64,000 bases of DNA from Microcaldota archaeon (lineage in GTDB: Archaea > Micrarchaeota > Micrarchaeia > Micrarchaeales > Micrarchaeaceae). The notes under the pieces were generated by a model, which saw nothing but the letters and a program-made list of their open reading frames with translations, ran no database searches and was not told where the DNA came from. The stretch spans positions 1-64,000 of the forward strand of contig JAKAPJ010000002.1 of assembly GCA_021807115.1 (NCBI GenBank), read 5' to 3'. Made by a program: the position numbers and the translations under genes. How positions within the stretch are numbered: position 1 is the stretch's first letter; each line of letters starts with the position of its first letter. Positions 1-64,000 of the stretch are shown piece by piece.

Positions 1-1106
1 TTCCGATCTATAGTGTAAAATGCATTCTGGCCTCCTATGCAGTACACATAGCCGTCGTATTCCGGGCAGCTTGAGCTTTCTATGCCTGTTGTCTCATAAA
101 AGACGCTGCGGGAAACATACGACGTGGTCTGCGACCAGTTGCCAAACCCGCTTGACGTGATGCGCGCCATGTACGACTGCGGGATTGATGTTGCGTATAA
201 AAGCGCCCCGTAGCCGCCCACGCTTATGTCCTCGCTGCCGCCTATGCAGTAGAGGTAGCCGCCTTCGGCGTCGCAGTTTGGGTCAGCCACGCTCTGGGGA
301 TATTGCGATGTCGCATTGCCCCATGCACCTATGGCCCCGCCGCCCAGTATCGGCGCATAGTACGCCGCGCCCGTGTCATTGAAATGTCCGTTGATGTCCG
401 CAGACCCGCCCACGCAGTAGATTGTCTGGTTGTACACTGTGCATCCGATATGCCCAAAATTTCCCGGGTATGGCGTGGTTGCGCTCCAGCTGCTTAAGCC
501 TGCGCTGCCAAGCATCTGCGCGTAGTAGCTTGTTTTAGGTGTGCCGCCGAAAGCCGAGGGGGTATAGCCGCCTACACAGTAAAGCGTGGTGCTGCTTGCC
601 GTGCATTCCACGCCAGTGGCGTTGCCCATTGGCAGCGCCGCACCGGCAATCCACCCTCCTATGCCTGTGCCTGTTATGCTTGCGTAGTATGTCTGGCCGG
701 TGTCGCCGTCCACGCAGTACATATAACCGCCGCCGGCCGCGCATTCGGACCTGCTCATGTTTGCAGGGTATGCGGTGGTGGGATGCCATGCACCCAGCGA
801 CCCGCCGTTTGCTATTTGGGCGTAGTAGCTGCCGATTGTGGCGTTTTGCCCGCCGGTGCAGTAAATGTAGCCGTTGTACGCAGCGCAGCCATTGCCATAA
901 ACCGGGGTGGGGTACGGCGTGCCGCCGTACCATGAGCCGAGCATGGGTGCTGGCGGCGGAAGGAAGCGCGCAGGTTCGATAAGCGCGGCTGTGCTATGCA
1001 CGTTCACCGTGGATGCCGCGGTATAGAGCGCGGACAGCATGGCGAGGGCCAGAGCCGAAGCAATCAAATACGGAATCGCCGACCCAAATCTGCCGATATG
1101 CTGCAT
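1..1106 (-). CDS. Secreted Kelch-like repeat (beta-propeller-type) surface protein, C-terminus truncated at window edge
   Basis: Open reverse-complement frame from ATG at 1106 to the window edge (absent from ORF track): MQHIGRFGSAIPYLIASALALAMLSALYTAAS...; signal-like N-terminus, then repeats C-x8-C-x-[GD]-G (CAAYNGYIYCTGG, CAAGGGYMYCVDG, CTASSTTLYCVGG, CTVYNQTIYCVGG, CDAEGGYLYCIGG, CPEYDGYVYCIGG). Confidence 0.8.
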   Translation of the reverse strand, partial: MQHIGRFGSAIPYLIASALALAMLSALYTAASTVNVHSTAALIEPARFLPPPAPMLGSWYGGTPYPTPVYGNGCAAYNGYIYCTGGQNATIGSYYAQIANGGSLGAWHPTTAYPANMSRSECAAGGGYMYCVDGDTGQTYYASITGTGIGGWIAGAALPMGNATGVECTASSTTLYCVGGYTPSAFGGTPKTSYYAQMLGSAGLSSWSATTPYPGNFGHIGCTVYNQTIYCVGGSADINGHFNDTGAAYYAPILGGGAIGAWGNATSQYPQSVADPNCDAEGGYLYCIGGSEDISVGGYGALLYATSIPQSYMARITSSGFGNWSQTTSYVSRSVFYETTGIESSSCPEYDGYVYCIGGQNAFYTIDR

Positions 1107-1258
1107 TCTACCGTTCAACTTTCCACTATTTTTACACTCTCATATCCTATTCTTAAATGTTTCCGTGGTATCTGCAAGAGCCAAACCCCCCATCCCGCAC
1201 AACTCCGCCCGCGGGAAGCCAACCCTGCGCGGTGTGCTTGGGCCCCGTTCCCCCGGCC

Positions 1259-1825
1259 TCACTTCCCCATCAGCATGCGCCTGAACCTCATGCGCTTTGC
1301 CCTGTCATGGTAGATGTCCACCAGTTCCGCATGCACGGCCCTGTTCATCCTCTTGTCCGCTATCTCGAGGAACTCGTCGAACCCCACGGCCCTGAACGTT
1401 ATCCTTTCCCCCGAGTCCGGCGCGGGTGTCCCCGCCCGCACGCAATCCCTCGCGACGAACATGTACACCTTCCAGTCTATTGATCCGCCCAGGGGAGTAG
1501 CCACGTGCAGAAGCTTCCAGTCGCCGGACGCCAGGCCGGCCTCCTCCCTCAGCTCCCGCTTAGCGGCGCCAAGCGGCGTCTCCCCCCCCTCTATCCCGCC
1601 CCCGAACAGCCCGATCCTCGGCTGCTTGAGGTGCGGCTGCATCTCCCTTGTGACCATGACCTTGCCCCCTGCCACGGCTATGATCTTGACCGTGTGCTTC
1701 ATCCTTGCCTTCTCGAACACCGCGTACGACCCGTCGTACATCCTCTGCCTCCAGCGGTATATCTTGAATATTGTCCCGTCGAACACGAGCCTTGCCCTGC
1801 GCGGTATGAGCCCCATGCAGCCCAC
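1259..1825 (-). CDS. NUDIX hydrolase
   Basis: Nudix box GGIEGGETPLGAAKRELREEAGL. Confidence 0.85.
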   Translation of the reverse strand: MGCMGLIPRRARLVFDGTIFKIYRWRQRMYDGSYAVFEKARMKHTVKIIAVAGGKVMVTREMQPHLKQPRIGLFGGGIEGGETPLGAAKRELREEAGLASGDWKLLHVATPLGGSIDWKVYMFVARDCVRAGTPAPDSGERITFRAVGFDEFLEIADKRMNRAVHAELVDIYHDRAKRMRFRRMLMGK

Positions 1826-2541
1826 TAGGAAAGTTTTATCTCCAGCCTCTTGTGTCTCCTGCCGTTGTTGGTGTACTTGAGCAGGCTTATTATCCCTATC
1901 TCGCGCGTGTCCCTCACGTGCAGCCCGCCGTCCGCCTGCATGTCCACCCCCACTATCTCCACGACCCTCACCTCGTCGAGCTTCTCCAGCAGCTCTCTGC
2001 CCGGCGCCGTGCGCGCGAGCATGGCGATCTTCACTGCCTCCTCCCTCTGCAGCGCGTACGCCCTCACCTCGTGCCCCTCCTGCCCCAGGAGCGTCGACTC
2101 CTGGATTAGCCTTGCCGCAGTATCCCTGTCAAACCCATCGAGGTCCACGTCGAATCTGGCGCGGTCCGTGTACAGCTGCCCTCCTGTTATCTGTCCGCCC
2201 GAATACCTGTTGACGAACACCGCGTCTATGAGGTGCACCGCGGTGTGGTAGCGCATCAGTGAGTAGCGCCGGTCCCAATCTATGTTGCACAGCACCAGCC
2301 TGCCCGCAAGGCCGCCCGCTTCCCTGTCGAGCACGTGCACCACATCATTGCCTTCCTTCCTGGCATCCACCACGGAATACACCTCCCCTCCCGCCTTTAT
2401 CGTGCCTACGTCGCTAGGCTGCCCGCCCCCGGCAGGGTAGAAAACCGTCCTGTCCAGCACAACCTCCTTCCCCTCCGCCCTGGTCACCTTAGATTCGCAT
2501 TCCTTCATGTACGAATTTACCAGATAGAGCTTCTCTGTCAT
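1825..2541 (-). CDS. alaX: Alanyl-tRNA editing protein (AlaX-type)
   Basis: MTEKLYLVNSYMKECESKVT...DRTVFYPAGGGQPSDVG... and HTAVHLIDAVF motif typical of AlaRS editing domain; internal Met chosen as start. Confidence 0.85.
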   Translation of the reverse strand: MTEKLYLVNSYMKECESKVTRAEGKEVVLDRTVFYPAGGGQPSDVGTIKAGGEVYSVVDARKEGNDVVHVLDREAGGLAGRLVLCNIDWDRRYSLMRYHTAVHLIDAVFVNRYSGGQITGGQLYTDRARFDVDLDGFDRDTAARLIQESTLLGQEGHEVRAYALQREEAVKIAMLARTAPGRELLEKLDEVRVVEIVGVDMQADGGLHVRDTREIGIISLLKYTNNGRRHKRLEIKLS

Positions 2542-2672
2542 GCAATCATCGCGGCAGCCGGCTTGTGCCAGCATTGCATACCGTTGCCTTATCTATTTTT
2601 GCATAACAACTAATAAATGCAGCAGGCATTGCGGCCGGGAGAAACTGCCAAAGGGCGAATATTGGACCATGG

Positions 2673-3188
2673 TTGGTACTGATGGCGGCAAAGCAAAGAG
2701 CGGCACCTGCGCCCCAGAGGCGCCGTGTCGCACTGATAGTATCAGTTTCGGTAGCCATACTGACCGCCGCGCTCACGGGCGTGGTGGCGGCACTTGGCGG
2801 ATTGTCAACCATTCATTATGCGGAGATCATCGCAGCTGCAGGCGTTGCGGTCAGTGCATATGTGCTGGCGTACAAGGTGTGGGGCACGCCCCTCCTGTGC
2901 CCTCGCGGCGGACTTGTCAACTGCAAGATGGTGCTTGACAGCCGCTTCTCTGTGTGGTTCGGCGTGCCCTCCGCACTGTTCGGCATGCTGTTCTTCGCTT
3001 TTGAGCTGGTTGCATTCTACATCGGCAGCTATCCGGCAGCATTGGCAGCCGGCACGCTTGGGGTCATGTCAGTTTTCGAGCGCATACGCGCCCAGGCCTC
3101 CATAGGAAGGATATGCATCTACTGCAATGTCACCCACATATTTGCTGCATCGCTATTCTTGCTGTCCGCCTACCTCTGCGTCCATTAG
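2673..3188 (+). CDS. Vitamin K epoxide reductase (VKOR) family membrane protein
   Basis: Multiple TM segments with paired Cys (CPRGGLVNCKMVLDSRFS) and CIYC redox motif. Confidence 0.75.
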   Translation: MVLMAAKQRAAPAPQRRRVALIVSVSVAILTAALTGVVAALGGLSTIHYAEIIAAAGVAVSAYVLAYKVWGTPLLCPRGGLVNCKMVLDSRFSVWFGVPSALFGMLFFAFELVAFYIGSYPAALAAGTLGVMSVFERIRAQASIGRICIYCNVTHIFAASLFLLSAYLCVH

Positions 3189-3216
3189 CGTGCTGACGGC
3201 GTTAGCCGTCACAGGC

Positions 3217-5199
3217 CTATGCGCTGTTGTTTATGTAGTTGTTCACTATGCGCACATGCCCGACCGGTCCGAAGTCGTACACAACAGCAGATACCGTATG
3301 GGGCGGGAATATGCCGGGTATGGAATACATGCCATCCCCAAGGTAGGACGCGCCATTCCCCAGCTGCGTGCCGGCAGGCAGGTTCACCGAGGAAATATAG
3401 GTAACGTTATAGTAGGTCAAGTTAGGTCCGGTGCCGCTCGCCGTGGCCCCATAGTACGGCTGGAACATTCCGCCGATCTGGTAGGTGCCAGCGTTCTGCA
3501 CGCATGCCAGCACATAGGATTGTGTAACCCCTATTCCTCCGCTGCCCGCGCCGTATGCGCTGCTCACATCACCCGTGCTTATGTTCAGGAACGGCTGCGC
3601 GCTGTAATGCCAGCTGTTGAGGAGGTTGGGGTTTATGACATCGCATCCCGGCGGCACGTCGCTTTTGGTGCATTCAAGCCTCTCTCCCGGATTCGGGAAC
3701 CCGTTTTCGTAGAACGGAGCCATGGCCGGCACGGTGCATGGCGTGCAGTAGCCCGCCTCACTTAGCTGTCCAAAGAACTTGTCGGGCCCGGACGAACAAG
3801 ACACCGCTACCAGCACGAACGAGTTGTCCTGCGTCACCGTGTAGCTCGTGGAAAAATACTGCCTCTCGCTTGAGAATACCACACCGTCAGTCGCATTCGG
3901 CGAGTCGCTAGGTATGGTCTCGCGCGCCACTCCGAAGCCGCTGTCCATTGCGATGCTCTTGAGTATCGTGTACTGCGGCGGGTTTAGCAGGCCCACGGCG
4001 GCTATTGATGTTATGTTAGTTCCCGCGCCATTCACTGTGCACGTGCTGCCGCTCTGGTGCCCTATGGAGCTTCCGCCTATGCCTGCATCCTGCGTCCAGC
4101 TGACCGATGAGTTTCCTATGTTGGATCCTACGCAGAAATACTCGGTCTGGCCCGCCGGGCCTGCCACTGACAGCGCCCCATTTCCTTCGGTGAGGTTTTC
4201 ATCGCAGTTCGCCATCATCCCGCTGGCTATGGTGTTTGCATAGTCTCTGCAGCCGCCCACGCCCGCAAAGAACTGCCCGGCCGCGCTGTTTGTCGTGTTG
4301 GTCGAGTTGTACGCCGACGCCCCTCCGCTAAGCGTGTACGGTATGGTGTCCACGACGCCCTGCACCGATGAGTTGCCTATATCCGTCTCGTTCAGCACTA
4401 TGGAGAAGTCTCCCCCCTGCCCGCTGGCGTTTATGCCTATGCTCAGCGGCACGTAGTACTGGTCAGACATGCACATGGCGAAACGCCCGCTCACGGCCCC
4501 GCCAAGGGTGCCGAGCACTGCGGTGCACGGCTCCCCCCCATACGTGCTCTGGTAGCTTTGCGCGACGGCGAAGGTGATGCCAGCGTACTGCAGCTTGGAG
4601 AAGTTGAATGAATACAGCGGTGTAAGGTCGAAGCCGTTTATGCCGCTGCCCGCTGAGCAGTGCGGATTTCCGTTAATCCCGCCCACGTTGCCATTCTGTG
4701 CTGCGGTAACATTGAGGTTGGTGCACACATATGTGCCATTTGACAGTGACAGCTGCTGCACGTTTATCGCACCCAGTATGGACTCCGCGCTTGCGGACAG
4801 GTGCCGGTCAGTGTCATACTTGGCAATCCACATCGCAACAGGCGCGCTTATCGCGCCCACCGCAGCCAGGCTGCCTGACAGCTTGACGTAAGCGACGCCG
4901 GAATAGTTAACATGGAACTGCTGCGTGCCGTTTATGTGGTCCGCAATCATGCTGGAAAGCCCGGCCATAGCCGTGCTGTTCTGCGCCAGCACCTGCGAGA
5001 ATGCGGCAGGCACAGTCGCGTTGGAGCTGAGGTACGATGGCAGTGCCGGGGCCCCTCCCGCGCCCCTTCCGAACACGAAGAAAAGCGCAGCCGCAGCAAT
5101 CCCCAGCAGTACAAGCGCAAGCAAAAGTTTGCCAACAGAAAGCCCGCCCTTTCCGGCCTCCGCAGCCTTCCCCGCAACCTTCTTCGCATCGCTGGCCAT
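3217..5199 (-). CDS. Large membrane-anchored extracytoplasmic protein of unknown function
   Basis: ~660 aa, N-terminal TM (LLLALVLLGIAAAALFFVFG), many N-x-S/T sequons and Cys residues; start set at MASDAKK. Confidence 0.75.
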   Translation of the reverse strand: MASDAKKVAGKAAEAGKGGLSVGKLLLALVLLGIAAAALFFVFGRGAGGAPALPSYLSSNATVPAAFSQVLAQNSTAMAGLSSMIADHINGTQQFHVNYSGVAYVKLSGSLAAVGAISAPVAMWIAKYDTDRHLSASAESILGAINVQQLSLSNGTYVCTNLNVTAAQNGNVGGINGNPHCSAGSGINGFDLTPLYSFNFSKLQYAGITFAVAQSYQSTYGGEPCTAVLGTLGGAVSGRFAMCMSDQYYVPLSIGINASGQGGDFSIVLNETDIGNSSVQGVVDTIPYTLSGGASAYNSTNTTNSAAGQFFAGVGGCRDYANTIASGMMANCDENLTEGNGALSVAGPAGQTEYFCVGSNIGNSSVSWTQDAGIGGSSIGHQSGSTCTVNGAGTNITSIAAVGLLNPPQYTILKSIAMDSGFGVARETIPSDSPNATDGVVFSSERQYFSTSYTVTQDNSFVLVAVSCSSGPDKFFGQLSEAGYCTPCTVPAMAPFYENGFPNPGERLECTKSDVPPGCDVINPNLLNSWHYSAQPFLNISTGDVSSAYGAGSGGIGVTQSYVLACVQNAGTYQIGGMFQPYYGATASGTGPNLTYYNVTYISSVNLPAGTQLGNGASYLGDGMYSIPGIFPPHTVSAVVYDFGPVGHVRIVNNYINNSA

Positions 5200-5298
5200 T
5201 GTAGCACCGCTACGTATGCGCATGAAAGGTTAATAAGGTTGCCTGGGGCTAAAGCGTATGCCGTAAACCGGCAGGGTGCCTCATTGCCGCCAAGATGG

Positions 5299-6459
5299 AT
5301 GACAAGGGATGTGCTGCTCCTATCTTTCTCCGCGTTCTTCGCGGACCTGGGCTACCAGGCCGTGCAGGCGCTATTCCCCATATTCCTCGTAGCCACCCTG
5401 GCGTCCAACCCGCTATACTTCGGTATAGCAAACGCGCTTGCGTTCGGGGGCGGCGCCGCACTGGCGTACGTAGGCGGGCTGCTCAGCGACAGGTACAGCA
5501 GGAAGTGGATAGCGGTCGCAGGCAGCGCGGTTATACTGCTCATGTCGGCAATAGGACTAGCCCACACGCCGCTGCTGGCCGTCGCCCTGTTCGTGGGCGG
5601 GTGGTGGGGCAGGAACTTCAGGTCCCCCTCGCGCAGGGCCATGCTCACTGACGCGTCAAGGCGCGAGGACCGTGGCAAGGTGTTCGGCTTCCTCCACGCC
5701 CTGGACATAGGCGGCGGGCTGGTCTCCGTGGTGGCGCTGATGATACTGCTATCGGCAAATCTGGGGCAGGGTAGCATACTGCTGCTGACCGCAGTGCCGC
5801 TTGCCGTCTCCGTTTCGCTCCTGGTTGCGTCCAGGGACATAAGGTCCCCCGTGTTCCGCGATCGGGCGCCGCCCCGCGCCGCAGCGTCGCCAAGGAAGGT
5901 GAACGTCAGGGCGTTCAAGGGCATAATATTCGCCACCGCGCTCTACGGATTCAGCTACTTCAGCCTTGGCTTCCCCATACTCACCATAGCCAAGGCGACG
6001 TCAAGCGACCTGCTTGGCATAGGCTCGTACGGCGTGTACCTCGGGGTCTCAGCCATAACCGGCTACGTCATAGGCTCCAGGAAGGCCACAGGCGCCATAA
6101 GGAAGCTGGGATACCTGGGCTATATAGTATCAGGGATCGGCACCGCGCTGCTCGCCGCAGCCTCGGCCCTCGGCGCCGGGCTGTGGGCGTTCTATCTGGG
6201 GGTCGCGCTGATGGGCTTCGGCCTGGGCGTTACGGAGACCATGGAGCCTACAATAGTGTCGCTAATGAAGAGGGACGTCAAGCTCGGCAAGGGGATGGGC
6301 GCGCTGTCAGGGTCGAGGAGCCTGGGGATATTCTTCGGTAACCTCGTGATGGGGCTGCTTTACGCCGCGGGCCCCGCGTACTCGTATTCATACGCCGCGG
6401 CGGTGTCCATCGCGGCCGGAGCCATAGTGCTCTACTATGGCAGGGGCTTCAGGGGCTAA
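5299..6459 (+). CDS. Major facilitator superfamily transporter
   Basis: MTRDVLLLSFSAFFADLGYQAVQALFPIFL..., 'GGLLSDRYSRKWI' MFS loop motif, ~12 hydrophobic segments; downstream Met used instead of ORF-track start. Confidence 0.85.
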   Translation: MTRDVLLLSFSAFFADLGYQAVQALFPIFLVATLASNPLYFGIANALAFGGGAALAYVGGLLSDRYSRKWIAVAGSAVILLMSAIGLAHTPLLAVALFVGGWWGRNFRSPSRRAMLTDASRREDRGKVFGFLHALDIGGGLVSVVALMILLSANLGQGSILLLTAVPLAVSVSLLVASRDIRSPVFRDRAPPRAAASPRKVNVRAFKGIIFATALYGFSYFSLGFPILTIAKATSSDLLGIGSYGVYLGVSAITGYVIGSRKATGAIRKLGYLGYIVSGIGTALLAAASALGAGLWAFYLGVALMGFGLGVTETMEPTIVSLMKRDVKLGKGMGALSGSRSLGIFFGNLVMGLLYAAGPAYSYSYAAAVSIAAGAIVLYYGRGFRG

Positions 6460-6475
6460 AGCTGCCCAGGGCGCC

Positions 6476-7504
6476 TCAGCCGAACATTCCGCTTACCAGC
6501 TCCCACGTGGCCCTGTCCATGTACTTCTTCCTGGACCCCTCCGCAAGCGGGACCTCCACGACCTTCGTGCCGTGCACTGCCACCATCACCCCGGCCCTGC
6601 CGGAATGCAGGGCCTCCACGGCCTTGTAGCCCAGCATCGTCGTCATTATCCTGTCGTAGGCATTCGGCGCCGTGCCCCTGATCGTGTGCCCGAGCACCGT
6701 GGCGCGTGTCTCCACCTTCGCCTCCTTCTCTATGTAGCGTGCGAGGAACGACGCATTGTTCTCCCCCGCGGCCTTAGCGAGCAGCGGATGCCCGAACTCG
6801 TCCTTCTGTATCTTGCCGTCATCGTAGCTGAGCTTGACGCCCTCTGCCACTACGATGAGCGCGCTGCGCTGCCCGTTCCTGTACCTCGATTTCACCAGGC
6901 TGACAACGTCGTCAGGGCTGGTCTCGAATTCCGGCACAAGTATCATGTTCGCCCCTGCGGCAAGGCCTGCGAAGGCGGATATCCATCCCGCGTCCCTGCC
7001 CATCACCTCCACAACCATGACGCGCCCGTGGGACCTCCCGGTTGTCGCAAGGCTCTCCAGCATCCTCATGGCCTCGTCTACCGCAGTGAAGAAGCCGAAC
7101 GAGTAGTCCGTTCCTGCAAGGTCGTTGTCTATGGTCTTGGGCACCCCGACGACCTTGAAGCCGCGCTCGGACAGCTTGGTTGCGACCCCCAGCGTGTCGT
7201 CCCCGCCCACCGCTATGAGCGCGTCTATCTTGGCCTTCTTCAGGTTCCTCTCAACTGTCGCCAGCCCGCCAGGCTTCTTGAGCGGGTTGGTCCTTGACGT
7301 GCTCAGCGCAGTGCCGCCGCTGCCTATCAGCCCCTCGAAGTGCGAGAACTTTATCTGCTTGAACTTCCCCTCCATCAGCCCGTTCCATCCCTCCAGCACA
7401 CCAACCACGGTGTCCCCCTTGGACTCCGCCGCCTTGAGCACGGCCCTGGTCACCGAGTTCAGTCCCGCGCAGTCCCCGCCGCCGTTGAGTATGCCTATCC
7501 TCAT
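6476..7504 (-). CDS. pfk: 6-phosphofructokinase family, residues suggest PPi-dependent
   Basis: MRIGILNGGGDCAGLNSVTR...; GGDDT and PKTIDND signatures. Confidence 0.9.
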   Translation of the reverse strand: MRIGILNGGGDCAGLNSVTRAVLKAAESKGDTVVGVLEGWNGLMEGKFKQIKFSHFEGLIGSGGTALSTSRTNPLKKPGGLATVERNLKKAKIDALIAVGGDDTLGVATKLSERGFKVVGVPKTIDNDLAGTDYSFGFFTAVDEAMRMLESLATTGRSHGRVMVVEVMGRDAGWISAFAGLAAGANMILVPEFETSPDDVVSLVKSRYRNGQRSALIVVAEGVKLSYDDGKIQKDEFGHPLLAKAAGENNASFLARYIEKEAKVETRATVLGHTIRGTAPNAYDRIMTTMLGYKAVEALHSGRAGVMVAVHGTKVVEVPLAEGSRKKYMDRATWELVSGMFG

Positions 7505-7508
7505 GCCA

Positions 7509-8288
7509 TCACTGCAGCTTCATTGCCTGCTCCACACTCTTGCCATCTATGACTATGGCTGCAAGGCGCTTCGATGTCCTGTCTGGGTTGTCGCTCTGCC
7601 ATACGTTCCTGCCCACGGCCACCCCCGATGCGCCCGCCTCCATGCACCCCTTCACCTGGGTGAGGAAGTCCTGCTCGTCCTTCGTCTTCGGCCCGCCCGC
7701 CATGTACACAGGCACCCTGCCCGCTGCCTTCACGACCCACCTGAAGCCTTCCTTATCTCCAGTGTACTTCACTTTCACGGCATCTGCGCCCAGCTCAAGC
7801 CCGAGCCTCGTGGCATACGCTATGACCTCCCTGCTCGTGTCGTTCTTCACCGACGCCCCGCGGGCATACGCCCAAAGTATGGCTGCCATGTCCAGCGCGT
7901 GCGCCTCCTCCTGCACCCTACCGAACTCGGCAAGCATCTCGGCCTCGTTCGCGCTGCCCACGTACACCGTATAGCCTACCGCCGCAGCGCCCAGCTCCCA
8001 CGCGTGCTTGACTGAGCAGTTCTGCCTCGCCAGAGGCTCCGAGCCCCCATAAAGCGCCGTCTTCCCGTTAACCTTCAGTATCAGCGGCACGCCTCCTTTC
8101 CTCCAGTAGTTCTCCGCGACGCCCTTCTGCGAGGCGAACGCGTCGAACTTGCAGCGGCCCGCTATGTCCAAGACAAATTGCGGGTCTACGTTCTTCTCGT
8201 TGAAGTCGGTGGGCCCGTGCTCGAGCCCCTGGTCGTACGCAAGTATTAGCGATTTTCCCTTCCTCATAAAGCGGCTCATCCTGTCCAT
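7509..8288 (-). CDS. fba: Archaeal-type class I fructose-bisphosphate aldolase (DhnA family)
   Basis: LILAYDQGLEHGPTDF..., WAYARGASVKND; start set at MDRMSRFMRKGKS. Confidence 0.85.
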   Translation of the reverse strand: MDRMSRFMRKGKSLILAYDQGLEHGPTDFNEKNVDPQFVLDIAGRCKFDAFASQKGVAENYWRKGGVPLILKVNGKTALYGGSEPLARQNCSVKHAWELGAAAVGYTVYVGSANEAEMLAEFGRVQEEAHALDMAAILWAYARGASVKNDTSREVIAYATRLGLELGADAVKVKYTGDKEGFRWVVKAAGRVPVYMAGGPKTKDEQDFLTQVKGCMEAGASGVAVGRNVWQSDNPDRTSKRLAAIVIDGKSVEQAMKLQ

Positions 8289-8474
8289 TGTATCTACCGT
8301 ATCAGATTGAGCTGACAATGCATTTATACTTTGCTGCATCTGTCGGTCCCGCCCTCCCGCCGCACGCCAGCATTGCGCAGGGCAAAGGCATAGGCCCGCG
8401 GTCCCGAGCAGCCGCATACAATATACAATAATGCTGTCTTTGTGGCACGGAACAGAAATGCGTAAATATCATGG

Positions 8475-9104
8475 ATGAAGAATAGTGTATTGATATGCAC
8501 ATATGCTGGTGGTGTTATGCCTGAAGCGACGCATGCGAGCACTGAGACAAAAGGCGAGCCGGAGAGCAGGGTAATAGGGCAGGGCAAGTTCCTCAAGCTT
8601 AAGGCCAAGGACGTGGTGGGCGAGGACGGGAAGGGGCGCACCATCGAGTACCTTGATCGGCCCAAGCCGGTGGCCGCCGTGCTGGCGTACAGGTTGGACG
8701 AGGCGACAGGCGAGCGCATACTCATGCTTGAGATAAACAGGAGGGATGCAGTGGGCAAGAACCTCATAGAGGCCGCAGCCGGCAGCGTGGAGGCGGGCGA
8801 GACCCCAGAGCAGGGCGCCAAGAGGGAGCTCGAGGAGGAACTGGGCTTCAGCGTCGAGGACATAAAAGCTGTGGGCGAGGGCTACGCGAGCCCCGGGATA
8901 ACCAACGAGCGCATGTTCTTCTTCATAGCGAAGGTCGGCAAGTACGTAGGGCAAAGGCTTGAGGAGGGGGAGGAACTGTCGCTGATGGAGGTAACGGAGA
9001 AGGAAGCGCGCAGGCTGTACAGCGAGGGCAAGATAACGGACAACAAGACCCACCGGCTGCTGTCCGAGTACTTCCTGAGGGGTATGGACCAGGCCCCGCA
9101 GTAG
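8475..9104 (+). CDS. NUDIX hydrolase (ADP-ribose pyrophosphatase-like)
   Basis: Nudix box GSVEAGETPEQGAKRELEEELGF; possible start also at 8517. Confidence 0.85.
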   Translation: MKNSVLICTYAGGVMPEATHASTETKGEPESRVIGQGKFLKLKAKDVVGEDGKGRTIEYLDRPKPVAAVLAYRLDEATGERILMLEINRRDAVGKNLIEAAAGSVEAGETPEQGAKRELEEELGFSVEDIKAVGEGYASPGITNERMFFFIAKVGKYVGQRLEEGEELSLMEVTEKEARRLYSEGKITDNKTHRLLSEYFLRGMDQAPQ

Positions 9105-9186
9105 CGCGCCCGCATCCGGCCTATCCGTTCACCGCTTTCGCGGCCGCTACCGTTCGAATCTCAGTTTCAAAGACGGAAAGCAGGTT

Positions 9187-9326
9187 TGGGGCCGCCGGGA
9201 TTTGAACCCGGATTTGCAGGTTACTTCATATTTGATCCTTATTCCAGATCATCATCATCGCGCAAAGCGCTCATCTAGTTTTTAACATCTGGAGCCTGCC
9301 GCGCTGCCAAATTACGCTACAACCCC
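9187..9326 (-). tRNA. tRNA-Trp (CCA anticodon) containing an intron of about 67 nt
   Basis: Reverse complement gives acceptor GGGGUUG:CGGCCCC, D-stem GCG/CGC, anticodon arm GCAGG-CUCCAG...A-CCUGC, T-arm CCGGG-TTCAAAT-CCCGG, discriminator A; no encoded CCA; insertion in anticodon loop. Confidence 0.9.
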
Positions 9327-9401
9327 CTGCGCTTACCTTATGCTCGGCTTAGAGCTATAAATCTATTTATTGACTATATTGTACCATCACAAGGTGCATA
9401 C

Positions 9402-9983
9402 ATGTACCAAATCCATGCGCTATACCTGCTGCAGTCATCGTTTGCGGCATCGCTCAACGACGCCGCATTCAGTTTCATGAACGGCATCGCAAGCTCCGCC
9501 CTCACCGCGGTGATGTCCCCCCTTGCCGAAAGCTTTTTCATAGTGCTGCCGCTCGTCGCAATATACCTTGCGCTGAAGAACGACACGAACGTGTACGCGT
9601 ACTGCATGACCGTGGTCGCCCTGTTCGTGATAGGTGAGGTCCTAAAGGCGATCATCCAGGAACCCCGCCCCTGCAGCCTGCCAGATCTGTCGTGGATAAA
9701 CCACACTACGTGCGAATCCGGATATTCCTTCCCTAGCAACCACGCGACAGTGCTCACCGGCCTGCCCCTGTTCCTCAGGCGGTACCGCCTGCCGCAGGTG
9801 GCATACGTAGCCTGGCTGCTGGTACTACTGTTCGGCAGGGTGTACCTCGGGCAGCACTACCTCACCGATGTGCTCGCCGGCGCCGTATTAAGCATTATAA
9901 TAGTTTTTGTTGTATATAGGTACAGCAACCAGGTGTACAAGTTCGTGAAGAGGCACGGCTTGGCGGTGCTTACCCGGAAATGA
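9402..9983 (+). CDS. PAP2-family phosphatase
   Basis: GYSFPSNHATVLTGLP and GRVYLGQHYLTDVLAGA motifs in membrane protein. Confidence 0.85.
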   Translation: MYQIHALYLLQSSFAASLNDAAFSFMNGIASSALTAVMSPLAESFFIVLPLVAIYLALKNDTNVYAYCMTVVALFVIGEVLKAIIQEPRPCSLPDLSWINHTTCESGYSFPSNHATVLTGLPLFLRRYRLPQVAYVAWLLVLLFGRVYLGQHYLTDVLAGAVLSIIIVFVVYRYSNQVYKFVKRHGLAVLTRK

Positions 9984-9998
9984 GTCCGCAGTGATGCC

Positions 9999-10799
9999 AT
10001 GAAGACAAAGGTCAAGCTCTACATCGCAGCCGTCGTAGTGGCACTCGTCGTTGTGGCGCTCGTGTACAATACATATTTCGCCAACCTCAACGCGCCGCTT
10101 TCAAGCTATGACGGGCGCGCTGTGGACGTAGGCACATACCTGCAGCTGCGCAGCATAGCATCCAATCAGACCCTGGCTAACATCGTGGGCTCAGGCGTCA
10201 TCCCAACAAGCTCGTATCCTGTGTACATATCCGGAAACTTGCTTGTGCTGAATGGCAAGCCTGGCGTGCTCTATGTGGGGGCGGAGTACTGCCCGTTCTG
10301 CGCCGCTGGTAGGTGGGGCCTCCTGCTGGCTCTCATGCGCTTCGGGGACTTCAGCACGCTGCACTACATGACATCCAGCGCATCTGACATATTCGGGTCC
10401 ACTCCGACGTTCACGTTCTACAACTCAACGTACAACAGCAGCTACATATCCTTCGATTCCGCAGAGACGCAAACCAACACATACACGCCGCTGCAGCAGC
10501 TCAACCCTGAGGAGAACATAACCTTCCACACATACGACACGAGCGGCATCCCGTTCATGGACTTCGGCAACAAGTCAATCCAGAGCGGCTCGGACTTTTC
10601 ACCCGGCATAATATGGTCCCCGCACTACAACTGGCAGCAGATAATAGCGCTCCTTTCGCAGCCCAACTCCACAGCGTCGCAGGCCATAATAGGCAGCGCC
10701 GACGTTTTGACAGCGCAGATATGCCAGGAGGACAACTTCACCCCCACTGACGTCTGCTCTGCGCATTACATCAAGCCGATCCTGGCCGCGATGCACTGA
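9999..10799 (+). CDS. DUF929-type secreted thioredoxin-fold-like protein
   Basis: N-terminal TM, then [31 protein letters not shown] (CxxC), typical of archaeal DUF929 proteins. Confidence 0.75.
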
Positions 10800-10828
10800 C
10801 ATGCAGAAAACCAGAAACAGGTCGAAGG

Positions 10829-11986
10829 ATGGACATATGCGTTCTTAACCCATTCTTCCATCCCTATGCGGGAGGCACAGAGAAGGCGCTGCTTAACGTT
10901 TACGGCAGGCTCTCCCGGCGCCACAACATAACCGTGATATCATCCGCGCTTGAGCCGGGCGACTCGGCCGTCACTGAGGAGATGGAGGGCATAAAGGTCA
11001 TCAGGCTCAAGACCCACTACACCAACCTATCCGGGCTTCCCCTGCCATTCATGCGGGTCGAGGGCCTTCCTGCCGCCATAGCGGCGCAGAATGCGGATAT
11101 CTACCACATAAACAACCGCTTCGTATACTACTCCGGTGCACTCAACGCGATAAGGCGCACCAAGGCGCGCCTAGCCCTAACTATTCACAACTCCCTACCG
11201 CAGAACATAGACCTGCCGACCGACCTGTTCGGGCTGGCGTACGACACCCTGTGGACCAGGCGGATAATACACGCCTCCGACGTAATAACAGGGGTCTCGC
11301 GCAACGCCATAGACGTCACAATCCCGCGCAGGTATTGGGACAAGTCACACGTGATATTCAACGGCGTGGATTTCAGGCTCTTCACCCCGCGACCCAAGTC
11401 CGACGGGAACGTGAGGCGCATAGCCTCCAGGCTCGGCCTGCGCGGCAGGATTATACTTACGAACGGCCGCCTCGTGCCGCAGAAGGGGCAGGTGTACCTG
11501 ATCAGGGCTGTTGCGCACATGCGCCGCGACCAGCACGGCGGCCCATCACTGCTCATAATAGGGCGCGGGCCCCTGGAAAGATATCTCTATGGCCAGGCCG
11601 CCTCGCTGGGCCTCAAGGGCAGGTTCAGCATAGTGTCCAACCTACAGGAGAAGGAGCTGCCGTACTACTACAACGCAGCCGATGTTTTCGCGTTCCCGTC
11701 GCTGTACGAGCCGGCCGGTATAACGATAACCGAGGCTCTTGCATGTGAGATACCGTCGGTGGCCGCAAGGATAGGCGGCATACCGGAGATGGTCAAGGAG
11801 TGCGGGCTGTACTTCAATCCCCGCAGTCCCCGCGAGATTCGGCGGAGCATAGAGGCGATGCTGGGCAATGAGCGCACCGCAGTCAGCATGGCGCGCGCTG
11901 GCAGGCGCCTAATGGTAAAGGAGCACGACTGGAACAAGATAGCCGTGCAGTACGAGAAGCTTTTCCTTGAAACGATAAGATACTGA
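10829..11986 (+). CDS. Glycosyltransferase family 4/GT1-type
   Basis: MDICVLNPFFHPYAGGTEKALLNVYGRLS...; NGRLVPQKGQVYLIRAV; PSLYEPAGITITEALACEIPSVA. Confidence 0.9.
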   Translation: MDICVLNPFFHPYAGGTEKALLNVYGRLSRRHNITVISSALEPGDSAVTEEMEGIKVIRLKTHYTNLSGLPLPFMRVEGLPAAIAAQNADIYHINNRFVYYSGALNAIRRTKARLALTIHNSLPQNIDLPTDLFGLAYDTLWTRRIIHASDVITGVSRNAIDVTIPRRYWDKSHVIFNGVDFRLFTPRPKSDGNVRRIASRLGLRGRIILTNGRLVPQKGQVYLIRAVAHMRRDQHGGPSLLIIGRGPLERYLYGQAASLGLKGRFSIVSNLQEKELPYYYNAADVFAFPSLYEPAGITITEALACEIPSVAARIGGIPEMVKECGLYFNPRSPREIRRSIEAMLGNERTAVSMARAGRRLMVKEHDWNKIAVQYEKLFLETIRY

Positions 11987-12062
11987 AATATGCCGAAGCG
12001 CCGCAAGCCCGGAGGCTACGCTGAGCCTACAAACATGCAGGATCGGGAAGATCTGGCAGGTA

Positions 12063-12431
12063 TCAGGCCTCGTCGTCCGAGGCGTCGGTCTCGAAGTCCG
12101 GCGATGCCTCTTCCTCGGCATCCGGCTCTCCCCCTGCTCCCCTCTCGAGCACCTTTATCTTGCCGAACTTGCCTGTGGACAGCTGAGGTGTACCCCTGAA
12201 CTCGTTCACATACCCGTTCGAGACCTCTATCTTGTCCCCGGCGTTCACCTGGCCTATCGTGTCGCCCCACAGGGACATGGCTATGCTTCCACTGTCGTCC
12301 TTGAGTATTATGTTTGCCACGTTCAGGCGCTTTCCATACTTCGTGACTACCTCTCTTGGCTCATCCTTCTGCGAAACTACTCCAGTTACAGTTACGTTGC
12401 TTGTTCCTGCCTTTAGTTCACTGATTTTCAT
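12063..12431 (-). CDS. Single OB-fold ssDNA-binding / RPA-like protein
   Basis: MKISELKAGTSNVTVTGVVSQKDEPREVVTKYGKRLNVANIILKDDSGSIAMSLWGD..., acidic C-terminal tail. Confidence 0.8.
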   Translation of the reverse strand: MKISELKAGTSNVTVTGVVSQKDEPREVVTKYGKRLNVANIILKDDSGSIAMSLWGDTIGQVNAGDKIEVSNGYVNEFRGTPQLSTGKFGKIKVLERGAGGEPDAEEEASPDFETDASDDEA

Positions 12432-12658
12432 TCATACACCGATTTTCTCTTTGTTCTTTGTACATACTGCGGCCTTAAAATCTGCTACGATGCGTGGCAA
12501 AACCCGAGTTTTGCCGGTACCAAACAATAAGCCTTCCAAGTATGCTTGTTTTGATATTATGAACGCAAAGTTATTTTAATCTATGTTCACGTCGTAAGGG
12601 AAAAACACGCACCAACTTTCATATCAACTTATTTATACCTGGCTTCCAAAATCCACAC

Positions 12659-13561
12659 ATGGCAGAACCGAGCGTGCAGCCCGAAGCCCCGCCCCAGGGA
12701 CAGGTCGGGCATGAGCACCATCATGGTCACGATCACACGGCCCACCAGCATGACCACCACGCCCATGCGGAGGCTGGGGGAGCCACCCTGCCGCCTGGCG
12801 CGCACCCGTCTTTCATGCGGACCATACAGCAGAGGCAGAGGGTCAAGGAGAAGCTTTCAAACGTGAAGCACAAGATAGGGGTGTACAGCGCAAAGGGCGG
12901 GGTAGGCAAGACCACGGTCGCCATAAACGTGGCATACACGCTCAAGCAGAAGGGGTTCAAGGTCGGGCTGCTGGACGCCGACATAGACTGCCCCAACATA
13001 ACCATGTTCCTCGGGATGGACGACGCGAAGATGGAGCCGGTAATACCCCTTAAGCCCCTGGAGAAGGACGGCATAGTGGTGGCATCCACTGCAATGCTGG
13101 TGGACGAGCTCAAGCGGCCCATAATCTGGAGGGGCCCGATAGTCGCGAAGATGATAGGCGACTTCCTCGAGAACACCGACTGGGGCGAACTGGACTACCT
13201 GGTCATAGACCTGCCGCCTGGCACATCGGACAGCCCGCTCACCATAATGCAAGTGCTCAGCCTTGACGGGTTCATAATAGTGACCAACCCCCAGAAGATA
13301 GCGGGGATAAACTCGATACGGTCAGGGCTGATGGCCAAGCGCCTTGGCGCGCCTGTCCTCGGCGTGGTGGAGAACATGTCCAGCGGGCAGCCCAGCGATA
13401 AGACAATGGAGGTCGTGAAGACCCTGGATACCGTGCTGCTCGGGACGGTGGCGAGGGACGGGAAGATAGCCGAAATGACTGACAGGGGCAGGACACACGT
13501 CCTGGAGGACGCCGGAATATCCAGGCAGTTCCAGGCGATAGTCGACAAAATACTGGACTAG
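12659..13561 (+). CDS. Mrp/NBP35-family P-loop ATPase (Fe-S carrier type) with His-rich N-terminus
   Basis: VYSAKGGVGKTTVAINVAYTLKQKGFKVGLLDADIDCPN; DLPPGTSDSPLTIMQ; N-terminal HEHHHGHDHTAHQHDHHAHAE. Confidence 0.88.
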   Translation: MAEPSVQPEAPPQGQVGHEHHHGHDHTAHQHDHHAHAEAGGATLPPGAHPSFMRTIQQRQRVKEKLSNVKHKIGVYSAKGGVGKTTVAINVAYTLKQKGFKVGLLDADIDCPNITMFLGMDDAKMEPVIPLKPLEKDGIVVASTAMLVDELKRPIIWRGPIVAKMIGDFLENTDWGELDYLVIDLPPGTSDSPLTIMQVLSLDGFIIVTNPQKIAGINSIRSGLMAKRLGAPVLGVVENMSSGQPSDKTMEVVKTLDTVLLGTVARDGKIAEMTDRGRTHVLEDAGISRQFQAIVDKILD

Positions 13562-13644
13562 GCGCAGGTCTTTACACCCCGCCACACCGCCGCGCTGCAA
13601 CTTTTTTAAATTGTTGCGCGCATATAGTCTTGCAGGATGGTTGC

Positions 13645-13893
13645 ATGGGCGATTTCCTTTCAGAATTCGTGGGCAAGAAGGTGGTTATGATATTCGAGAA
13701 GAGCGTCGGCGGCGCGAACGGCGAGGACTCCAGGTCCTCCGACGTCTTCAAGGGAAAGTTCCTTGCGATGGACGACAAGTTCGTCAAGCTCGAGGAGGAC
13801 TACGGCACGATGGGCACCCGCACATGCATAGTGAACAGGAACTACATAATGAGGGTGCGCGAGTTCGATGCCAACGATGGCGAGCGCACATAG
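13645..13893 (+). CDS. Small protein, possibly Sm/LSm-like
   Basis: MGDFLSEFVGKKVVMIFEKS...VFKGKFLAMDDKFVKLEEDYG...CIVNRNYIMRVREFD; fold assignment tentative. Confidence 0.55.
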   Translation: MGDFLSEFVGKKVVMIFEKSVGGANGEDSRSSDVFKGKFLAMDDKFVKLEEDYGTMGTRTCIVNRNYIMRVREFDANDGERT

Positions 13894-13981
13894 GCCCCAT
13901 GCCGGTCACGTGCAGTAAACCGTAAGCCAGCACAAGGTATAAATATTATTCTGGACAATTCTAAGTAAGAAAGTTAATCCT

Positions 13982-14030
13982 GTATGCATACATGTATATA
14001 AATTATGCATGCCGTCCTGCGGCATGCGTC
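13982..14030 (+). promoter_or_regulatory. Thermosome upstream region with overlapping palindromes, TATA-like element and hairpin
   Basis: GTATGCATAC (13982-13991), ATACATGTAT (13988-13997), TATATAAATTAT, then GCATGCCG-TCCTG-CGGCATGC (14007-14027). Confidence 0.5.
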
Positions 14031-14090
14031 CACTGCTAACGGGTCACTCCGGGCGGCAGCGCAGTTATGTTCTACAAAAAGGTGATACAA

Positions 14091-15749
14091 ATGGCAGAAA
14101 ACCAACTAGGAGGACAGCAGATTCTATTGCTCCCCGAAGGAGCATCACGGGTTCTGGGCAGGGACGCCCAGAGGACAAACATAGCGGTCGCCGCTGCGGT
14201 GGCCAACGCTATAAAGACCACCCTCGGGCCTAAAGGCATGGACAAGATGATGGTAAGCGAGCTTGGCGACATAGTGATAACCAATGACGGCGCCACGATA
14301 CTCGAGGAGATGAATGTCGAGCATCCGGTCGCAAAGATCATGGTAGACATCGCCAAGACCCAGGACAAGGAGGTCGGCGACGGGACTACTACAGTGGTGA
14401 TAATGGCAGGCGAGCTGCTGAAGAACGCCGGTGACCTGATAGAGCAGGGCATACACCCGACCACCATAATACGCGGTTACAAGATGGCCGCGGAGAAGGC
14501 CGCCGAGGTGCTTGAGTCAAAGGCCAAGCAGGTGGATCCCAACGACGATGCAACGCTGCAGAAGATCGCGATGGTCTCGATGGGATCCAAGAACGTCGGC
14601 GACGACGAGACCAAGGCGCACCTGACAAAGCTGGTGATAAGGGCCGTGAAGCAGGTCATGGACAAGAATTCCGCCGGGAAGGTGTCCGTGGACCACGACT
14701 TCATCAAGGTCGAGAAGAAGGCGGGCAAGGGAATAAACGACACCGAGTTCATAAACGGCGTACTGGTAGACAAGGAGATCGCGCACCCTGGTATGCCCAA
14801 GTCGATATCCAATGCCAAGATCGCGCTGATAGACGTGGCGCTGGAGATAGAAAAGACCGAGACCGATGCGAAGATCGAGATAACCTCACCGGAGCAGATG
14901 CAGGCTTTCCTGCAGCAGGAGGAGAGGATGCTCAAGGACATGGTCGAGAAGGTGCGCAAGAGCAAGGCAAACGTCGTGTTCACGCAGAAGGGCATAGACG
15001 ACGTAGCGCAGCATTATCTGGCCAAGGCTGGCATAGCTGCGGTCAGGAGGGTCAAGAAGAGCGACATGGAGAAGCTGGCAAGGGCCACCGGAGGCAAGCT
15101 TGTCACAAGCCTCGACGACCTGGATGAGAAGGATCTGGGATTCGCCGGCATGGTTGAGGAGCGCAAGATAAGCGGTGAGCAGATGGTCTTCGTTGAGCGC
15201 TGCAAGGACCCCAAGAGCGTGACCATATTCATCAGGGGAGGCACGCAGCAGGCCGTTGACGAAGGCGAGAGGTCCATAACCGACGTGATCGGCGCGATAT
15301 CCAGCGTTGTAGAGACTGGCAGGTACGTGCTGGGCGGCGGCGCAACCGAGATAGACGTCGCCAACGCGCTCAGGTCATACTCGCAGGACGTGGGCGGCAG
15401 GGAGCAGCTGGCGATCCAGAAGTTCGCCGACGCACTCGAAGTCGTGCCAAAGACCCTTGCGGAGAGCGCGGGCATGGATGCCATAGACACCCTCGTGCAG
15501 CTGAGGAGCAAGCACAAGAGCAAGGAGGGATCCACGTACGGCGTCGACATCTTCAAGAACTCCCTCGGCGACATGCAGAAGAACGGCGTCTTCGAGCCGC
15601 TGAAGGTCAAGCAGCAGGCTATCCTCAGCGCCAGCGAGGCCTCAGAGATAATACTGAGGATCGATGACATGATAAGCGCCAGGAGCAGGCCGCAGGCCGG
15701 AGGGCCGGGCGGAATGCCACCGGGCATGGGGGGCCACGACATGGAATAA
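14091..15749 (+). CDS. ths: Thermosome (group II chaperonin) subunit
   Basis: [63 protein letters not shown]-terminal [16 protein letters not shown]. Confidence 0.97.
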
Positions 15750-15754
15750 AGCCC

Positions 15755-15815
15755 AAGCCTTTTTTTCTTTTTTCGGCCCCTCGTGGGCCGATACATTCTT
15801 TTTCTCCTTTTTATT
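15755..15815 (+). terminator. Transcription terminator region: T-tracts and hairpin downstream of thermosome
   Basis: cctttttttcttttttcggcccctcgtgggccgatacattctttttctccttttt; stem TCGGCCC/GGGCCGA at 15773-15791 flanked by T-tracts. Confidence 0.65.
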
Positions 15816-15872
15816 TCATTTACGCCGCATCCAGCCTGCCTCAGCGCTGCTTGCCAATGCGATGGGCATTGA

Positions 15873-16748
15873 TCACGTCGGGCCGCTGTAGGTGTCTGCC
15901 CATGTGCCGCTGAACCCTGTGCCCATGTTCTGGCCGTTCTGGTTGTTCCCGCCGTAGTCGTTGGTGTTGCCGTTGAGTGGCCACCACTCTGTGATGTTCT
16001 CTGGCCGCACCGGCGCGCCGCCTATGCCCTCTTGGTACAGCGCCAGTATCTCCGCGGCCGACAGCGACGTGTTGTATATCTGCACATTCGCGATGTCTCC
16101 CTGGAACCACTGCGAACTAGTGTCGCTGCCTATGGATATAGAGCCTGGAGGCTGCGTAAGCGAGCCGGAGGTAGAGCAGCACGGTCCGCCGGCAAGCTGC
16201 CCGTTTACGTACAGCGTAAGCTGCGAGCCATCGTAGACCCCTGTTATGAATGTCCATGTGTCGAGGGGAAATGCGTTGTTCTGCGAGACCACCGGTCCCA
16301 CCCAGCCTCCGTTGTTGATCCAGAAATCCCCCTCCGCGTTGCCGTTTGCGTTCAGGCTCATGAAGAAACTGTCGTGTGGCGTGTTGTCGTTGCCCACCAC
16401 CTCCCTCCTGCTCCCTGTAAGCAGTGTGGGGTACACCCAGGCGGAAACGGTTATCCGTGCTGGGCCTATGTTTATTGGATTGTTCACCACTACGTTTGAG
16501 CTGCCGCCGTCGAACACTGCGACGAACTGCGGCAGCTCCGGGCTGCAAAGCCCCGCGAGCTGGTGCGTGGTGGACGATCCGCTGCCGACAACCTGCACCT
16601 GGCACTGCCCCGCCTTGGCCTTTGGCGCGAAGCTCGCAGTGCTGAATACCCCGAGCTGGAAGAGCACGCCCAATATGACTGCGATGACAAGTATCGCCCA
16701 CCCATATGTCATCAGGTACTCCATCGCGGACTGTGATCTCATGCGCAT
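15873..16748 (-). CDS. Class III signal peptide (pilin-like) + LamG/ConA-like domain surface protein, copy 1
   Basis: MRMRSQSAMEYLMTYGWAILVIAVILGVLFQLGVF; LamG-like ITVSAWVYPT...WTFITGVYDGSQLTLYVNGQLAG; C-terminal EGIGGAPVRPENITEWWPLNGNTNDYGGNNQNGQ. Confidence 0.85.
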   Translation of the reverse strand: MRMRSQSAMEYLMTYGWAILVIAVILGVLFQLGVFSTASFAPKAKAGQCQVQVVGSGSSTTHQLAGLCSPELPQFVAVFDGGSSNVVVNNPINIGPARITVSAWVYPTLLTGSRREVVGNDNTPHDSFFMSLNANGNAEGDFWINNGGWVGPVVSQNNAFPLDTWTFITGVYDGSQLTLYVNGQLAGGPCCSTSGSLTQPPGSISIGSDTSSQWFQGDIANVQIYNTSLSAAEILALYQEGIGGAPVRPENITEWWPLNGNTNDYGGNNQNGQNMGTGFSGTWADTYSGPT

Positions 16749-16752
16749 GCCT

Positions 16753-17604
16753 CTACGGTGCAGTATATCCAGTGGTCCAAAAACTCGTATAGCCAACTGC
16801 AGCTCCCTGGCCGTTGTTGTCGTTTCCCGAATAATCGTTGAGGTTGCCGTTGAGTGGCCACCATCCCACTATGTTCTGCGGCTTTACCGGCGCGCCGCCT
16901 ATGCCTTCCTGGTAGAGCGCGGCCAGCTCCGCCGCCGTCAAAGAGGTGTTGTAGATTTGTATGTCTGCTTCATAGCCGTTTACGTAGTATGCAGTAAGGG
17001 CAGTTGTAATCGGACTAATCGTTACTCCTGTATATGTGCCGCTCTGGACAACCTGGCCATCGAAATAGAGTATGTAATTCGTATTGCTGCCGGAATCCTG
17101 CGCGGCTATCGCAAGGAAATGCCAGGTGTCGTAGGCAATCGGGGTAGAATACGATATATCGCTATGCGAACCGGGATCACCCAATACGTATGATGACGGG
17201 TTGCTGTCCAGCCTCCACACACAACAGCTTATTATCGAATTGCCTGCGTCCAAAAATCGCTGATCCGGGCTGGACGATGTCCCTAAAACGTTGAACCAAA
17301 CTGCCATAGTGCCCGCGGTTGGGAATGGATTACTGGGCGGATTTAGCGTGATGCAGGGATTGCAGGTGCCTGGAAGCTTTGCCACATACTCCGGCTCCTC
17401 GCCCTGGCACATCCCGGCTAGTTGGTGCGTGGTGGACGATCCGCTGCCGAGTACCTGCACCTGGCACTGCCCGGCCTTCGCCTTTGGTGTCAAGTTAGCC
17501 GTGTTGAACACCCCGAGCTGGAAGAGGATGCCCAGGACCACGGCTATGACGAGTATCGCCCACCCGTAGGTCATCAGGTACTCCATCGCGGACTGCGATC
17601 TCAT
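16753..17604 (-). CDS. Class III signal peptide (pilin-like) + LamG-like surface protein, copy 2
   Basis: MRSQSAMEYLMTYGWAILVIAVVLGILFQLGVF...; C-terminal EGIGGAPVKPQNIVGWWPLNGNLNDYSGNDNNGQG. Confidence 0.85.
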   Translation of the reverse strand: MRSQSAMEYLMTYGWAILVIAVVLGILFQLGVFNTANLTPKAKAGQCQVQVLGSGSSTTHQLAGMCQGEEPEYVAKLPGTCNPCITLNPPSNPFPTAGTMAVWFNVLGTSSSPDQRFLDAGNSIISCCVWRLDSNPSSYVLGDPGSHSDISYSTPIAYDTWHFLAIAAQDSGSNTNYILYFDGQVVQSGTYTGVTISPITTALTAYYVNGYEADIQIYNTSLTAAELAALYQEGIGGAPVKPQNIVGWWPLNGNLNDYSGNDNNGQGAAVGYTSFWTTGYTAP

Positions 17605-17705
17605 CGGGCGTTCATGCGGCATGCGTACACATCGGTAAAATAATAAAGGCTCTCATAGTATTAAAAGCCTTTTTGGACATATTAACGTGCTTTTACGGTG
17701 GGGGT

Positions 17706-18281
17706 ATGAACAAGATAGTAATAGTCACAGGCTCGCCTGGGGCCGGAAAAACCACGGTCACAAGTTCCGCTATGAAGAGCGGCAGGTACAAGGTGATGAA
17801 CCTCGGCACGCTCATGCTTGAGATAGCAATCAAGAAGGGCTACGTCAAGGAGCGGGACCAGATGCGGTACCTGAGCAACGAGAAGATAACGGAGCTGAGG
17901 ACTGCGGCGGCGGACCACATAGCAAGGCAGGACGGCCTCATAATCATAGACACCCACGCCACGATACAGCAGCACGGCAGGTTCGTGCCCGGCATACCCG
18001 CGCACTTCGCCGAGCAGCTCAAGGGGGTGGTCGGCCTGATATACGTTGACGCTGACACAGAGGCCATACTCAAGCGCAGGGAGCGTGACACTTCAAGGAT
18101 AAGGGAGGCTGACGACAAGAGGGTGCTGGACGAGCAGCGCGACCTGAACCTCGCAATCCTGGGCTACTATTCGTCACATTTAAATATTCCCTTATATATA
18201 ATACACAATCAGGAAGGGAAGGTAGAGCAGTCCTCCAAGTTTTTCGAAGAGGATCTCAAGGATGCATTTGGTGAAAGATAG
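17706..18281 (+). CDS. adkA: Archaeal adenylate kinase
   Basis: MNKIVIVTGSPGAGKTTVTSSAM...YKVMNLGTLMLEIAIKKGYVKERDQMRYL; archaeal AdkA-type. Confidence 0.9.
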   Translation: MNKIVIVTGSPGAGKTTVTSSAMKSGRYKVMNLGTLMLEIAIKKGYVKERDQMRYLSNEKITELRTAAADHIARQDGLIIIDTHATIQQHGRFVPGIPAHFAEQLKGVVGLIYVDADTEAILKRRERDTSRIREADDKRVLDEQRDLNLAILGYYSSHLNIPLYIIHNQEGKVEQSSKFFEEDLKDAFGER

Positions 18282-18784
18282 TGTACGGGTTCATTTTCAC
18301 GATAGTGCCGTTCGCCATACCGTCTAACGTGGCCATTGCCATAGTTCTTTTCGGGTTGGCGTACGCAATGCTGAGCCTGGTGATACAGCGCAGGCTTTCC
18401 AACCCTGCGAAGACTAGGGAGCTGCAGGCGAGGATACAGGCGCTCACCTCCGAGCTAAACCAGATGGCCAAGCGCAACGAGGACATAACCGAAAAGCAGC
18501 GGGAGCTCATGCCCCTGATGGGCGAAAGCATGAGACTGCAGATGAAGTCTATGCTTGTAATACTCCCGATGTTCTACGCAGTGTACTATGGCGCCCTGCC
18601 TTACATATTCGGCCCGCTCGCATTCGGCGGCGCGGTCAACCTTGTGGTCACATCACTTAACTACACCGGTCTATTCTTCGTGACAGTGCTGCTCTCCAGC
18701 CTTACAATGTCGTTCTCAATGCTTGCATATGACAAGCGCAAGGCCAAGGTCGTCGCGACCCCGTCTACATCCGGAGGTCAATAA
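18281..18784 (+). CDS. DUF106 / EMC3-like (YidC-superfamily) integral membrane protein
   Basis: TM - coiled coil (RRLSNPAKTRELQARIQALTSELNQMAKRNEDITEKQRELMP) - TMs; GTG start; syntenic with adkA and L34e. Confidence 0.8.
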   Translation: MYGFIFTIVPFAIPSNVAIAIVLFGLAYAMLSLVIQRRLSNPAKTRELQARIQALTSELNQMAKRNEDITEKQRELMPLMGESMRLQMKSMLVILPMFYAVYYGALPYIFGPLAFGGAVNLVVTSLNYTGLFFVTVLLSSLTMSFSMLAYDKRKAKVVATPSTSGGQ

Positions 18785-18861
18785 CAAATAAATAAGTTCC
18801 CGTGCTAAAGCTTCTGTATATTCCAAAAGCAAGGATGCCGCCGCGAGGCGGGGTGCTTCTT

Positions 18862-19185
18862 ATGCCAAAACCAATGCACAGATCAAATAGCTTCAAGAGG
18901 GTGCATGTTATAACCTCGAAGAAGCGCAACGTACTACACTACCGCAGGCCAGCGCCGTCCAGCCCGCACTGCGCAATATGCAGGGCAGAGCTCAACGGCA
19001 TAAGCAGGAGCAGGCACGGCGGCAAGTCCAGGCGCACCAACAGCAGGCTGTTCGGCGGCGTGCTGTGCGCCAACTGCACCGCAGAGGTAGTGAAGCTCGG
19101 CAGCAGGGTAGAGCGCGGCGACATGACGCTTGGCGATATAGGCATGCGCCAGAGGTCGTATGTGCTGCAGCTGATGTCGCACTGA
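18862..19185 (+). CDS. rpl34e: Ribosomal protein L34e
   Basis: HYRRPAPSSPHCAICRAELNGISRSRHGG..RRTNSRLFGGVLCANCTAEVVK; zinc-binding Cys pairs. Confidence 0.88.
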   Translation: MPKPMHRSNSFKRVHVITSKKRNVLHYRRPAPSSPHCAICRAELNGISRSRHGGKSRRTNSRLFGGVLCANCTAEVVKLGSRVERGDMTLGDIGMRQRSYVLQLMSH

Positions 19186-19228
19186 AATCCTTCGATCCAT
19201 TTCCTTCCCATAACATGGGCATGAGAAC

Positions 19229-19738
19229 ATGAAAATATGCATATGGGGCCTGACCGGCAGCGGCAAGACGCGGCTTGGCGACGAGCTTTCCAAGGCGCTC
19301 TCCATAGACCACGTAGGGCCAACGTACAAGTCCTCGGCGGGGAACGACGCGGGCCTGATCAAGATGCTCGGAAAGGTCACGCCCAAGTACATAAAGGACT
19401 TCGACAAGGGCATTGTGCGCCAGTCGCGCGGCAGGGACTGCGTCATAACCACATGGCACGCGCCGTGGGTCGTCAAGGACGCCACGCTCAGGGTCTGGCT
19501 CAATGTGGGCGAGGCAGAGCGCGCCAAGAGGATATCGATATCCAAGAAGGAGAGCATACGATACGCCACAAGGTACGTAAGGGAGAAGGACGCCAGGTCG
19601 CTGGCGCAGTACAAACGCGCATACGGCAGGGAGATGGACTACTCGGTATTCGACATGAAGCTGAACTACGAACGTGTCACCATACCCGAGGCGGTGTCCA
19701 TAATATCCATGGTCGCGCGCTCCAGGGACGGGCAGTAA
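19229..19738 (+). CDS. cmk: Archaeal cytidylate kinase
   Basis: MKICIWGLTGSGKTRLGDELSKALSI...; between L34e and L14e. Confidence 0.82.
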   Translation: MKICIWGLTGSGKTRLGDELSKALSIDHVGPTYKSSAGNDAGLIKMLGKVTPKYIKDFDKGIVRQSRGRDCVITTWHAPWVVKDATLRVWLNVGEAERAKRISISKKESIRYATRYVREKDARSLAQYKRAYGREMDYSVFDMKLNYERVTIPEAVSIISMVARSRDGQ

Positions 19739-19789
19739 CGCTGAAAGAATTGCATAAAACAAAAAAAAACAAAAAAAGGGATTGATGGA

Positions 19790-20062
19790 ATGTTATTGGA
19801 AGTAGGAAGGGTGTGCATAAAGAAGTATGGGAGGGACGCCGGCAGCAGGGCAGTAATAACCTCCGTGGAAAAGGGCGGCATGGTAAAGGTCATGACCACC
19901 GTGAGGGCCAAGGAGCGCAGGTGCAATCCTATGCACCTAGAGTTCCTCAACGAGGTTGTGGACGTGAAAAACCACGAGCTCATGATGAAGACGCTGGGCA
20001 TAAAGGAGAAGAAGGAAGCGCCCCGCGCGCCCAAGCCAGCCGGCGCAAGGAAGCAGGGCTAG
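19790..20062 (+). CDS. rpl14e: Ribosomal protein L14e
   Basis: LLEVGRVCIKKYGRDAGSRAVITSVEKGGMVKVM...RRCNPMHLEFL. Confidence 0.88.
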   Translation: MLLEVGRVCIKKYGRDAGSRAVITSVEKGGMVKVMTTVRAKERRCNPMHLEFLNEVVDVKNHELMMKTLGIKEKKEAPRAPKPAGARKQG

Positions 20063-21264
20063 CCGTCCAGCAGCTGCATAGCCTCCTTCAGCACCTTCTC
20101 CCTGTTCTGCGTGTCGCTCAGGACATCGAACAGCCTTGAGGCCGGCATGCCGTCGCCGTCGAAGCCGTGCTCCTTCAGCTTGGCAGAGAAGGCGGCCATG
20201 CCAATCTCCTTTATCGACACGCCCTCTATCTTGTTCTCCCTAAGGTCAGCTATCTCCTGCCTTATCTCGGGAGTCTCAAGTTCGGACTCCAGTACTACCT
20301 CCGCCCTCCCCGCGTACTTGGCGCGCACCGCATTGAGCGGTATGTCGATCCCTGCCGTGCCACGCTCAACTGTGCCTGACAGTACCACCCTCACTATCGG
20401 ATTCTCCCCTGCCCTTGCTATCGCCCTGTCTATGGCCTCCTCCGCCCTGCGGGCCACTTCCTTAGGCTGCGCCTCCTTGAACTCCAGCTTCGAGGACACG
20501 AACGGCCTGGATTTTATCGCCATGAACTCGTGCGTGTACGACTTAGTGTCAAATAGGACGAACCCCTTCGCCTCCTGCTCCGAGTCTTTGAGCTGCGTCA
20601 GGACGGTGCTGCCCGGTATTATGAAGTCCCTGCCGTGCACCATGGCCTCCACGCGGCCGTGTATGTGCCCGTTCACGTACAGGTCGAACCCCTTCGGCAG
20701 GCCCTCGTACCTGATGAACGCGTCATTGAACGGCAGCAGCTCGAATACCGACTGGTGCATCATGAAGACATTGAACGCCCCTGGCGTGGGCACAGGGTTC
20801 AGGCCAGCTATGCACTCCACCACCCTCTCTTCAGACACGCCGCCCATGCCTGTCACCGCCACCCTTTCCTGCCCCATCTCCAGCACCGCGGTTGCCTCGC
20901 TTGCGTCCACCAGCAGCCCCGCCAGCGCCAGCAGTTGCAGTACGTTCTCCTTTCCCTCCGCGACCCTCTCATGCGTGCCGGGTATCGCTATTATCGGCAC
21001 GTCGGTGTAGGCGGATGCGCCGTACTTGCTGCGGAACTCCCCCACCTTGGCCGGCCATTTCCTGCGCGACATGTCCCTGAATATGTTTATGGCCTGCGCA
21101 ATCACCTCTGGCTTCGGCGACCTCTTGTCAAATATGTCTCCGGCTATGAGCACCGCGTCCGCGACGCCGCTGGCATGTTCCAGCGCCTCCCTCGCCTGCC
21201 GGTATGCGTCTTCGTCGAACCTCTCGTACCCTATGTGCAGGTCCGCCATTATCGCGAGTTTCAT
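20059..21264 (-). CDS. mre11: Mre11-like DNA double-strand break repair nuclease
   Basis: MKLAIMADLHIGYERFDEDAYRQ...ADAVLIAGDIFDKRSPKPEV...IPGTHE...YVNGHIHG; calcineurin-type phosphoesterase motifs. Confidence 0.88.
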   Translation of the reverse strand: MKLAIMADLHIGYERFDEDAYRQAREALEHASGVADAVLIAGDIFDKRSPKPEVIAQAINIFRDMSRRKWPAKVGEFRSKYGASAYTDVPIIAIPGTHERVAEGKENVLQLLALAGLLVDASEATAVLEMGQERVAVTGMGGVSEERVVECIAGLNPVPTPGAFNVFMMHQSVFELLPFNDAFIRYEGLPKGFDLYVNGHIHGRVEAMVHGRDFIIPGSTVLTQLKDSEQEAKGFVLFDTKSYTHEFMAIKSRPFVSSKLEFKEAQPKEVARRAEEAIDRAIARAGENPIVRVVLSGTVERGTAGIDIPLNAVRAKYAGRAEVVLESELETPEIRQEIADLRENKIEGVSIKEIGMAAFSAKLKEHGFDGDGMPASRLFDVLSDTQNREKVLKEAMQLLDG

Positions 21265-21292
21265 ACCGCATCGCCAACATTTGCCATTTATA

Positions 21293-22285
21293 TCACGGCT
21301 TTCCCTCAACCTTCCCCACAACCCTCTCCCTGAACAGCTTCAGGAACGCCACCGGATCGGTGCCCGGCCCATAGGCCCCTGCGGCGCAAGGATGGCCTCC
21401 CCCCGTGCATCCCACCATCGGCGCAACGTTTTTCATAACCATGCCCAGATGAAGACCGTACCTCCTATCCAGCGGCGGCCTTAGCCGCGCGGAGAAGGAC
21501 AGTTCGCTTCCGTTCCTGGAATAGAACAGGGACAGGTCGGCCCCAAGCTTTATGGCGAAGTCCGCTGCTATGTTGGCGTGGGAGTGCGCCTCTCCGTATA
21601 GGAAAAGCAGGTTTCCGAGCATCTCAGTCTTGGACCCCCTTATGTCCTCTATCGTCTTCGCCCTGGCGTTTGGGTCAGCTATGTGCATCATCTCCTGCAG
21701 TATCTCAGAATAGTCCTCGTTCACTATCTTGAGCAGCCTGCCTATCTGCACGAACGTCTCCGCGGTCGCATTCCTCAGTTCGGCCGAGTCGGAGATTATG
21801 CCGTAGAGGAGAATCTTCGCAGTCTCCCCGCTGACGTGGATCCCGAAAGACTCGAGCACGCTGTACACTATGCTGGATGCCGAGTTGTAGTACTCGTTGT
21901 TGTACACGTAAAGGTCCTTCTTGTCCACGGGCTTTGGCGCATGGTGGTCCATGATTATTATGGTGCCGTTGAACTCCTCCAGCCTGAACCTGAACGGGCC
22001 GCAGTCCTCGAAGTTGTTCACGTCCAAGAGCACGACCATGTCCGCATCGTCGTCAAATTCCGTGCCTATGTCTGCAACGCTCACCCCCGCCTTGCGCAGG
22101 GTCCTTGCCGAATTTGCGCTGATGCTGTCTGGCATGACAACCTTCGACTGCGTGAAATAAGTGGAGAGCGCGATTGCTGATGCCACGGCATCCGTGTCCC
22201 CCATAGAGTGGAATGTGATCAGGACCTTCTTGTCCCTGCTCTCCTTGACGAGGAACCTGAGCTCCTCGTAGTCTATGAGTTTCAT
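21293..22285 (-). CDS. DHH/DHHA1 family phosphoesterase
   Basis: ITFHSMGDTDAVASAIAL, MVVLLDVNNFED, IIIMDHHAPKP, C-terminal GGHPCAAGA. Confidence 0.88.
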   Translation of the reverse strand: MKLIDYEELRFLVKESRDKKVLITFHSMGDTDAVASAIALSTYFTQSKVVMPDSISANSARTLRKAGVSVADIGTEFDDDADMVVLLDVNNFEDCGPFRFRLEEFNGTIIIMDHHAPKPVDKKDLYVYNNEYYNSASSIVYSVLESFGIHVSGETAKILLYGIISDSAELRNATAETFVQIGRLLKIVNEDYSEILQEMMHIADPNARAKTIEDIRGSKTEMLGNLLFLYGEAHSHANIAADFAIKLGADLSLFYSRNGSELSFSARLRPPLDRRYGLHLGMVMKNVAPMVGCTGGGHPCAAGAYGPGTDPVAFLKLFRERVVGKVEGKP

Positions 22286-22297
22286 CCAACCATGCGC

Positions 22298-22648
22298 CTA
22301 AACCTTCTCTCCCTTCAGCGCCTCTGTTATCGAGGTCCTCAGCGACTTCTCCCTCTTCGAGAATTCGTCATACTGCTTGTTTATTATGCCGAGCCTCATT
22401 TCCGTGCTGTCCTGTCTGTCCTTTATGTCCTTGAGCGCATCGTCCTTGCTGGTCTCGACCACAACCCCGCCCACGCTCATGTACACCTTGCCGGTGGTCT
22501 TGGTCACCTCCGCCAGCGCGGTCTTCTGCTCCTCCTTCTGCGCAGAGAACTGCTCCCGCTGGATTGCTAGCGCCTGCAGCTGCTCCTGCACCAACTGATA
22601 GTCCCTTGTCAACTTCTCGAGTTCCTCCTTGTCCATAGTATCACTCAC
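22298..22648 (-). CDS. pfdB: Prefoldin beta subunit
   Basis: Coiled coil - beta hairpin - coiled coil: LTRDYQLVQEQLQALAIQREQFSAQKEEQKTALAEV...GKVYMSVGGVVVETSKDDALKDI. Confidence 0.85.
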   Translation of the reverse strand: MSDTMDKEELEKLTRDYQLVQEQLQALAIQREQFSAQKEEQKTALAEVTKTTGKVYMSVGGVVVETSKDDALKDIKDRQDSTEMRLGIINKQYDEFSKREKSLRTSITEALKGEKV

Positions 22649-22703
22649 TCAGCAACCGTTGCATTTGTAATAGCGCAGGTAATGTTTATTATGCTTGCTG
22701 CCC

Positions 22704-23585
22704 TCAGGGCTGCGTATACCCGTTTGTCCACGAGCTGCTGTATCCCACATCAGCCCCCTGTCCGTTGTTGTTGTTTCCAGAGTAGTCGTTGGTGTTGCCG
22801 TTGAGCGGCCACCAGCCTACTATGTTCTGGGGCCGCACCGGCGCGCCGCCTATGCCCTCCTGGTAGAGCGCAGTGATCTCCGCCTGGGACAATGAAGCGT
22901 TGTACAGCTGGACATTTGCCATGTCCCCGTCCAGCGCCGAGCTGGATGTAGGGGTTCCGCTTATTGAGGGGCCTATCTCGAAATAGTTGACAACGCTTGA
23001 TGTGCCCAAGGTGCCGGTCACCGGGCCAGACGGTGCGCTCGCCACGCCGTTTATGTAGAAGTACATGTCACCTCCGCTTGCCCACGTGAATGCCAGATTG
23101 TACCATGTATTCGGGGCGAACGAGTATGTCGTGGACACGCAGCCTGTCCAGGCTCCGCCGTTGTTTATCGTGTAGCAGAACGTGGGATTGTTGGGCTCAG
23201 AGAATTTCAGGCCGTAAAGCGATTCCTCGTCCACCCACCCATTCTGGCCCGATGAAGGTATGCTTTGGGCATTGAACCACAGGCTTATCGTTATTGCCGA
23301 GCCACCTGCCAGCACCGCATTAGAATCAAGGTATATGTTGCTGTTTCCTCCATTGAACTGCGCCACGAACTGCGGCAGCTCAGAACTGCACAGCCCAGCG
23401 AGCTGGTGCGTTGACGACGAGCCGCCGCCCACAACCTGCACCTGGCACTGCCCGGCCTTGGCCTTAGGAGCGAGGTTTGCGGAGCCGAAGACGCCGAGCT
23501 GGAAGAGTACCCCCAGGATCACGGCTATGACCAGTATCGCCCACCCGTATGTCATCAGGTACTCCATCGCAGACTGTGACCGCAT
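22704..23585 (-). CDS. Class III signal peptide (pilin-like) + LamG-like surface protein, copy 3
   Basis: MRSQSAMEYLMTYGWAILVIAVILGVLFQLGVFGSANLAPKAKAGQCQVQVVGGGSSSTHQLAGLC...EGIGGAPVRPQNIVGWWPLNGNTNDYSGNNNNGQG. Confidence 0.85.
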   Translation of the reverse strand: MRSQSAMEYLMTYGWAILVIAVILGVLFQLGVFGSANLAPKAKAGQCQVQVVGGGSSSTHQLAGLCSSELPQFVAQFNGGNSNIYLDSNAVLAGGSAITISLWFNAQSIPSSGQNGWVDEESLYGLKFSEPNNPTFCYTINNGGAWTGCVSTTYSFAPNTWYNLAFTWASGGDMYFYINGVASAPSGPVTGTLGTSSVVNYFEIGPSISGTPTSSSALDGDMANVQLYNASLSQAEITALYQEGIGGAPVRPQNIVGWWPLNGNTNDYSGNNNNGQGADVGYSSSWTNGYTQP

Positions 23586-23598
23586 CTTACAACCGCGA

Positions 23599-24699
23599 CT
23601 ATCTGTCCGTTTCGGCGAATATTATGTCCAGGCTTCCAAATACCGCGAATATGTCGGCGAATTTGCCTCCCTCGCACAGCTTCGGCAGAACGGCGAGGTT
23701 GACGAATCCCGGTGCCCGCAGCGACACCCTGTAGGGCTTCTGCTTGTCCGGGACCATGTATATGAGCCCCTCTCCCTTCGGCAGCTCCCTCCTCGCTACA
23801 ACAATGTCGGGCTTGGCCGGGGTGCTTATCATCTTCACCTGGGCACCCAGAACGTCGCCGCCGTTCTTTGGCAGCATCTCCAGTGCCTGCCTGATTATCC
23901 TTATGCTCTGGAATATCTCCTCGTAGCGCACCCTGTACCTGGCGTATGCGTCCCCTTCGTTCTTCACCGGCACGTCGAAGAGGACCTTGTCGTAGATGTA
24001 GTAAGGCTTTGACTTCCTGACATCCTCGTTCACCCCCGATGCACGCAGCACCGGTCCGCTGACCCCGTAGTTTATGGCATCCTCCCTGCTCAGCACCCCT
24101 ACGTCGCGCAGCCTCTCAAGGAATATCTCGTTGCGGTCCAGGACCTTCTCGTACTCCGCCACGTTCTTCTCTATGATGTCGCAGAGCGTGTACGACCTGT
24201 CTATGAAGTCGCCGGGTAGCTGGCTGTGCAGCCCGCCCACCCTCATGTTTACGTAGAACATCCTGCTTCCCGCCACGTCCTCCAGCAGCTTCAGCACATA
24301 CGATCGGTCCCTGAAGCACCACATGAAAACCGTGAACATCTGGCCTATGTCGTTGGCAAGCGTGCCTATCCAGAGCAGGTGGTTCGCTATCCTCTGGAAC
24401 TCCAGCAATATGGTCCTTGCCACCTGCGCGTCCGGCTTTACGGTTGCACCCATGGCCTGCTCCACCGCCGCCACATACAGTTCGTCCCAGCTCATCGGCG
24501 ACATGTAGTCGAGCTTCTCGAAGTACGAGGGGTTCTGCATGTACATCCTGGTCTCGCACAGCTTCTCCACGCCCCTGTGCAGGAAGCCTATGTGGGTCTC
24601 AACGTGCTTCACCTCGTCTCCGTCCACGTCCACCACAAGGCGCAGCACTCCGTGGGTGCTTGGGTGCACAGGGCCTACGTTTATCCTCATTACTGCCAT
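23599..24699 (-). CDS. nuoD: NADH-quinone oxidoreductase-type subunit D (49 kDa)
   Basis: MRINVGPVHPSTHGVLRLVVDVDGDEV..HIGFLHRGVEKLCE. Confidence 0.92.
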   Translation of the reverse strand: MAVMRINVGPVHPSTHGVLRLVVDVDGDEVKHVETHIGFLHRGVEKLCETRMYMQNPSYFEKLDYMSPMSWDELYVAAVEQAMGATVKPDAQVARTILLEFQRIANHLLWIGTLANDIGQMFTVFMWCFRDRSYVLKLLEDVAGSRMFYVNMRVGGLHSQLPGDFIDRSYTLCDIIEKNVAEYEKVLDRNEIFLERLRDVGVLSREDAINYGVSGPVLRASGVNEDVRKSKPYYIYDKVLFDVPVKNEGDAYARYRVRYEEIFQSIRIIRQALEMLPKNGGDVLGAQVKMISTPAKPDIVVARRELPKGEGLIYMVPDKQKPYRVSLRAPGFVNLAVLPKLCEGGKFADIFAVFGSLDIIFAETDR

Positions 24700-24701
24700 G
24701 A

Positions 24702-25079
24702 TTATACCTTCCTGTAGTCGCCGCCCCACGCGAAGCTCTTCCTCATGGGCGGGTCGACTCCGTCCCATTCTTCAAGCAGCAGCCTCTTGGCCTCCCTGCC
24801 CTTCACCTCTATGCCGAACATCTCCTGCAGCTCCCTCTCGTACCAGTCCGCGGCCTTGTAGAGGTCCATAACGCTGTCTATCTCCGGCCGTTCCGCAGGC
24901 AGCTTTACCTTCACTATCTCCTGCGCCTTGGTATCGGTGTTGTAAAGTATGTACACCACCTCAAGGTACTGCACGTAGTCCACGGCAGTTATCTTGTTGA
25001 GATAGTCAAAGCCGCTCCGCTTCATTTCTCCTAAGTGTTTCACTAAGGTTTCTTTCGGAATCTCCGACAACTGTACCAC
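24702..25079 (-). CDS. nuoC: NADH-quinone oxidoreductase-type subunit C (30 kDa)
   Basis: GFDYLNKITAVDYVQYLEVVYIL..., WYERELQEMFGIEVKGREAKRLLLEEW. Confidence 0.88.
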   Translation of the reverse strand: MVQLSEIPKETLVKHLGEMKRSGFDYLNKITAVDYVQYLEVVYILYNTDTKAQEIVKVKLPAERPEIDSVMDLYKAADWYERELQEMFGIEVKGREAKRLLLEEWDGVDPPMRKSFAWGGDYRKV

Positions 25080-25668
25080 CTACCTTTTCCTGCAGCCTCA
25101 TAAGCGCGCCGAAGAGGTTTTCCGGCCTCGGCGGGCACCCTGCAACGTAAACATCAACAGGCAGCACCTGGTCTATCCCCTTGACTATGTTGTAGCTCTC
25201 CCACCACGGCCCGCCCGACGTGGCGCATTCGCCGAACGCTATCACGTACCTCGGCTCGGCCATCTGTTCGTAGAGCCTCATGACCCTGGGCACCACGGAC
25301 TTAGTCACCCATCCTGCAACAAGCATCACGTCGCATTGCCTCGGCGTTGCCCTGAACAGCAGGAACCCCTTCCTCTCCGCGTCTATCCTGGACGCGCCGA
25401 AGTCCATCAGCTCCATCGCACAGCACGCCAGCCCGAACTGCAGCGGCCACATGGAGTTGCGCCTGCCCCAGGTCACAAGGTCCTTGGACATCATCTTGGT
25501 GAAGTCGCTGAGCTTGAGGAACATGGCGTTCGTGGAGTGCTTGTACTTGCTCATCGAACCCTCCACCAGCCTGTCCATCTTGTGCCTTGCGTTCATGAAC
25601 TGCTCCGGGCTATATGGAGGGTTTTCCCCAACCCCATACCCTTCGCCATGTGGCTGTTGTTCAGACAT
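25006..25668 (-). CDS. nuoB: NADH-quinone oxidoreductase-type subunit B (20 kDa, Fe-S)
   Basis: WGRRNSMWPLQFGLACCAMELMDFGASRIDAERKG...FGECATSGGPWW...VLPVDVYVAGCPPRPENLFGALMRLQ. Confidence 0.95.
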   Translation of the reverse strand: MSEQQPHGEGYGVGENPPYSPEQFMNARHKMDRLVEGSMSKYKHSTNAMFLKLSDFTKMMSKDLVTWGRRNSMWPLQFGLACCAMELMDFGASRIDAERKGFLLFRATPRQCDVMLVAGWVTKSVVPRVMRLYEQMAEPRYVIAFGECATSGGPWWESYNIVKGIDQVLPVDVYVAGCPPRPENLFGALMRLQEKVGGTVVGDSERNLSETLRRNEAERL

Positions 25669-26026
25669 TTTTGTCTACCGCAAACTTGTATCCCACCAGC
25701 GCGAGGAACATCGACGCCACGGCGAGCCCCATTATCATGAAATTTGTGCCAAGATCAAGCCCCCTGGCCGATCCCGCCCACAGCACCAGCACCAGGCTTA
25801 TAATCTCGAACGGCAGGAATATCGCAAAGAACGGCAGGTACTCATTGTCAACGTCCCGCACCGTGCCTATCGGCTCCTCGGCGCTCTCATACGGCGTGTT
25901 CTTAACAGGGTTGCCTGCCGGGTTCCTTCTGAGCAGCATGGATGCGATAAGGAAGGTAGTCGGGACGGATGTGGCGAGGAAGAAAAAAACGCCGATAGCG
26001 ATGAAATTGTAATACAGGATATCCAT
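25661..26026 (-). CDS. nuoA: NADH-quinone oxidoreductase-type subunit A
   Basis: Three TMs; NPVKNTPYESAEEPIGTVRDVDNEYLPFFAIFLPFEI. Confidence 0.88.
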   Translation of the reverse strand: MDILYYNFIAIGVFFFLATSVPTTFLIASMLLRRNPAGNPVKNTPYESAEEPIGTVRDVDNEYLPFFAIFLPFEIISLVLVLWAGSARGLDLGTNFMIMGLAVASMFLALVGYKFAVDKNV

Positions 26027-26099
26027 GAAATCATATTACAAGGTGATATTTTTATTTGTATCCCACAAACGCGCCCCCCTCCTGCTCCGCCCGCCGCGG

Positions 26100-26183
26100 G
26101 GCAAAAGGAATATGCCTGCCATGCTTATTACCTTTTGCCATAATAATTTTGCCATAATAATAACCCTAGGCAAAACTAGGCAA
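26100..26183. repeat. Cluster of short direct and inverted repeats in the divergent nuoA/dtdA intergenic region
   Basis: Tandem 14-mer TTTTGCCATAATAA x2 (26133-26160); CTAGGCAA x2 (26166-26173, 26176-26183); inverted GGCAAAAGG (26100-26108)/CCTTTTGCC (26131-26139). Confidence 0.85.
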
Positions 26184-26198
26184 CATATAGGTAATAAA

Positions 26199-26990
26199 TT
26201 GGTCTTCATAGTGTATTCCACCCAGGATGAGGTATCAAGGAATTCGGCTGCGGCGCTAATGGCGCAAGAATCGCTCAGGGAGGCGCAGCCCATAGGCGGG
26301 ATGAGGCATTTCCTCATGGGCCATACTGATGTGCTGGAGCTGGGCACAAGGCACCTCGATTCGGATTTCCTCGACTCCACGGTAAGCACCGACTGCATAA
26401 TATTCCTCAGCAGGCACAGCAGCACGGCCGGCGTGCCTGCCTTCACCGTGCACCCCGAGGGCAACTGGTCGGCAGAGGCGAAGATAGGCGGCAGGCCCCG
26501 CACCCTGAGCGTTGCATCCCCCCCGTGGATGCTGCGGGTGCTCAGCTCCATGAAGCGCAACAACACCACAGGCATCCCCGTCACATACGAGGCAACGCAC
26601 CACGGCCCGCTGCTCAGCACGCCGTCATTGTATGCAGAGATAGGGGGGAACCAGGATGTATGGGCGGACAAGGGGCTGGCATCCGTGCTGTCCCGGTCTG
26701 TCGTCGAAGCCATAGACACCGAAGTGGCGTACGACAAGGTTGCGCTGGGCATAGGCGGCCTGCACTACGCTGACAAGTTCACAAGGCTTGCGCTTGAGGG
26801 GAAGTTCGCGTTCGGCCACATAATGCCAAAGTACTATGCGGGTGAAGTGGGCATGATCGAGCAGGCTATATCCCGCTCCATCCCGCGCCCGGATGTGGCT
26901 GCCATAGAATGGAAGAGCCTGAAATCCAATCAGAGGGACGTTATAATAGCAAAGCTTGATGAGTTGGGGCTGGACCATGTCAGGGTATAG
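26199..26990 (+). CDS. dtdA: D-aminoacyl-tRNA deacylase, archaeal type
   Basis: FIVYSTQDEVSRNSAAAL...TVHPEGNW...ATHHGPLLSTPSLYAEIGG...LGIGGLHYADKFTRLAL; probable TTG start. Confidence 0.82.
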   Translation: MVFIVYSTQDEVSRNSAAALMAQESLREAQPIGGMRHFLMGHTDVLELGTRHLDSDFLDSTVSTDCIIFLSRHSSTAGVPAFTVHPEGNWSAEAKIGGRPRTLSVASPPWMLRVLSSMKRNNTTGIPVTYEATHHGPLLSTPSLYAEIGGNQDVWADKGLASVLSRSVVEAIDTEVAYDKVALGIGGLHYADKFTRLALEGKFAFGHIMPKYYAGEVGMIEQAISRSIPRPDVAAIEWKSLKSNQRDVIIAKLDELGLDHVRV

Positions 26991-29004
26991 TCATGCACGG
27001 GGCCTTCGCTGGCTCTACACCGCGCTGCTGCTCCTGCTTTCTGCGGCATCGGTAGCCAACGCGCAGTACTGGTTCCAGTCCGGGGCCCAGGGCGACTTTT
27101 CCTCGGAGTACAACAGCGGCGCCAGCGTGTCGATACAGACGATAAGCCCCCAGAACGAGTCGTTCGGGTCCCTGGGGTACTGGGTGGGCGAAACCCTCTC
27201 CAACGGCGCATTCATACAAGTGGGTTACCAGATCCCGAACGTGACAGGGCAGTACCCGACAGGATGCAGCCCGTCCGGGTGCACCGGCCGCATAACGCTG
27301 CTGAAGAACGAGCCGTCGTGGTTCTGGGAATACTTTCCCGCCAACTCCAGCGGTTCACAGTTCTACGGGGACATAGGTCCTGACGGATCGGTCGGCGCGA
27401 ACGGTACGTTCAACACGTATTCGTTCAAGTCGTCAGGAAACGTCTGGACGTCCTACGTCAACGGCAAGCAGGTCGGCAGCGTCGACCTCGGCGCGTCCAA
27501 CTCCGGCAACCATGCGGTCCTAGGCATAGCCGAATACGCCGACACCGACACCAACAGCAGCTTCATGCCAAAGGTGGAGTTCAGGAGCCTCTCGTATTTC
27601 GACGGTGCATCCTTCGTGCCGCTGCCGGAGGCTTCGGATATAATAGGCTATGGGGTAGGCAGCAGCAAGGCCCAGGCTAACCCCTACGGCGTGCAGGAAG
27701 TCGACCACCTCGTAAACGACTATGTGGTGGGGACGGCCCTGCCGCAGGTGTACGGGGAGCAGCTATGGCACATAGGCTACAGCCTAAAGGTATCCTCGCA
27801 GTACGGGGGCATAAACAGTACAGTAAACTACACCGCTGGCGCGCAGATAGCGCTGCACGCCCCCACTTCCATAAGCACCATGCCTACTCAGAGGGTGTCG
27901 TTCAGCGGCTGGGTCGGCAGCGGCCAAGGTTCGTACACCGGCCCGGACGCCAACGCGTCCGTGCGCATGGACGGCGACATAGTCGAGACTGCCAAGTGGA
28001 ACACCCAGTACTACCTAAACATAAGCTCCCCGTACGGTACAGCCAGCGGCGGAGGATGGTATTCGCCCGGCGCCACGGCCAGCATATCGATAGATGTCAA
28101 CACGATAAACCTCGGGCTGGGGAAGCGGGTAAGGTTCGACGGATGGAGCAACGGCCAGAAGAACATGTCGTTCAAAGCCGCGGTATTCTTCCCGCAGGGC
28201 ATAAGCGCCGAATGGAAGTACCAGTACCTTGTAAATTCCAGCTCGCCCTACGGCAGCGTGACCGGCAATGGCTGGTACGACGCAAACTCCACGGTCGACG
28301 TGTCGCTGGCCAACACCACCGTGCCCCTGACCGTAGACAGCAGGTTCGAGTTCGTGGACTGGACCAACGGGATGCAGGGCAGCACCATCACTGTTCCGGC
28401 AAACGGCCCGCTGCTGATAAGCGCCGTGTTCGACAAGGAGTATCTAGTGACGATACTGCCAGAGGACATATACGGCAACCCGATAAGCGTGGCGTTCATC
28501 AAGGTAAACGGCGCAACAACGAGGAACCTGAGCATATTCCAGGATCCGTCCAAGACATACGTGGTGGAGTACGCAAACTACAAGGGGGTAAACGTTTCCG
28601 CAAACTACACCCTGCCGTCCCCGTCATCGCCAGGCGCCGCGCCAGTCAAGCTGCATGTTTACAACATAGCCTTTAGCGCCTACAGCCTCCTCTCCCAGCC
28701 GGTCAACGCCACGCTCAACCTCACGTTCAGCAACGGCACGCGCGAGCTGCTGTACACCGGCGAGGAGGGCAGGCTAGAGCTTGATGGTGTTCCGTACGGG
28801 TATTCGAGCGGCTACGAGATATTTGACGGGCAGTCCCACGCCATAGACACCGCAGGGACTGCAAGCGTATCAAAGGTTTTTGTCACGCCAGCGGATGCCG
28901 CAGTCGTGGTTGTCGTGCTGGCGGCAGTGTTTGTGGCGGCCAGAAGGGTCATACCCCCCCCCCCCCCCCCGCCGCCGCAGCCCAAGTCACAGCAGGGCAA
29001 GTGA
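26986..29004 (+). CDS. Secreted surface protein with C-terminal TM and Pro-rich tail encoded by a poly-C tract
   Basis: MSGYSHARGLRWLYTALLLLLSAASVANAQ signal; repeated (Y/V)N(I/S)SSPYG..(S/V)(G/T)G..WY modules; C-terminal AAVVVVVLAAVFVAARRVIPPPPPPPPQPKSQQGK. Confidence 0.82.
   Translation, partial: YSHARGLRWLYTALLLLLSAASVANAQYWFQSGAQGDFSSEYNSGASVSIQTISPQNESFGSLGYWVGETLSNGAFIQVGYQIPNVTGQYPTGCSPSGCTGRITLLKNEPSWFWEYFPANSSGSQFYGDIGPDGSVGANGTFNTYSFKSSGNVWTSYVNGKQVGSVDLGASNSGNHAVLGIAEYADTDTNSSFMPKVEFRSLSYFDGASFVPLPEASDIIGYGVGSSKAQANPYGVQEVDHLVNDYVVGTALPQVYGEQLWHIGYSLKVSSQYGGINSTVNYTAGAQIALHAPTSISTMPTQRVSFSGWVGSGQGSYTGPDANASVRMDGDIVETAKWNTQYYLNISSPYGTASGGGWYSPGATASISIDVNTINLGLGKRVRFDGWSNGQKNMSFKAAVFFPQGISAEWKYQYLVNSSSPYGSVTGNGWYDANSTVDVSLANTTVPLTVDSRFEFVDWTNGMQGSTITVPANGPLLISAVFDKEYLVTILPEDIYGNPISVAFIKVNGATTRNLSIFQDPSKTYVVEYANYKGVNVSANYTLPSPSSPGAAPVKLHVYNIAFSAYSLLSQPVNATLNLTFSNGTRELLYTGEEGRLELDGVPYGYSSGYEIFDGQSHAIDTAGTASVSKVFVTPADAAVVVVVLAAVFVAARRVIPPPPPPPPQPKSQQGK
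28954..28970 (+). repeat. Homopolymer C17 within coding sequence
   Basis: gggtcata-(C)17-gccgcc, counted from the sequence. Confidence 0.95.
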
Positions 29005-29018
29005 AAGTGGTGAAGCCC

Positions 29019-31781
29019 ATGGCAGACGTGTACGGTGCTTTCCTCGGGAAATACAAGAAGTACACGGAGATACAGGAACTCGCGATCGGCGTCATAGCGA
29101 AGGGCAGCAACTGCATAATACTTGCGCCAACCGGGGCAGGCAAGACCGAGGCGGCGGTGCTGCCGGTGCTCGACCGGATTGCAAGGTCCGGAAACAGCTC
29201 CGGCATCCAGTTGCTTTACATCACACCCCTCCGGGCGCTGAATAGGGACATGATAAAGAGGCTCGAGTCACTGTGCAGCGAGATAGACATCACGGTATCG
29301 GTAAGGCACGGCGACACTATGCAGAGCGAAAGGGGCAGGCAGGGGCGCAACCCGCCAATGGTCATGATAACGACCCCCGAGACGCTGCAGAGCATACTGC
29401 CTACAAAGACCATAGGCCCGCACCTGAAGAATATATCCGCGGTGATAGTCGATGAGATACACGAGCTGTACCATAGCAAGAGGGGGGCGCAACTGTCCCT
29501 GGCGCTCGAGCGCCTCGAGGAGCTGGCGCCGGGATTCCAACGCATAGGGATAAGTGCAACCGTGAGCGATCCGGGGACCGTCAGCGGCTTCCTGTGCGGC
29601 GAGCGGCCGTGCGAAATAGCAGCATCGAGATCGGTGAAGGAGATACGGGTCAGCATAGAGCTGCCAAGGCGGCACAGCGGCAGGGTTTCGCTCCTGGCCG
29701 GCAAGTTCGCCCTCGACAACGACGCCTTGGCAAGGCTGGAGGCAATGGCGGACTTCATAAAAGGGTCAAAGTCGACGATAATATTCGCAAACACCAGGCA
29801 GGTGGTGGAGGCGCTGGGCAGCAGGCTGCTCTATCTGGACGGGATCGACCCGTTCGGCGGCATAGGTGTGCACCACAGTTCACTGGACAAGAAGGAGCGC
29901 ATAGAGATAGAGAACTCGTTCAAGGAGGGGAGGATAAAGAGCATAATAGCCACAAGCTCGCTGGAGCTCGGCATAGACATAGGCAACATAGACCTCGTGG
30001 TGCAGTACGGCTCCCCCCGCCAGGCCCTGCGCCTTGTGCAGCGCGCGGGGAGGAGCGGGCATTCTGAGAGGGGCAGGCCGCACGCTGCCATAATAGCGAC
30101 TGGCGTGATGGACGCCGTGGAGGCCCTGGCGATAGCGCGCAACGTCGGCTCAGGCCGGCTGGAGCGCTTCAGCCCGTCCACAAACGCCCTTGACGTGCTT
30201 GCCAACCAGATATGCGGCATACTGCTCGACAAGGGCCAGTGCGGCGTAGGGGACATAATGCGCATAGTCAACCGCTCGTTCGTGTACGGGGGCATGCCAA
30301 GGCCGGAGGTGGTGCGCCTGCTGGAATTCATGAACGGGCAGCGGATGATAGGGTTCGACGGCGAGACCGCCACGGCAGGCGGCAGGACAAGGATGTACTA
30401 CTACGGCCACCTAAGCGTCATACCTGACTCCAAGCGCTTCCTTGTGAAGAGCGCGATGGACAACAGGATAATATCCAGCCTCGACGAGGAGTTCGTGGTC
30501 AGCAACGTAGAGGACAACTCTGTATTCATAACCAAGGGCCTGCCATGGAGGGTGCTCAGCATCGAGGATAACGTGATAAGCGTGGAGCCCAGCCCCGACC
30601 TCGATGCCGCTGTCCCGGACTGGAGCGGCGAGGACATACCTGTCAGCCGCGGCGTGGCCCAGGAGGTCTTCAGGCTGATCGGGCGGCCGTCCATGCTGCC
30701 CGAGGGAGGCTACCTAGGCCGCTCCGCGCAGTCGGAGATAGAGGATTTCTCGCGCAACCAGCAGGCAGCGGCGCAGGTGGGCGCCGGGGCGCTGGTCCTG
30801 GAGCAGGCGGCGGAGTACAAGATACTCCACACCGGGCTAGGCACCCAGGCCAACGACGCGCTTTCAAGGATAATGGCGCACGAGCTTACCTCAAGGCTGG
30901 GCCGCAGCGTAAACATGAAATCCTCGCCATATCTGATATTCCTTGAGCTCCCCGCCACCACAGACATAATCCCCGTCCTCAAGCACATCAGCGAGCGGCC
31001 CGCGGAATCCCGGCTCAGGGAGGCGATACCGGACACCGACCTCTTCAGGTACAAGTTCGTTACGGTTGCGAAGCTGTTCGGCATCATAGACAGGGACGCA
31101 ACGGTCTCGAAGTCCATGGCCCGCCGTATAATACGGCTTATGGCAGGCACGCCGGTGTACAACGAGGCAATGAGGGAGCTCATGAACGAGCACTTCGACA
31201 TAGCGACGCTAAAGGAGTTCCTGGAGGGAATAAGGTCCGGCAGGACGGGCATAATCCCGTACGCGTCTGACAGCATGTCCCCCATATCAAAGATGGTGCT
31301 CAGCTCCGCGTACTACACAAGGGAGCTCATAATGCCCGTGCTTCCCAGCGACCAGATAATAGAGTCCTTCTCCAAGTTCCTGCTCTCCAAGAGCATGAAG
31401 CTTCTGTGCACGTACTGCGGCTTCCACTTCAGCAGGAAGCTCTCCGACCTTCAGGCCATGCAGTCCATACCGTGCCCGAGCTGCGCCAGCCCTCTCGTGG
31501 CTCCGTACACGGACGAGTACCTTGAGGTCGTGAAGAAAAGGTCGCAGGGCAAGAAGCTGGGCCGGAGGGAGTCGGAGATGATGAAGGACGTGATGAAGCA
31601 GGCCAGCCTGTTCGACTCGTACGGCGGCAGGGCCGCCCTGGCGCTTTCCACATACGGCATAGGCCCCACCAGCGCGGCGAGGGTGCTGATGATGCTGCGC
31701 AAGAACGACACGATGTTCTACATGGACCTGATAGGGGCGCAGAAGCAGTTCATCAAGAACCGCAAGTACTGGTCGGCGTAG
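29019..31781 (+). CDS. Lhr-like superfamily 2 ATP-dependent helicase
   Basis: ILAPTGAGKTEAAVLPVLDRI, VIVDEIHELYHSKRG, SATVSDP, ATSSLELGIDIGNIDLVVQYGSPRQALRLVQRAGRSGH; C-terminal CTYCGF...CPSC. Confidence 0.92.
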   Translation: MADVYGAFLGKYKKYTEIQELAIGVIAKGSNCIILAPTGAGKTEAAVLPVLDRIARSGNSSGIQLLYITPLRALNRDMIKRLESLCSEIDITVSVRHGDTMQSERGRQGRNPPMVMITTPETLQSILPTKTIGPHLKNISAVIVDEIHELYHSKRGAQLSLALERLEELAPGFQRIGISATVSDPGTVSGFLCGERPCEIAASRSVKEIRVSIELPRRHSGRVSLLAGKFALDNDALARLEAMADFIKGSKSTIIFANTRQVVEALGSRLLYLDGIDPFGGIGVHHSSLDKKERIEIENSFKEGRIKSIIATSSLELGIDIGNIDLVVQYGSPRQALRLVQRAGRSGHSERGRPHAAIIATGVMDAVEALAIARNVGSGRLERFSPSTNALDVLANQICGILLDKGQCGVGDIMRIVNRSFVYGGMPRPEVVRLLEFMNGQRMIGFDGETATAGGRTRMYYYGHLSVIPDSKRFLVKSAMDNRIISSLDEEFVVSNVEDNSVFITKGLPWRVLSIEDNVISVEPSPDLDAAVPDWSGEDIPVSRGVAQEVFRLIGRPSMLPEGGYLGRSAQSEIEDFSRNQQAAAQVGAGALVLEQAAEYKILHTGLGTQANDALSRIMAHELTSRLGRSVNMKSSPYLIFLELPATTDIIPVLKHISERPAESRLREAIPDTDLFRYKFVTVAKLFGIIDRDATVSKSMARRIIRLMAGTPVYNEAMRELMNEHFDIATLKEFLEGIRSGRTGIIPYASDSMSPISKMVLSSAYYTRELIMPVLPSDQIIESFSKFLLSKSMKLLCTYCGFHFSRKLSDLQAMQSIPCPSCASPLVAPYTDEYLEVVKKRSQGKKLGRRESEMMKDVMKQASLFDSYGGRAALALSTYGIGPTSAARVLMMLRKNDTMFYMDLIGAQKQFIKNRKYWSA

Positions 31782-31877
31782 CTGCCTCAGATAGGGCTAA
31801 ATATCAGTGCGGGCACATCAATAGCCACGGCAGCGGCGCCGACAATGCCGCATGCGCATGTATGCTGGGATGCTTAA

Positions 31878-34136
31878 ATGGAGAAGCCAATCCGGACGCC
31901 CCGCGGGGGAGGGACCCTGCGCCACCCTGACATGAAGTACACTCTCGACGAGCTTAAGGAGATCGTCCCGAATCCCGCAAGGCTTGCTGCGATAGAGGGC
32001 GCAATCGGGATCTATGACCAGCCACATGCGAATAGCCTGGCGGAGCACATAGTCTCCATGTCACGGTACGAGCAGGCCAAGGCCAGGAAAATAGACGAGT
32101 TCCTAGGTTTCATAACCAGGGGCGACATATCATCATTCCTCGTGCGGGTCCCCGCGTGGTCCGCCGGCAGGCAGGCCGCGGTGCTGCAGGACCTAGATTC
32201 GCGCGATGACGGCGAGCGCATACTGCCCGCCGTGATGCAGGCCGCGCTGGCCACTGCCGATCCCCGCCGCCCCGAAGAGCGCCGCCACAGCGACGTTGCG
32301 GTCCTCGAGTCACTGGGCGCGATTTCGGAAAGGTTCGCCGGAGGCGACGTAGCCATAGCCGCATGCGCAACATTCTCCAAGTACAGAGGCGCATCCGCGC
32401 AGCTTGTTGCGGAACACGCCGTGGCGTTCATGAAGGACCGCAGGCGCAGCGCGGAGTCCACATCAGCATTCCTTTCTCTATTCGACTCGCAGGGCATGGT
32501 GAAGTTCATCGATGTCTACGGCAGGTACGAGTCTTCCCGTGAGCTGCTCGACAACCTGACAAAGCACGCAAGGCAGAGGCTGCACAGGAAGGATCTGCGC
32601 AGCGCACTGGAAAGCGAATCCGCCTACGTTGAAAGCCTCACCTCCAGGATGCTGGATGACGCAGTGGTCGGAGCGGTCAGGAAATTTGACCGGCCTCAGA
32701 ATGACGAAGACTACCCCTACGGGCATAGTGGGTACAACACCATATACAAGACTCTCTACCGGATGGCGCAGTCATCGCAGGCCTCCGTGCCCATGCTTGA
32801 ATTCGCAAATGCGATAACCGCATTCGACCCCAAGACTGCCGAGGACGTGAACCGCATGTTCCTGAACGTGTGGGACCGCATGTCAGGGCACGGCAAGGAA
32901 AAGACTGCAGTGGCAGACACCGAAATTACCCGCCTAATATCCCTCGCAAGCAAGGGCGGCATGGACTTCCCCAAGTCCTTCGACACCGACACAATCGTAG
33001 ATATGCTACGATCCGGGCTGGACGGCGTGGTCAAGGACAGGAAGACGTTCGGGATAGTCGGCACGTACCTCGAGTCTGATGGCATCCTTCCCATCCCAAC
33101 GGCCGGCAACATCGCCACATATGAGGATATTGCAAACGGCCTGCTCGGCAAGCGCTACGGTCTGGAGAAGCGGCTTACAATAGACCAGATAGAACTTCTA
33201 TTTTCGTTTGACAACTACCGCGGCGGACAGGAGGCGATGCGCCAGGGCGCTGTGCATTTCGTGAACGTTTCAAGGGAGGAGAACGCAAGGTTCTACTCAA
33301 TAAATCAAGGCAGCTCGCCCGCGCCAGTGGACTACACGCGCGAGCAGCTGGCAAGGTATTCCGTGCTTGCCATACTCGGCTCGAAGTCCGAGGGCGCGGC
33401 CGCCGAGGCCGCCATTGCCCGGATAGTCGGCGCCAAGGCCATAGCTGCGGCGAGGAACGAGTTCAATGCGAGGCACAGGCGGCTCATGCCCGAGCTCATA
33501 GCTGCGGTCCAGGCCTCTGACTATGGCAGGGCGGCTGGCATCCTGGCAGGCACAAAGGAGGAGCACATAGCCGATGTCCTGGCTGCCGTGGACTACAAGG
33601 ACGTGGATGTGGGCAACCCGAGGCTGATGAAGGCTGTCGAGAGCAAGAACCCGCTCGACTACGACAGCAGGCTGCAGATAGCGTGCGTCTACCTTCCGCA
33701 GGGCGCTCACATCTTCGAGTACTGCACTGACGAGCGGATCGCGCTGGTCCGCTACGATATGGGCGGCAGGTCGGTCGGCAGCGCAATATGCTACATGGAG
33801 GACGGTGTGTTCCTGGTAGATTCGGTGGAGGGCCACCGCACATTCAGGAAGCCCGAGGTGTACGAGGCGGTTTACAACGACCTGCTTGACAGGGCCAGGT
33901 CAAAGGGCGCCAGGACCGTGGTATTCAGCACTGACGCGAGCAACGAGACGCCGTCAGGTTTTGAGCAGTACATAGCTAAGGCAAAGGGCCTGAGGAAGTC
34001 CGAAGTAAAGATGAAGCTAAACACACCCGCATACCTAGAGGCGGACGAGGACGGCGTGTCCGGGATGGTGGTCGACCTTTCAACCCCGGACAGGCAGGCC
34101 GCGGCAGGCATAGGCGGCGTGCTGCGCAGGGAATAG
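31878..34136 (+). CDS. Large soluble protein of unknown function
   Basis: 752-aa uninterrupted ORF, no signal/TM evident, no family recognised; C-terminal IALVRYDMGGRSVGSAICYMEDGVFLVDSVEGHRTF... Confidence 0.75.
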   Translation: MEKPIRTPRGGGTLRHPDMKYTLDELKEIVPNPARLAAIEGAIGIYDQPHANSLAEHIVSMSRYEQAKARKIDEFLGFITRGDISSFLVRVPAWSAGRQAAVLQDLDSRDDGERILPAVMQAALATADPRRPEERRHSDVAVLESLGAISERFAGGDVAIAACATFSKYRGASAQLVAEHAVAFMKDRRRSAESTSAFLSLFDSQGMVKFIDVYGRYESSRELLDNLTKHARQRLHRKDLRSALESESAYVESLTSRMLDDAVVGAVRKFDRPQNDEDYPYGHSGYNTIYKTLYRMAQSSQASVPMLEFANAITAFDPKTAEDVNRMFLNVWDRMSGHGKEKTAVADTEITRLISLASKGGMDFPKSFDTDTIVDMLRSGLDGVVKDRKTFGIVGTYLESDGILPIPTAGNIATYEDIANGLLGKRYGLEKRLTIDQIELLFSFDNYRGGQEAMRQGAVHFVNVSREENARFYSINQGSSPAPVDYTREQLARYSVLAILGSKSEGAAAEAAIARIVGAKAIAAARNEFNARHRRLMPELIAAVQASDYGRAAGILAGTKEEHIADVLAAVDYKDVDVGNPRLMKAVESKNPLDYDSRLQIACVYLPQGAHIFEYCTDERIALVRYDMGGRSVGSAICYMEDGVFLVDSVEGHRTFRKPEVYEAVYNDLLDRARSKGARTVVFSTDASNETPSGFEQYIAKAKGLRKSEVKMKLNTPAYLEADEDGVSGMVVDLSTPDRQAAAGIGGVLRRE

Positions 34137-34154
34137 CCGCGCGGGCAACTGCCA

Positions 34155-34865
34155 TTACTTGGTAAGCGCGTCCAGCACCGCCGCGGCCCCTTCCATCGCC
34201 TTGGCGTCTATCGCCTCGGGCGACAGCCACTTCACGCCCCCCGCCAGGCTGTCGCTTATTATCAAGGCTGCCGCGCTGCGCCATCCCTTCATCATGCTGA
34301 GCTTGAAAAGCATCGCGCACTCCATCTCCACCGCTATGTTGCCCTTCGCAAAGTACTTCTTGGCGAACTCCTGTTCCTCTGCATAGAACGCGTCGCTGCT
34401 GAATATCTTCCCAGTATTGAACTTAAGCCCCCTGCCCCTGAATGTTTTCCTTATCCTGCCGGCAAGTTCCTTGTCAGGCCTGGCCTTTATTCCCTTCCTC
34501 CCGCCGAAGTACTGCTTGTAGAGCCCGCCGGGTATGTGCGAGGCCGAAGTTGGTATCACGAACTCGCCCAGCTGTATGTTTGGGCTAAGGGCTCCCGAGG
34601 TGCCGTACCTTACGAACGTCCTGGCGCCGAGCATCGCCAGCTCCTCCACCACTATGGCCGCCGACGGGGCGCCTATGCCGTGCGTGGCTATGGAGACGCG
34701 CATGCCGTTGTAGCTGCCGGTCACCACCAGGAAACCGCGGTTCTCGTTCACGGTCTCTGGGTTCGTGAGCAGCGTGGAAAGCTTCTTCACCCTCTTCGGG
34801 TCGCCTGCAATCAGCACCCTCTCCGCAACGCTGCCGGGTTTGGCCCTTATGTGTATGGGTTCCAT
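34155..34865 (-). CDS. Nucleoside phosphorylase (uridine/purine, PNP_UDP_1 family)
   Basis: VLIAGDPKRVKKLSTLL, ATHGIGAPSAAIVVEELAMLGARTFVRYGTSGAL, VEMECAMLF, IISDSLAGG. Confidence 0.9.
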   Translation of the reverse strand: MEPIHIRAKPGSVAERVLIAGDPKRVKKLSTLLTNPETVNENRGFLVVTGSYNGMRVSIATHGIGAPSAAIVVEELAMLGARTFVRYGTSGALSPNIQLGEFVIPTSASHIPGGLYKQYFGGRKGIKARPDKELAGRIRKTFRGRGLKFNTGKIFSSDAFYAEEQEFAKKYFAKGNIAVEMECAMLFKLSMMKGWRSAAALIISDSLAGGVKWLSPEAIDAKAMEGAAAVLDALTK

Positions 34866-35001
34866 TCAAAGCACTTCCTGCGCAGCGCAATACTCCGCCG
34901 CAGCCAGTTAATCCTATCGCAGCACAAACCTATAAAAGTTACGTTCGCCTGCAGAGGTAATATAATAAAGCGGTGTGGAATAGATTAACGCAAGTGATGG
35001 T

Positions 35002-35994
35002 TTGGATTTCAAAGCGCTGGAGTTCAGGCAGAACCTGAAGATACTCATAATGTTCCTAATAGTCCAGTTTTTCGGCCTATTCATGGCCGCTGCCGTCTAC
35101 AGCGGCGCGCAGGAGACCCAGCTCAACAGCGCGCAGGTCGGCGCATCGATAAACTACGCGCTCAGCTACATAGTCGGGATCCTTCTGTTCACATTGGTGC
35201 TCCTGTTCATAATAAAGAAGGCCCGGAGCGACAAGGTATTCATAATACTCGAGGCGTTCGCCGTAGGCGGGGCGTCGTTCATAGCGTTCCTGGTGCTCAT
35301 AGGGGTCGCGACGAACACAGTGCAGTCCACAATATACGGCAACAGCGTGACATACGAGGACGCGGCTGCCCTGATTCTTGCCGCATCCCTGATACTCGCC
35401 AAGAACAAGTGGCCCAGGCTGCGCAACACGGTCTCGATACTGTCCAGCGCAGGGCTGGGCTTCTTCATAGGCATAAACCTTACGTTCCCCGCGGTGTACG
35501 TGTTCATGGTGCTGCTAGCAGTGTACGATTTCATAGCGGTGTTCGTTACCAAGCACATGGTCGTGATGGGCGAGCGGATGTCGGGAATGAACCTGGCATT
35601 CCTGGTGGGCGCCAGCGAGGCCGAAGCGGTTCCGCGCCGCAAGCTGTCAAGGGAGGAGCTGGAGAAGGCGGCGAAGCACCGGCAGATATTCGAGAAGCAG
35701 GGCAACCTGCTCAAGGCTCTCGCCCGCCAGCACCTTGTGCCTGTCTATGCCAGGCGGGAGTTGGGCAACGGCGACCTTGCGGTCCCGCTGATGGCCGCGG
35801 TCTCAGCATACCAGATGACATTCAGCTTCATGACAAGCTTCGTGGTCATATTCGGCGCAACGTTCGGCCTGCTGCTCACGTTCTACGTGCTGAACAGGTA
35901 CAAGAGGGCGCTGCCCGCGATACCCCCGCTGCTGTTCGGAATCACTGTCGCGCTGTTAGTGTACGTACTACTTGGGGGCAGCAACCTGCTTTAG
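35002..35994 (+). CDS. Presenilin-type intramembrane aspartyl protease
   Basis: Multi-TM; YDFIAVFVTKHM (YD), GNGDLAVPLM (GxGD-type), LPAIPPLL (PAL-like); TTG start. Confidence 0.82.
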   Translation: MDFKALEFRQNLKILIMFLIVQFFGLFMAAAVYSGAQETQLNSAQVGASINYALSYIVGILLFTLVLLFIIKKARSDKVFIILEAFAVGGASFIAFLVLIGVATNTVQSTIYGNSVTYEDAAALILAASLILAKNKWPRLRNTVSILSSAGLGFFIGINLTFPAVYVFMVLLAVYDFIAVFVTKHMVVMGERMSGMNLAFLVGASEAEAVPRRKLSREELEKAAKHRQIFEKQGNLLKALARQHLVPVYARRELGNGDLAVPLMAAVSAYQMTFSFMTSFVVIFGATFGLLLTFYVLNRYKRALPAIPPLLFGITVALLVYVLLGGSNLL

Positions 35995-37806
35995 CGCCCC
36001 TCCCCAGAATCCGCCTATGGACTCCATTATGTCATTGCTACCCATCAGTGGCACGCTGTTGCCTATGAGCGAGGAGTAGAGCCCCCACCTGTAGCGGCTG
36101 TCCATGAAGACTATCACCGCGCGGTCGGTCTCGCTCCTCACCGCCCTCCCCGCCGCCTGTATCGCCCTTATTACCGCAGGTATGGTATATGCGTAGTCCG
36201 CCCCCTGCCCCTGGAACCTCTTGTCCAGGTAGCCTATCCTCGCGCTCGTCTCAAGGTTCGGCCGCGACAGGGGTATGCCAACCACTATGACGCACTTGAT
36301 TATGTTGTTCGCGTAGTCTATCCCCTCGCTCAGGCTGCCCCCCATAACGCCCATCAGCACAGCCCCGCTTGACTCCTTGAATCCCCTGAGCAGGCCCTCA
36401 ACCGCAACGCTCTTCATGCCTCTGCGCTGGACGAACACCTCTACCCCGTCTATGAACCTGAACACCCCCTCAAGCACATCAAAGCTGGGGAAGAACACCG
36501 CCACGTTGCCCGGTATCCTGCCCTTTATATCAAGGATCCTCGCGGCTATCTTCTTGTACTCCCCGGGGGACCGGCTCTCGTACCTTGTGGTCACAGAGTC
36601 GTCTATCACCGCCATCCTGTTTTGTTTCGGGAACGGGGAGGCGTAGTTTCGCATCTCCGCGCCCTCGGACCCGAGCAGCTCCGCGTACATCCGCAGCGGC
36701 AGCATCGTCGCGCTCATGAAAACGTTGGCGTACGATTCCCTCATTATCTGCAGCGAGCTGGCAGGATAGAGGCAGGTTATCGATATCCTCACGCCCTTGC
36801 CGTGCCTGGACAGTATCTTTGCGGTGGACGGGTCCGCGCGTGACCAGCTGGCCAGGAAGCGTGAGATGTGCATCAGCGCGGAGCGCTTCGCCTTGGTCTT
36901 CTCAGTGTACTCCATTGCGGCCTTCTCCAGCTGCTCGGTTATCGTCCCAATGTTGGAGACTATCTCATCTGGCATGTCCCCCTCCACCACGAATGCCTCG
37001 CTCTTAGACTGCAGCTTCTTTTCTGCCATCCTCTCCAGCGTGAACTTCAGGTAGCTCAGGTCCACCCCTCCCCCGACCTCCCGCAGCTCGCCTGCCGCGT
37101 TGTCTATCGCAAGTGTGCTTAGCGATGAGCTCATGTAGGAGTTAGCGGCGCTTATTATGTTGTGAGCCTCGTCCCATATCAGTATTTTGTCCTCCAGTCC
37201 CTGCCCTATCTTCTTGAGGAACGTCTGCTTGGTGTATGGGTTGAGGAAGTGCGCGTAGTCCGCCACTATGACCCTCGAGTTCCTGGCAAGGCGCGCGGAT
37301 ATCTCGTACGCGCACACCCCGTGGTCGAACGACGCCTTCAGCAGCGCGCCGTGCCCCGAGCAGCCAGCTTCGGGAATGTCGGCGGGTAGGCTGTCCTTGT
37401 ACCTGTCCTTCGCGGCGGTGTAAAACCTGCATGATCCTTTCTTTACCCTGTCATCGCACGCGCGGTAGAACAGCTCGCTGTCGAGCATGTTGACCTCCTG
37501 GTTCACGCACAGGTTGAGCTTGCCAACCATGTCGGTGAACGACAGGTCCACCGAGAACTTCCTTTTAATCCCCTGCAGGACCTCCAGCGCGATCCTGTGC
37601 TGCGATATCTTTGGAGTCAGGAAGAAAACCCCCAGGCCGTTCTCCATCGCGAGTGTGAGCGCCGCACCTATGGATGCATCAGTCTTCCCTATGCCCGTTG
37701 GCGCGTTTATGAGTATGTCCCTCTTCGCGGACAGCGCCTCGTAAATGTCCCTTAGCATAAGCTCCTGGTACTGCCTGGGGCTGTCAAACCTGAACAATTG
37801 CTGCAT
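35968..37806 (-). CDS. xpd: XPD/Rad3-family DNA helicase
   Basis: INAPTGIGKTDASIG, Cys-rich FeS region (C-VN..ACDDRVKKGSC..GC..VC), IWDEAHNI, RPNLETSARIGYLDKRF, QAAGRAVRSETDRAVIVFMDSRY. Confidence 0.9.
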   Translation of the reverse strand: MQQLFRFDSPRQYQELMLRDIYEALSAKRDILINAPTGIGKTDASIGAALTLAMENGLGVFFLTPKISQHRIALEVLQGIKRKFSVDLSFTDMVGKLNLCVNQEVNMLDSELFYRACDDRVKKGSCRFYTAAKDRYKDSLPADIPEAGCSGHGALLKASFDHGVCAYEISARLARNSRVIVADYAHFLNPYTKQTFLKKIGQGLEDKILIWDEAHNIISAANSYMSSSLSTLAIDNAAGELREVGGGVDLSYLKFTLERMAEKKLQSKSEAFVVEGDMPDEIVSNIGTITEQLEKAAMEYTEKTKAKRSALMHISRFLASWSRADPSTAKILSRHGKGVRISITCLYPASSLQIMRESYANVFMSATMLPLRMYAELLGSEGAEMRNYASPFPKQNRMAVIDDSVTTRYESRSPGEYKKIAARILDIKGRIPGNVAVFFPSFDVLEGVFRFIDGVEVFVQRRGMKSVAVEGLLRGFKESSGAVLMGVMGGSLSEGIDYANNIIKCVIVVGIPLSRPNLETSARIGYLDKRFQGQGADYAYTIPAVIRAIQAAGRAVRSETDRAVIVFMDSRYRWGLYSSLIGNSVPLMGSNDIMESIGGFWGGALKQVAAPK

Positions 37807-37919
37807 ACTTCATATTGTGCGTTCAAAGCTTAATAATCCGCCAGCACTGCACTTGGCGGACGCCGTTTCAAAACATCAAAAAGTATTTATTCGCATTTTT
37901 GAAATCTATTTTCGATCAT

Positions 37920-38912
37920 ATGCGGCGGCGCAGGGGAGCCCCCGCGCATAACACAGGAACGATACGGGCGCGGCACATACATAAGTTCGGCGTAGGTTGC
38001 GCCACTTCAGCAACCGCAAGCACGCGGTCACAGTCCGCGATGGAGTACCTGATGACATACGGGTGGGCGATACTGGTCATAGCCGTGATCCTGGGGGTAC
38101 TCTTCCAGCTCGGCGTCTTCGGCTCCGCAAACCTCGCTCCGAAGGCCAAGGCCGGGCAGTGCCAGGTGCAGGTTGTGGGCGGCGGCTCCTCGTCAACGCA
38201 CCAGCTTGCGGGGCTTTGCAGCCCCGAGCTACCGCAGTACGTTGCGGTGTTCAACGGGCAGTCCAATGGCGCAGAAATCTCCACCCCTATTTATTTTCCC
38301 AGTGGCACTGCAGAGTCGAATTTCACTCTTTCTGCCTGGATATACCCAACATCCTCTCAGGACCAGCCCGGCGGGATTGTTGATTCTGATAACGGTATCA
38401 ACGGATGGGGGCTTTATTACTTCTACGGCTCCCCGGGCTATGCTGATTTCTGGATACTGGGGCAGGGATATTCGCAGGACATGGGGTTCGGCTCAATCCC
38501 GTCAAACCAGTGGACTTTTGTGGCAATAACATACTACAAGTCAGGCGGAAATTATTACGCAAGCGGCTACGTGAACGGGAACTCCGTTGATTCGAACGTC
38601 CAGCGCGGTGCCATAGTCCTTCCCATACCTCCCAGTTATACATTGCAGATTGGCGACATAAGGTACGGATGCTGCTACTATTTTGGAGGGAATATCGCAA
38701 ATGTCCAGCTTTACAACGCCACCCTGTCCCAGGCGGAAATGACTGCATTGTACGACGAGGGGATAGGCGGCGCACCTGTGCGGCCGCAGAACGTGACCGG
38801 CTGGTGGCCCCTCAACGGCAATGCGAACGACTACAGCGGGAACAACTACAACGGCCAGAACAACGGCGCGGGATACAGCAGCTTCTGGGACACCGGATAT
38901 ACTGCTCCGTGA
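37920..38912 (+). CDS. Class III signal peptide + LamG-like surface protein, copy 4 (canonical start codon lost or N-terminally extended)
   Basis: ...STRSQSAMEYLMTYGWAILVIAVILGVLFQLGVFGSANLAPKAKAG...EGIGGAPVRPQNVTGWWPLNGNANDYSGNNYNGQN; ACG replaces ATG at the paralog start position. Confidence 0.65.
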   Translation: MRRRRGAPAHNTGTIRARHIHKFGVGCATSATASTRSQSAMEYLMTYGWAILVIAVILGVLFQLGVFGSANLAPKAKAGQCQVQVVGGGSSSTHQLAGLCSPELPQYVAVFNGQSNGAEISTPIYFPSGTAESNFTLSAWIYPTSSQDQPGGIVDSDNGINGWGLYYFYGSPGYADFWILGQGYSQDMGFGSIPSNQWTFVAITYYKSGGNYYASGYVNGNSVDSNVQRGAIVLPIPPSYTLQIGDIRYGCCYYFGGNIANVQLYNATLSQAEMTALYDEGIGGAPVRPQNVTGWWPLNGNANDYSGNNYNGQNNGAGYSSFWDTGYTAP

Positions 38913-39823
38913 TGATCATGAGGTCACAAAGCGCAATGGAGTACCTGATGACATACGGATGGGCGATACTTGTCATCGCAGTCATATTGGGGGTCCTCTT
39001 CCAACTCGGAGTCTTCGGCAGCGCGAGCCTCGCGCCCAAGGCGAAGGCCGGGCAGTGCCAGGTGCAGATACTCGGCAGCGGGTCCTCCACCACGCACCAG
39101 CTTGCGGGGCTTTGCAGCCCAGAGCTACCGCAGTACGTGGCGCAACTATCCGGAACCGGCGCAGTGACCGCAACAGTCCCGTCCTCGTTGACCCCTTCGA
39201 CTGGATATACCGTAACACTATGGTTCGAGCGCACATGGAGCACAAATGACGGGGTGACTCATGGGATATTTTCTGTCGGGGGCGGCTGTGGGTTTCCGGG
39301 CTCCAGCGGCGGAAGCTGCGATTACAACACAATAGAGATATTCAAGTACCAGACCAACCAGTGGTACTTCAGGACATGGAGCCCGAACGGCCCAAACTGC
39401 GACATAAACATACCCGATTCCTCCATATCCGGCAGCGTTTGGCACCAGATAACTTTCGAGGATGTGAGCGGGAGCCAGCTCAGTGTCTGGATAGACGACG
39501 GCACGCCCACCACATGCTCGCAGAGCTCCACCGTAACCGCGTGGCAGACGTCCAACATGTATATTGGCGAGGGCTATGGACCATCATCTCTAATAGGGTC
39601 CATAGCAAACCTGCAGCTGTACAACACCACACTTTCCACCGCAGAGGTGCAGGCCCTCTATCAGGAAGGTATAGGCGGCGCGCCCATCCGCCCGCAGAAC
39701 CTTGTTGGCTGGTGGCCCCTCAACGGCAACTTCAATGACTATAGCGGCGACAACGACAACGGCCAAGGGGCGAGTGTGGGATTCAGCGGCGCGTGGTCAA
39801 GCACATATAGCGGCCCGGCATAA
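38912..39823 (+). CDS. Class III signal peptide + LamG-like surface protein, copy 5
   Basis: MIMRSQSAMEYLMTYGWAILVIAVILGVLFQLGVFGSASLAPKAKAG...EGIGGAPIRPQNLVGWWPLNGNFNDYSGDNDNGQG; ATGA overlap with copy 4. Confidence 0.85.
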   Translation: MIMRSQSAMEYLMTYGWAILVIAVILGVLFQLGVFGSASLAPKAKAGQCQVQILGSGSSTTHQLAGLCSPELPQYVAQLSGTGAVTATVPSSLTPSTGYTVTLWFERTWSTNDGVTHGIFSVGGGCGFPGSSGGSCDYNTIEIFKYQTNQWYFRTWSPNGPNCDINIPDSSISGSVWHQITFEDVSGSQLSVWIDDGTPTTCSQSSTVTAWQTSNMYIGEGYGPSSLIGSIANLQLYNTTLSTAEVQALYQEGIGGAPIRPQNLVGWWPLNGNFNDYSGDNDNGQGASVGFSGAWSSTYSGPA

Positions 39824-39951
39824 AGCAGACGTGCACCAAGGCAACCGAAAAACAACACTAGTTTAAAATATTTTGGCTACAAATACCGTAGTGTGCCAAA
39901 CGCTTCTACGGCGCACCATGATGCGCACTGCAGTGGCACGCAGGTGCATGG

Positions 39952-41859
39952 ATGCAATTAGGAAGGATATACCTTATTGTTGCGATGCTCGTCGTTTCGC
40001 TCAGCGCAGCCCCCACATACGGGCAGGCAATAGTCGGCAAGGCGTCCCTATACATACCCGCAGTGATTCTCGCCAACAACAGCGGCCAGCTCACAACAGT
40101 GAATCTGGTTGTGCAGCGCGGCGACGGCAAAGTCGTAGTGAACGGACCTGCAATAGTTGGCGAATCAACTGTGCAGTCCGCAGTAGTGGCTGCGCAGTAC
40201 GCATCAGGATATATGGGCGTAAATTTCTCCTCGTATAACTTTACATACACAATAACCGACAGCGCGGCGAACGTGTCTGGGCCGAGTGGCGGTGCTGCAC
40301 TCACACTGCTTGCCATCTCCGCGCTCAGCGGGACCCCTCTGCTCACCAACTTCACAATAACTGGAACAATATCCCCGAACGGGCAGATAGGGCAGATTGG
40401 CGGCGCATACGACAAGGCCGGCGCGGCAAAAGCCGCCGGGCTGTCGTTCATCCTCGTGCCCGCCGCTGGCGCTGACACCGTCGAGGCACAGCTTTACCTC
40501 CTGACCCAGGACACATTCAACATACCCCTCATACAGGTCGCGAACATAAGCGCCGCCACACGCTTTGCGTTCCACAAGACCAACATACTCGCGAACAAGA
40601 CCACCCTGAACCTCTCCCAGGACATTAACGTCGCCGCGATAGGCGCAGCCCCACTGCAGTGTAGCAATAGCTGCGACCTTGCCACGTTCGGCAAACTGGT
40701 AAACTTCACGTTCCAGATGGCGAACGGCTCTCTGGCAACATTGTCGGCAGATCCGACGTTTTCGGGCCCCGCGTCACAACTGTCCGCATCCCTGGTACAG
40801 GATGTGCAGGTGGGGCAGAAGGGTTACCTGTACGCAGCCGCGGATCTTGCATTCCTAAACTACGTGGACTCATTCTACTTCAACAGCCACTCTGTATCAA
40901 AGCCCATCGGGCTGAGCACGCTCATAAGCGTCAATAACTATTGCAATTCGCTGAGCATACCGCAGATGACGCCAAGCAACTACGAATATGTGATAGCCGG
41001 GGAGCTCAGGCAATCATGGGCGGAATATACGCTGAACACCACCATAGCGTTCTACAACGCGACAAACCAGACTGCAACAACTGATGACGTGCTGCTTGAC
41101 ATGAGGCAGGCTGCCACATCCAACGGCTGGTGCCGCGCCGCCGCCGAGATGTACGCGCTGTCCGGATCGGGAGGCAGCCAGCCGGTTGCGCCTTCACTCA
41201 ACCTGCAGAGCACAGCATACGCAAGGATAACCAGCGCGGCCAAGTACGGCAACAACCTATACCTTGCCACCGCACGCGAAGCGCTTCAGGCGAACAACTA
41301 CCCGCTTGCAATACTCGATGCCGACTACGCATATGCGCTCAACGCCGCGCCATCGAACTACACCAATATGACAAACGCCCAGATGCTCTCCTCCGCCGCG
41401 GCACTGGCGCGCAACTCCACGTACGGGGCATGGGCCACGGAGTTCGGCAATGAGGCGGAGTTCTACATCTCCGAGTCAAGGCTCGCGACTAACGCGTCAT
41501 CCGCCAAGTTCTATGCCCAGGAAGCATACTCCTCCGCCCTGCTGGCATCGCAGATAAGCCAGGACACCGCGCTCATATCGGCCAACCTGTCTCCCGGACA
41601 GTCCGTGCAGCACATAAACAACACCACGTCGCCATCCGGCCAGGGCGGCGCGCAGCAGGCATCGGTCTCGCCATCCCTGCAGCAGTACATAGACAACATA
41701 TACACGATAGTCCTGATAATATCAGGAATAAACCTGATTGTGCTCATAATAGTGCTCGTAGTCGTTTCCGGCATGGTGAAGATGCTCAAGTCATGGCACA
41801 CCCACCCCGAGACGCCCGCGCCGCCGCGCCGCCGCGGTAACGCCAGGGCGCGCAAATGA
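39952..41859 (+). CDS. Membrane-anchored extracytoplasmic Lon-like (S16-type) protease domain protein without AAA+ ATPase
   Basis: Signal-like N-terminus; GPSGGAALTLLAISALSGTPLLTNFTITGTISPNGQIGQIGGAYDKAGAAKAAGLSFILVP (Ser and Lys dyad context); C-terminal TM. Confidence 0.75.
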   Translation: MQLGRIYLIVAMLVVSLSAAPTYGQAIVGKASLYIPAVILANNSGQLTTVNLVVQRGDGKVVVNGPAIVGESTVQSAVVAAQYASGYMGVNFSSYNFTYTITDSAANVSGPSGGAALTLLAISALSGTPLLTNFTITGTISPNGQIGQIGGAYDKAGAAKAAGLSFILVPAAGADTVEAQLYLLTQDTFNIPLIQVANISAATRFAFHKTNILANKTTLNLSQDINVAAIGAAPLQCSNSCDLATFGKLVNFTFQMANGSLATLSADPTFSGPASQLSASLVQDVQVGQKGYLYAAADLAFLNYVDSFYFNSHSVSKPIGLSTLISVNNYCNSLSIPQMTPSNYEYVIAGELRQSWAEYTLNTTIAFYNATNQTATTDDVLLDMRQAATSNGWCRAAAEMYALSGSGGSQPVAPSLNLQSTAYARITSAAKYGNNLYLATAREALQANNYPLAILDADYAYALNAAPSNYTNMTNAQMLSSAAALARNSTYGAWATEFGNEAEFYISESRLATNASSAKFYAQEAYSSALLASQISQDTALISANLSPGQSVQHINNTTSPSGQGGAQQASVSPSLQQYIDNIYTIVLIISGINLIVLIIVLVVVSGMVKMLKSWHTHPETPAPPRRRGNARARK

Positions 41860-41900
41860 TTAAATTAGTATAAGTTCAAATAGAACGTGCTTCTTACGAG

Positions 41901-42080
41901 GTGAATTTCATAGCAAACGTATTGCCTGGAAAAGTGTGCGTCTCATGCGGCAGGCTTACCCACCAGTACACCCAGTTCTCATGCCCGAAGTGCAGCAAGG
42001 GCAAGATAATAAGGTGCAAGCACTGCAGGGAAATAACCAACGCATACCGTTGCACCGAGTGCAAGTTCGAGGGACCTTAA
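41901..42080 (+). CDS. Small zinc-ribbon protein
   Basis: GTG-initiated 59 aa (below ORF-track cutoff): VNFIANVLPGKVCVSCGRLTHQYTQFSCPKCSKGKIIRCKHCREITNAYRCTECKFEGP; four CxxC pairs; stop overlaps aEF1-beta start. Confidence 0.85.
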   Translation: MNFIANVLPGKVCVSCGRLTHQYTQFSCPKCSKGKIIRCKHCREITNAYRCTECKFEGP

Positions 42081-42328
42081 TGTCGAAGGTAGCAGTCGTG
42101 TTCAAGGTGTATCCCAAGGAGGGTGAGTTCGACAAGGCAATGTCGGCGATAAAGAGCAAGCTCAACCCCATCGGCATGCAGTCCGAGGACATAGGGTTCG
42201 GCATAAGGCTCATCAAGGTGCTCTTCAAGTTCGATGACACGGAGAACAGCTCATCCAAGATAGAGGAGGGGCTGAAGGGCGTCGAGGGAGTGGGGGAGGT
42301 CGAGGTCGCGGAGGAGACGCTGGTCTGA
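42080..42328 (+). CDS. ef1b: Translation elongation factor aEF-1 beta
   Basis: MSKVAVVFKVYPKEGEFDKAMSAIKSKL...GFGIRLIKVLFKFDD...EGVGEVEVAEETLV. Confidence 0.88.
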   Translation: MSKVAVVFKVYPKEGEFDKAMSAIKSKLNPIGMQSEDIGFGIRLIKVLFKFDDTENSSSKIEEGLKGVEGVGEVEVAEETLV

Positions 42329-42431
42329 GCGCCCCACGCATCGCCGCGAAGCTTAATATTCGCACCCGACGGATGGAGGGAGCGGCGCAGCCACAGTGAT
42401 ACCATGCACCGCAGGAACTTCGCTGATTTTA

Positions 42432-44741
42432 ATGATAACGTCGCTTGAGCTCACCAACTGGAAGACGCACAGGAACACAAAGCTCACGTTCCAGGGCGGG
42501 GTCAACGTGCTCGTAGGCATAATGGGCGCGGGCAAAAGCTCCACAACAGACGCCATATCCTACGCCCTATTCGGCAACTTCCCTTCCCTGAACAGCGGCA
42601 GGGTGGGGCTTGAGGGGATAATATCCACCCGCCCCGCCCCGCAGAGCGAGGCCGAGGTCAGGCTAGAGTTCGGCGCGGCCGGGGACAGGTACACGGTCGT
42701 GCGCAAGATAGGCGCACGCGGCAGCAGCGCGAGGCTGGAGAAGAACGGTGCGTACCTGCAGTCGCAGCCGAAGAAGGTCACCGAGGAGATAGAGCACGTG
42801 CTCAAGATAGACTACGACACGTTTTCCAGGGCGATATACGCGGAGCAGAACAGGCTAGAGTACTTCCTTGAGCTGCGGGAGGGCGAGAGGAAGAAACAGA
42901 TAGACCGCATGCTCGGCCTCGACACCTTCGCCCTCGCCGAGGCCAACTCCACCTCACTAATAAACTCCCTTAGGGCGGACATCAAGGCCCAGGAGGATGT
43001 GCTGTCCAAGATAGACATAGGGGCGATAAGGGAGCAGCTCAAGTCGCTCAGCTCCGAGAGGGACGGACTGTCCAAGGAGCAGGCCGCGCTTGCGGCAAAG
43101 GCGGAAGCGCTGAAGTCCTCATATGCGGAAACGTCGCAGCGGCTTGAAGCGATGAGGAAGGAGCTGCAGAAGCGGAAGGCGATGGAGCAGGACATAGTGA
43201 AGGCCACGGCAAGGATTGCGACCCTCAAGGCCGAGGTCGCCAAGATATCAGCCACTGTGCGCCAGGACGAAAGCGAGATTGCGGCTCAGTGCGATGCAGC
43301 ATCAAAGTCCCTGAAGGTACTGTCCTCAGAGCTCAATGTGCTCAAGGAGGCGGAGCGCTCCTGCAACAAGCAGGTCGCGGCCCTTGAGGCCGAGATGAAA
43401 CTGAACAGGGGCAAGGCGTCCGAGAGGGACAAGCTGCGCAAGGAGATGGAAGGGGCGAGCATGGACAAGGTCAAGGCAGAGCTGGACGGGGAGAGCGAGG
43501 CGCTGCAGGCCCTGCTGAAGGACACCGCCGCAAAGAGCGGCAGGCTTTCCGAGCTCCGCAGCTCGCTGCGCGAGCTGGAGAAGCACGCAAGCAAGTGCCC
43601 CATATGCGAAAGGGACCTCACGCCGGAGCTAAGGGAAAGGCTAGTGATGGACAAGACCCACGCCGCCCAGTCCGCGGAGACGGAAATAAAGGGCGCGGAG
43701 AGGCAGGTCTCCGAGCGGTCCGCACGGATCAAGAAACTTGTGGAGTCGCACAACAACCTGGTCATACTTGCCAAGAGACTGGCCGACCTTAGCGGCATAG
43801 ATGCGGCAATAGAAATAGGGGGCAGGCATATCACAGATGCTGCAGCCAGGCTCGCCAGCGCAACTGCAAAGGTCAAGGCCGCAGAGAAGGCGCTAGATGC
43901 GGCCAGGGATGAGAGCGAGCGGCTCAAGATAAACCTGCAGCACGCCCAGAGGAAGCGGTCGTACGAATCGGAGATAAACTCCGCCTCGCAGGCGCTCGAG
44001 TCCGCAAGGTCGCAGCTCGCGGGCATACCGGCGGACGACAGCGAGTTCGAGGCGCTGCAGGAGTCCAAGAACAGCCAGAACGCCTCCCTCAGCGACGCGC
44101 TTTCCAAGATTGACGGGAATTCAAGGTACCTGTCAAGCCTCTCCAAGCAGATAGCGGGGAAGGAGAAGGAGGTCGCGGACTTCTCTGGGATAGAAAAAAG
44201 GATCGGCAGGCGCAGGGCCCAGGTCACAAACCTCAACAAGTTCAAGTCCGCCCTGGTGGAGACAGAGGCCGCGCTCAGGGCGCACATAGTCGGGGCAATA
44301 AATGTCATAATGCAGGGGCTGTGGTCCAGGCTGTACCCGTATGGGGACTATGTGGGCCTGCGACTCAATGCCACAAAGGACGACTATATGTTGGAGTTCA
44401 GCCTGCCCTCCGCCTCCGCAGGCTCCGTGCCGTGGGTGCCGGTGGACAGGGTCGGCAGCGGCGGCGAACGCAGCGTGGCGGCGCTTGCCATGAGGATCGC
44501 CCTGGCAATGGTGGTTGTGCCAAATCTAAAGTGGCTCATCCTTGACGAGCCCACCCACAACATAGACTCCGCAGGCATATCCAAGCTCATAGACGTGCTG
44601 GGCACCACCCTGCCGCAGATCGTCGAGCAGATATTCATAATAACCCACGACGACGACCTCAAGCAGATAAGCTCCGCGAAGGTCTACCAGTTCGACAGGG
44701 ACAAGGCCGCCGGCGCGCCCACCTCCGTCGCACAGCTGTGA
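42432..44741 (+). CDS. rad50: Rad50-like SMC-family ATPase
   Basis: MITSLELTNWKTHRNTKLTFQGGVNVLVGIMGAGKSSTTDAISYALFG; zinc hook CPIC; GSGGERSVAALAMRIAL; LILDEPTHNID. Confidence 0.93.
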   Translation: MITSLELTNWKTHRNTKLTFQGGVNVLVGIMGAGKSSTTDAISYALFGNFPSLNSGRVGLEGIISTRPAPQSEAEVRLEFGAAGDRYTVVRKIGARGSSARLEKNGAYLQSQPKKVTEEIEHVLKIDYDTFSRAIYAEQNRLEYFLELREGERKKQIDRMLGLDTFALAEANSTSLINSLRADIKAQEDVLSKIDIGAIREQLKSLSSERDGLSKEQAALAAKAEALKSSYAETSQRLEAMRKELQKRKAMEQDIVKATARIATLKAEVAKISATVRQDESEIAAQCDAASKSLKVLSSELNVLKEAERSCNKQVAALEAEMKLNRGKASERDKLRKEMEGASMDKVKAELDGESEALQALLKDTAAKSGRLSELRSSLRELEKHASKCPICERDLTPELRERLVMDKTHAAQSAETEIKGAERQVSERSARIKKLVESHNNLVILAKRLADLSGIDAAIEIGGRHITDAAARLASATAKVKAAEKALDAARDESERLKINLQHAQRKRSYESEINSASQALESARSQLAGIPADDSEFEALQESKNSQNASLSDALSKIDGNSRYLSSLSKQIAGKEKEVADFSGIEKRIGRRRAQVTNLNKFKSALVETEAALRAHIVGAINVIMQGLWSRLYPYGDYVGLRLNATKDDYMLEFSLPSASAGSVPWVPVDRVGSGGERSVAALAMRIALAMVVVPNLKWLILDEPTHNIDSAGISKLIDVLGTTLPQIVEQIFIITHDDDLKQISSAKVYQFDRDKAAGAPTSVAQL

Positions 44742-44803
44742 TCTGGCGCGAGTATCGGAACTCTGCGGGAACGCATATAAAGTTTGCTTTAAAAGCCTTA
44801 TTC

Positions 44804-47005
44804 ATGGCTAATTCGATGCCAGAGATAGCTAGTGTCAGGTACGCACGGCTAACCCAACTGGCAGCGTTGTGTGGCATTATAATAATTGCACTGGGCGCCA
44901 TGCTCCCGATGGCATATGCGGCAAACTCCGGCCAAGTAATCATAACCTCCTCAGTCTCGGTAAATTGCCCGTTCAGCATCACAATAATACCCAATGCCTC
45001 GTTCTACGTGCAGCCCCAGAACGCGATGCTCACATACAATGTGGTCACGGCCCCGCCGTGCAGCTCCACCACCGCAAACTTCCCATCTCTCAGCGGCACC
45101 CTGACGATATCGAACGCCCTCACCGACACCGTGTACTACTCCAATTCCGTGACGATATCCGGCCCGATAGGCAACGTCCCGGTGATAGGCAACATAATAT
45201 TCAACACCGCCGCCCCAAACATACCCACCTACCTCAGCGGGCCGTACTCCACCACGCTCTCCCTGTCGTATCTAGCCAACAGTTCCTCCGGCAGCAACCA
45301 GATAAACATATTCGCCCCGGCAAACCTCCTGATACAATCGCTTTCCGTCTCTCCAAATCCCGTCTCCACTCCGGGCTCCTCGGTAAGCATAAACTTCAAC
45401 GCAAACAACATCGGCGGCCTGGCGGCCACAAACATGATCCTTAATCTGGGGGTAACCGGCCCGGACGCCTTCTCGCTTTCAACCAGCATACCCCTCACGC
45501 CCAACGCCGTGGCGGCCGACAGCAGCACGCTTGAATCGATAGGCGAGTCCAGCATCACCCCCTACTCGGGCAGCTACACGCTTGTTGAAAACATAATATA
45601 CCAGTACTCATACACGTTCAACGGAGTCACAACGAACTCCCTCCTGCTCAGCACGCCCCAGGTAAGCACCCCTTACACTGTCAGTTCGACGTCTTCCGGA
45701 GGCGGAGGCGGCGGGGGCGGTGGAGGCGGAGGTGGAGGCGGAGGCGGCATAGGCCCACCACCGCCGGCGCCGCCACTCAGCATCGGGCAGATAACATTTG
45801 ACCAGCTCCCCGAGTTCACATCAGTGCTGGCCGGTGCCTCGATACTCAGCACCATCGGCATAAAGAACACGGGCAACGTGCCCGTGTGGTTCAACATAAC
45901 GCTGCCTAGCCTAAGCTTCGGCACGCTTGGCGTGTCATCAAAGGCGGTGTACCTCCTGCAGAACCAGTCCGAATACATAGACATGCTGTTCAGCAGCTTC
46001 TCCAACATGACCACCGGATCGCACATAACCCCGATAAACTTCACAATAAGCGGCAAGGGGCTCAAGACGCTGCAGGAGCAGTTCTACACCGAGCTGGGCG
46101 TCGTGCAGCCGGTGAACAACAGCGTGCAGGTGCTGCGCAGCACGATAGTTGCCAACTTCTCCAAGACTGTCATAACGCAGTACCGCATCTACAACCCCAC
46201 CAACAAGACGCTGCGCGACACGGTGCTGTCGACAATGATACCCGGCACCGCAGTGCCAAACATTCAAGACATAAAGCTGTCCGGCGAGGTGAGCAACGTG
46301 GAATTCATCAACGGGCAGTACCTGCTGAGCTGGACCATACCTGCGCTGCAGCCCGGCCAGGACAACATATTCACCTACACCATAACGAACAGCACCGACC
46401 TTACGACCTTCTTCAACGCGCAGACGGAGTTCGCCATACCCTCGCAGGTCAATTCCACACGGCTGAGGATATTCGACATCTCCATCCCCTCTTTCTACGT
46501 CAACCAGACATCCGCCATAACCGTCGACTGGGTATACAGCGGCATAAACGCAACCAACATCACCATGGCCCTGATATCTCCGCCCACAATAGGCGTGCAG
46601 GTGCCAATATACACATACAAGGTCGTGCCCAACGAGTTCGTCACTACGAAGTTCGTGATAAACCCCATACCACTTTCAGGCACGTACATATTCCAGCTCA
46701 ACACCAAGGGACCATTCCCAAACCAGACATACTCCCTGCCGGTTGTTGTGGCTGGCATATCCACGCCCTCCGGCAGCCAGCTGCAAAGCACTCCGACCAC
46801 GTTCGACCTTGGAGCCCTGCTTAGGGACACGTCATATGTACTATTAGCGGCACTCCTTGTCGCAGCTTTTATACTTATCGTTCGTATCGCTTATCAGAGG
46901 ACGCGCCGCGCAAGGTACGACCTGCTGCGCGCACAGAAGCTTAGGATAATCCAGCAGAGAATCAAAAGGGAGGGCGAGAGCCAGGGAGGACCGCCTGGCC
47001 CGTGA
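44804..47005 (+). CDS. Secreted/TM surface protein with poly-Gly linker
   Basis: N-terminal signal, SSTSSG17IGPPPPAPP linker, beta-rich extracytoplasmic domains, C-terminal TM SYVLLAALLVAAFILIV. Confidence 0.8.
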   Translation: MANSMPEIASVRYARLTQLAALCGIIIIALGAMLPMAYAANSGQVIITSSVSVNCPFSITIIPNASFYVQPQNAMLTYNVVTAPPCSSTTANFPSLSGTLTISNALTDTVYYSNSVTISGPIGNVPVIGNIIFNTAAPNIPTYLSGPYSTTLSLSYLANSSSGSNQINIFAPANLLIQSLSVSPNPVSTPGSSVSINFNANNIGGLAATNMILNLGVTGPDAFSLSTSIPLTPNAVAADSSTLESIGESSITPYSGSYTLVENIIYQYSYTFNGVTTNSLLLSTPQVSTPYTVSSTSSGGGGGGGGGGGGGGGGGIGPPPPAPPLSIGQITFDQLPEFTSVLAGASILSTIGIKNTGNVPVWFNITLPSLSFGTLGVSSKAVYLLQNQSEYIDMLFSSFSNMTTGSHITPINFTISGKGLKTLQEQFYTELGVVQPVNNSVQVLRSTIVANFSKTVITQYRIYNPTNKTLRDTVLSTMIPGTAVPNIQDIKLSGEVSNVEFINGQYLLSWTIPALQPGQDNIFTYTITNSTDLTTFFNAQTEFAIPSQVNSTRLRIFDISIPSFYVNQTSAITVDWVYSGINATNITMALISPPTIGVQVPIYTYKVVPNEFVTTKFVINPIPLSGTYIFQLNTKGPFPNQTYSLPVVVAGISTPSGSQLQSTPTTFDLGALLRDTSYVLLAALLVAAFILIVRIAYQRTRRARYDLLRAQKLRIIQQRIKREGESQGGPPGP
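45698..45748 (+). repeat. Seventeen consecutive glycine codons (GGN) in CDS
   Basis: ggaggcggaggcggcgggggcggtggaggcggaggtggaggcggaggcggc. Confidence 0.95.
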
Positions 47006-47027
47006 GGAAACCGCCGGTTGAGAGAGC

Positions 47028-47855
47028 ATGGACAAGCCGTACATAATAAGGGTGTCGTCGCAGAAGGGCGGGGTCGGCAAGACGACGCTTTCCGTGAACA
47101 TCGCAACCGCCCTTGCGCTGATGGACTATCGCGTGCTGCTGATCGACGAGGACCCCACAAATCCATCCGTCGGATTCTATCTGGGCCTGGAGGATGTCAA
47201 CATAGGCTACAAGGACGTGCTGCTTGAGAAGGTCGACATAAAGAAGGCTATAATAAAGCACGAGGCCACTGGAATGTACGTGCTGCCCGGAGTGCCGTAT
47301 CTAAAGCCCTACATGCCTGACGAGGACCAGATAAAGAACCTCGTTGATCAGGTCAAGAAGATGGAAAACTACGACTTCATAGTGTCTGACACCCCGCCCG
47401 GCTTCTACATAGGCGAGATAGGCAAGATATACAACGAGGCGATCATAATATCCACCCCGGACATGTCCGCCATAACCAGCTGCATAAGGCTTGCCGAGAC
47501 GTACAACAAGGACAACGTGCCGCACAGCCTTGTGGTGAACAGGGTGCGCAACAAGCGCTACGAGCTGAGCATAAAGGAGATGGAGGACTCGTACGGCGCC
47601 GCGGCCGCCGCCGTGCTGCCCGAGGACGACATAGTCCCGAGGAGCGTGGCAGTGCACGTGCCGGCATACCTAATGGATCCCCACGCACCATTCTCCATGA
47701 AGATAGGGATGCTTGCCAGGTCATACGTCGCGAAGAGCGGCCAGCCCGTGAGGCAGGTGGAGGACATCGCCATGGCGTCGCAGCGCGCGCCTGCAGGCGG
47801 CAAGGTGGGCCTGTCATACATAATCAACTGGATACGCGACATACTTGGCTTCTGA
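47028..47855 (+). CDS. MinD/ParA-like P-loop ATPase
   Basis: IIRVSSQKGGVGKTTLSVNIATALALMDYRVLLIDEDPTNPSVGFYLG; VSDTPPGF. Confidence 0.85.
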   Translation: MDKPYIIRVSSQKGGVGKTTLSVNIATALALMDYRVLLIDEDPTNPSVGFYLGLEDVNIGYKDVLLEKVDIKKAIIKHEATGMYVLPGVPYLKPYMPDEDQIKNLVDQVKKMENYDFIVSDTPPGFYIGEIGKIYNEAIIISTPDMSAITSCIRLAETYNKDNVPHSLVVNRVRNKRYELSIKEMEDSYGAAAAAVLPEDDIVPRSVAVHVPAYLMDPHAPFSMKIGMLARSYVAKSGQPVRQVEDIAMASQRAPAGGKVGLSYIINWIRDILGF

Positions 47856-47905
47856 GGCGCTTGCCCGGCCGCGGTGTTCCGCTAATTACGCGGCCCCGCA
47901 GGTTT

Positions 47906-47923
47906 GAAATATATTAAATACCT
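47906..47923 (+). promoter_or_regulatory. Putative BRE/TATA promoter upstream of paralog A
   Basis: GAAATATATTAAATACCT; near-identical element at 48588-48604 upstream of paralog B. Confidence 0.5.
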
Positions 47924-47950
47924 TTATGCAGAAAGTCCTCATGTAGAGGG

Positions 47951-48490
47951 ATGAACTGCATGGCGAGGCCTAATTCTCGTTCTGCCCAAATCCGGGCGTC
48001 AGCAATATCCCTCTTCATATCGCTGTCCGCCACGCTGCTTCTCATGTTCATGCTGCTCAGGCCAGCGTACGGCGCAGGCGCCCCATCCAACGCAATAGGC
48101 ATAGTGAATGTCATGTCTGCATGCTTCATATCACTCAACCCCAATACAATAAACTTTGGGCAGATAGAGCCCAGCAGCAACGTCCCCACAAACCAGCTGG
48201 TCCAGGACGCCGATGCGGGAGGCAACGTGCAGTCGAACATGCTCATAACCGCCACGAACTGGATATCCGGTCCAAATAGCTTCTATGTTGCCAATACATT
48301 GTGGGACTCTACGAACGACCTGTCGTATTTGGGCAATTCCCTGCCCCTCTACCCTTTTCAGACATTCACCCCGATATTAGTGCCCTTCGGCCCGTCCACT
48401 TCGGCAAACGTATACTTCGGGCTCGCGATACCTGCTAGCCAGGCAGTAGGCATATACACCCAGAACATAGTGATGGAAAATAGCTGCTGA
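47951..48490 (+). CDS. Small secreted 'C-terminal Cys' family protein, paralog A
   Basis: Signal; SACFISLNPNTINFGQIEPSSN...; NVYFGLAIPASQAVGIYTQNIVMENSC*. Confidence 0.82.
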   Translation: MNCMARPNSRSAQIRASAISLFISLSATLLLMFMLLRPAYGAGAPSNAIGIVNVMSACFISLNPNTINFGQIEPSSNVPTNQLVQDADAGGNVQSNMLITATNWISGPNSFYVANTLWDSTNDLSYLGNSLPLYPFQTFTPILVPFGPSTSANVYFGLAIPASQAVGIYTQNIVMENSC

Positions 48491-48587
48491 ATCCCGCCGC
48501 TGCGCCCGGCGTAGCAGACGACATTTACCATATGATTGCCATGAAACCCGACCACAGCAAATTGAACTTGATTACTTCCGCAAATGA

Positions 48588-48604
48588 GAAATATTTAAAT
48601 ACCT
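48588..48604 (+). promoter_or_regulatory. Putative BRE/TATA promoter upstream of paralog B
   Basis: GAAATATTTAAATACCT, matching the element at 47906-47923. Confidence 0.5.
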
Positions 48605-48620
48605 GCACAATTAATGTTAG

Positions 48621-49199
48621 TTGACGCGCATGAATAACGGGAAGCGGCTACGCGCCGGAAGGGCAGAGATCATCGCATCGCTGCTAGCGTTTGCATTGTC
48701 TTTCTCCGCTGTCATGCTGTTCCTAGTGCTCGGCGCAGGTAGGGCGTCTGGCTACACTGCGACAACCAACACGGTTGGAGTGGTCAATGTCCTTGGAACG
48801 TGCTTCATATTCCTTACCCCAAACATAATAAACTTCGGAAGCATAGAGCCCGGCTCAAACAGCGGCATAGCAAATGTAGTAACAGACAACGACCTTTTCG
48901 GTAACGTCAACGCGAACATGATGCTTTACGGGACAAACTGGTGCGCACCGAACCTGTCGACATGCTCGAACACGTTCCAGGTAACAAATACGGCCTGGAA
49001 CCCGACATCGAACACACTCTTCTACCCAACAGTGGGCAACCAGCTGCAGTTGCAGGCCGCGATGGCCGACACCGGCATAGTCGTGGGTTTCGGTTCGGCG
49101 GCGCAGCCGGGGTCCAACGTGTATTTCGGGGTCGCAATACCTCCAAGCCAGCCGCTTGGCCTATATACGCAGAACATTATAATAGAGAATTCATGCTGA
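48621..49199 (+). CDS. Small secreted 'C-terminal Cys' family protein, paralog B
   Basis: GTCFIFLTPNIINFGSIEPGSN...; NVYFGVAIPPSQPLGLYTQNIIIENSC*. Confidence 0.82.
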   Translation: MTRMNNGKRLRAGRAEIIASLLAFALSFSAVMLFLVLGAGRASGYTATTNTVGVVNVLGTCFIFLTPNIINFGSIEPGSNSGIANVVTDNDLFGNVNANMMLYGTNWCAPNLSTCSNTFQVTNTAWNPTSNTLFYPTVGNQLQLQAAMADTGIVVGFGSAAQPGSNVYFGVAIPPSQPLGLYTQNIIIENSC

Positions 49200-49211
49200 A
49201 GGTGTAATACG

Positions 49212-49874
49212 ATGCAGAAGCAAAACAATGTAAGGATGTCGCGCACTGAACTGCTGGCAGTGGCAGTCGTGGCAGTGGCCACCTTCTCCGTATTCCTTGC
49301 GCTTGCCTTCAACCTTGACTTCATACCGCTTGCAAGTGCGGCATACAACTCGCCTTCAAACGTGGTGGCAACCGCCAACGTGCTTTCCATATGCTTTACT
49401 GTGCTGACGCCCAATGGGCTCAATGGGTACCAGGTGATAACCCCGGCCAACGTTGCAAACGACCTAGTGTTCGGCGGCGGAGTGTTCGGCGGCGGCACCA
49501 ACGGGATAAGCCCGACCTTCAGCGTGCCTACCTCAGTGCAGCTCATAGACAATGACATAGGCGGCAACGCAAACGCCAACGTGCTGATAGCCGGATCCAA
49601 CTGGTTCCAGGTTACAAACTCCGCAAATACGTTCTACGAGTACGGCAACATACTGTGGAACCCCGTGACCTTAGGCACCTTCAGCGGCAATGACCTCAAC
49701 CTATACAACGGGCAGTCTGCATCGCTTGGCGCAACAAACATATTCATAACAGCCCCGGCAGTCCCATCCCCGACCAACGGTGTGGCTGCCAATATATTCT
49801 TTGGCCTCCAGATACCGTTCGGCCAGCAGTTGGGCATCTACTACGAGAACATAGTGGTAGAGAACAGCTGCTGA
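49212..49874 (+). CDS. Small secreted 'C-terminal Cys' family protein, paralog C
   Basis: MQKQNNVRMSRTELLAVAVVAV leader; ...NIFFGLQIPFGQQLGIYYENIVVENSC*. Confidence 0.82.
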   Translation: MQKQNNVRMSRTELLAVAVVAVATFSVFLALAFNLDFIPLASAAYNSPSNVVATANVLSICFTVLTPNGLNGYQVITPANVANDLVFGGGVFGGGTNGISPTFSVPTSVQLIDNDIGGNANANVLIAGSNWFQVTNSANTFYEYGNILWNPVTLGTFSGNDLNLYNGQSASLGATNIFITAPAVPSPTNGVAANIFFGLQIPFGQQLGIYYENIVVENSC

Positions 49875-49928
49875 AAAGTGGGCAAAAGGATATAAGGATG
49901 CAAGAATCAATGTAGATTGGATGATGTA

Positions 49929-50840
49929 ATGGCTTCTGTGGCAGGGCGCATAATAAAGCCAAGCCACGCAGTTCTACTTCTGGCTATTCTTGCCGCATTA
50001 GTGCCATTGGCCTACGGGCAGATAGGCGAAGTCGCCGGCCAGCTCAATTTCCAGATTCAGGTGGGCCACAGCCAGACGCTTACTCTAACCGTGCTTAACG
50101 AGGGATCGACCCCGATAGGCTTCGCGGTGCTCGCACCCAGCGGCTCTCAGCTGCAGGTAACATCAGCTAGGAACTCTACAGTGGGCCAGACAAGGCCTAC
50201 CATCGTCGTATACCCTATGAACGGTACAATACCTGCCAGGGGGGCTGCAACCATAAACGTTACGGTGTCCATGCCCCTCAACGACACCCCAGGCAAGGCG
50301 TCATACGAGGGCATAATTCAGGTGCTGCAGTCCTCGAACCAGACAAACCCGGGTGGCGCAGTGCTTCAGGAGGGCGTAGCCAAGATATTCTCGGTTGGCG
50401 CCATACCATCCACCACCACGACAACATCCGTGACCACCACAATACCCGGCGTGACTGCCACAACGGCATCCGCGCTCTCATACACCACCTACCTCATACC
50501 TGTCATATGGCTTGCAATAATCGTGCTGATACTTTGGTATCTTACCGCTGTCAAGCGGTTCATAAGGGCAGGCGGCAAGCCGGCAAGGCTGTTCAAGGGT
50601 GCACCGTCCAAGGCTGCCGCAGGCAGGTCCGCAGCGGCGCGGGCGCAGCCGGGCAGGGCTGCCTCAAGGAAGCGCGGCGCAGCCGCCAAGGCAACTCCCA
50701 AGGGCAAGAAGGCATCTTCGGAGGCAAAGGAGCTCCAGAGGCAGATAGCAGAGCTGAAGAGGCAGAACGCCGCACTGCAGAAGAGAGCAAAGACCGCGCC
50801 AAAGGCCGGCCGCGGCGCCAAGAAGGCCAAGAAGCGCTGA
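49929..50840 (+). CDS. Surface protein: beta domain, Thr/Ser stalk, TM, Lys/Ala/Arg-rich cytoplasmic tail with coiled coil
   Basis: GQLNFQIQVGHSQTLTLTVLNEGSTPIGFAVLAPSG...; TTTTTSVTTTIPGVTATT; LIPVIWLAIIVLILWYL; basic tail ...EAKELQRQIAELKRQNAALQKRAKTAPKAGRGAKKAKKR. Confidence 0.8.
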   Translation: MASVAGRIIKPSHAVLLLAILAALVPLAYGQIGEVAGQLNFQIQVGHSQTLTLTVLNEGSTPIGFAVLAPSGSQLQVTSARNSTVGQTRPTIVVYPMNGTIPARGAATINVTVSMPLNDTPGKASYEGIIQVLQSSNQTNPGGAVLQEGVAKIFSVGAIPSTTTTTSVTTTIPGVTATTASALSYTTYLIPVIWLAIIVLILWYLTAVKRFIRAGGKPARLFKGAPSKAAAGRSAAARAQPGRAASRKRGAAAKATPKGKKASSEAKELQRQIAELKRQNAALQKRAKTAPKAGRGAKKAKKR

Positions 50841-50935
50841 CCCCAGCGCACCCAGTGCACACTGCGACATGGCGGATGCCAGTCGGTTCCGCAAATAAGC
50901 AACGTTTAAAAAGGTAAGTTGCAAAATAGATATCG

Positions 50936-51496
50936 ATGCTAATGCCGGCAAAAAGAAACAATATGGTCGCCGTGACAACAGTTGCGGTATCATTCCTGAT
51001 GGCTGCATCCATACTTGCGGAGTTCGCCATGCTCCAGGCATACGCATTCTCCAATGCCTCCTCCGTGAACGTGATCAATGCTATGATCACGGTAACCGGC
51101 AGCTGCTTCATATCGCTGAACACCAACGTGATAAATTTCGGCCAGATACCTGCCGGCAGCAACACGGCCCGCACCCTCAATGACATAACCGTCAACGACC
51201 CGTTCGGCAACATCGCGGCTAACGTGCTGATTTCCGGCACTAACTGGATATCTACGTCCAGCTCCGCAAACTTCTTCGTGTCAAACACGATATGGAACCC
51301 GACCAATGACTTCCTGGCTAACGGCAATGCGCTGTTACTGTTCCCGAGCCAGCCCACCGACACAAAGATAGAGATACCGGCTCCCAACGTAATCAACCCA
51401 AATACCGACAACCTGATATATTTCGGGCTGTACATACCTACGCTCACCGCACTTGGCGTATACACACAGAACATAGTGCTTGAGAACAGCTGCTGA
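50936..51496 (+). CDS. Small secreted 'C-terminal Cys' family protein, paralog D
   Basis: GSCFISLNTNVINFGQIPAGSNTARTLNDITVNDPFGNIAANVLISGTNW...LGVYTQNIVLENSC*. Confidence 0.82.
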   Translation: MLMPAKRNNMVAVTTVAVSFLMAASILAEFAMLQAYAFSNASSVNVINAMITVTGSCFISLNTNVINFGQIPAGSNTARTLNDITVNDPFGNIAANVLISGTNWISTSSSANFFVSNTIWNPTNDFLANGNALLLFPSQPTDTKIEIPAPNVINPNTDNLIYFGLYIPTLTALGVYTQNIVLENSC

Positions 51497-51498
51497 CG

Positions 51499-52068
51499 GT
51501 GCAGAACATGCAATATAAAAACAACGCAAGGATGTCGCGCGCTGAACTGCTCGCATTGGCAGCCGCCGCGGTTGTCGCATCCTCCGCCATACTTGCGACT
51601 GTGCTAAACTTCAGTGCAGTGGGCCTGGCCCTGGCCGCTACCAGCGGCACGTCCAACGTGCTTGCATCCGCCAACGTCATAGCCAGCTGCTTCATAAGCA
51701 TAAGCGACAACCAGATAAACTTCGGCAACGTCCCGGCAGGCGGAGACACGTCGACCACCCTGAACGCGATTACCGTCAACGATCCGTTCGGCAACGCGCC
51801 GGCAAACATATTCCTTTCAGGCACCTCCTGGAACGGGCCGTTAACCGCAAACTTCCAGGTGACCAACACACTATGGGCGAGCGCCGACGTTACGCTTTCA
51901 TCCGCCACCGAGCTGACCAATACGTTCGTGGACACCGCGATACAGATAGCGGCACCTAACACCGTAGTGACCAGCCCAGGCAACTTAGTCTACTTTGGCG
52001 CAAACGTACCGAAAGTCATGCCAACTGGCGTATATACGCAGAACATATTCGTCGAAAACCAGTGCTGA
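51499..52068 (+). CDS. Small secreted 'C-terminal Cys' family protein, paralog E
   Basis: NNARMSRAELLALAAAAV leader; ASCFISISDNQINFGNVPAGGDTSTTLNAITVNDPFGNAPANIFLSGTSW...GVYTQNIFVENQC*. Confidence 0.82.
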   Translation: MQNMQYKNNARMSRAELLALAAAAVVASSAILATVLNFSAVGLALAATSGTSNVLASANVIASCFISISDNQINFGNVPAGGDTSTTLNAITVNDPFGNAPANIFLSGTSWNGPLTANFQVTNTLWASADVTLSSATELTNTFVDTAIQIAAPNTVVTSPGNLVYFGANVPKVMPTGVYTQNIFVENQC

Positions 52069-52105
52069 GCCGCGCACGCCCAGCACCTGCTTCACGGGGC
52101 TTACC

Positions 52106-52507
52106 ATGCACTTGGACAATGGCACGCTTCTGACCATAGCATTCGTAGTCGCATCCTCCGTATTCATGCTCGGCGCCTTGTTGCATAACGCCCCTTCGCA
52201 GGCATCGCGCGGCAATCCGTATTCGGTTAATGCTACAATGCTGTCAGCACAGCAGTGCAATGGCTACTGCTGGGCAGGCTACTCCATAGGCTCCATATAC
52301 ATAAGGGCGGTGAACGCACAGAACGTCACGGGCACCATAATGTACAATTCGATAGGGGTGGAGCTCGGCATGCCAATCACAATAATGCCCGGCACCTACG
52401 TCTCTGACTGCCAAGGCCACACAATCAGCATATCCTACATGGGCTCAGGGCGGGTGCTGTTCTCAATAGAAAGAGCAGCAGGAACCGTCCCGGCGTGCCC
52501 CGTGTAG
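52106..52507 (+). CDS. Small secreted Cys-containing protein
   Basis: MHLDNGTLLTIAFVVASSVFMLGALLHNAPS signal; QQCNGYCWAGYS...YVSDCQGH...VPACPV*. Confidence 0.65.
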   Translation: MHLDNGTLLTIAFVVASSVFMLGALLHNAPSQASRGNPYSVNATMLSAQQCNGYCWAGYSIGSIYIRAVNAQNVTGTIMYNSIGVELGMPITIMPGTYVSDCQGHTISISYMGSGRVLFSIERAAGTVPACPV

Positions 52508-52577
52508 GCTCTTGCACGCCCTTCCCCCGGGCCATTTCGCCACAGTCAAGCCGTGGCGTAAGGCTGGCAACACACGG

Positions 52578-53630
52578 CTATACCTCCTCAAGCCCGTAGG
52601 CGGAAGACTTCTCTTCCTTCGCCGCCCCGAGCACCGATGCGCCGCTTATCCCCGTGAATATCGCTATCACCGACACCATCCCGTTGTAGGACGGGTCTAT
52701 CCTCGCTCCCCAAATAACGTTGGCGTTCGGCGCAGTTATGTCTGTTATCCCCCTGCCTATCTCGTTCGCTTCGCCAAGGGTCATGTCTTCTCCTCCGGTT
52801 ATGTGCAGCAGCACCGAAGTCGCGCCCTCGTAGTTGACGTCAAGCAGCTTGTTCTTGAATGTGTCCCTGACCACGTCCTCCACCTTGCCCGAGCCCTTGC
52901 CCTCCCCAACGCTTATGAACGCCAGCCCCCCGCCCCCCAATATCGACTTTATGTCTGCGAAGTCTATGTTTATCAGGCTTGGCGTGTTTATCGCCTCAGT
53001 TATGCCCCGCACCGCCCTGGACGTCACCTCGTCGGCCACCTTGAAGGCCTGCTCCATGGCCAGGTTAGGGTAGAGCGTAACCAGCCTCTGGTTGTCTATC
53101 ACAATGAGCGTGTCCACATGCTTGCTGAGCTCCTCCACGCCCTTCTGCGCCACCTGCAGCCTAACCCTCTCCAGCGCGAACGGCACAGTAACTATGCCTA
53201 TGACTATCGCGCCAGCGTTCCTTGCGACCTCCGCCACAACCGGCGCAGAGCCCGTGCCAGTGCCACCTCCCATGCCCGCGGTCACGAACACGAGGTTGTA
53301 GTCGCGCAGCGCGTCCTCTATCTCATGCTTGGAGAACATGGCAGCCTTGGCGCCTATCTCGGGGAAACCCCCGGCCCCCATGCCGCGCGTAAGCTCCCTG
53401 CCTATGAGTATGCGCTTTATGGCCGGGTCCATCATCTTGAGGTGGTTCGCGTCGGTGTTCACCGCAACGAGGGTTGCGCCGCGTATGCCCATCTTCGACA
53501 CCCGCTGCACGGTGTTGCTGCCCCCGCCGCCGCACCCGCACACTGCTATCTTAGTCCTGAACAGGTCCGAGTCCGCCATAGCGGGGTTCAGCGCACTTTG
53601 CACTATGTCGTCAGCCAAGCAAGCACCCAC
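52578..53630 (-). CDS. ftsZ: Cell division GTPase FtsZ
   Basis: VCGCGGGGSNTVQRV, NTDANHL, TAGMGGGTGTGSAPVVAEVAR tubulin signature. Confidence 0.95.
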   Translation of the reverse strand: MGACLADDIVQSALNPAMADSDLFRTKIAVCGCGGGGSNTVQRVSKMGIRGATLVAVNTDANHLKMMDPAIKRILIGRELTRGMGAGGFPEIGAKAAMFSKHEIEDALRDYNLVFVTAGMGGGTGTGSAPVVAEVARNAGAIVIGIVTVPFALERVRLQVAQKGVEELSKHVDTLIVIDNQRLVTLYPNLAMEQAFKVADEVTSRAVRGITEAINTPSLINIDFADIKSILGGGGLAFISVGEGKGSGKVEDVVRDTFKNKLLDVNYEGATSVLLHITGGEDMTLGEANEIGRGITDITAPNANVIWGARIDPSYNGMVSVIAIFTGISGASVLGAAKEEKSSAYGLEEV

Positions 53631-53700
53631 TGCACGCTAAGTAATGGAAAGACCATATTTAAAAGGATTGGTGTGCGCTGCGGTGCAGGCCGCTGCGAGT

Positions 53701-54654
53701 CTAGCCTCCCCTGAGCAGCCGCCCGCTTCCCTCGGAATTCCCCTCGGCCACTACCTCCCCAGTCCGTGCCGCGGAGCCCTTCCTAAGCAGCGGAGTCACG
53801 CCTTCAGCCCTCGGCACCTCAACGTATTTGCTGAATTCCAGCAGGTTCCTGAACACCCAGTCGCTGCCTCCGGCCCTGAACTGATCCAAGGAGCCGTCCC
53901 CAGACATCACAGACACTATAGTGACACCCGCATTCCTTGCGACCTTTATGTCGGAGGGCGAGTCGCCCACATACACCACCTCCTCAGGCGATGCGCCAAA
54001 CATCCTCATTATCCTGGTCACCCCGTCCCCGCTTGGTTTGCCCTCGACCGGCCTGCCGTCTATGACATCGCCCTTCACAAGCCGCGCGTAAAACTGCGAA
54101 ATGTCTATGCCCGGGAAGCCGCTCTGCTGGTTTGTAATGCTTGGTGCATTTGAAAACACGGCCACGGTGTAGCCGCTGATCTTTAGCCTTGCTATTGCCT
54201 CTGCGGCGCCAGGCACCATATGTACCAGGCCGTTGCCCACGTTGGTGAACCCTTCGGATATTATCTGGTCGTGCTTCCTGCTTATCTCATCCAGTATCCT
54301 GTCATCCGCAGGGGTTATGTGCCTTGCCACTATGGCATCAAGCTCCGCACCCAGGTTCGGGCGAGCCAGCACCTCCTTCAGGCTTGCACCCTCCCTCTGC
54401 ACCGCCAGCAGTACCTTCGCCCCAGGCCCGTCGCAGTACTTCTGCACCGTGCGTATGCGTCTCAGGTCGTCCATGTCAAACGGAAGGCTTAGCCCCTGGG
54501 ATTCAACCGCCTTGCTCAGGGCGGTATACACCAGCGCGCTGGAGTCTCTCAGCACGCCGTCGCCGTCCAGGACCACAAGCCGCAGCCTCTCAAAGCCCTG
54601 CTGCCGCAGCAGTGCGGCCTGCAGCTTTGTGCCGTCGTTCTGTATAGTTACCAT
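53701..54654 (-). CDS. HAD-superfamily hydrolase (phosphoglycolate phosphatase-like)
   Basis: VVLDGDGVLRDS, VAVFSNAPS, VEGKPSGDGVTRIMRMFGASPEEVVYVGDSPSDIKVARNAG. Confidence 0.82.
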   Translation of the reverse strand: MVTIQNDGTKLQAALLRQQGFERLRLVVLDGDGVLRDSSALVYTALSKAVESQGLSLPFDMDDLRRIRTVQKYCDGPGAKVLLAVQREGASLKEVLARPNLGAELDAIVARHITPADDRILDEISRKHDQIISEGFTNVGNGLVHMVPGAAEAIARLKISGYTVAVFSNAPSITNQQSGFPGIDISQFYARLVKGDVIDGRPVEGKPSGDGVTRIMRMFGASPEEVVYVGDSPSDIKVARNAGVTIVSVMSGDGSLDQFRAGGSDWVFRNLLEFSKYVEVPRAEGVTPLLRKGSAARTGEVVAEGNSEGSGRLLRGG

Positions 54655-54934
54655 TGCTGTCTATCCGCGTCGCGCCAGATATTTAAGTATGCCCTTTTTT
54701 ACCAAAAAACTAACATTTTCCAGAATTTTGGCCTCATTTAAGGCAGCAAAACCCCAAAACCTTGCAATGGAGGTTAAGGTCCCGCCGCCAGTCATTTAGT
54801 GCCGCGCCAAATTGCAGCCAAACATAACCAACTGCAAAGTGGCATCCGCGAATCCGCCTCCGTTGGTCAATCTCCCGACGTTGTACCTTCGCATCAAACT
54901 ACGCATTATTAAATCTTCCCACAGCATCATATCT

Positions 54935-56443
54935 ATGCGTTCTGGAAAGGCGCCTCGGCGCGCGCGGTCTGCAAAAGCACAAAAGCCCAGCATCCCGCAC
55001 CAGCATCCGACCAGCGCTTCAACGCCTAGCCACATGTCTGTTGCCATAGGGCTGACTTCCACGCTAGGGAGCATATTCCTATATTTCCCGCTCCTAATGC
55101 TCGTTGTGGTCACAGGCACCAACCTGGCGACGGCCATGAGCTCCACCCCGTCGCTCTCCACATTCTCGTGCGGCGTAAAATACTGCAGCAGCATGAGTGG
55201 AATATGCCCCGTATCCTGCTCCAACAGGGTACTTACGGGGCAGACGTGCGGGATGAACGGCAAGTTCTTTGTATTCGAGTGCGAACCATCAACAAGCACA
55301 ACCATCACCAGTACCACCATCACCACCACAACCGCAACCACCACAACAACCAAAACTACTACCTCAACCACAAGCACATCATCAACCACCACCAGAACCA
55401 CCACTACCACAACCATCCAAAGCGGCGCATCGGCGTACTGCATGGGCAGCGCACCAAACGCCCCAATATCTGCCCCGCCGCACGGCATATATGCTGCATC
55501 TGACCAGGGGATAGCCAACCCAAGCGTCTGGGACTACATAACAAACACGGTGATGAAGAACAATACTGACTGCGGGCTTGTGCTACTTGTGCACTGGAGC
55601 AACATAGAGCCGCAGAAGGGCGTGTACAACTGGTCGTACATAAATCAGTCAGTGGCGCCGTTCGTGAAGGCCGGCAAGAGCGTGGCGTTCGTGCTTGTCG
55701 GGAACGAGGAGGGCACCGTGCATGAGCTTAACGGGCAGTACGACACCCCGCAGTGGGTGCTCAACAGCGTACCGTACATACCCGCGGGGGTGTGCGCCCC
55801 GTTCCCCGAGCCTGTTTTCTGGAACAAGACCTACGAGAGCGACATACAGCAGTTCGAGACCACGTTCGAGAACCACATAGCATCCAGCAGTTTCTCCAGC
55901 TCTGTCTCCTACATAAGGTGGGGGTTCACGCAGGGCGGGGAGGACGAGGTCCCGTACAGGAACAATGCCGTAGGGTCAACATGCTACAACGACTGGGTCG
56001 CGCAGGGATATTCCACGACATCATTCTCCAAGTTCATAAACGACTCCATAAACTGGGTGGGCAAGCAGAATTTCCCGTACTGGTATTTTGTAGACATGGC
56101 GCCTGTACCAGGGGGCCCGCAGGAAGCGGTTACCGCAGCAAACTGGAGCACGACGAGCAAGATAGGCCTTGCATACCAGGGACTTGCCAAGACATCATTC
56201 CCTTCGGGCTGCAGCGACCAGAGCTGGTGCGCCACGTTCAAGAAGTACCTCAACATGCCAGACGAGATGCAGTTCGCCGCAGTGGATCCGTGCACCAACA
56301 TAACCAGCGACCTGCTTACCGCCATCAGCAATCACGCATCGGTCTTCGAGCTGAACGCTGAGCCGAACAACTACGGCGACTGGTACCGGTGCGGCAACTC
56401 CGCCCTGCTTCCGCCAGCCAACATAGTCAACCCCGCCACGTGA
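54935..56443 (+). CDS. Membrane-anchored, Thr-rich-linker extracytoplasmic protein with glycoside-hydrolase-like domain
   Basis: N-terminal TM, linker STTITSTTITTTTATTTTTKTTTSTTSTSSTTTRTTTTTTI, then GLVLLVHWSNIEPQKGVYNWSYINQSVAPFVKAGKSVAFVLVG (beta/alpha-barrel GH-like). Confidence 0.7.
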   Translation: MRSGKAPRRARSAKAQKPSIPHQHPTSASTPSHMSVAIGLTSTLGSIFLYFPLLMLVVVTGTNLATAMSSTPSLSTFSCGVKYCSSMSGICPVSCSNRVLTGQTCGMNGKFFVFECEPSTSTTITSTTITTTTATTTTTKTTTSTTSTSSTTTRTTTTTTIQSGASAYCMGSAPNAPISAPPHGIYAASDQGIANPSVWDYITNTVMKNNTDCGLVLLVHWSNIEPQKGVYNWSYINQSVAPFVKAGKSVAFVLVGNEEGTVHELNGQYDTPQWVLNSVPYIPAGVCAPFPEPVFWNKTYESDIQQFETTFENHIASSSFSSSVSYIRWGFTQGGEDEVPYRNNAVGSTCYNDWVAQGYSTTSFSKFINDSINWVGKQNFPYWYFVDMAPVPGGPQEAVTAANWSTTSKIGLAYQGLAKTSFPSGCSDQSWCATFKKYLNMPDEMQFAAVDPCTNITSDLLTAISNHASVFELNAEPNNYGDWYRCGNSALLPPANIVNPAT

Positions 56444-56581
56444 CCTGCCTCCTCAAACCCCCAGTTTCCAAGCAACTGCCAATAAAACTGCATCTTTTTA
56501 TAGGTTTTCCCACATAAAGTAAATACTGTTCTTTATCCTGCTCCCTCCCAGACAGGCAGCAGCACGGATCAGGTGTTTTAA

Positions 56582-57103
56582 ATGGCAAAACTAAGACCAG
56601 GAAGGACCTGCAGGACTCCCAACTCCCAGGCATGGGCCAGGTTCTCCCGCAGCAAGCCCCGCAAGAACTTCGTCAGGGCGCTGCCGCATACGAGCATACA
56701 GATATTCGACATGGGCAAGGACATCCCCGAATACGACCTAAGGATTATACTTGCACCCGAGGAGCCCATACAGCTGCGCTCCAACGCGCTGGAGGCCGCA
56801 AGGCTGGTCGCGCACAAGTACCTGGAAGCGTCGATTCCCGAGGGATTCTACATGAAGCTGATGGTGTACCCGCACAACGTAATAAGGGAGCACAAGATGG
56901 CAGTAGGCGCCGGTGCAGACAGGGTATCCAGGGGAATGAGCGAGGCATACGGCAGGCCCGTATCTGTGGCCGCAAGGATAAGGCCCAGGCAGCCCGTCTT
57001 CCTTGTCAAGACCAGGAGGGCCAACCGCGAGGTGGCGGTGTCCGCCCTAAGGAGGGCGTCGGCAAAGCTGTCCGGAATCTACAAGATCCGGGAGGCGGCC
57101 TGA
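56582..57103 (+). CDS. rpl10e: Ribosomal protein L10e (uL16)
   Basis: MAKLRPGRTCRTPNSQAWARFSRSKPRKNFVRALPHTSIQIFDMG...RPVSVAARIRPRQPVFLVKT. Confidence 0.92.
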   Translation: MAKLRPGRTCRTPNSQAWARFSRSKPRKNFVRALPHTSIQIFDMGKDIPEYDLRIILAPEEPIQLRSNALEAARLVAHKYLEASIPEGFYMKLMVYPHNVIREHKMAVGAGADRVSRGMSEAYGRPVSVAARIRPRQPVFLVKTRRANREVAVSALRRASAKLSGIYKIREAA

Positions 57104-57118
57104 CCACGGGTAATTCTG

Positions 57119-58072
57119 ATGCGAATACTTCTCCAATTTCCCGAAGGGCTCAAGCAGAAAGCCCTGGAGCATGCCAAGCGCATGGAGGCCGAGGGGAACG
57201 AGGTCTTCATATCGGCATCGCCCACGTTCGGGGCCTGTGACCTGGCGCTAGACGAGGCAAGGAACATAAAGGCGGACAAGCTGGTCCATTTCGGCCACGC
57301 TGAGTTCCACAAGGTGGACTTCAACGTTGAATACGTCCCCTACCCGATAGACGCCCCCCTGGACCTGCTGCCCAAGTCACTCGAGGCGCTCAATGGCTAT
57401 TCTACAATATCGCTTGTGACCACAATACAGCACATACACCAGCTGGAAGCAGTCAAGGCATTCTACGAGTCAAACGGCAAGAAGGTCGTCATAGGCAGGC
57501 CCTACGGGTTCGCCAAGAGGCCGGGGCAGATACTGGGCTGCGACATTGGCAGCGCCGCCTCAGTCGACCGCACGGTGGACGCTCACGTCTATTTCGGCGG
57601 GGGCATGTTCCACCCCCTTGGGGCGCTCCTCAATACCACAAAGCCGTTTTTCGTTGTCGAACCGTTCGAGAACAAGGTGGAGCGCATAGACGGCTACAGG
57701 GACACCTACAGGAAGCGCAGCAGGGGCAAGGTGATGCGCGCGCTCAAATCCTGCAGATTCGGGATACTGGTCAGCACAAAGAACGGCCAGCACAACATGA
57801 ACCTGGCCAGGATAGCAAAAGGCATGATTGAGCGTGCGGGGCTCAGCGCAGAGATACTAGTGGCCAACACATTCGACTTCATGTCCCTCAACAACATGCT
57901 CGAGTTCGACGCGTTCGTCAACACCGCCTGCCCGAGGCTGGCCATAGATGACATAGAGAGGACGCGTGCGCCGCTGCTGAGCGCCAATGAGCTGGCAGAG
58001 GTGCTGCGCTACAAGGCCGAGCTTATAACTCAAAAGAACTGCGCCCCAAATAAAGATTCGCAGAATCCATAG
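57119..58072 (+). CDS. dph2: Diphthamide biosynthesis radical enzyme Dph2
   Basis: LLQFPEGLKQKALEHAKRMEAEGNEVFISASPTFGACDLAL; ILGCDIGSA; FVNTACPRLAIDD (three Fe-S Cys). Confidence 0.9.
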   Translation: MRILLQFPEGLKQKALEHAKRMEAEGNEVFISASPTFGACDLALDEARNIKADKLVHFGHAEFHKVDFNVEYVPYPIDAPLDLLPKSLEALNGYSTISLVTTIQHIHQLEAVKAFYESNGKKVVIGRPYGFAKRPGQILGCDIGSAASVDRTVDAHVYFGGGMFHPLGALLNTTKPFFVVEPFENKVERIDGYRDTYRKRSRGKVMRALKSCRFGILVSTKNGQHNMNLARIAKGMIERAGLSAEILVANTFDFMSLNNMLEFDAFVNTACPRLAIDDIERTRAPLLSANELAEVLRYKAELITQKNCAPNKDSQNP

Positions 58073-58126
58073 CGAACAGCGGCCTCTTTTTGCGCATGCG
58101 ATGGATCGGACCCACCGTATCTGCCA

Positions 58127-58720
58127 TTATGTAACTTTAGCGGTAATCGAGGCTGCCTTGTCATATATGGGGTTTGGCGCCGGCGCCGGAGGTGCCTGTC
58201 CGTTCGGGCCGGGCAGCGAGTAATTTACCCATATCCACCCTGAAAACGAGGATGTCAACGGGACGTTCGACATAAGAATCCCATTCTTGTCATAGCAGTG
58301 CAATCCGGTTACAAAAAGTCTTGAATCTTGCACTACTGCAGTGGTGAGCAGGACGTTTGTGGGGTCCTGTGTTATGGCAAGCCCGTTTGCAAGTATGACC
58401 TGGTAGGGGTTAATGTTGTTGGCGGCCTCTGCGTTCCCGGTCTGGTTTATCGAGCTTGTGCACGCCATCTCCAGGTCATATATCCTAGTGTTCGCCGTGG
58501 CCTGCCCAAATGTGAAGGAGACAGTGCCATCAGAGTAAAATGTGAGGCCCTGGCAGAGGAACCCAGGCTCCCCTGTGCACACCGTAGAGGTGAAGTTGCT
58601 GCTGTTAAATACGCCTAGTGCGAACATTACCCCAAGTACTACTGCTATTATCAATATGGCCCATCCGTATGTCATTAGGTATTCCATTGCGCTCTGCGAT
58701 TTCTTGAGTGTGCCTGCCAT
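58127..58720 (-). CDS. Class III signal peptide (pilin-like) protein without LamG domain
   Basis: MAGTLKKSQSAMEYLMTYGWAILIIAVVLGVMFALGVFNSSNF... Confidence 0.82.
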   Translation of the reverse strand: MAGTLKKSQSAMEYLMTYGWAILIIAVVLGVMFALGVFNSSNFTSTVCTGEPGFLCQGLTFYSDGTVSFTFGQATANTRIYDLEMACTSSINQTGNAEAANNINPYQVILANGLAITQDPTNVLLTTAVVQDSRLFVTGLHCYDKNGILMSNVPLTSSFSGWIWVNYSLPGPNGQAPPAPAPNPIYDKAASITAKVT

Positions 58721-58835
58721 GTCAAATACCTTGGCCCGTAGTCAAACTATAATTACAAGAGAAGCTATTTAAATAGTGGTAAATTACGGAAGTTTTTGTA
58801 CGCGCCTAGCGCACGCTAATGCCGGGAAACTAAAA

Positions 58836-58882
58836 CATAAAGAAAAAAGAGAAAAAAAAGTAGAAAAATAAAAAAGAAAGGT
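58836..58882 (-). terminator. T-rich terminator on minus strand, downstream of 58888-59493
   Basis: Plus strand reads aaagaaaaaagagaaaaaaaagtagaaaaataaaaaagaaagg immediately after the stop codon of the minus-strand gene. Confidence 0.55.
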
Positions 58883-58887
58883 AACGG

Positions 58888-59493
58888 TTAGGTTACCTTT
58901 ACGGTCACGGTCAATACCTTAGCGGTGAGCCATGGGCAGCCACTTGCCTCCATAGTGCACTGCGATGAGGTATAGTTCATCCAGATAAATCCGCTGAACG
59001 CCGCGCCTATGCTCTGCGAGCCCAGTGCGCTGCCCGTTGTGCCATAGCATGGCCAACCACTTATCTGTACGGTTTGTCCCGAAGAGAGCTGGTTCCCCAC
59101 AAGGGTGCTAACTCCTCCAGTTATCCCGTTCGCCAATCCGGGCGACCCTCCGCCAGACGCGCTCAGGAGCAGCGAATTGTACCCGCCACCTAGAGCAGTC
59201 GAGGACGGCTGGCCCGTTCCTGTCGAAGTGGCCGCGCACGCCAACTCTACATTATAGATTGTAGAGCCTGTGTTCTGCCCGAACGTGAACGACAGCGTAC
59301 CTGCATTGTTCAGGATAGGATTGCTGCACGAGTAACCCGGCGACGCGATACACGACGTGCCGAGCAGGCTCGAACCGCTGAATACTCCCAGCGAGAACAG
59401 TGCTCCCAATACCACGGCTATAATCAGTATAGCCCATCCGTATGTCATCAGATACTCCATAGCGCTTTGCGCCCTGAGGGTTCTTCCTAACAT
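58888..59493 (-). CDS. Class III signal peptide (pilin-like) protein without LamG domain
   Basis: MLGRTLRAQSAMEYLMTYGWAILIIAVVLGALFSLGVFSGSSLLGTSC... Confidence 0.82.
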   Translation of the reverse strand: MLGRTLRAQSAMEYLMTYGWAILIIAVVLGALFSLGVFSGSSLLGTSCIASPGYSCSNPILNNAGTLSFTFGQNTGSTIYNVELACAATSTGTGQPSSTALGGGYNSLLLSASGGGSPGLANGITGGVSTLVGNQLSSGQTVQISGWPCYGTTGSALGSQSIGAAFSGFIWMNYTSSQCTMEASGCPWLTAKVLTVTVKVT

Positions 59494-59764
59494 TATTTCA
59501 CCTTTAGAATCTAACCTATTAATCAAAACATAGCTATATAAACGTTGCTCTTTAGCGGCACATAAGTAGCTTCAAGCCATTCCCTGTCCGCATGGCGCCG
59601 GGCCGCCTTACGTGGCGCACCCGTCGCAACCTTGCAAGAAGCAACACGAATATTATAATCAATAATAAATACCTTTCCAGCGTTCTTCTATATGCCAGCG
59701 CCCCAGCCGTAAAAGACCGGCGCCGTTTTTTGCGTTTTCAGGTCTCATGCTCAAAAGTGATTCC

Positions 59765-61036
59765 ATGGCAGAGGAACTCAACCCTTTCAAGATAGCCCAG
59801 GAGCAGCTTGACCAAGCTGCACAGATAATGAAGCTGGATAGGCAGGCGCATGCGATACTGAGGGAACCCAAGCGGCAGCTCACGGTAACGCTCCCCGTGA
59901 AGATGAGGGATGGTACTACAAAGACCTTCACCGGATTCAGGGTCCAGTACAACGATGCAAGGGGTCCTGCAAAGGGTGGCATAAGGTTCCACCCGGCCGA
60001 GACAATAGACACAGTGAAGGCGCTTGCGGCATGGATGACCTGGAAGTGCTCCCTTGCAAACATACCGTTCGGCGGCGGCAAGGGCGGCGTGATCTGCGAC
60101 CCGAAGAAGTTCAACGATGTTGAGATGGAGAACCTCTCCCGCGCCTACATGCGCGGCATAGCCTCCATCGTGGGCACAAACCAGGACGTACCTGCACCCG
60201 ACGTGTACACTACTCCCCAGATAATGGCATGGATGATGGACGAGTACTCCAGGATAGTGGGGCACAACGACTTCGGCATGATAACCGGCAAACCTGTCGA
60301 GATATGGGGGTCCGAGGGCAGGAAGGACTCCACTGCCATGGGCGGCATGTTCGTGATGAGGGAGGCGGCCAAGGCGCTCAAGATAGACCTCAAGAAGGCA
60401 AAGATAGCGGTCCAGGGGTTCGGCAACGCGGGCATGTACGCCTACACCCTGTCAAAGAGCATGTTCGGCTCAAAGGTAGTCGCAATAAGCGACTCCGCGG
60501 GCGGCGTATACGACCCCGACGGTCTGGACATGAAGAAGCTGGAGGAGGCGAAGGCCAAGACTGGCAGCGTGCAGGGCTACCAGAGCAAGAACGCCAAGAA
60601 GGTGTCAAACGAGCAGCTGCTGGAACTTCCGGTAGACATACTCATACCTGCCGCGATAGAGAACCAGGTAAAGAAGGACAATGCCGACAGGGTGAAGGCA
60701 AAGCTCCTGCTTGAGCTGGCGAACGGGCCGGTCACCCCGGATGCGACCAACATACTTTTCGAGAAGGGCGTGGTCGACCTTCCTGACTTCCTGGTCAACA
60801 GCGGCGGGGTAATAGGCTCGTACTTCGAGTGGACCCAGAACGTGAGCGGCTACTACTGGGACACGCCGCGCTTCGATGCGGAGCTGGACAAGATAATAAC
60901 CCAGTCGTTCAGGGACACCATGGCCACGCAGAAGGGGTACGCGGACAAGAAGCAGAAGATATCCCCGAGGATGGCCGCATACGTGATAGCGGTCGACCGC
61001 GTTGCGAGGGCGATGAAGGCCAGGGGCTGGTACTAG
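59765..61036 (+). CDS. gdhA: Glutamate dehydrogenase (Glu/Leu/Phe/Val family)
   Basis: RVQYNDARGPAKGGIRFHP...ALAAWMTWKCSLANIPFGGGKGGVICDPKK; VQGFGNAGMYA. Confidence 0.93.
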   Translation: MAEELNPFKIAQEQLDQAAQIMKLDRQAHAILREPKRQLTVTLPVKMRDGTTKTFTGFRVQYNDARGPAKGGIRFHPAETIDTVKALAAWMTWKCSLANIPFGGGKGGVICDPKKFNDVEMENLSRAYMRGIASIVGTNQDVPAPDVYTTPQIMAWMMDEYSRIVGHNDFGMITGKPVEIWGSEGRKDSTAMGGMFVMREAAKALKIDLKKAKIAVQGFGNAGMYAYTLSKSMFGSKVVAISDSAGGVYDPDGLDMKKLEEAKAKTGSVQGYQSKNAKKVSNEQLLELPVDILIPAAIENQVKKDNADRVKAKLLLELANGPVTPDATNILFEKGVVDLPDFLVNSGGVIGSYFEWTQNVSGYYWDTPRFDAELDKIITQSFRDTMATQKGYADKKQKISPRMAAYVIAVDRVARAMKARGWY

Positions 61037-61089
61037 CGTTCCAGCCCGGCCGGCAGGTCAGGTCTTATGCGCGTAGCGGCCGCAAAGCG

Positions 61090-61494
61090 CTACTGCTTCC
61101 TGAGGAAATTCTGTATCTTTGTGATGTCGGTCTTCAGCTTGTCAATCTCCTTGAGCTCCTCCTTGCTCAGGGTGTCCTCCCCCTTGCCCACATGCTCCTT
61201 GACTGCGTCCAGGAACTCTATCCACTCGTTAAGGTCTATCTTCAGCAGCTCCAGGGCGTTCTTGTCCTCCTTGAACAGCGTTATGAGCTTGAGCAGTTTG
61301 GTGTTCTCCGCGGTCTCCTCCCCCTTGTCAAGCTTCTGCTTGATCCCGTTCCTCAGCTCTATGATGTCAACCAGGGTTATCTCGCGGTTCTTCTCCGTGA
61401 TCTTTGTGATGTTCTGCGCCACGGAAGTTATCGCTGAGTGGAGCCTTGATATGAGCTCGTTTACTGTAAGCTTCCTGAGTTCCTCTAGCACCAT
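61090..61494 (-). CDS. Small helical/coiled-coil protein of unknown function
   Basis: MVLEELRKLTVNELISRLHSAITSVAQNITKITEKNREI...; charged, helix-rich. Confidence 0.6.
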   Translation of the reverse strand: MVLEELRKLTVNELISRLHSAITSVAQNITKITEKNREITLVDIIELRNGIKQKLDKGEETAENTKLLKLITLFKEDKNALELLKIDLNEWIEFLDAVKEHVGKGEDTLSKEELKEIDKLKTDITKIQNFLRKQ

Positions 61495-61549
61495 CCCATC
61501 AACAGGTTAGTATTGCACTGCAACATATTAAAAATCATTTATCCGCCGC

Positions 61550-62932
61550 TCAATCCTTCACGAACTCCTTGACGTCGTTGGTCTCGGGCGATTCCTTGAA
61601 CGCCGCCGCCATGCCCTTGGGCAGCAGCAGCACCTTGCCGTATGTGTAGTACACCCCGCTCACCAGCAGCACGCCAAGGGCCACCGTCAGCCCGAACTGC
61701 CCTATGGTGAGCAGCAGCCCGAGGTTCCCCAGGATGCCTACAAGCGGCACGATGAAGAACGCCTTGTGCCGCAGCAGCAGCCCCTGGCTCTTCGCGTTCT
61801 GCCTCTCCTTTATGGTAAGGTTCAGCGCCGCCACGTTGACTATGGTGAACGAGAACAGCATAGTTGCGCTCATGGTGTCTATTATGGCCGCGAACTGCGT
61901 GGTGGCTATGATTATTATCGCTGCTATGCAGGCCAGTATCACCCCGTTGGTCGGGGTGGCGTCCGGGTTCAGGGTCTTGAACAGCTCCGGCAGCTCGCAG
62001 TCCCTGCCCATCGCGAAGAACACCCTTGCCGCTCCCATCAGGCATATCAGCATCAGGCCGAATATGGACACGATGCTGATCGCGACGAACAGGTAGCGCA
62101 GCCCCTCCACCTTGAGCAGGTTGGCAAGCAGCAGCGGCAGGCTCACCCTGCCGGTTATGCCCCCGCCCGCACTGGGAAGCGTGGATTGGGGTATGCTGCT
62201 GAACACCCCTGTGGATATGGACGCTAGCACCGCATAGAGCAGCAGGAACACTATTATCGAGATGTATATCGCGTTCTTTATCGTCCTGTCGCCTCCAGCC
62301 ACCCTCTTGCTGACAACCGTTATCGCGGAGAACCCGGCGAACGCGAAGAACATTATGGCGGAGCCTGTGAACGTGCTTACCAGGTCCTGCTTTGACAGGT
62401 TCAGGTTGAGGGTGAACGAGGCAAGGTGCGAGCCGTATATGAGGAACGCCAGCAGCGCAATTATGTTTATCCCTATGTATGCAGCCAGGCGCGGCACCGA
62501 CAGCTTCACGCCGTAGAGCACCACTGCTGCGGCCAGTATCGTTATCAGCGCCCCGACGAACATGATCGGCAGCGGCACGGCGAATATCGAGCTTATGTAG
62601 TATGCCAGGTTTATCGCGCCGGCGGCAGCTGCGCTTATCAGGCCTGCCGCCCACAGCAGCCCAGCAACGAATCCGGCATTTGGCGAGAATACCTCCCTCA
62701 CGTACTCGAACGCGCCGCCCTCCTTCGAAACGAACCTGGCGATCTCGGAGAAGCACACTCCGGCTATCAGCGCCAGCAGCGCTGTGACCAGCAGCGCGGT
62801 GAAGCTGTACACCCCCGACCTTATCATAGAGGGCCCACTTAGCACGAATATCCCCGCGCCTAGGCTGCCTGCAAGTATTATCACGAGTGTGTCGAACAGG
62901 CTTAGCTTGGGCTCCGCGTCCGCGCCGGGCAT
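61550..62932 (-). CDS. APC-superfamily amino acid permease
   Basis: LSLFDTLVIILAGSLGAGIFVLSGPSMIRSGVYSFTALLVTALLALIAGVCFSEIA...GGAFEYVREVF; 12 TM-like segments. Confidence 0.88.
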   Translation of the reverse strand: MPGADAEPKLSLFDTLVIILAGSLGAGIFVLSGPSMIRSGVYSFTALLVTALLALIAGVCFSEIARFVSKEGGAFEYVREVFSPNAGFVAGLLWAAGLISAAAAGAINLAYYISSIFAVPLPIMFVGALITILAAAVVLYGVKLSVPRLAAYIGINIIALLAFLIYGSHLASFTLNLNLSKQDLVSTFTGSAIMFFAFAGFSAITVVSKRVAGGDRTIKNAIYISIIVFLLLYAVLASISTGVFSSIPQSTLPSAGGGITGRVSLPLLLANLLKVEGLRYLFVAISIVSIFGLMLICLMGAARVFFAMGRDCELPELFKTLNPDATPTNGVILACIAAIIIIATTQFAAIIDTMSATMLFSFTIVNVAALNLTIKERQNAKSQGLLLRHKAFFIVPLVGILGNLGLLLTIGQFGLTVALGVLLVSGVYYTYGKVLLLPKGMAAAFKESPETNDVKEFVKD

Positions 62933-62984
62933 ATTAATTGATTGTAAAAGAACCCTCTTTAAACGTTGCCTAATGCGCCGCCCC

Positions 62985-63674
62985 TCATCCCTTCTCCCCC
63001 TTCCCCTCCAGCAGTTTCACGGCTATCCCCTTCGCGTCGATGTATGCGCGGTTATCCGGATCCAGGGACAGGGCTATGTCGCATTCCCTCACCGCGTCCT
63101 CGTATCTCCCCAGCCCCACAAGGGCGTTGCACTTGCCGCCGTGTGCCGGTGCGAGCCTCCGGTCCAGCGCTATCGCCCTGTCGTACTCGCGCACCGCCGC
63201 GGTGTAGTCGGCCAGGGCAGCCAGGGCCACGGCCTTGTTGTAGTGCGCGGCCACTGATTTGGGATCCAGCCTTATCGCTGCGTCGTACTCCCTAATCGCG
63301 TCCCCATACTTGCCCAGCCACGAGAGTGCATTGCCCTTGCTGCTGTGCGCGGCGGGGTCCTTCTTGTCGAGCCATATTGCGGTGTCGTACTCCCTGATCG
63401 CGTCCTCGTACTTCCCCAGCCCCGCCAGCGCTATGCCCTTGTTGTAGTGCGCGGCTTGGAATCTAGGATCTATGCCCAGCGCGGTGTCGAACTCCTTTAT
63501 CGCATCGGCGTACCTGCCAAGGTTGTCCAGCGCTATGCCCTTGTTGTTGTACGATACCGCAAGGCCGGGATCCAGCCTTATCGCCGCGTCATAGCCCTTT
63601 ATCGCGTCCTCGTACATGCCCTGGACAAGCAGGGAATTGCCCTGTTCGTTCCAGTATAGAGCGTTCTTTTCCAT
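62985..63674 (-). CDS. TPR-repeat protein
   Basis: About six 34-aa repeats of type A.YNKGIALAGLGKYEDAIREYDTAIxLDP. Confidence 0.9.
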   Translation of the reverse strand: MEKNALYWNEQGNSLLVQGMYEDAIKGYDAAIRLDPGLAVSYNNKGIALDNLGRYADAIKEFDTALGIDPRFQAAHYNKGIALAGLGKYEDAIREYDTAIWLDKKDPAAHSSKGNALSWLGKYGDAIREYDAAIRLDPKSVAAHYNKAVALAALADYTAAVREYDRAIALDRRLAPAHGGKCNALVGLGRYEDAVRECDIALSLDPDNRAYIDAKGIAVKLLEGKGEKG

Positions 63675-63877
63675 CCCACTAACCGTGCATTGCGCAGATC
63701 CTGCGCATAAACGCCATCAGCCCTGCCCAGTTAAGAGAATAGAAGAGCAGGTTTATGTATCTTTTCGCCAGGCAGGGCGACGATACGAGACGGCTAAAAA
63801 CGGCATCAGCGCGCACATATGCCGCCCACACATCGAAACGGGAAAAGCCAAGATGCGCGCGTCACATTGGCCGAATG

Positions 63878-64000
63878 TCAGCGGTACATGTCGCTTACTC
63901 CCTGCGGCAGGTTCTTCGTTTCAGTGACGTGGTAAATCTGGAACTTCTCGTCAATCTCCATGGCTGCGGAGTAGAGCTTGGCCAAGCTTGCCTTGTCCAG
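63878..64000 (-). CDS. C-terminal fragment of an unidentified protein (runs off window)
   Basis: Reverse complement: ...LDKASLAKLYSAAMEIDEKFQIYHVTETKNLPQGVSDMYR*. Confidence 0.5.
   Translation of the reverse strand: MDKASLAKLYSAAMEIDEKFQIYHVTETKNLPQGVSDMYR

Follow-up and report, generated by a model that had tools for sequence, protein, structure and literature searches.

The 64,000-nt stretch of DNA analysed here (the window) carries five members of one gene family, two of which, copies 3 and 4, lie on opposite strands and have almost the same 5′ end joined to unrelated middles. The question raised by this locus is how the two ends came to be so alike. The explanation favoured, and considered very probable, is that they record a recent partial ectopic conversion, one event of a genome-wide homogenization of the gene ends that spares the middles. 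The stretch lies on contig C19 (78.8 kb) in a Micrarchaeota genome of 1.18 Mb, assembled in 44 contigs and estimated to be 86% complete and 0.5% contaminated. A long conserved protein encoded in the window has its closest named relatives in Candidatus Micrarchaeota.

The gene family and its modules

With residues 1–79 of copy 3 as query, a search of the genome produced 38 matches, 26 of which were taken as family members. All but one of these (25 of 26, including the five window copies) align as a conserved N-module (∼75 amino acids), a hypervariable LamG middle (∼150) and a conserved C-module (∼72), and the genome contains at least 25 full copies. Each of the 41 genomes of the order that were searched has N-module matches. 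The N-module begins with RSQSAMEYLMTYGWAILVIAV, a pilin-like leader followed by a hydrophobic helix; in the copy 4 model (mean pLDDT 79.5) RSQSAMEYLMTYGW is followed by helix 6–28. The leaders are variable and in some copies long, and a Pfam search of the window copies gave no signal-peptide family at E ≤ 0.01. The coordinates of the features are collected in Table 1.

Table 1. Features of the window relevant to the family and to the shared tract (numbering of the whole stretch)
Feature	Position	Strand	Basis or remark
Copy 1 gene	15876..16742	-	family alignment
Copy 2 gene	16753..17604	-	family alignment
Copy 3 gene	22704..23585	-	13 nt downstream of 49-kDa subunit gene
Tract in copy 3 matching that of copy 4	23401..23582	-	inverted-pair alignment
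49-kDa NADH dehydrogenase-type subunit	23599..24768	-	PF00346, E=1.2e-80; synteny anchor adjoining copy 3
Helicase gene, divergent neighbour of copy 4	35968..37806	-	PF13307, PF06733
Copy 4 gene	37920..38912	+	putative start site
Copy 4 N-module (pilin-like helix, linker)	38025..38243	+	family alignment; helix 6-28 in model
Probable conversion tract, copy 4 N-module	38025..38206	+	98% to copy 3, next copy 83.5%; silent codons 54/57
Identical runs, copy 4 coordinates	11 nt from 38025; 38037-38140; 38142-38188; 38190-38206	+	alignment to reverse complement of copy 3
Copy 4 hypervariable LamG middle	38244..38693	+	Laminin_G_3, E=1.2e-19
Copy 4 C-module (NVQLYN..WWPLNGNANDYSGN..)	38694..38909	+	family alignment
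Copy 5 gene	38912..39823	+	start overlaps copy 4 stop

Copy 4 has ACG at 38022–38024, where its paralogues carry ATG. An in-frame ATG at 37920, downstream of a TATA-like GTATTTAT near 37882 (region 37880–37922), is the probable translation start and would place a 35-residue basic leader ahead of the RSQSAME motif. Long, unrelated leaders are also found in several other family copies.

The middles of copies 3 and 4 match Laminin_G_3 (PF13385) with 71–74 bits and that of copy 5 with 40.7 bits, against a curated cut-off of 27.6. A fold search returned pentraxins and other lectin-like domains, with TM scores by target of up to 0.80, and a sequence search of solved structures gave no match. The C-module, which is predicted with high confidence, holds late strands of the copy 4 model, and the last strand looks pentraxin-like. 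A circular permutation of LamG as the origin of the C-module was rejected as unneeded, since the fold search gives pentraxins and Pfam Pentaxin covers the end of copy 3. Among the 41 genomes no close relative of the copy 4 middle was found, and the copy 3 middle has one partial relative (42%), located at a contig end. In multi-LamG proteins WWPLxGNANDYSG stands ahead of each unit; the long ones carry LVGWWPLxGNANDYSG between units, and an identical motif ends the pilin-type genes.

Copies 3 and 4 appear to belong to a large dispersed family of proteins that are secreted and pilin-like and have a lectin-like LamG head. Such proteins may assemble into pili and could act as adhesins that attach to host cells. 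Elsewhere in the window, two shorter pilin-like genes (58127–58708 and 58888–59478) have the family N-terminal motif and lack both the LamG middle and the C-module. Short diverged direct repeats occur between neighbouring genes at 49155–49301, 51100–51295, 51452–51597 and 51684–51876 (69–73% identity) and within one region at 63077–63643 (66–70%).

The tract shared by copies 3 and 4

Copy 4 and the reverse complement of copy 3 are identical in runs of 11, 104, 47 and 17 nt, split by three silent single-base differences (38036, 38141 and 38189); the core at 38037–38188 is unbroken except for one of these. The 104-nt and 47-nt runs had been counted exactly in the first-pass annotation, which set the start of the longer run one base early, at 38036. 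That annotation also placed the block in a LamG copy. The tract is in the N-module and therefore in the pilin-like part of the gene, upstream of the LamG domain. Over 38025–38194 copy 4 matches copy 3 at 167 of 170 positions (98.2%), and the next best of 22 paralogues genome-wide, copy 1, matches at 142 (83.5%); the block is thus not equally similar to all copies. Identity to copy 3 falls beyond 38206, and the inverted pair 23350–23583/38024–38257 as a whole is 94% identical.

The sequence downstream had been read as a switch to copy 5, giving a mosaic of two donors. Copy 5 does match closely at 38195–38246 (49 of 52 positions), but the match is not specific: copies on other contigs reach 47 and 46 of 52, close to the family background, and copy 3 itself is the diverged one (43 of 52). 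Because other copies nearly equal its match, a second tract derived from copy 5 is not demonstrated.

At silent codons copies 3 and 4 are identical at 54 of 57 in the tract (38025–38206), 7 of 14 in the remaining N-module and 35 of 53 in the C-module; the tract differs from the rest of both end modules (42 of 67) with a Fisher p of 1.2 × 10−5. Over those columns, the remaining 252 paralogue pairs have a mean silent identity of 0.49 (sd 0.08, maximum 0.72). Constraint on the signal peptide and pilin core at the protein level, acting alone, would account for N-module matches in 41 of 41 genomes. However, it is scarcely credible as the cause of a tract whose silent identity so exceeds the 72% maximum of other pairs, and within-genome silent identity also lies above the codon-usage expectation. 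The silent-site result therefore excludes selection on the protein alone, which had been judged inadequate at first sight of the sequence.

This tract-versus-rest comparison was used in place of a Sawyer-type run test. With the N-module only, the permutation test was not significant for copies 3 and 4 (global P 0.69–1.0), the tract filling most of the block and so leaving the test without power; significance (global P 0.0025) came only from N- and C-modules together, with all sites in class A.

Homology between the two genes starts at codon 2, with no common upstream sequence and no common flanks. Near-identity at silent sites, bounded 5′ by this end of homology and 3′ by diverged sequence, is the signature of ectopic conversion, and the case for a recent conversion involving these two inverted loci is strong. 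The start at codon 2 and the drop in identity past 38206 indicate that some 150–180 nt from codon 2 appear to have been replaced at the 5′ end of one of the two copies. Of duplication and conversion, the alternatives offered initially, only the latter is supported. Gene duplication is unsupported because the middles are unrelated (16% amino-acid identity when the family is aligned), the C-modules do not exceed ordinary paralogue pairs in similarity and homology stops at codon 2.

An exact 104-nt repeat may mislead a short-k assembly, and in a bin of 44 contigs at 86% completeness a short-read assembly could have collapsed the two 5′ ends or swapped them. Such an artefact is nevertheless highly improbable. 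The window backbone from copy 3 to copies 4 and 5 is collinear with contig C12 of genome G013 and has the same orientation, which disfavours a chimeric join at the inverted repeats, as this would invert 23.6–38 kb; three silent differences persist in the tract; and a like pattern occurs in a genome assembled as one contig (G021, below).

Ends and middles across genomes

The same contrast between ends and middles extends beyond this pair. When 81 genes from six genomes were split into N-, middle and C-modules, the best blastp hit fell within the same genome for 79 N-modules and 66 C-modules and for 25 middles (eight of them from G021, which holds tandem duplicates), against a chance expectation of 21%. 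In module trees built from 70 genes of five genomes, the genome label changes five times for N (the minimum being four), seven times for C and 38 times for the middles, compared with 36–37 for shuffled labels; the unsorted middles are partly saturated (∼20% identity). Seven pairs of alike middles (46–70% amino-acid identity) were found, all seven between species, and, apart from the tandem duplicates of G021, no within-genome pair of middles exceeds 31%. Own-genome paralogues are closer in the N-module than the middle partner in 14–22 of 24 cases in G000, 16 of 17 in G006, 17–18 of 18 in G013 and three of three in G003. For both end modules, paralogues within a genome are thus closer than orthologues between genomes, the pattern that defines concerted evolution.

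A lineage-specific duplication, in which the family expanded in each species, the middles diverged fast under positive selection and the ends are simply young and constrained, would also make N- and C-modules cluster by genome, and it agrees with the tandem clusters and the true tandem duplicates of G021. It predicts that the most alike middles should lie within species, but the reverse is observed. Together with the missing common flanks and the ordinary C-modules of copies 3 and 4, this makes it improbable.

Within genomes, silent-codon identity of N-modules is 0.42–0.69 (in the three genomes sampled best, 0.50 in G000, 0.59 in G006 and 0.44 in G013), compared with 0.37 between genomes and 0.35–0.41 expected from codon usage. 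Conversion is thus real at the DNA level but intermittent, with selection on the protein also contributing, since most within-genome N-module pairs are far from silent identity. Other recent cases with unrelated middles are the pair 262767/267612 on contig C3 of G006 (57 of 65 silent codons) and an adjacent pair on contig C8 of G013 (56 of 60). Two family copies of G003 (C60, 24105 and 25052) have early stops and are likely to be decayed.

Exact snapshots of recombination are preserved in G021, where the stretch examined (C1, 580.9–606 kb) holds an array of eleven family copies, including three identical 855-nt genes spaced 1974 nt apart. Gene 592464 equals 593395 over nt 1–749 and equals 591530 from nt 704 to its end and into the downstream spacer, placing a crossover within a 46-nt stretch of the C-module, as from unequal crossing-over. 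The 11 differences between genes 583634 and 585608 all fall at nt 45–174 of 855. Between genes 602666 and 603603 there are 12, confined to nt 736–861, and over this part 603603 is like 593395 at 73 of 76 sites. As G021 is a separate one-contig genome, these snapshots are not errors of the window's own assembly.

Gene position adds a further consideration. Family genes occupy different junctions in the window backbone and in contig C12 of G013, and none of six alike-middle pairs shares neighbours (20-kb regions, some shortened by contig ends). In both G006 and G013 the genes for the 20-kDa and 49-kDa subunits (hydrogenase or dehydrogenase type) have a family gene between them. This position was rejected as an orthology test, the middles there being unrelated (rank 106 of 342), and both middles and N-modules are no closer than in many other cross-genome pairs. 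The first 17–23 residues of the 49-kDa protein have no match in G006 or G013. The non-synteny could reflect either frequent gene gain and loss or an exchange of middles between standing ends.

The latter would amount to cassette replacement, in which middles or whole genes move between loci or species by way of the conserved ends; the enzymes would be identical to those of end conversion and the moved segment opposite. The six non-syntenic pairs, the unrelated middles at the matching G006 and G013 position and the G021 crossover, which links the middle of one gene with the tail of another, are consistent with it. However, copies 3 and 4 have an end in common and not a middle, whole-gene insertion and loss explains the differing gene positions equally well, and an identical middle with different ends at separate loci was seen nowhere except in tandem arrays. 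Cassette replacement is a tentative alternative that may also accompany end conversion.

Conversion of the ends is most simply explained by ordinary recombination of the RadA type, constrained by homology. RadA is encoded on contig C35, Hjc on C22 and a Peptidase_A24 prepilin peptidase on C26; RadA may well be the recombinase used here. A diversity-generating retroelement was rejected, there being no RVT_1 (reverse transcriptase) match in the 86% complete genome. Five tyrosine recombinase hits are present in the genome, one of them on C29 ∼3–4 kb from two family members; none is on C19, so a site-specific recombinase beside the window copies was likewise rejected. The ends of the conversion tract fall inside coding homology. 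Homologous recombination between paralogues, probably RadA-dependent, would homogenize the N- and C-modules within each genome and could not enter the LamG middles, which would be too diverged to pair. The ends would be kept matched to the pilus assembly and export machinery of the cell, with the middles retaining an old and diverse binding repertoire.

Comparison with known systems

Contact with other microbes is essential to DPANN archaea, and to our knowledge the basis of their host recognition is largely unknown. A pilin–lectin family with concerted ends and diverse heads in a reduced genome offers a concrete and testable system, in which all LamG heads are predicted to plug into one pilus and homologous recombination would shape surface diversity in a reduced archaeal genome. 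Trees based on the conserved ends of genes of this kind sort by genome and would mislead orthology calls. It is rather doubtful, though conceivable, that the ends are kept alike so that LamG heads reassort among loci and species as a pilus-borne lectin repertoire for host recognition; if so, this recombination-driven DPANN repertoire would correspond, in archaea, to antigenic or adhesin variation.

In the Neisseria pilE/pilS system variable segments pass from silent copies into a single expression locus. The likeness lies in a pilin-like N-terminus, a variable part and homologous recombination between paralogues (PMC4877100). Here, in contrast, the conserved ends are homogenized and the middles spared, and most copies appear to be complete genes with full open frames. 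Concerted evolution by gene conversion, in which paralogues are kept alike by short non-reciprocal tracts (PMC5485169, relevant portions), is a further known counterpart; the present case differs in being confined to two end modules flanking a hypervariable core, in a DPANN archaeon with a reduced genome. Archaeal gene conversion and homologous recombination proteins have been studied in Haloferax volcanii, where conversion occurs between chromosome copies at one locus (PMC11276520), whereas here it would join different loci.

LamG domain proteins have been considered possible adhesins in Undinarchaeota (PMC7414124). In the micrarchaeon Mia14, jelly-roll LamG-like genes are expanded, some of them tied to type IV pili loci, and host cell interaction has been proposed for their products (PMC5498576, sections consulted). 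A search of the open-licence literature, which is weak evidence of absence, found no earlier report of concerted evolution of the end modules in this family. The family resembles that of Mia14 in its LamG-like expansion and differs in its modular ends, gene conversion and concerted evolution, which the consulted sections of that paper do not mention (PMC5498576). The expansion of LamG genes was thus already known, and what would be new here is the concerted evolution of both pilin–lectin ends around a spared and diverse middle.

Follow-up and report, generated by a model that had tools for sequence, protein, structure and literature searches.

We propose that the products of five related genes in a Micrarchaeota genome are probably pilin-like subunits that are exported and build an adhesive surface fiber held together by donor-strand complementation, as judged from sequence comparisons and structure models. 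The best reading of the locus is an archaeal adhesive fiber that lacks an usher and would be assembled through donor strands. The genes lie within the window, the 64,000-nucleotide stretch of DNA analyzed here, beside further genes of the putative system:

44738 to 47005, + strand: p755, a large exported membrane protein with an N-terminal hydrophobic segment, Ig/CARDB-like ectodomains, a C-terminal transmembrane segment and a basic cytosolic tail; proposed fiber base or anchor
47028 to 47855, + strand: MinD/ParA-like ATPase (minD_arch 5.3e-36, below the model's cut-off; AAA_31 6.1e-21); proposed role in fiber positioning or control
47951 to 48490, + strand: paralog A, pilin-like subunit with leader, donor strand, pilin-like domain and terminal Cys
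48621 to 49199, + strand: paralog B, pilin-like subunit; TTG start, with an ATG at 48630
49212 to 49874, + strand: paralog C, pilin-like subunit; ~30 aa are inserted behind its first strands
49917 to 50840, + strand: PapD/ASH-like membrane-anchored protein with a leader, one Ig-like ectodomain, a transmembrane segment and a basic tail; candidate chaperone or base anchor for the subunits
50936 to 51496, + strand: paralog D, pilin-like subunit, the paralog modeled with AlphaFold2
51499 to 52068, + strand: paralog E, pilin-like subunit; GTG start

A first-pass annotation of this DNA had described A to E as a tandem paralog family, and all five ORFs are indeed present on the + strand. They align over their full length (B, C, D, and E are 46, 38, 43, and 31% identical to A), with 30 invariant columns that include C58, W104, W118, G157, Y169, N172, I173, E176, N177, and the last Cys, and each closes with TGC TGA, an exact Cys-stop. 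The motifs reported at that time hold overall, except that E reads NVP rather than IP and C does not carry the CFISL...INFG wording. The five paralogs were also said to belong to no established family; Pfam and NCBIfam give them no match above cut-off, PDB sequence profile searches returned no above-cut-off family match, and the literature searched contained no description of this locus. The setting was overlooked: p755, the MinD-like ATPase, and the PapD-like membrane protein share the locus, the last of these interrupting the array between C and D as part of the same system, and the domain itself caps giant proteins.

The ~145-aa domain occurs in three architectures, namely singles of ~180 aa, doubles of ~330 aa, and the extreme C-termini of giants, which are secreted proteins of 877-2188 aa with a signal-like N-terminus and no C-terminal transmembrane segment. 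This genome encodes five single-domain subunits at the locus, where no giant adjoins, and giants on three other contigs. The conserved gene order is a p755-type membrane Ig protein, a MinD-like ATPase, in some cases a giant, the pilins, and the membrane-anchored PapD/ASH-like protein. Homologs of p755 (658-798 aa) open the locus in relatives, and the ATPase gene directly after it is likewise kept. The hydrophobic segments of p755 lie near residues 35 and 691, and its true start may be the ATG at 44807; CARDB was matched by 10 of its 20 homologs (best 2.1e-6), while a p755 profile found no relative among solved structures.

The terminal cysteine is not a product of chance. Of 76 unique proteins in the family, 75 have it as their final residue, vs 7 of 884 unrelated ORFs of at least 150 aa from the same loci. 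Such an exact C-terminal position could suit an inter-subunit covalent link, as the first-pass annotation had suggested, or a site of lipid attachment, but we regard either as very improbable. Internal and terminal Cys are retained together in 87 domains and lost together in four, the one remaining domain belonging to a truncated ORF (Fisher p=1.8e-6); this co-loss disfavors an inter-subunit disulfide. Moreover, 90 of 92 domains have no further Cys between the two conserved ones, and in two-domain proteins the closing Cys of the first domain sits internally, which fits an intradomain bond. Given the paired loss, the two residues most likely form a disulfide within each domain. Two VKOR genes also count in favor of disulfide formation, and the alternative suggestion of a disulfide-closed beta-sandwich is supported.

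AlphaFold2 models paralog D as an all-beta core with pLDDT mostly >90, preceded by an unpaired N-terminal tail in which residues 38-58 join no strand. A fold search of the PDB with this model placed chaperone-usher pilins, whose Ig fold is incomplete, at all of ranks 1-9, with FimG (3.3e-4) and PapA (9.0e-4) followed by FimA, Csu, and others; TM-scores were modest, at about 0.37-0.46 by query and 0.46-0.56 by target. Sequence profiles gave a weak Pfam match to DUF4402 (3.4e-3; 38 family members) and no above-cut-off match to the SCPU/archaic chaperone-usher pilin family (PF05229), which 2 of the 38 members matched weakly (best E 0.19). A natural two-domain construct yielded a poor model (pLDDT 54.7) and was discarded as evidence for groove filling.

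Subunits share a layout of N-terminal hydrophobic leader, short Ser/Thr/Asn-rich stretch, alternating-hydrophobic strand, and all-beta domain. By a loose pattern, an A-x-A-type site follows the leader in 39 of 42 subunits, pointing to signal peptidase I; type IV pilins have a class III signal peptide and retain the hydrophobic helix in the mature protein. The strand, of the form V-x-A-x-V-x-V, lies directly before the first Cys, with large hydrophobic residues at -10 (88%), -6 (71%), and -4 (98%) that are absent from giants. Comparison of 56 subunit domains with 31 giant domains gave median donor-motif scores of 12.4 and -16.5, respectively (p=2.8e-13), and core identity was alike within subunits (0.418) and from subunit to giant (0.401). 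The donor strand is missing from 30 of the 31 giant domains, and the exception stands second in a tandem pair and might fill the first. This distribution follows donor-strand logic: giants would have a groove without a donor and could only receive, and would therefore sit at the tip.

The earlier suggestion of structural subunits of a filament is supported; an envelope layer is less likely than a fiber with a tip adhesin. A related account, in which donor strands link the subunits into a lattice or matrix fiber (S-layer or TasA/thread-like) and giants act as cross-linkers instead of tips, can draw on the Ser/Thr-rich, modular make-up of the giants, which resembles that of surface-layer proteins, on Pyrodictium cannulae at rank 45 of the fold matches, and on the donor-strand assembly reported for archaeal threads (PMC9715654). 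Giants without a donor, however, could only end a chain, on one side, and the single giant per subunit set in canonical loci, with orphan giants elsewhere, fits interchangeable tips; we judge the lattice account improbable.

The fiber reading also has a candidate partner in the 49917-50840 product, which is weakly PapD-like by sequence. PapD-superfamily domains (CFAP65, Cep192_D6, ASH) were matched, below threshold, by up to 20 of its 29 homologs, and the PapD-family chaperone profile PF00345 (PapD_N) had no above-cut-off match in 21 genomes. In relatives, its gene immediately follows a pilin gene, on the same strand and with a gap of 8-102 nt in 55 hand-paired cases. The two genes share 61 genomes (table 61/10/8/167, p=6e-38), and at one locus (L057) the pilin and PapD-like genes were duplicated jointly.

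These same genes might instead form a WxL-like attachment module, in which the C-terminal domain docks giants and free singles onto a membrane-held Ig protein (the PapD-like protein or p755) and no long fiber is made. As in the WxL/Csc clusters of Gram-positive bacteria, one domain recurs in small domain-only proteins and at the C-terminus of large adhesins, beside a transmembrane-anchored Ig partner. The small number of subunit genes, 1-3 at the majority of the archaeal loci, also speaks for it. WxLIP proteins combine DUF916 and DUF3324 with a C-terminal transmembrane segment; WxLIP_PGBD (PF06030) was matched by 4 of the 29 PapD-like homologs (best 2.5e-5; DUF3324 was not among the 25 families listed), and WxLIP structures match at E about 1. 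Yet the WxL domain (PF13731) was found in none of 38 domains and none of 21 genomes, with a control match in Lactococcus lactis, and to our knowledge archaea have no bacterial peptidoglycan to serve as a WxL-type target. Such a module also leaves unexplained why the donor strand is confined to subunits and second domains and absent from giants, as well as the tandem doubles. We consider it unlikely; WxL membership is rejected by the profile search and WxL is retained as a functional analogue. For WxLIP, insertion of one of its strands into the WxL domain has been predicted (PMC10599100).

The proposed donor-strand fiber resembles chaperone-usher pili (type 1, P, archaic Csu) in its pilin-like, all-beta subunits behind an alternating-hydrophobic N-terminal extension and Cys, its putative adhesin with a C-terminal pilin domain that lacks a donor strand, and its PapD-superfamily-like partner encoded beside the pilins. 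Membership in that pathway is rejected because usher and PapD_N are both absent; the outer-membrane usher (PF00577) was found in 0 of 21 genomes, with a control match in E. coli only. The system differs further in its archaeal cell, membrane-anchored partner, putative disulfide from first strand to last residue, very large giants, and a locus that also encodes p755 and a MinD-like ATPase. Among archaeal systems, the Saci_0406 threads of Sulfolobus acidocaldarius likewise consist of an exported pilin-type subunit with a cleaved signal peptide and strand complementation (proposed here from genes and models), with a paralogous putative cap gene adjoining. They use an isopeptide bond, and the available portion of that report describes neither a giant tip adhesin nor a PapD-like partner (PMC9715654). 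Saci_0406 had no sequence match in the PDB profile searches and was not among the best 50 fold matches listed. TasA, archaeal bundling pili, and Pyrodictium cannulae also have beta-rich exported subunits and strand complementation (again proposed here), but differ in gene neighborhood, and cannulae gave only a low-ranking fold match.

In the proposed assembly, a single disulfide would staple the first strand of each subunit to its last, and the N-terminal strand of one subunit would fill the groove of the next. Giants, accepting a strand only, would serve as tip adhesins. The membrane-anchored PapD-like protein may hold or cap subunit grooves as chaperone or base anchor, p755 may form the base, and the MinD-like ATPase may place or regulate the machine. 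More tentatively, and at somewhat less than even odds, Micrarchaeota may possess an independent usher-less pilus of chaperone type, with donor-strand pilins put together at the membrane by a tethered PapD-like chaperone, a p755 base, MinD-like positioning, and interchangeable giant adhesins that recognize the host archaeon.

Cultivated DPANN archaea need contact with a host, yet few of the molecules that mediate attachment have been identified. Micrarchaeota with the locus are very small and probably rely on host cells. Observations of Micrarchaeota have shown thin filaments and filamentous contacts on the cells or close to them, not assigned to genes (PMC11329633, PMC8975820). The locus, which is conserved in two families of this order, supplies named candidates for the fiber and its base, the tip adhesin, and the chaperone. 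In diderm bacteria, which have an outer-membrane usher for the purpose, donor-strand pili with a dedicated chaperone are well documented. If our reading is true, donor-strand pili with a chaperone-like partner would have an archaeal counterpart that works without an usher.

The first-pass annotation had described a tandem family of five small secreted proteins, and all five open reading frames (paralogs A to E) were recovered where it had placed them, together with the following genes of the window.

2826-3167, + strand: VKOR-family gene; the genome has a second one
42396-44741, + strand: Rad50/SMC-like ATPase, weakly matching the zinc hook and, below cut-off, the arcadin-4 model; its gene abuts p755 directly
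44738-47005, + strand: p755, a large exported membrane protein
47028-47855, + strand: MinD-like ATPase
47951-48490, 48621-49199 and 49212-49874, + strand: paralogs A, B and C
49917-50840, + strand: membrane-anchored PapD-like protein
50936-51496 and 51499-52068, + strand: paralogs D and E
51995-52507, + strand: ORF of 170 aa that contains a hydrophobic segment and overlaps paralog E at its end; none of the fetched loci has a homolog, and the true start may lie later than the one given
52578-53630, - strand: FtsZ gene, convergent with the locus, an adjacency kept in several relatives (L046, L052, L054 and L058)
54812-56443, + strand: ORF with a Thr-rich linker, whose domain reads like a secreted glycoside-hydrolase type

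The paralogs are alignable end to end (31-46% identity to A; 30 invariant columns), all five genes end in TGC TGA, and Pfam, NCBIfam and PDB-sequence searches with them returned no match of note. An AlphaFold2 model of paralog D (38 sequences; mean pLDDT 82.8, core mostly above 90) is all-beta after the leader helix, with residues 38-58, between the leader and the first strand, in no strand. In a Foldseek comparison with the PDB, chaperone-usher pilins occupy ranks 1-9 (FimG, 3.3e-4; PapA, 9.0e-4; then FimA, Csu and others) at TM-scores that are moderate, partly because the query included the leader. Of 38 members, two weakly match SCPU, the family of archaic chaperone-usher pilins, and two weakly match DUF4402.

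This pilin-like domain also occurs outside the small proteins. With a profile built from the paralogs, five further copies were identified in the same genome (1.18 Mb, 44 contigs), one in a short ORF and four in giant ORFs of 1431 aa (two copies), 1570 aa and 1692 aa. Relatives encode it in three architectures: at the extreme C-terminus of giants (877-2188 aa), duplicated in tandem in proteins of 307-339 aa, and singly in proteins of about 170-220 aa. Sampling of the phylum gave matches in 71 of 246 genomes, most of them members of two families of the same order. One giant (L059, 10100-14443) is alone in carrying the domain internally, 339 residues before its end, so that its cysteine is not terminal. 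Other giants with a C-terminal domain lie away from the pilin locus, three in the window's own genome (L040, L041 and L042, on contigs C21, C39 and C27) and three elsewhere (L069, L070 and L072); these could be interchangeable tips. The L040 giant has two tandem domains. Also in L042 (14626-15045, - strand), a 139-aa fragment without the N-terminal half and first cysteine, yet with the terminal one, is possibly a broken gene.

All fetched loci were scanned with profiles of p755, the MinD-like ATPase, the pilin domain, the PapD-like protein and FtsZ. Typically the genes run p755, MinD-like, giant, one or two pilin genes and PapD-like, often with a convergent FtsZ following; the window lacks the giant and reads p755, MinD-like, A, B, C, PapD-like, D, E, FtsZ. 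L057 alternates pilin-PapD-pilin-PapD, and two PapD-like ORFs occur in each of L063 and L064. Across the 246 genomes, pilin and PapD-like genes occur together in 61, pilin only in 10 and PapD-like only in 8 (p=6e-38). Fifty-five PapD-like hits were paired by hand with a pilin listed for their contig, leaving out those at a contig end or lacking such a pilin; in every pair the PapD-like gene lies downstream of the pilin, on its strand, with a gap of 8-102 nt. Among 60 relatives, p755 and pilin occur together in 26, pilin only in 3 and p755 only in 4 (p=2e-9). Genomes G025, G034, G047 and G059 match p755 but, at the threshold applied, not pilin; their versions of the system may be diverged ones.

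The PapD-like protein consists of a leader (which ends near AYGQIGE), a single Ig-like ectodomain, a TM helix and a strongly basic tail. Of 29 homologs, up to 20 weakly match Cep192, CFAP65 or ASH domains and 4 match WxLIP_PGBD (best 2.5e-5), all under the curated cut-off wherever one was given; against the PDB, its profile reaches the FaeE chaperone and EfmWxLIP1 at E about 1. These matches support membership in the PapD-like superfamily generally, not in a particular family. p755 contains CARDB-like domains as well as a C-terminal TM segment and a basic tail. The giants are Ser/Thr-rich with a signal-like N-terminus and, by hydropathy, have no C-terminal TM segment, so the pilin domain is likely their means of attachment.

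The terminal cysteine, previously called invariant, is indeed kept rather than lost in most orthologs: among the 76 unique family proteins whose 3' end is intact, 75 finish exactly on it, against 7 of 884 unrelated ORFs of the same loci. Across 92 domains, both conserved cysteines are present in 87, neither in 4 and the last only in 1, the truncated ORF on C27 (Fisher p=1.8e-6, which overstates independence because the four losses may be one ancestral event). All four cysteine-less domains are first domains of two-domain proteins, in which the cysteine strand reads NVIYL and ENSC has become ENEN. This joint loss argues for a putative intradomain bond; 90 of 92 domains have no further cysteine between the pair. 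The VKOR in the window is likely part of the disulfide-forming machinery needed by secreted cysteine-paired proteins.

The 16 residues before the first cysteine were compared as a candidate donor strand between 56 subunit (small pilin-like protein) and 31 giant domains. Subunits follow a strict pattern of large hydrophobics at -10 (88%), -6 (71%) and -4 (98%), with mostly Ala at -8; the median motif score is 12.4 (leave-one-out) against -16.5 in giants (p=2.8e-13, a guide only since the sequences are related). Over the remainder of the domain, identities within and between classes are much the same (0.418 within subunits, 0.401 subunit to giant, 0.425 in the remaining comparison), so the loss in giants is specific to this strand. 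Among giant domains the motif occurs once, in the second domain of the L040 pair, whose strand could fill the first. In bacterial pili the tip adhesin's pilin domain takes a strand and offers none, and the giants would follow the same logic.

The locus product would work like a chaperone-usher pilus yet is not one, because usher and PapD_N are absent from the 21 genomes searched. Its gene content resembles WxL clusters (PMC10599100); a profile search of 21 genomes did not find the WxL family. Archaeal threads as described in PMC9715654 have the signal-peptide route and the proposed donor-strand linkage in common with the Micrarchaeota locus, without its partner proteins.

The reading best supported by the observed gene content, co-occurrence, motif distribution, cysteine co-loss and fold resemblance is that of a fibre assembled by donor strands, with a giant adhesin at its tip and a PapD-like protein, tethered to the membrane, as chaperone or anchor. 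Subunits would polymerise by donor strand, giants would sit at the fibre tip, the PapD-like protein would act as chaperone, p755 would form the fibre base and the MinD-like protein would position the machine. Filaments of unknown identity have been reported on or near Micrarchaeota (PMC11329633; PMC8975820), and one may speculate that they belong to this pilin locus.
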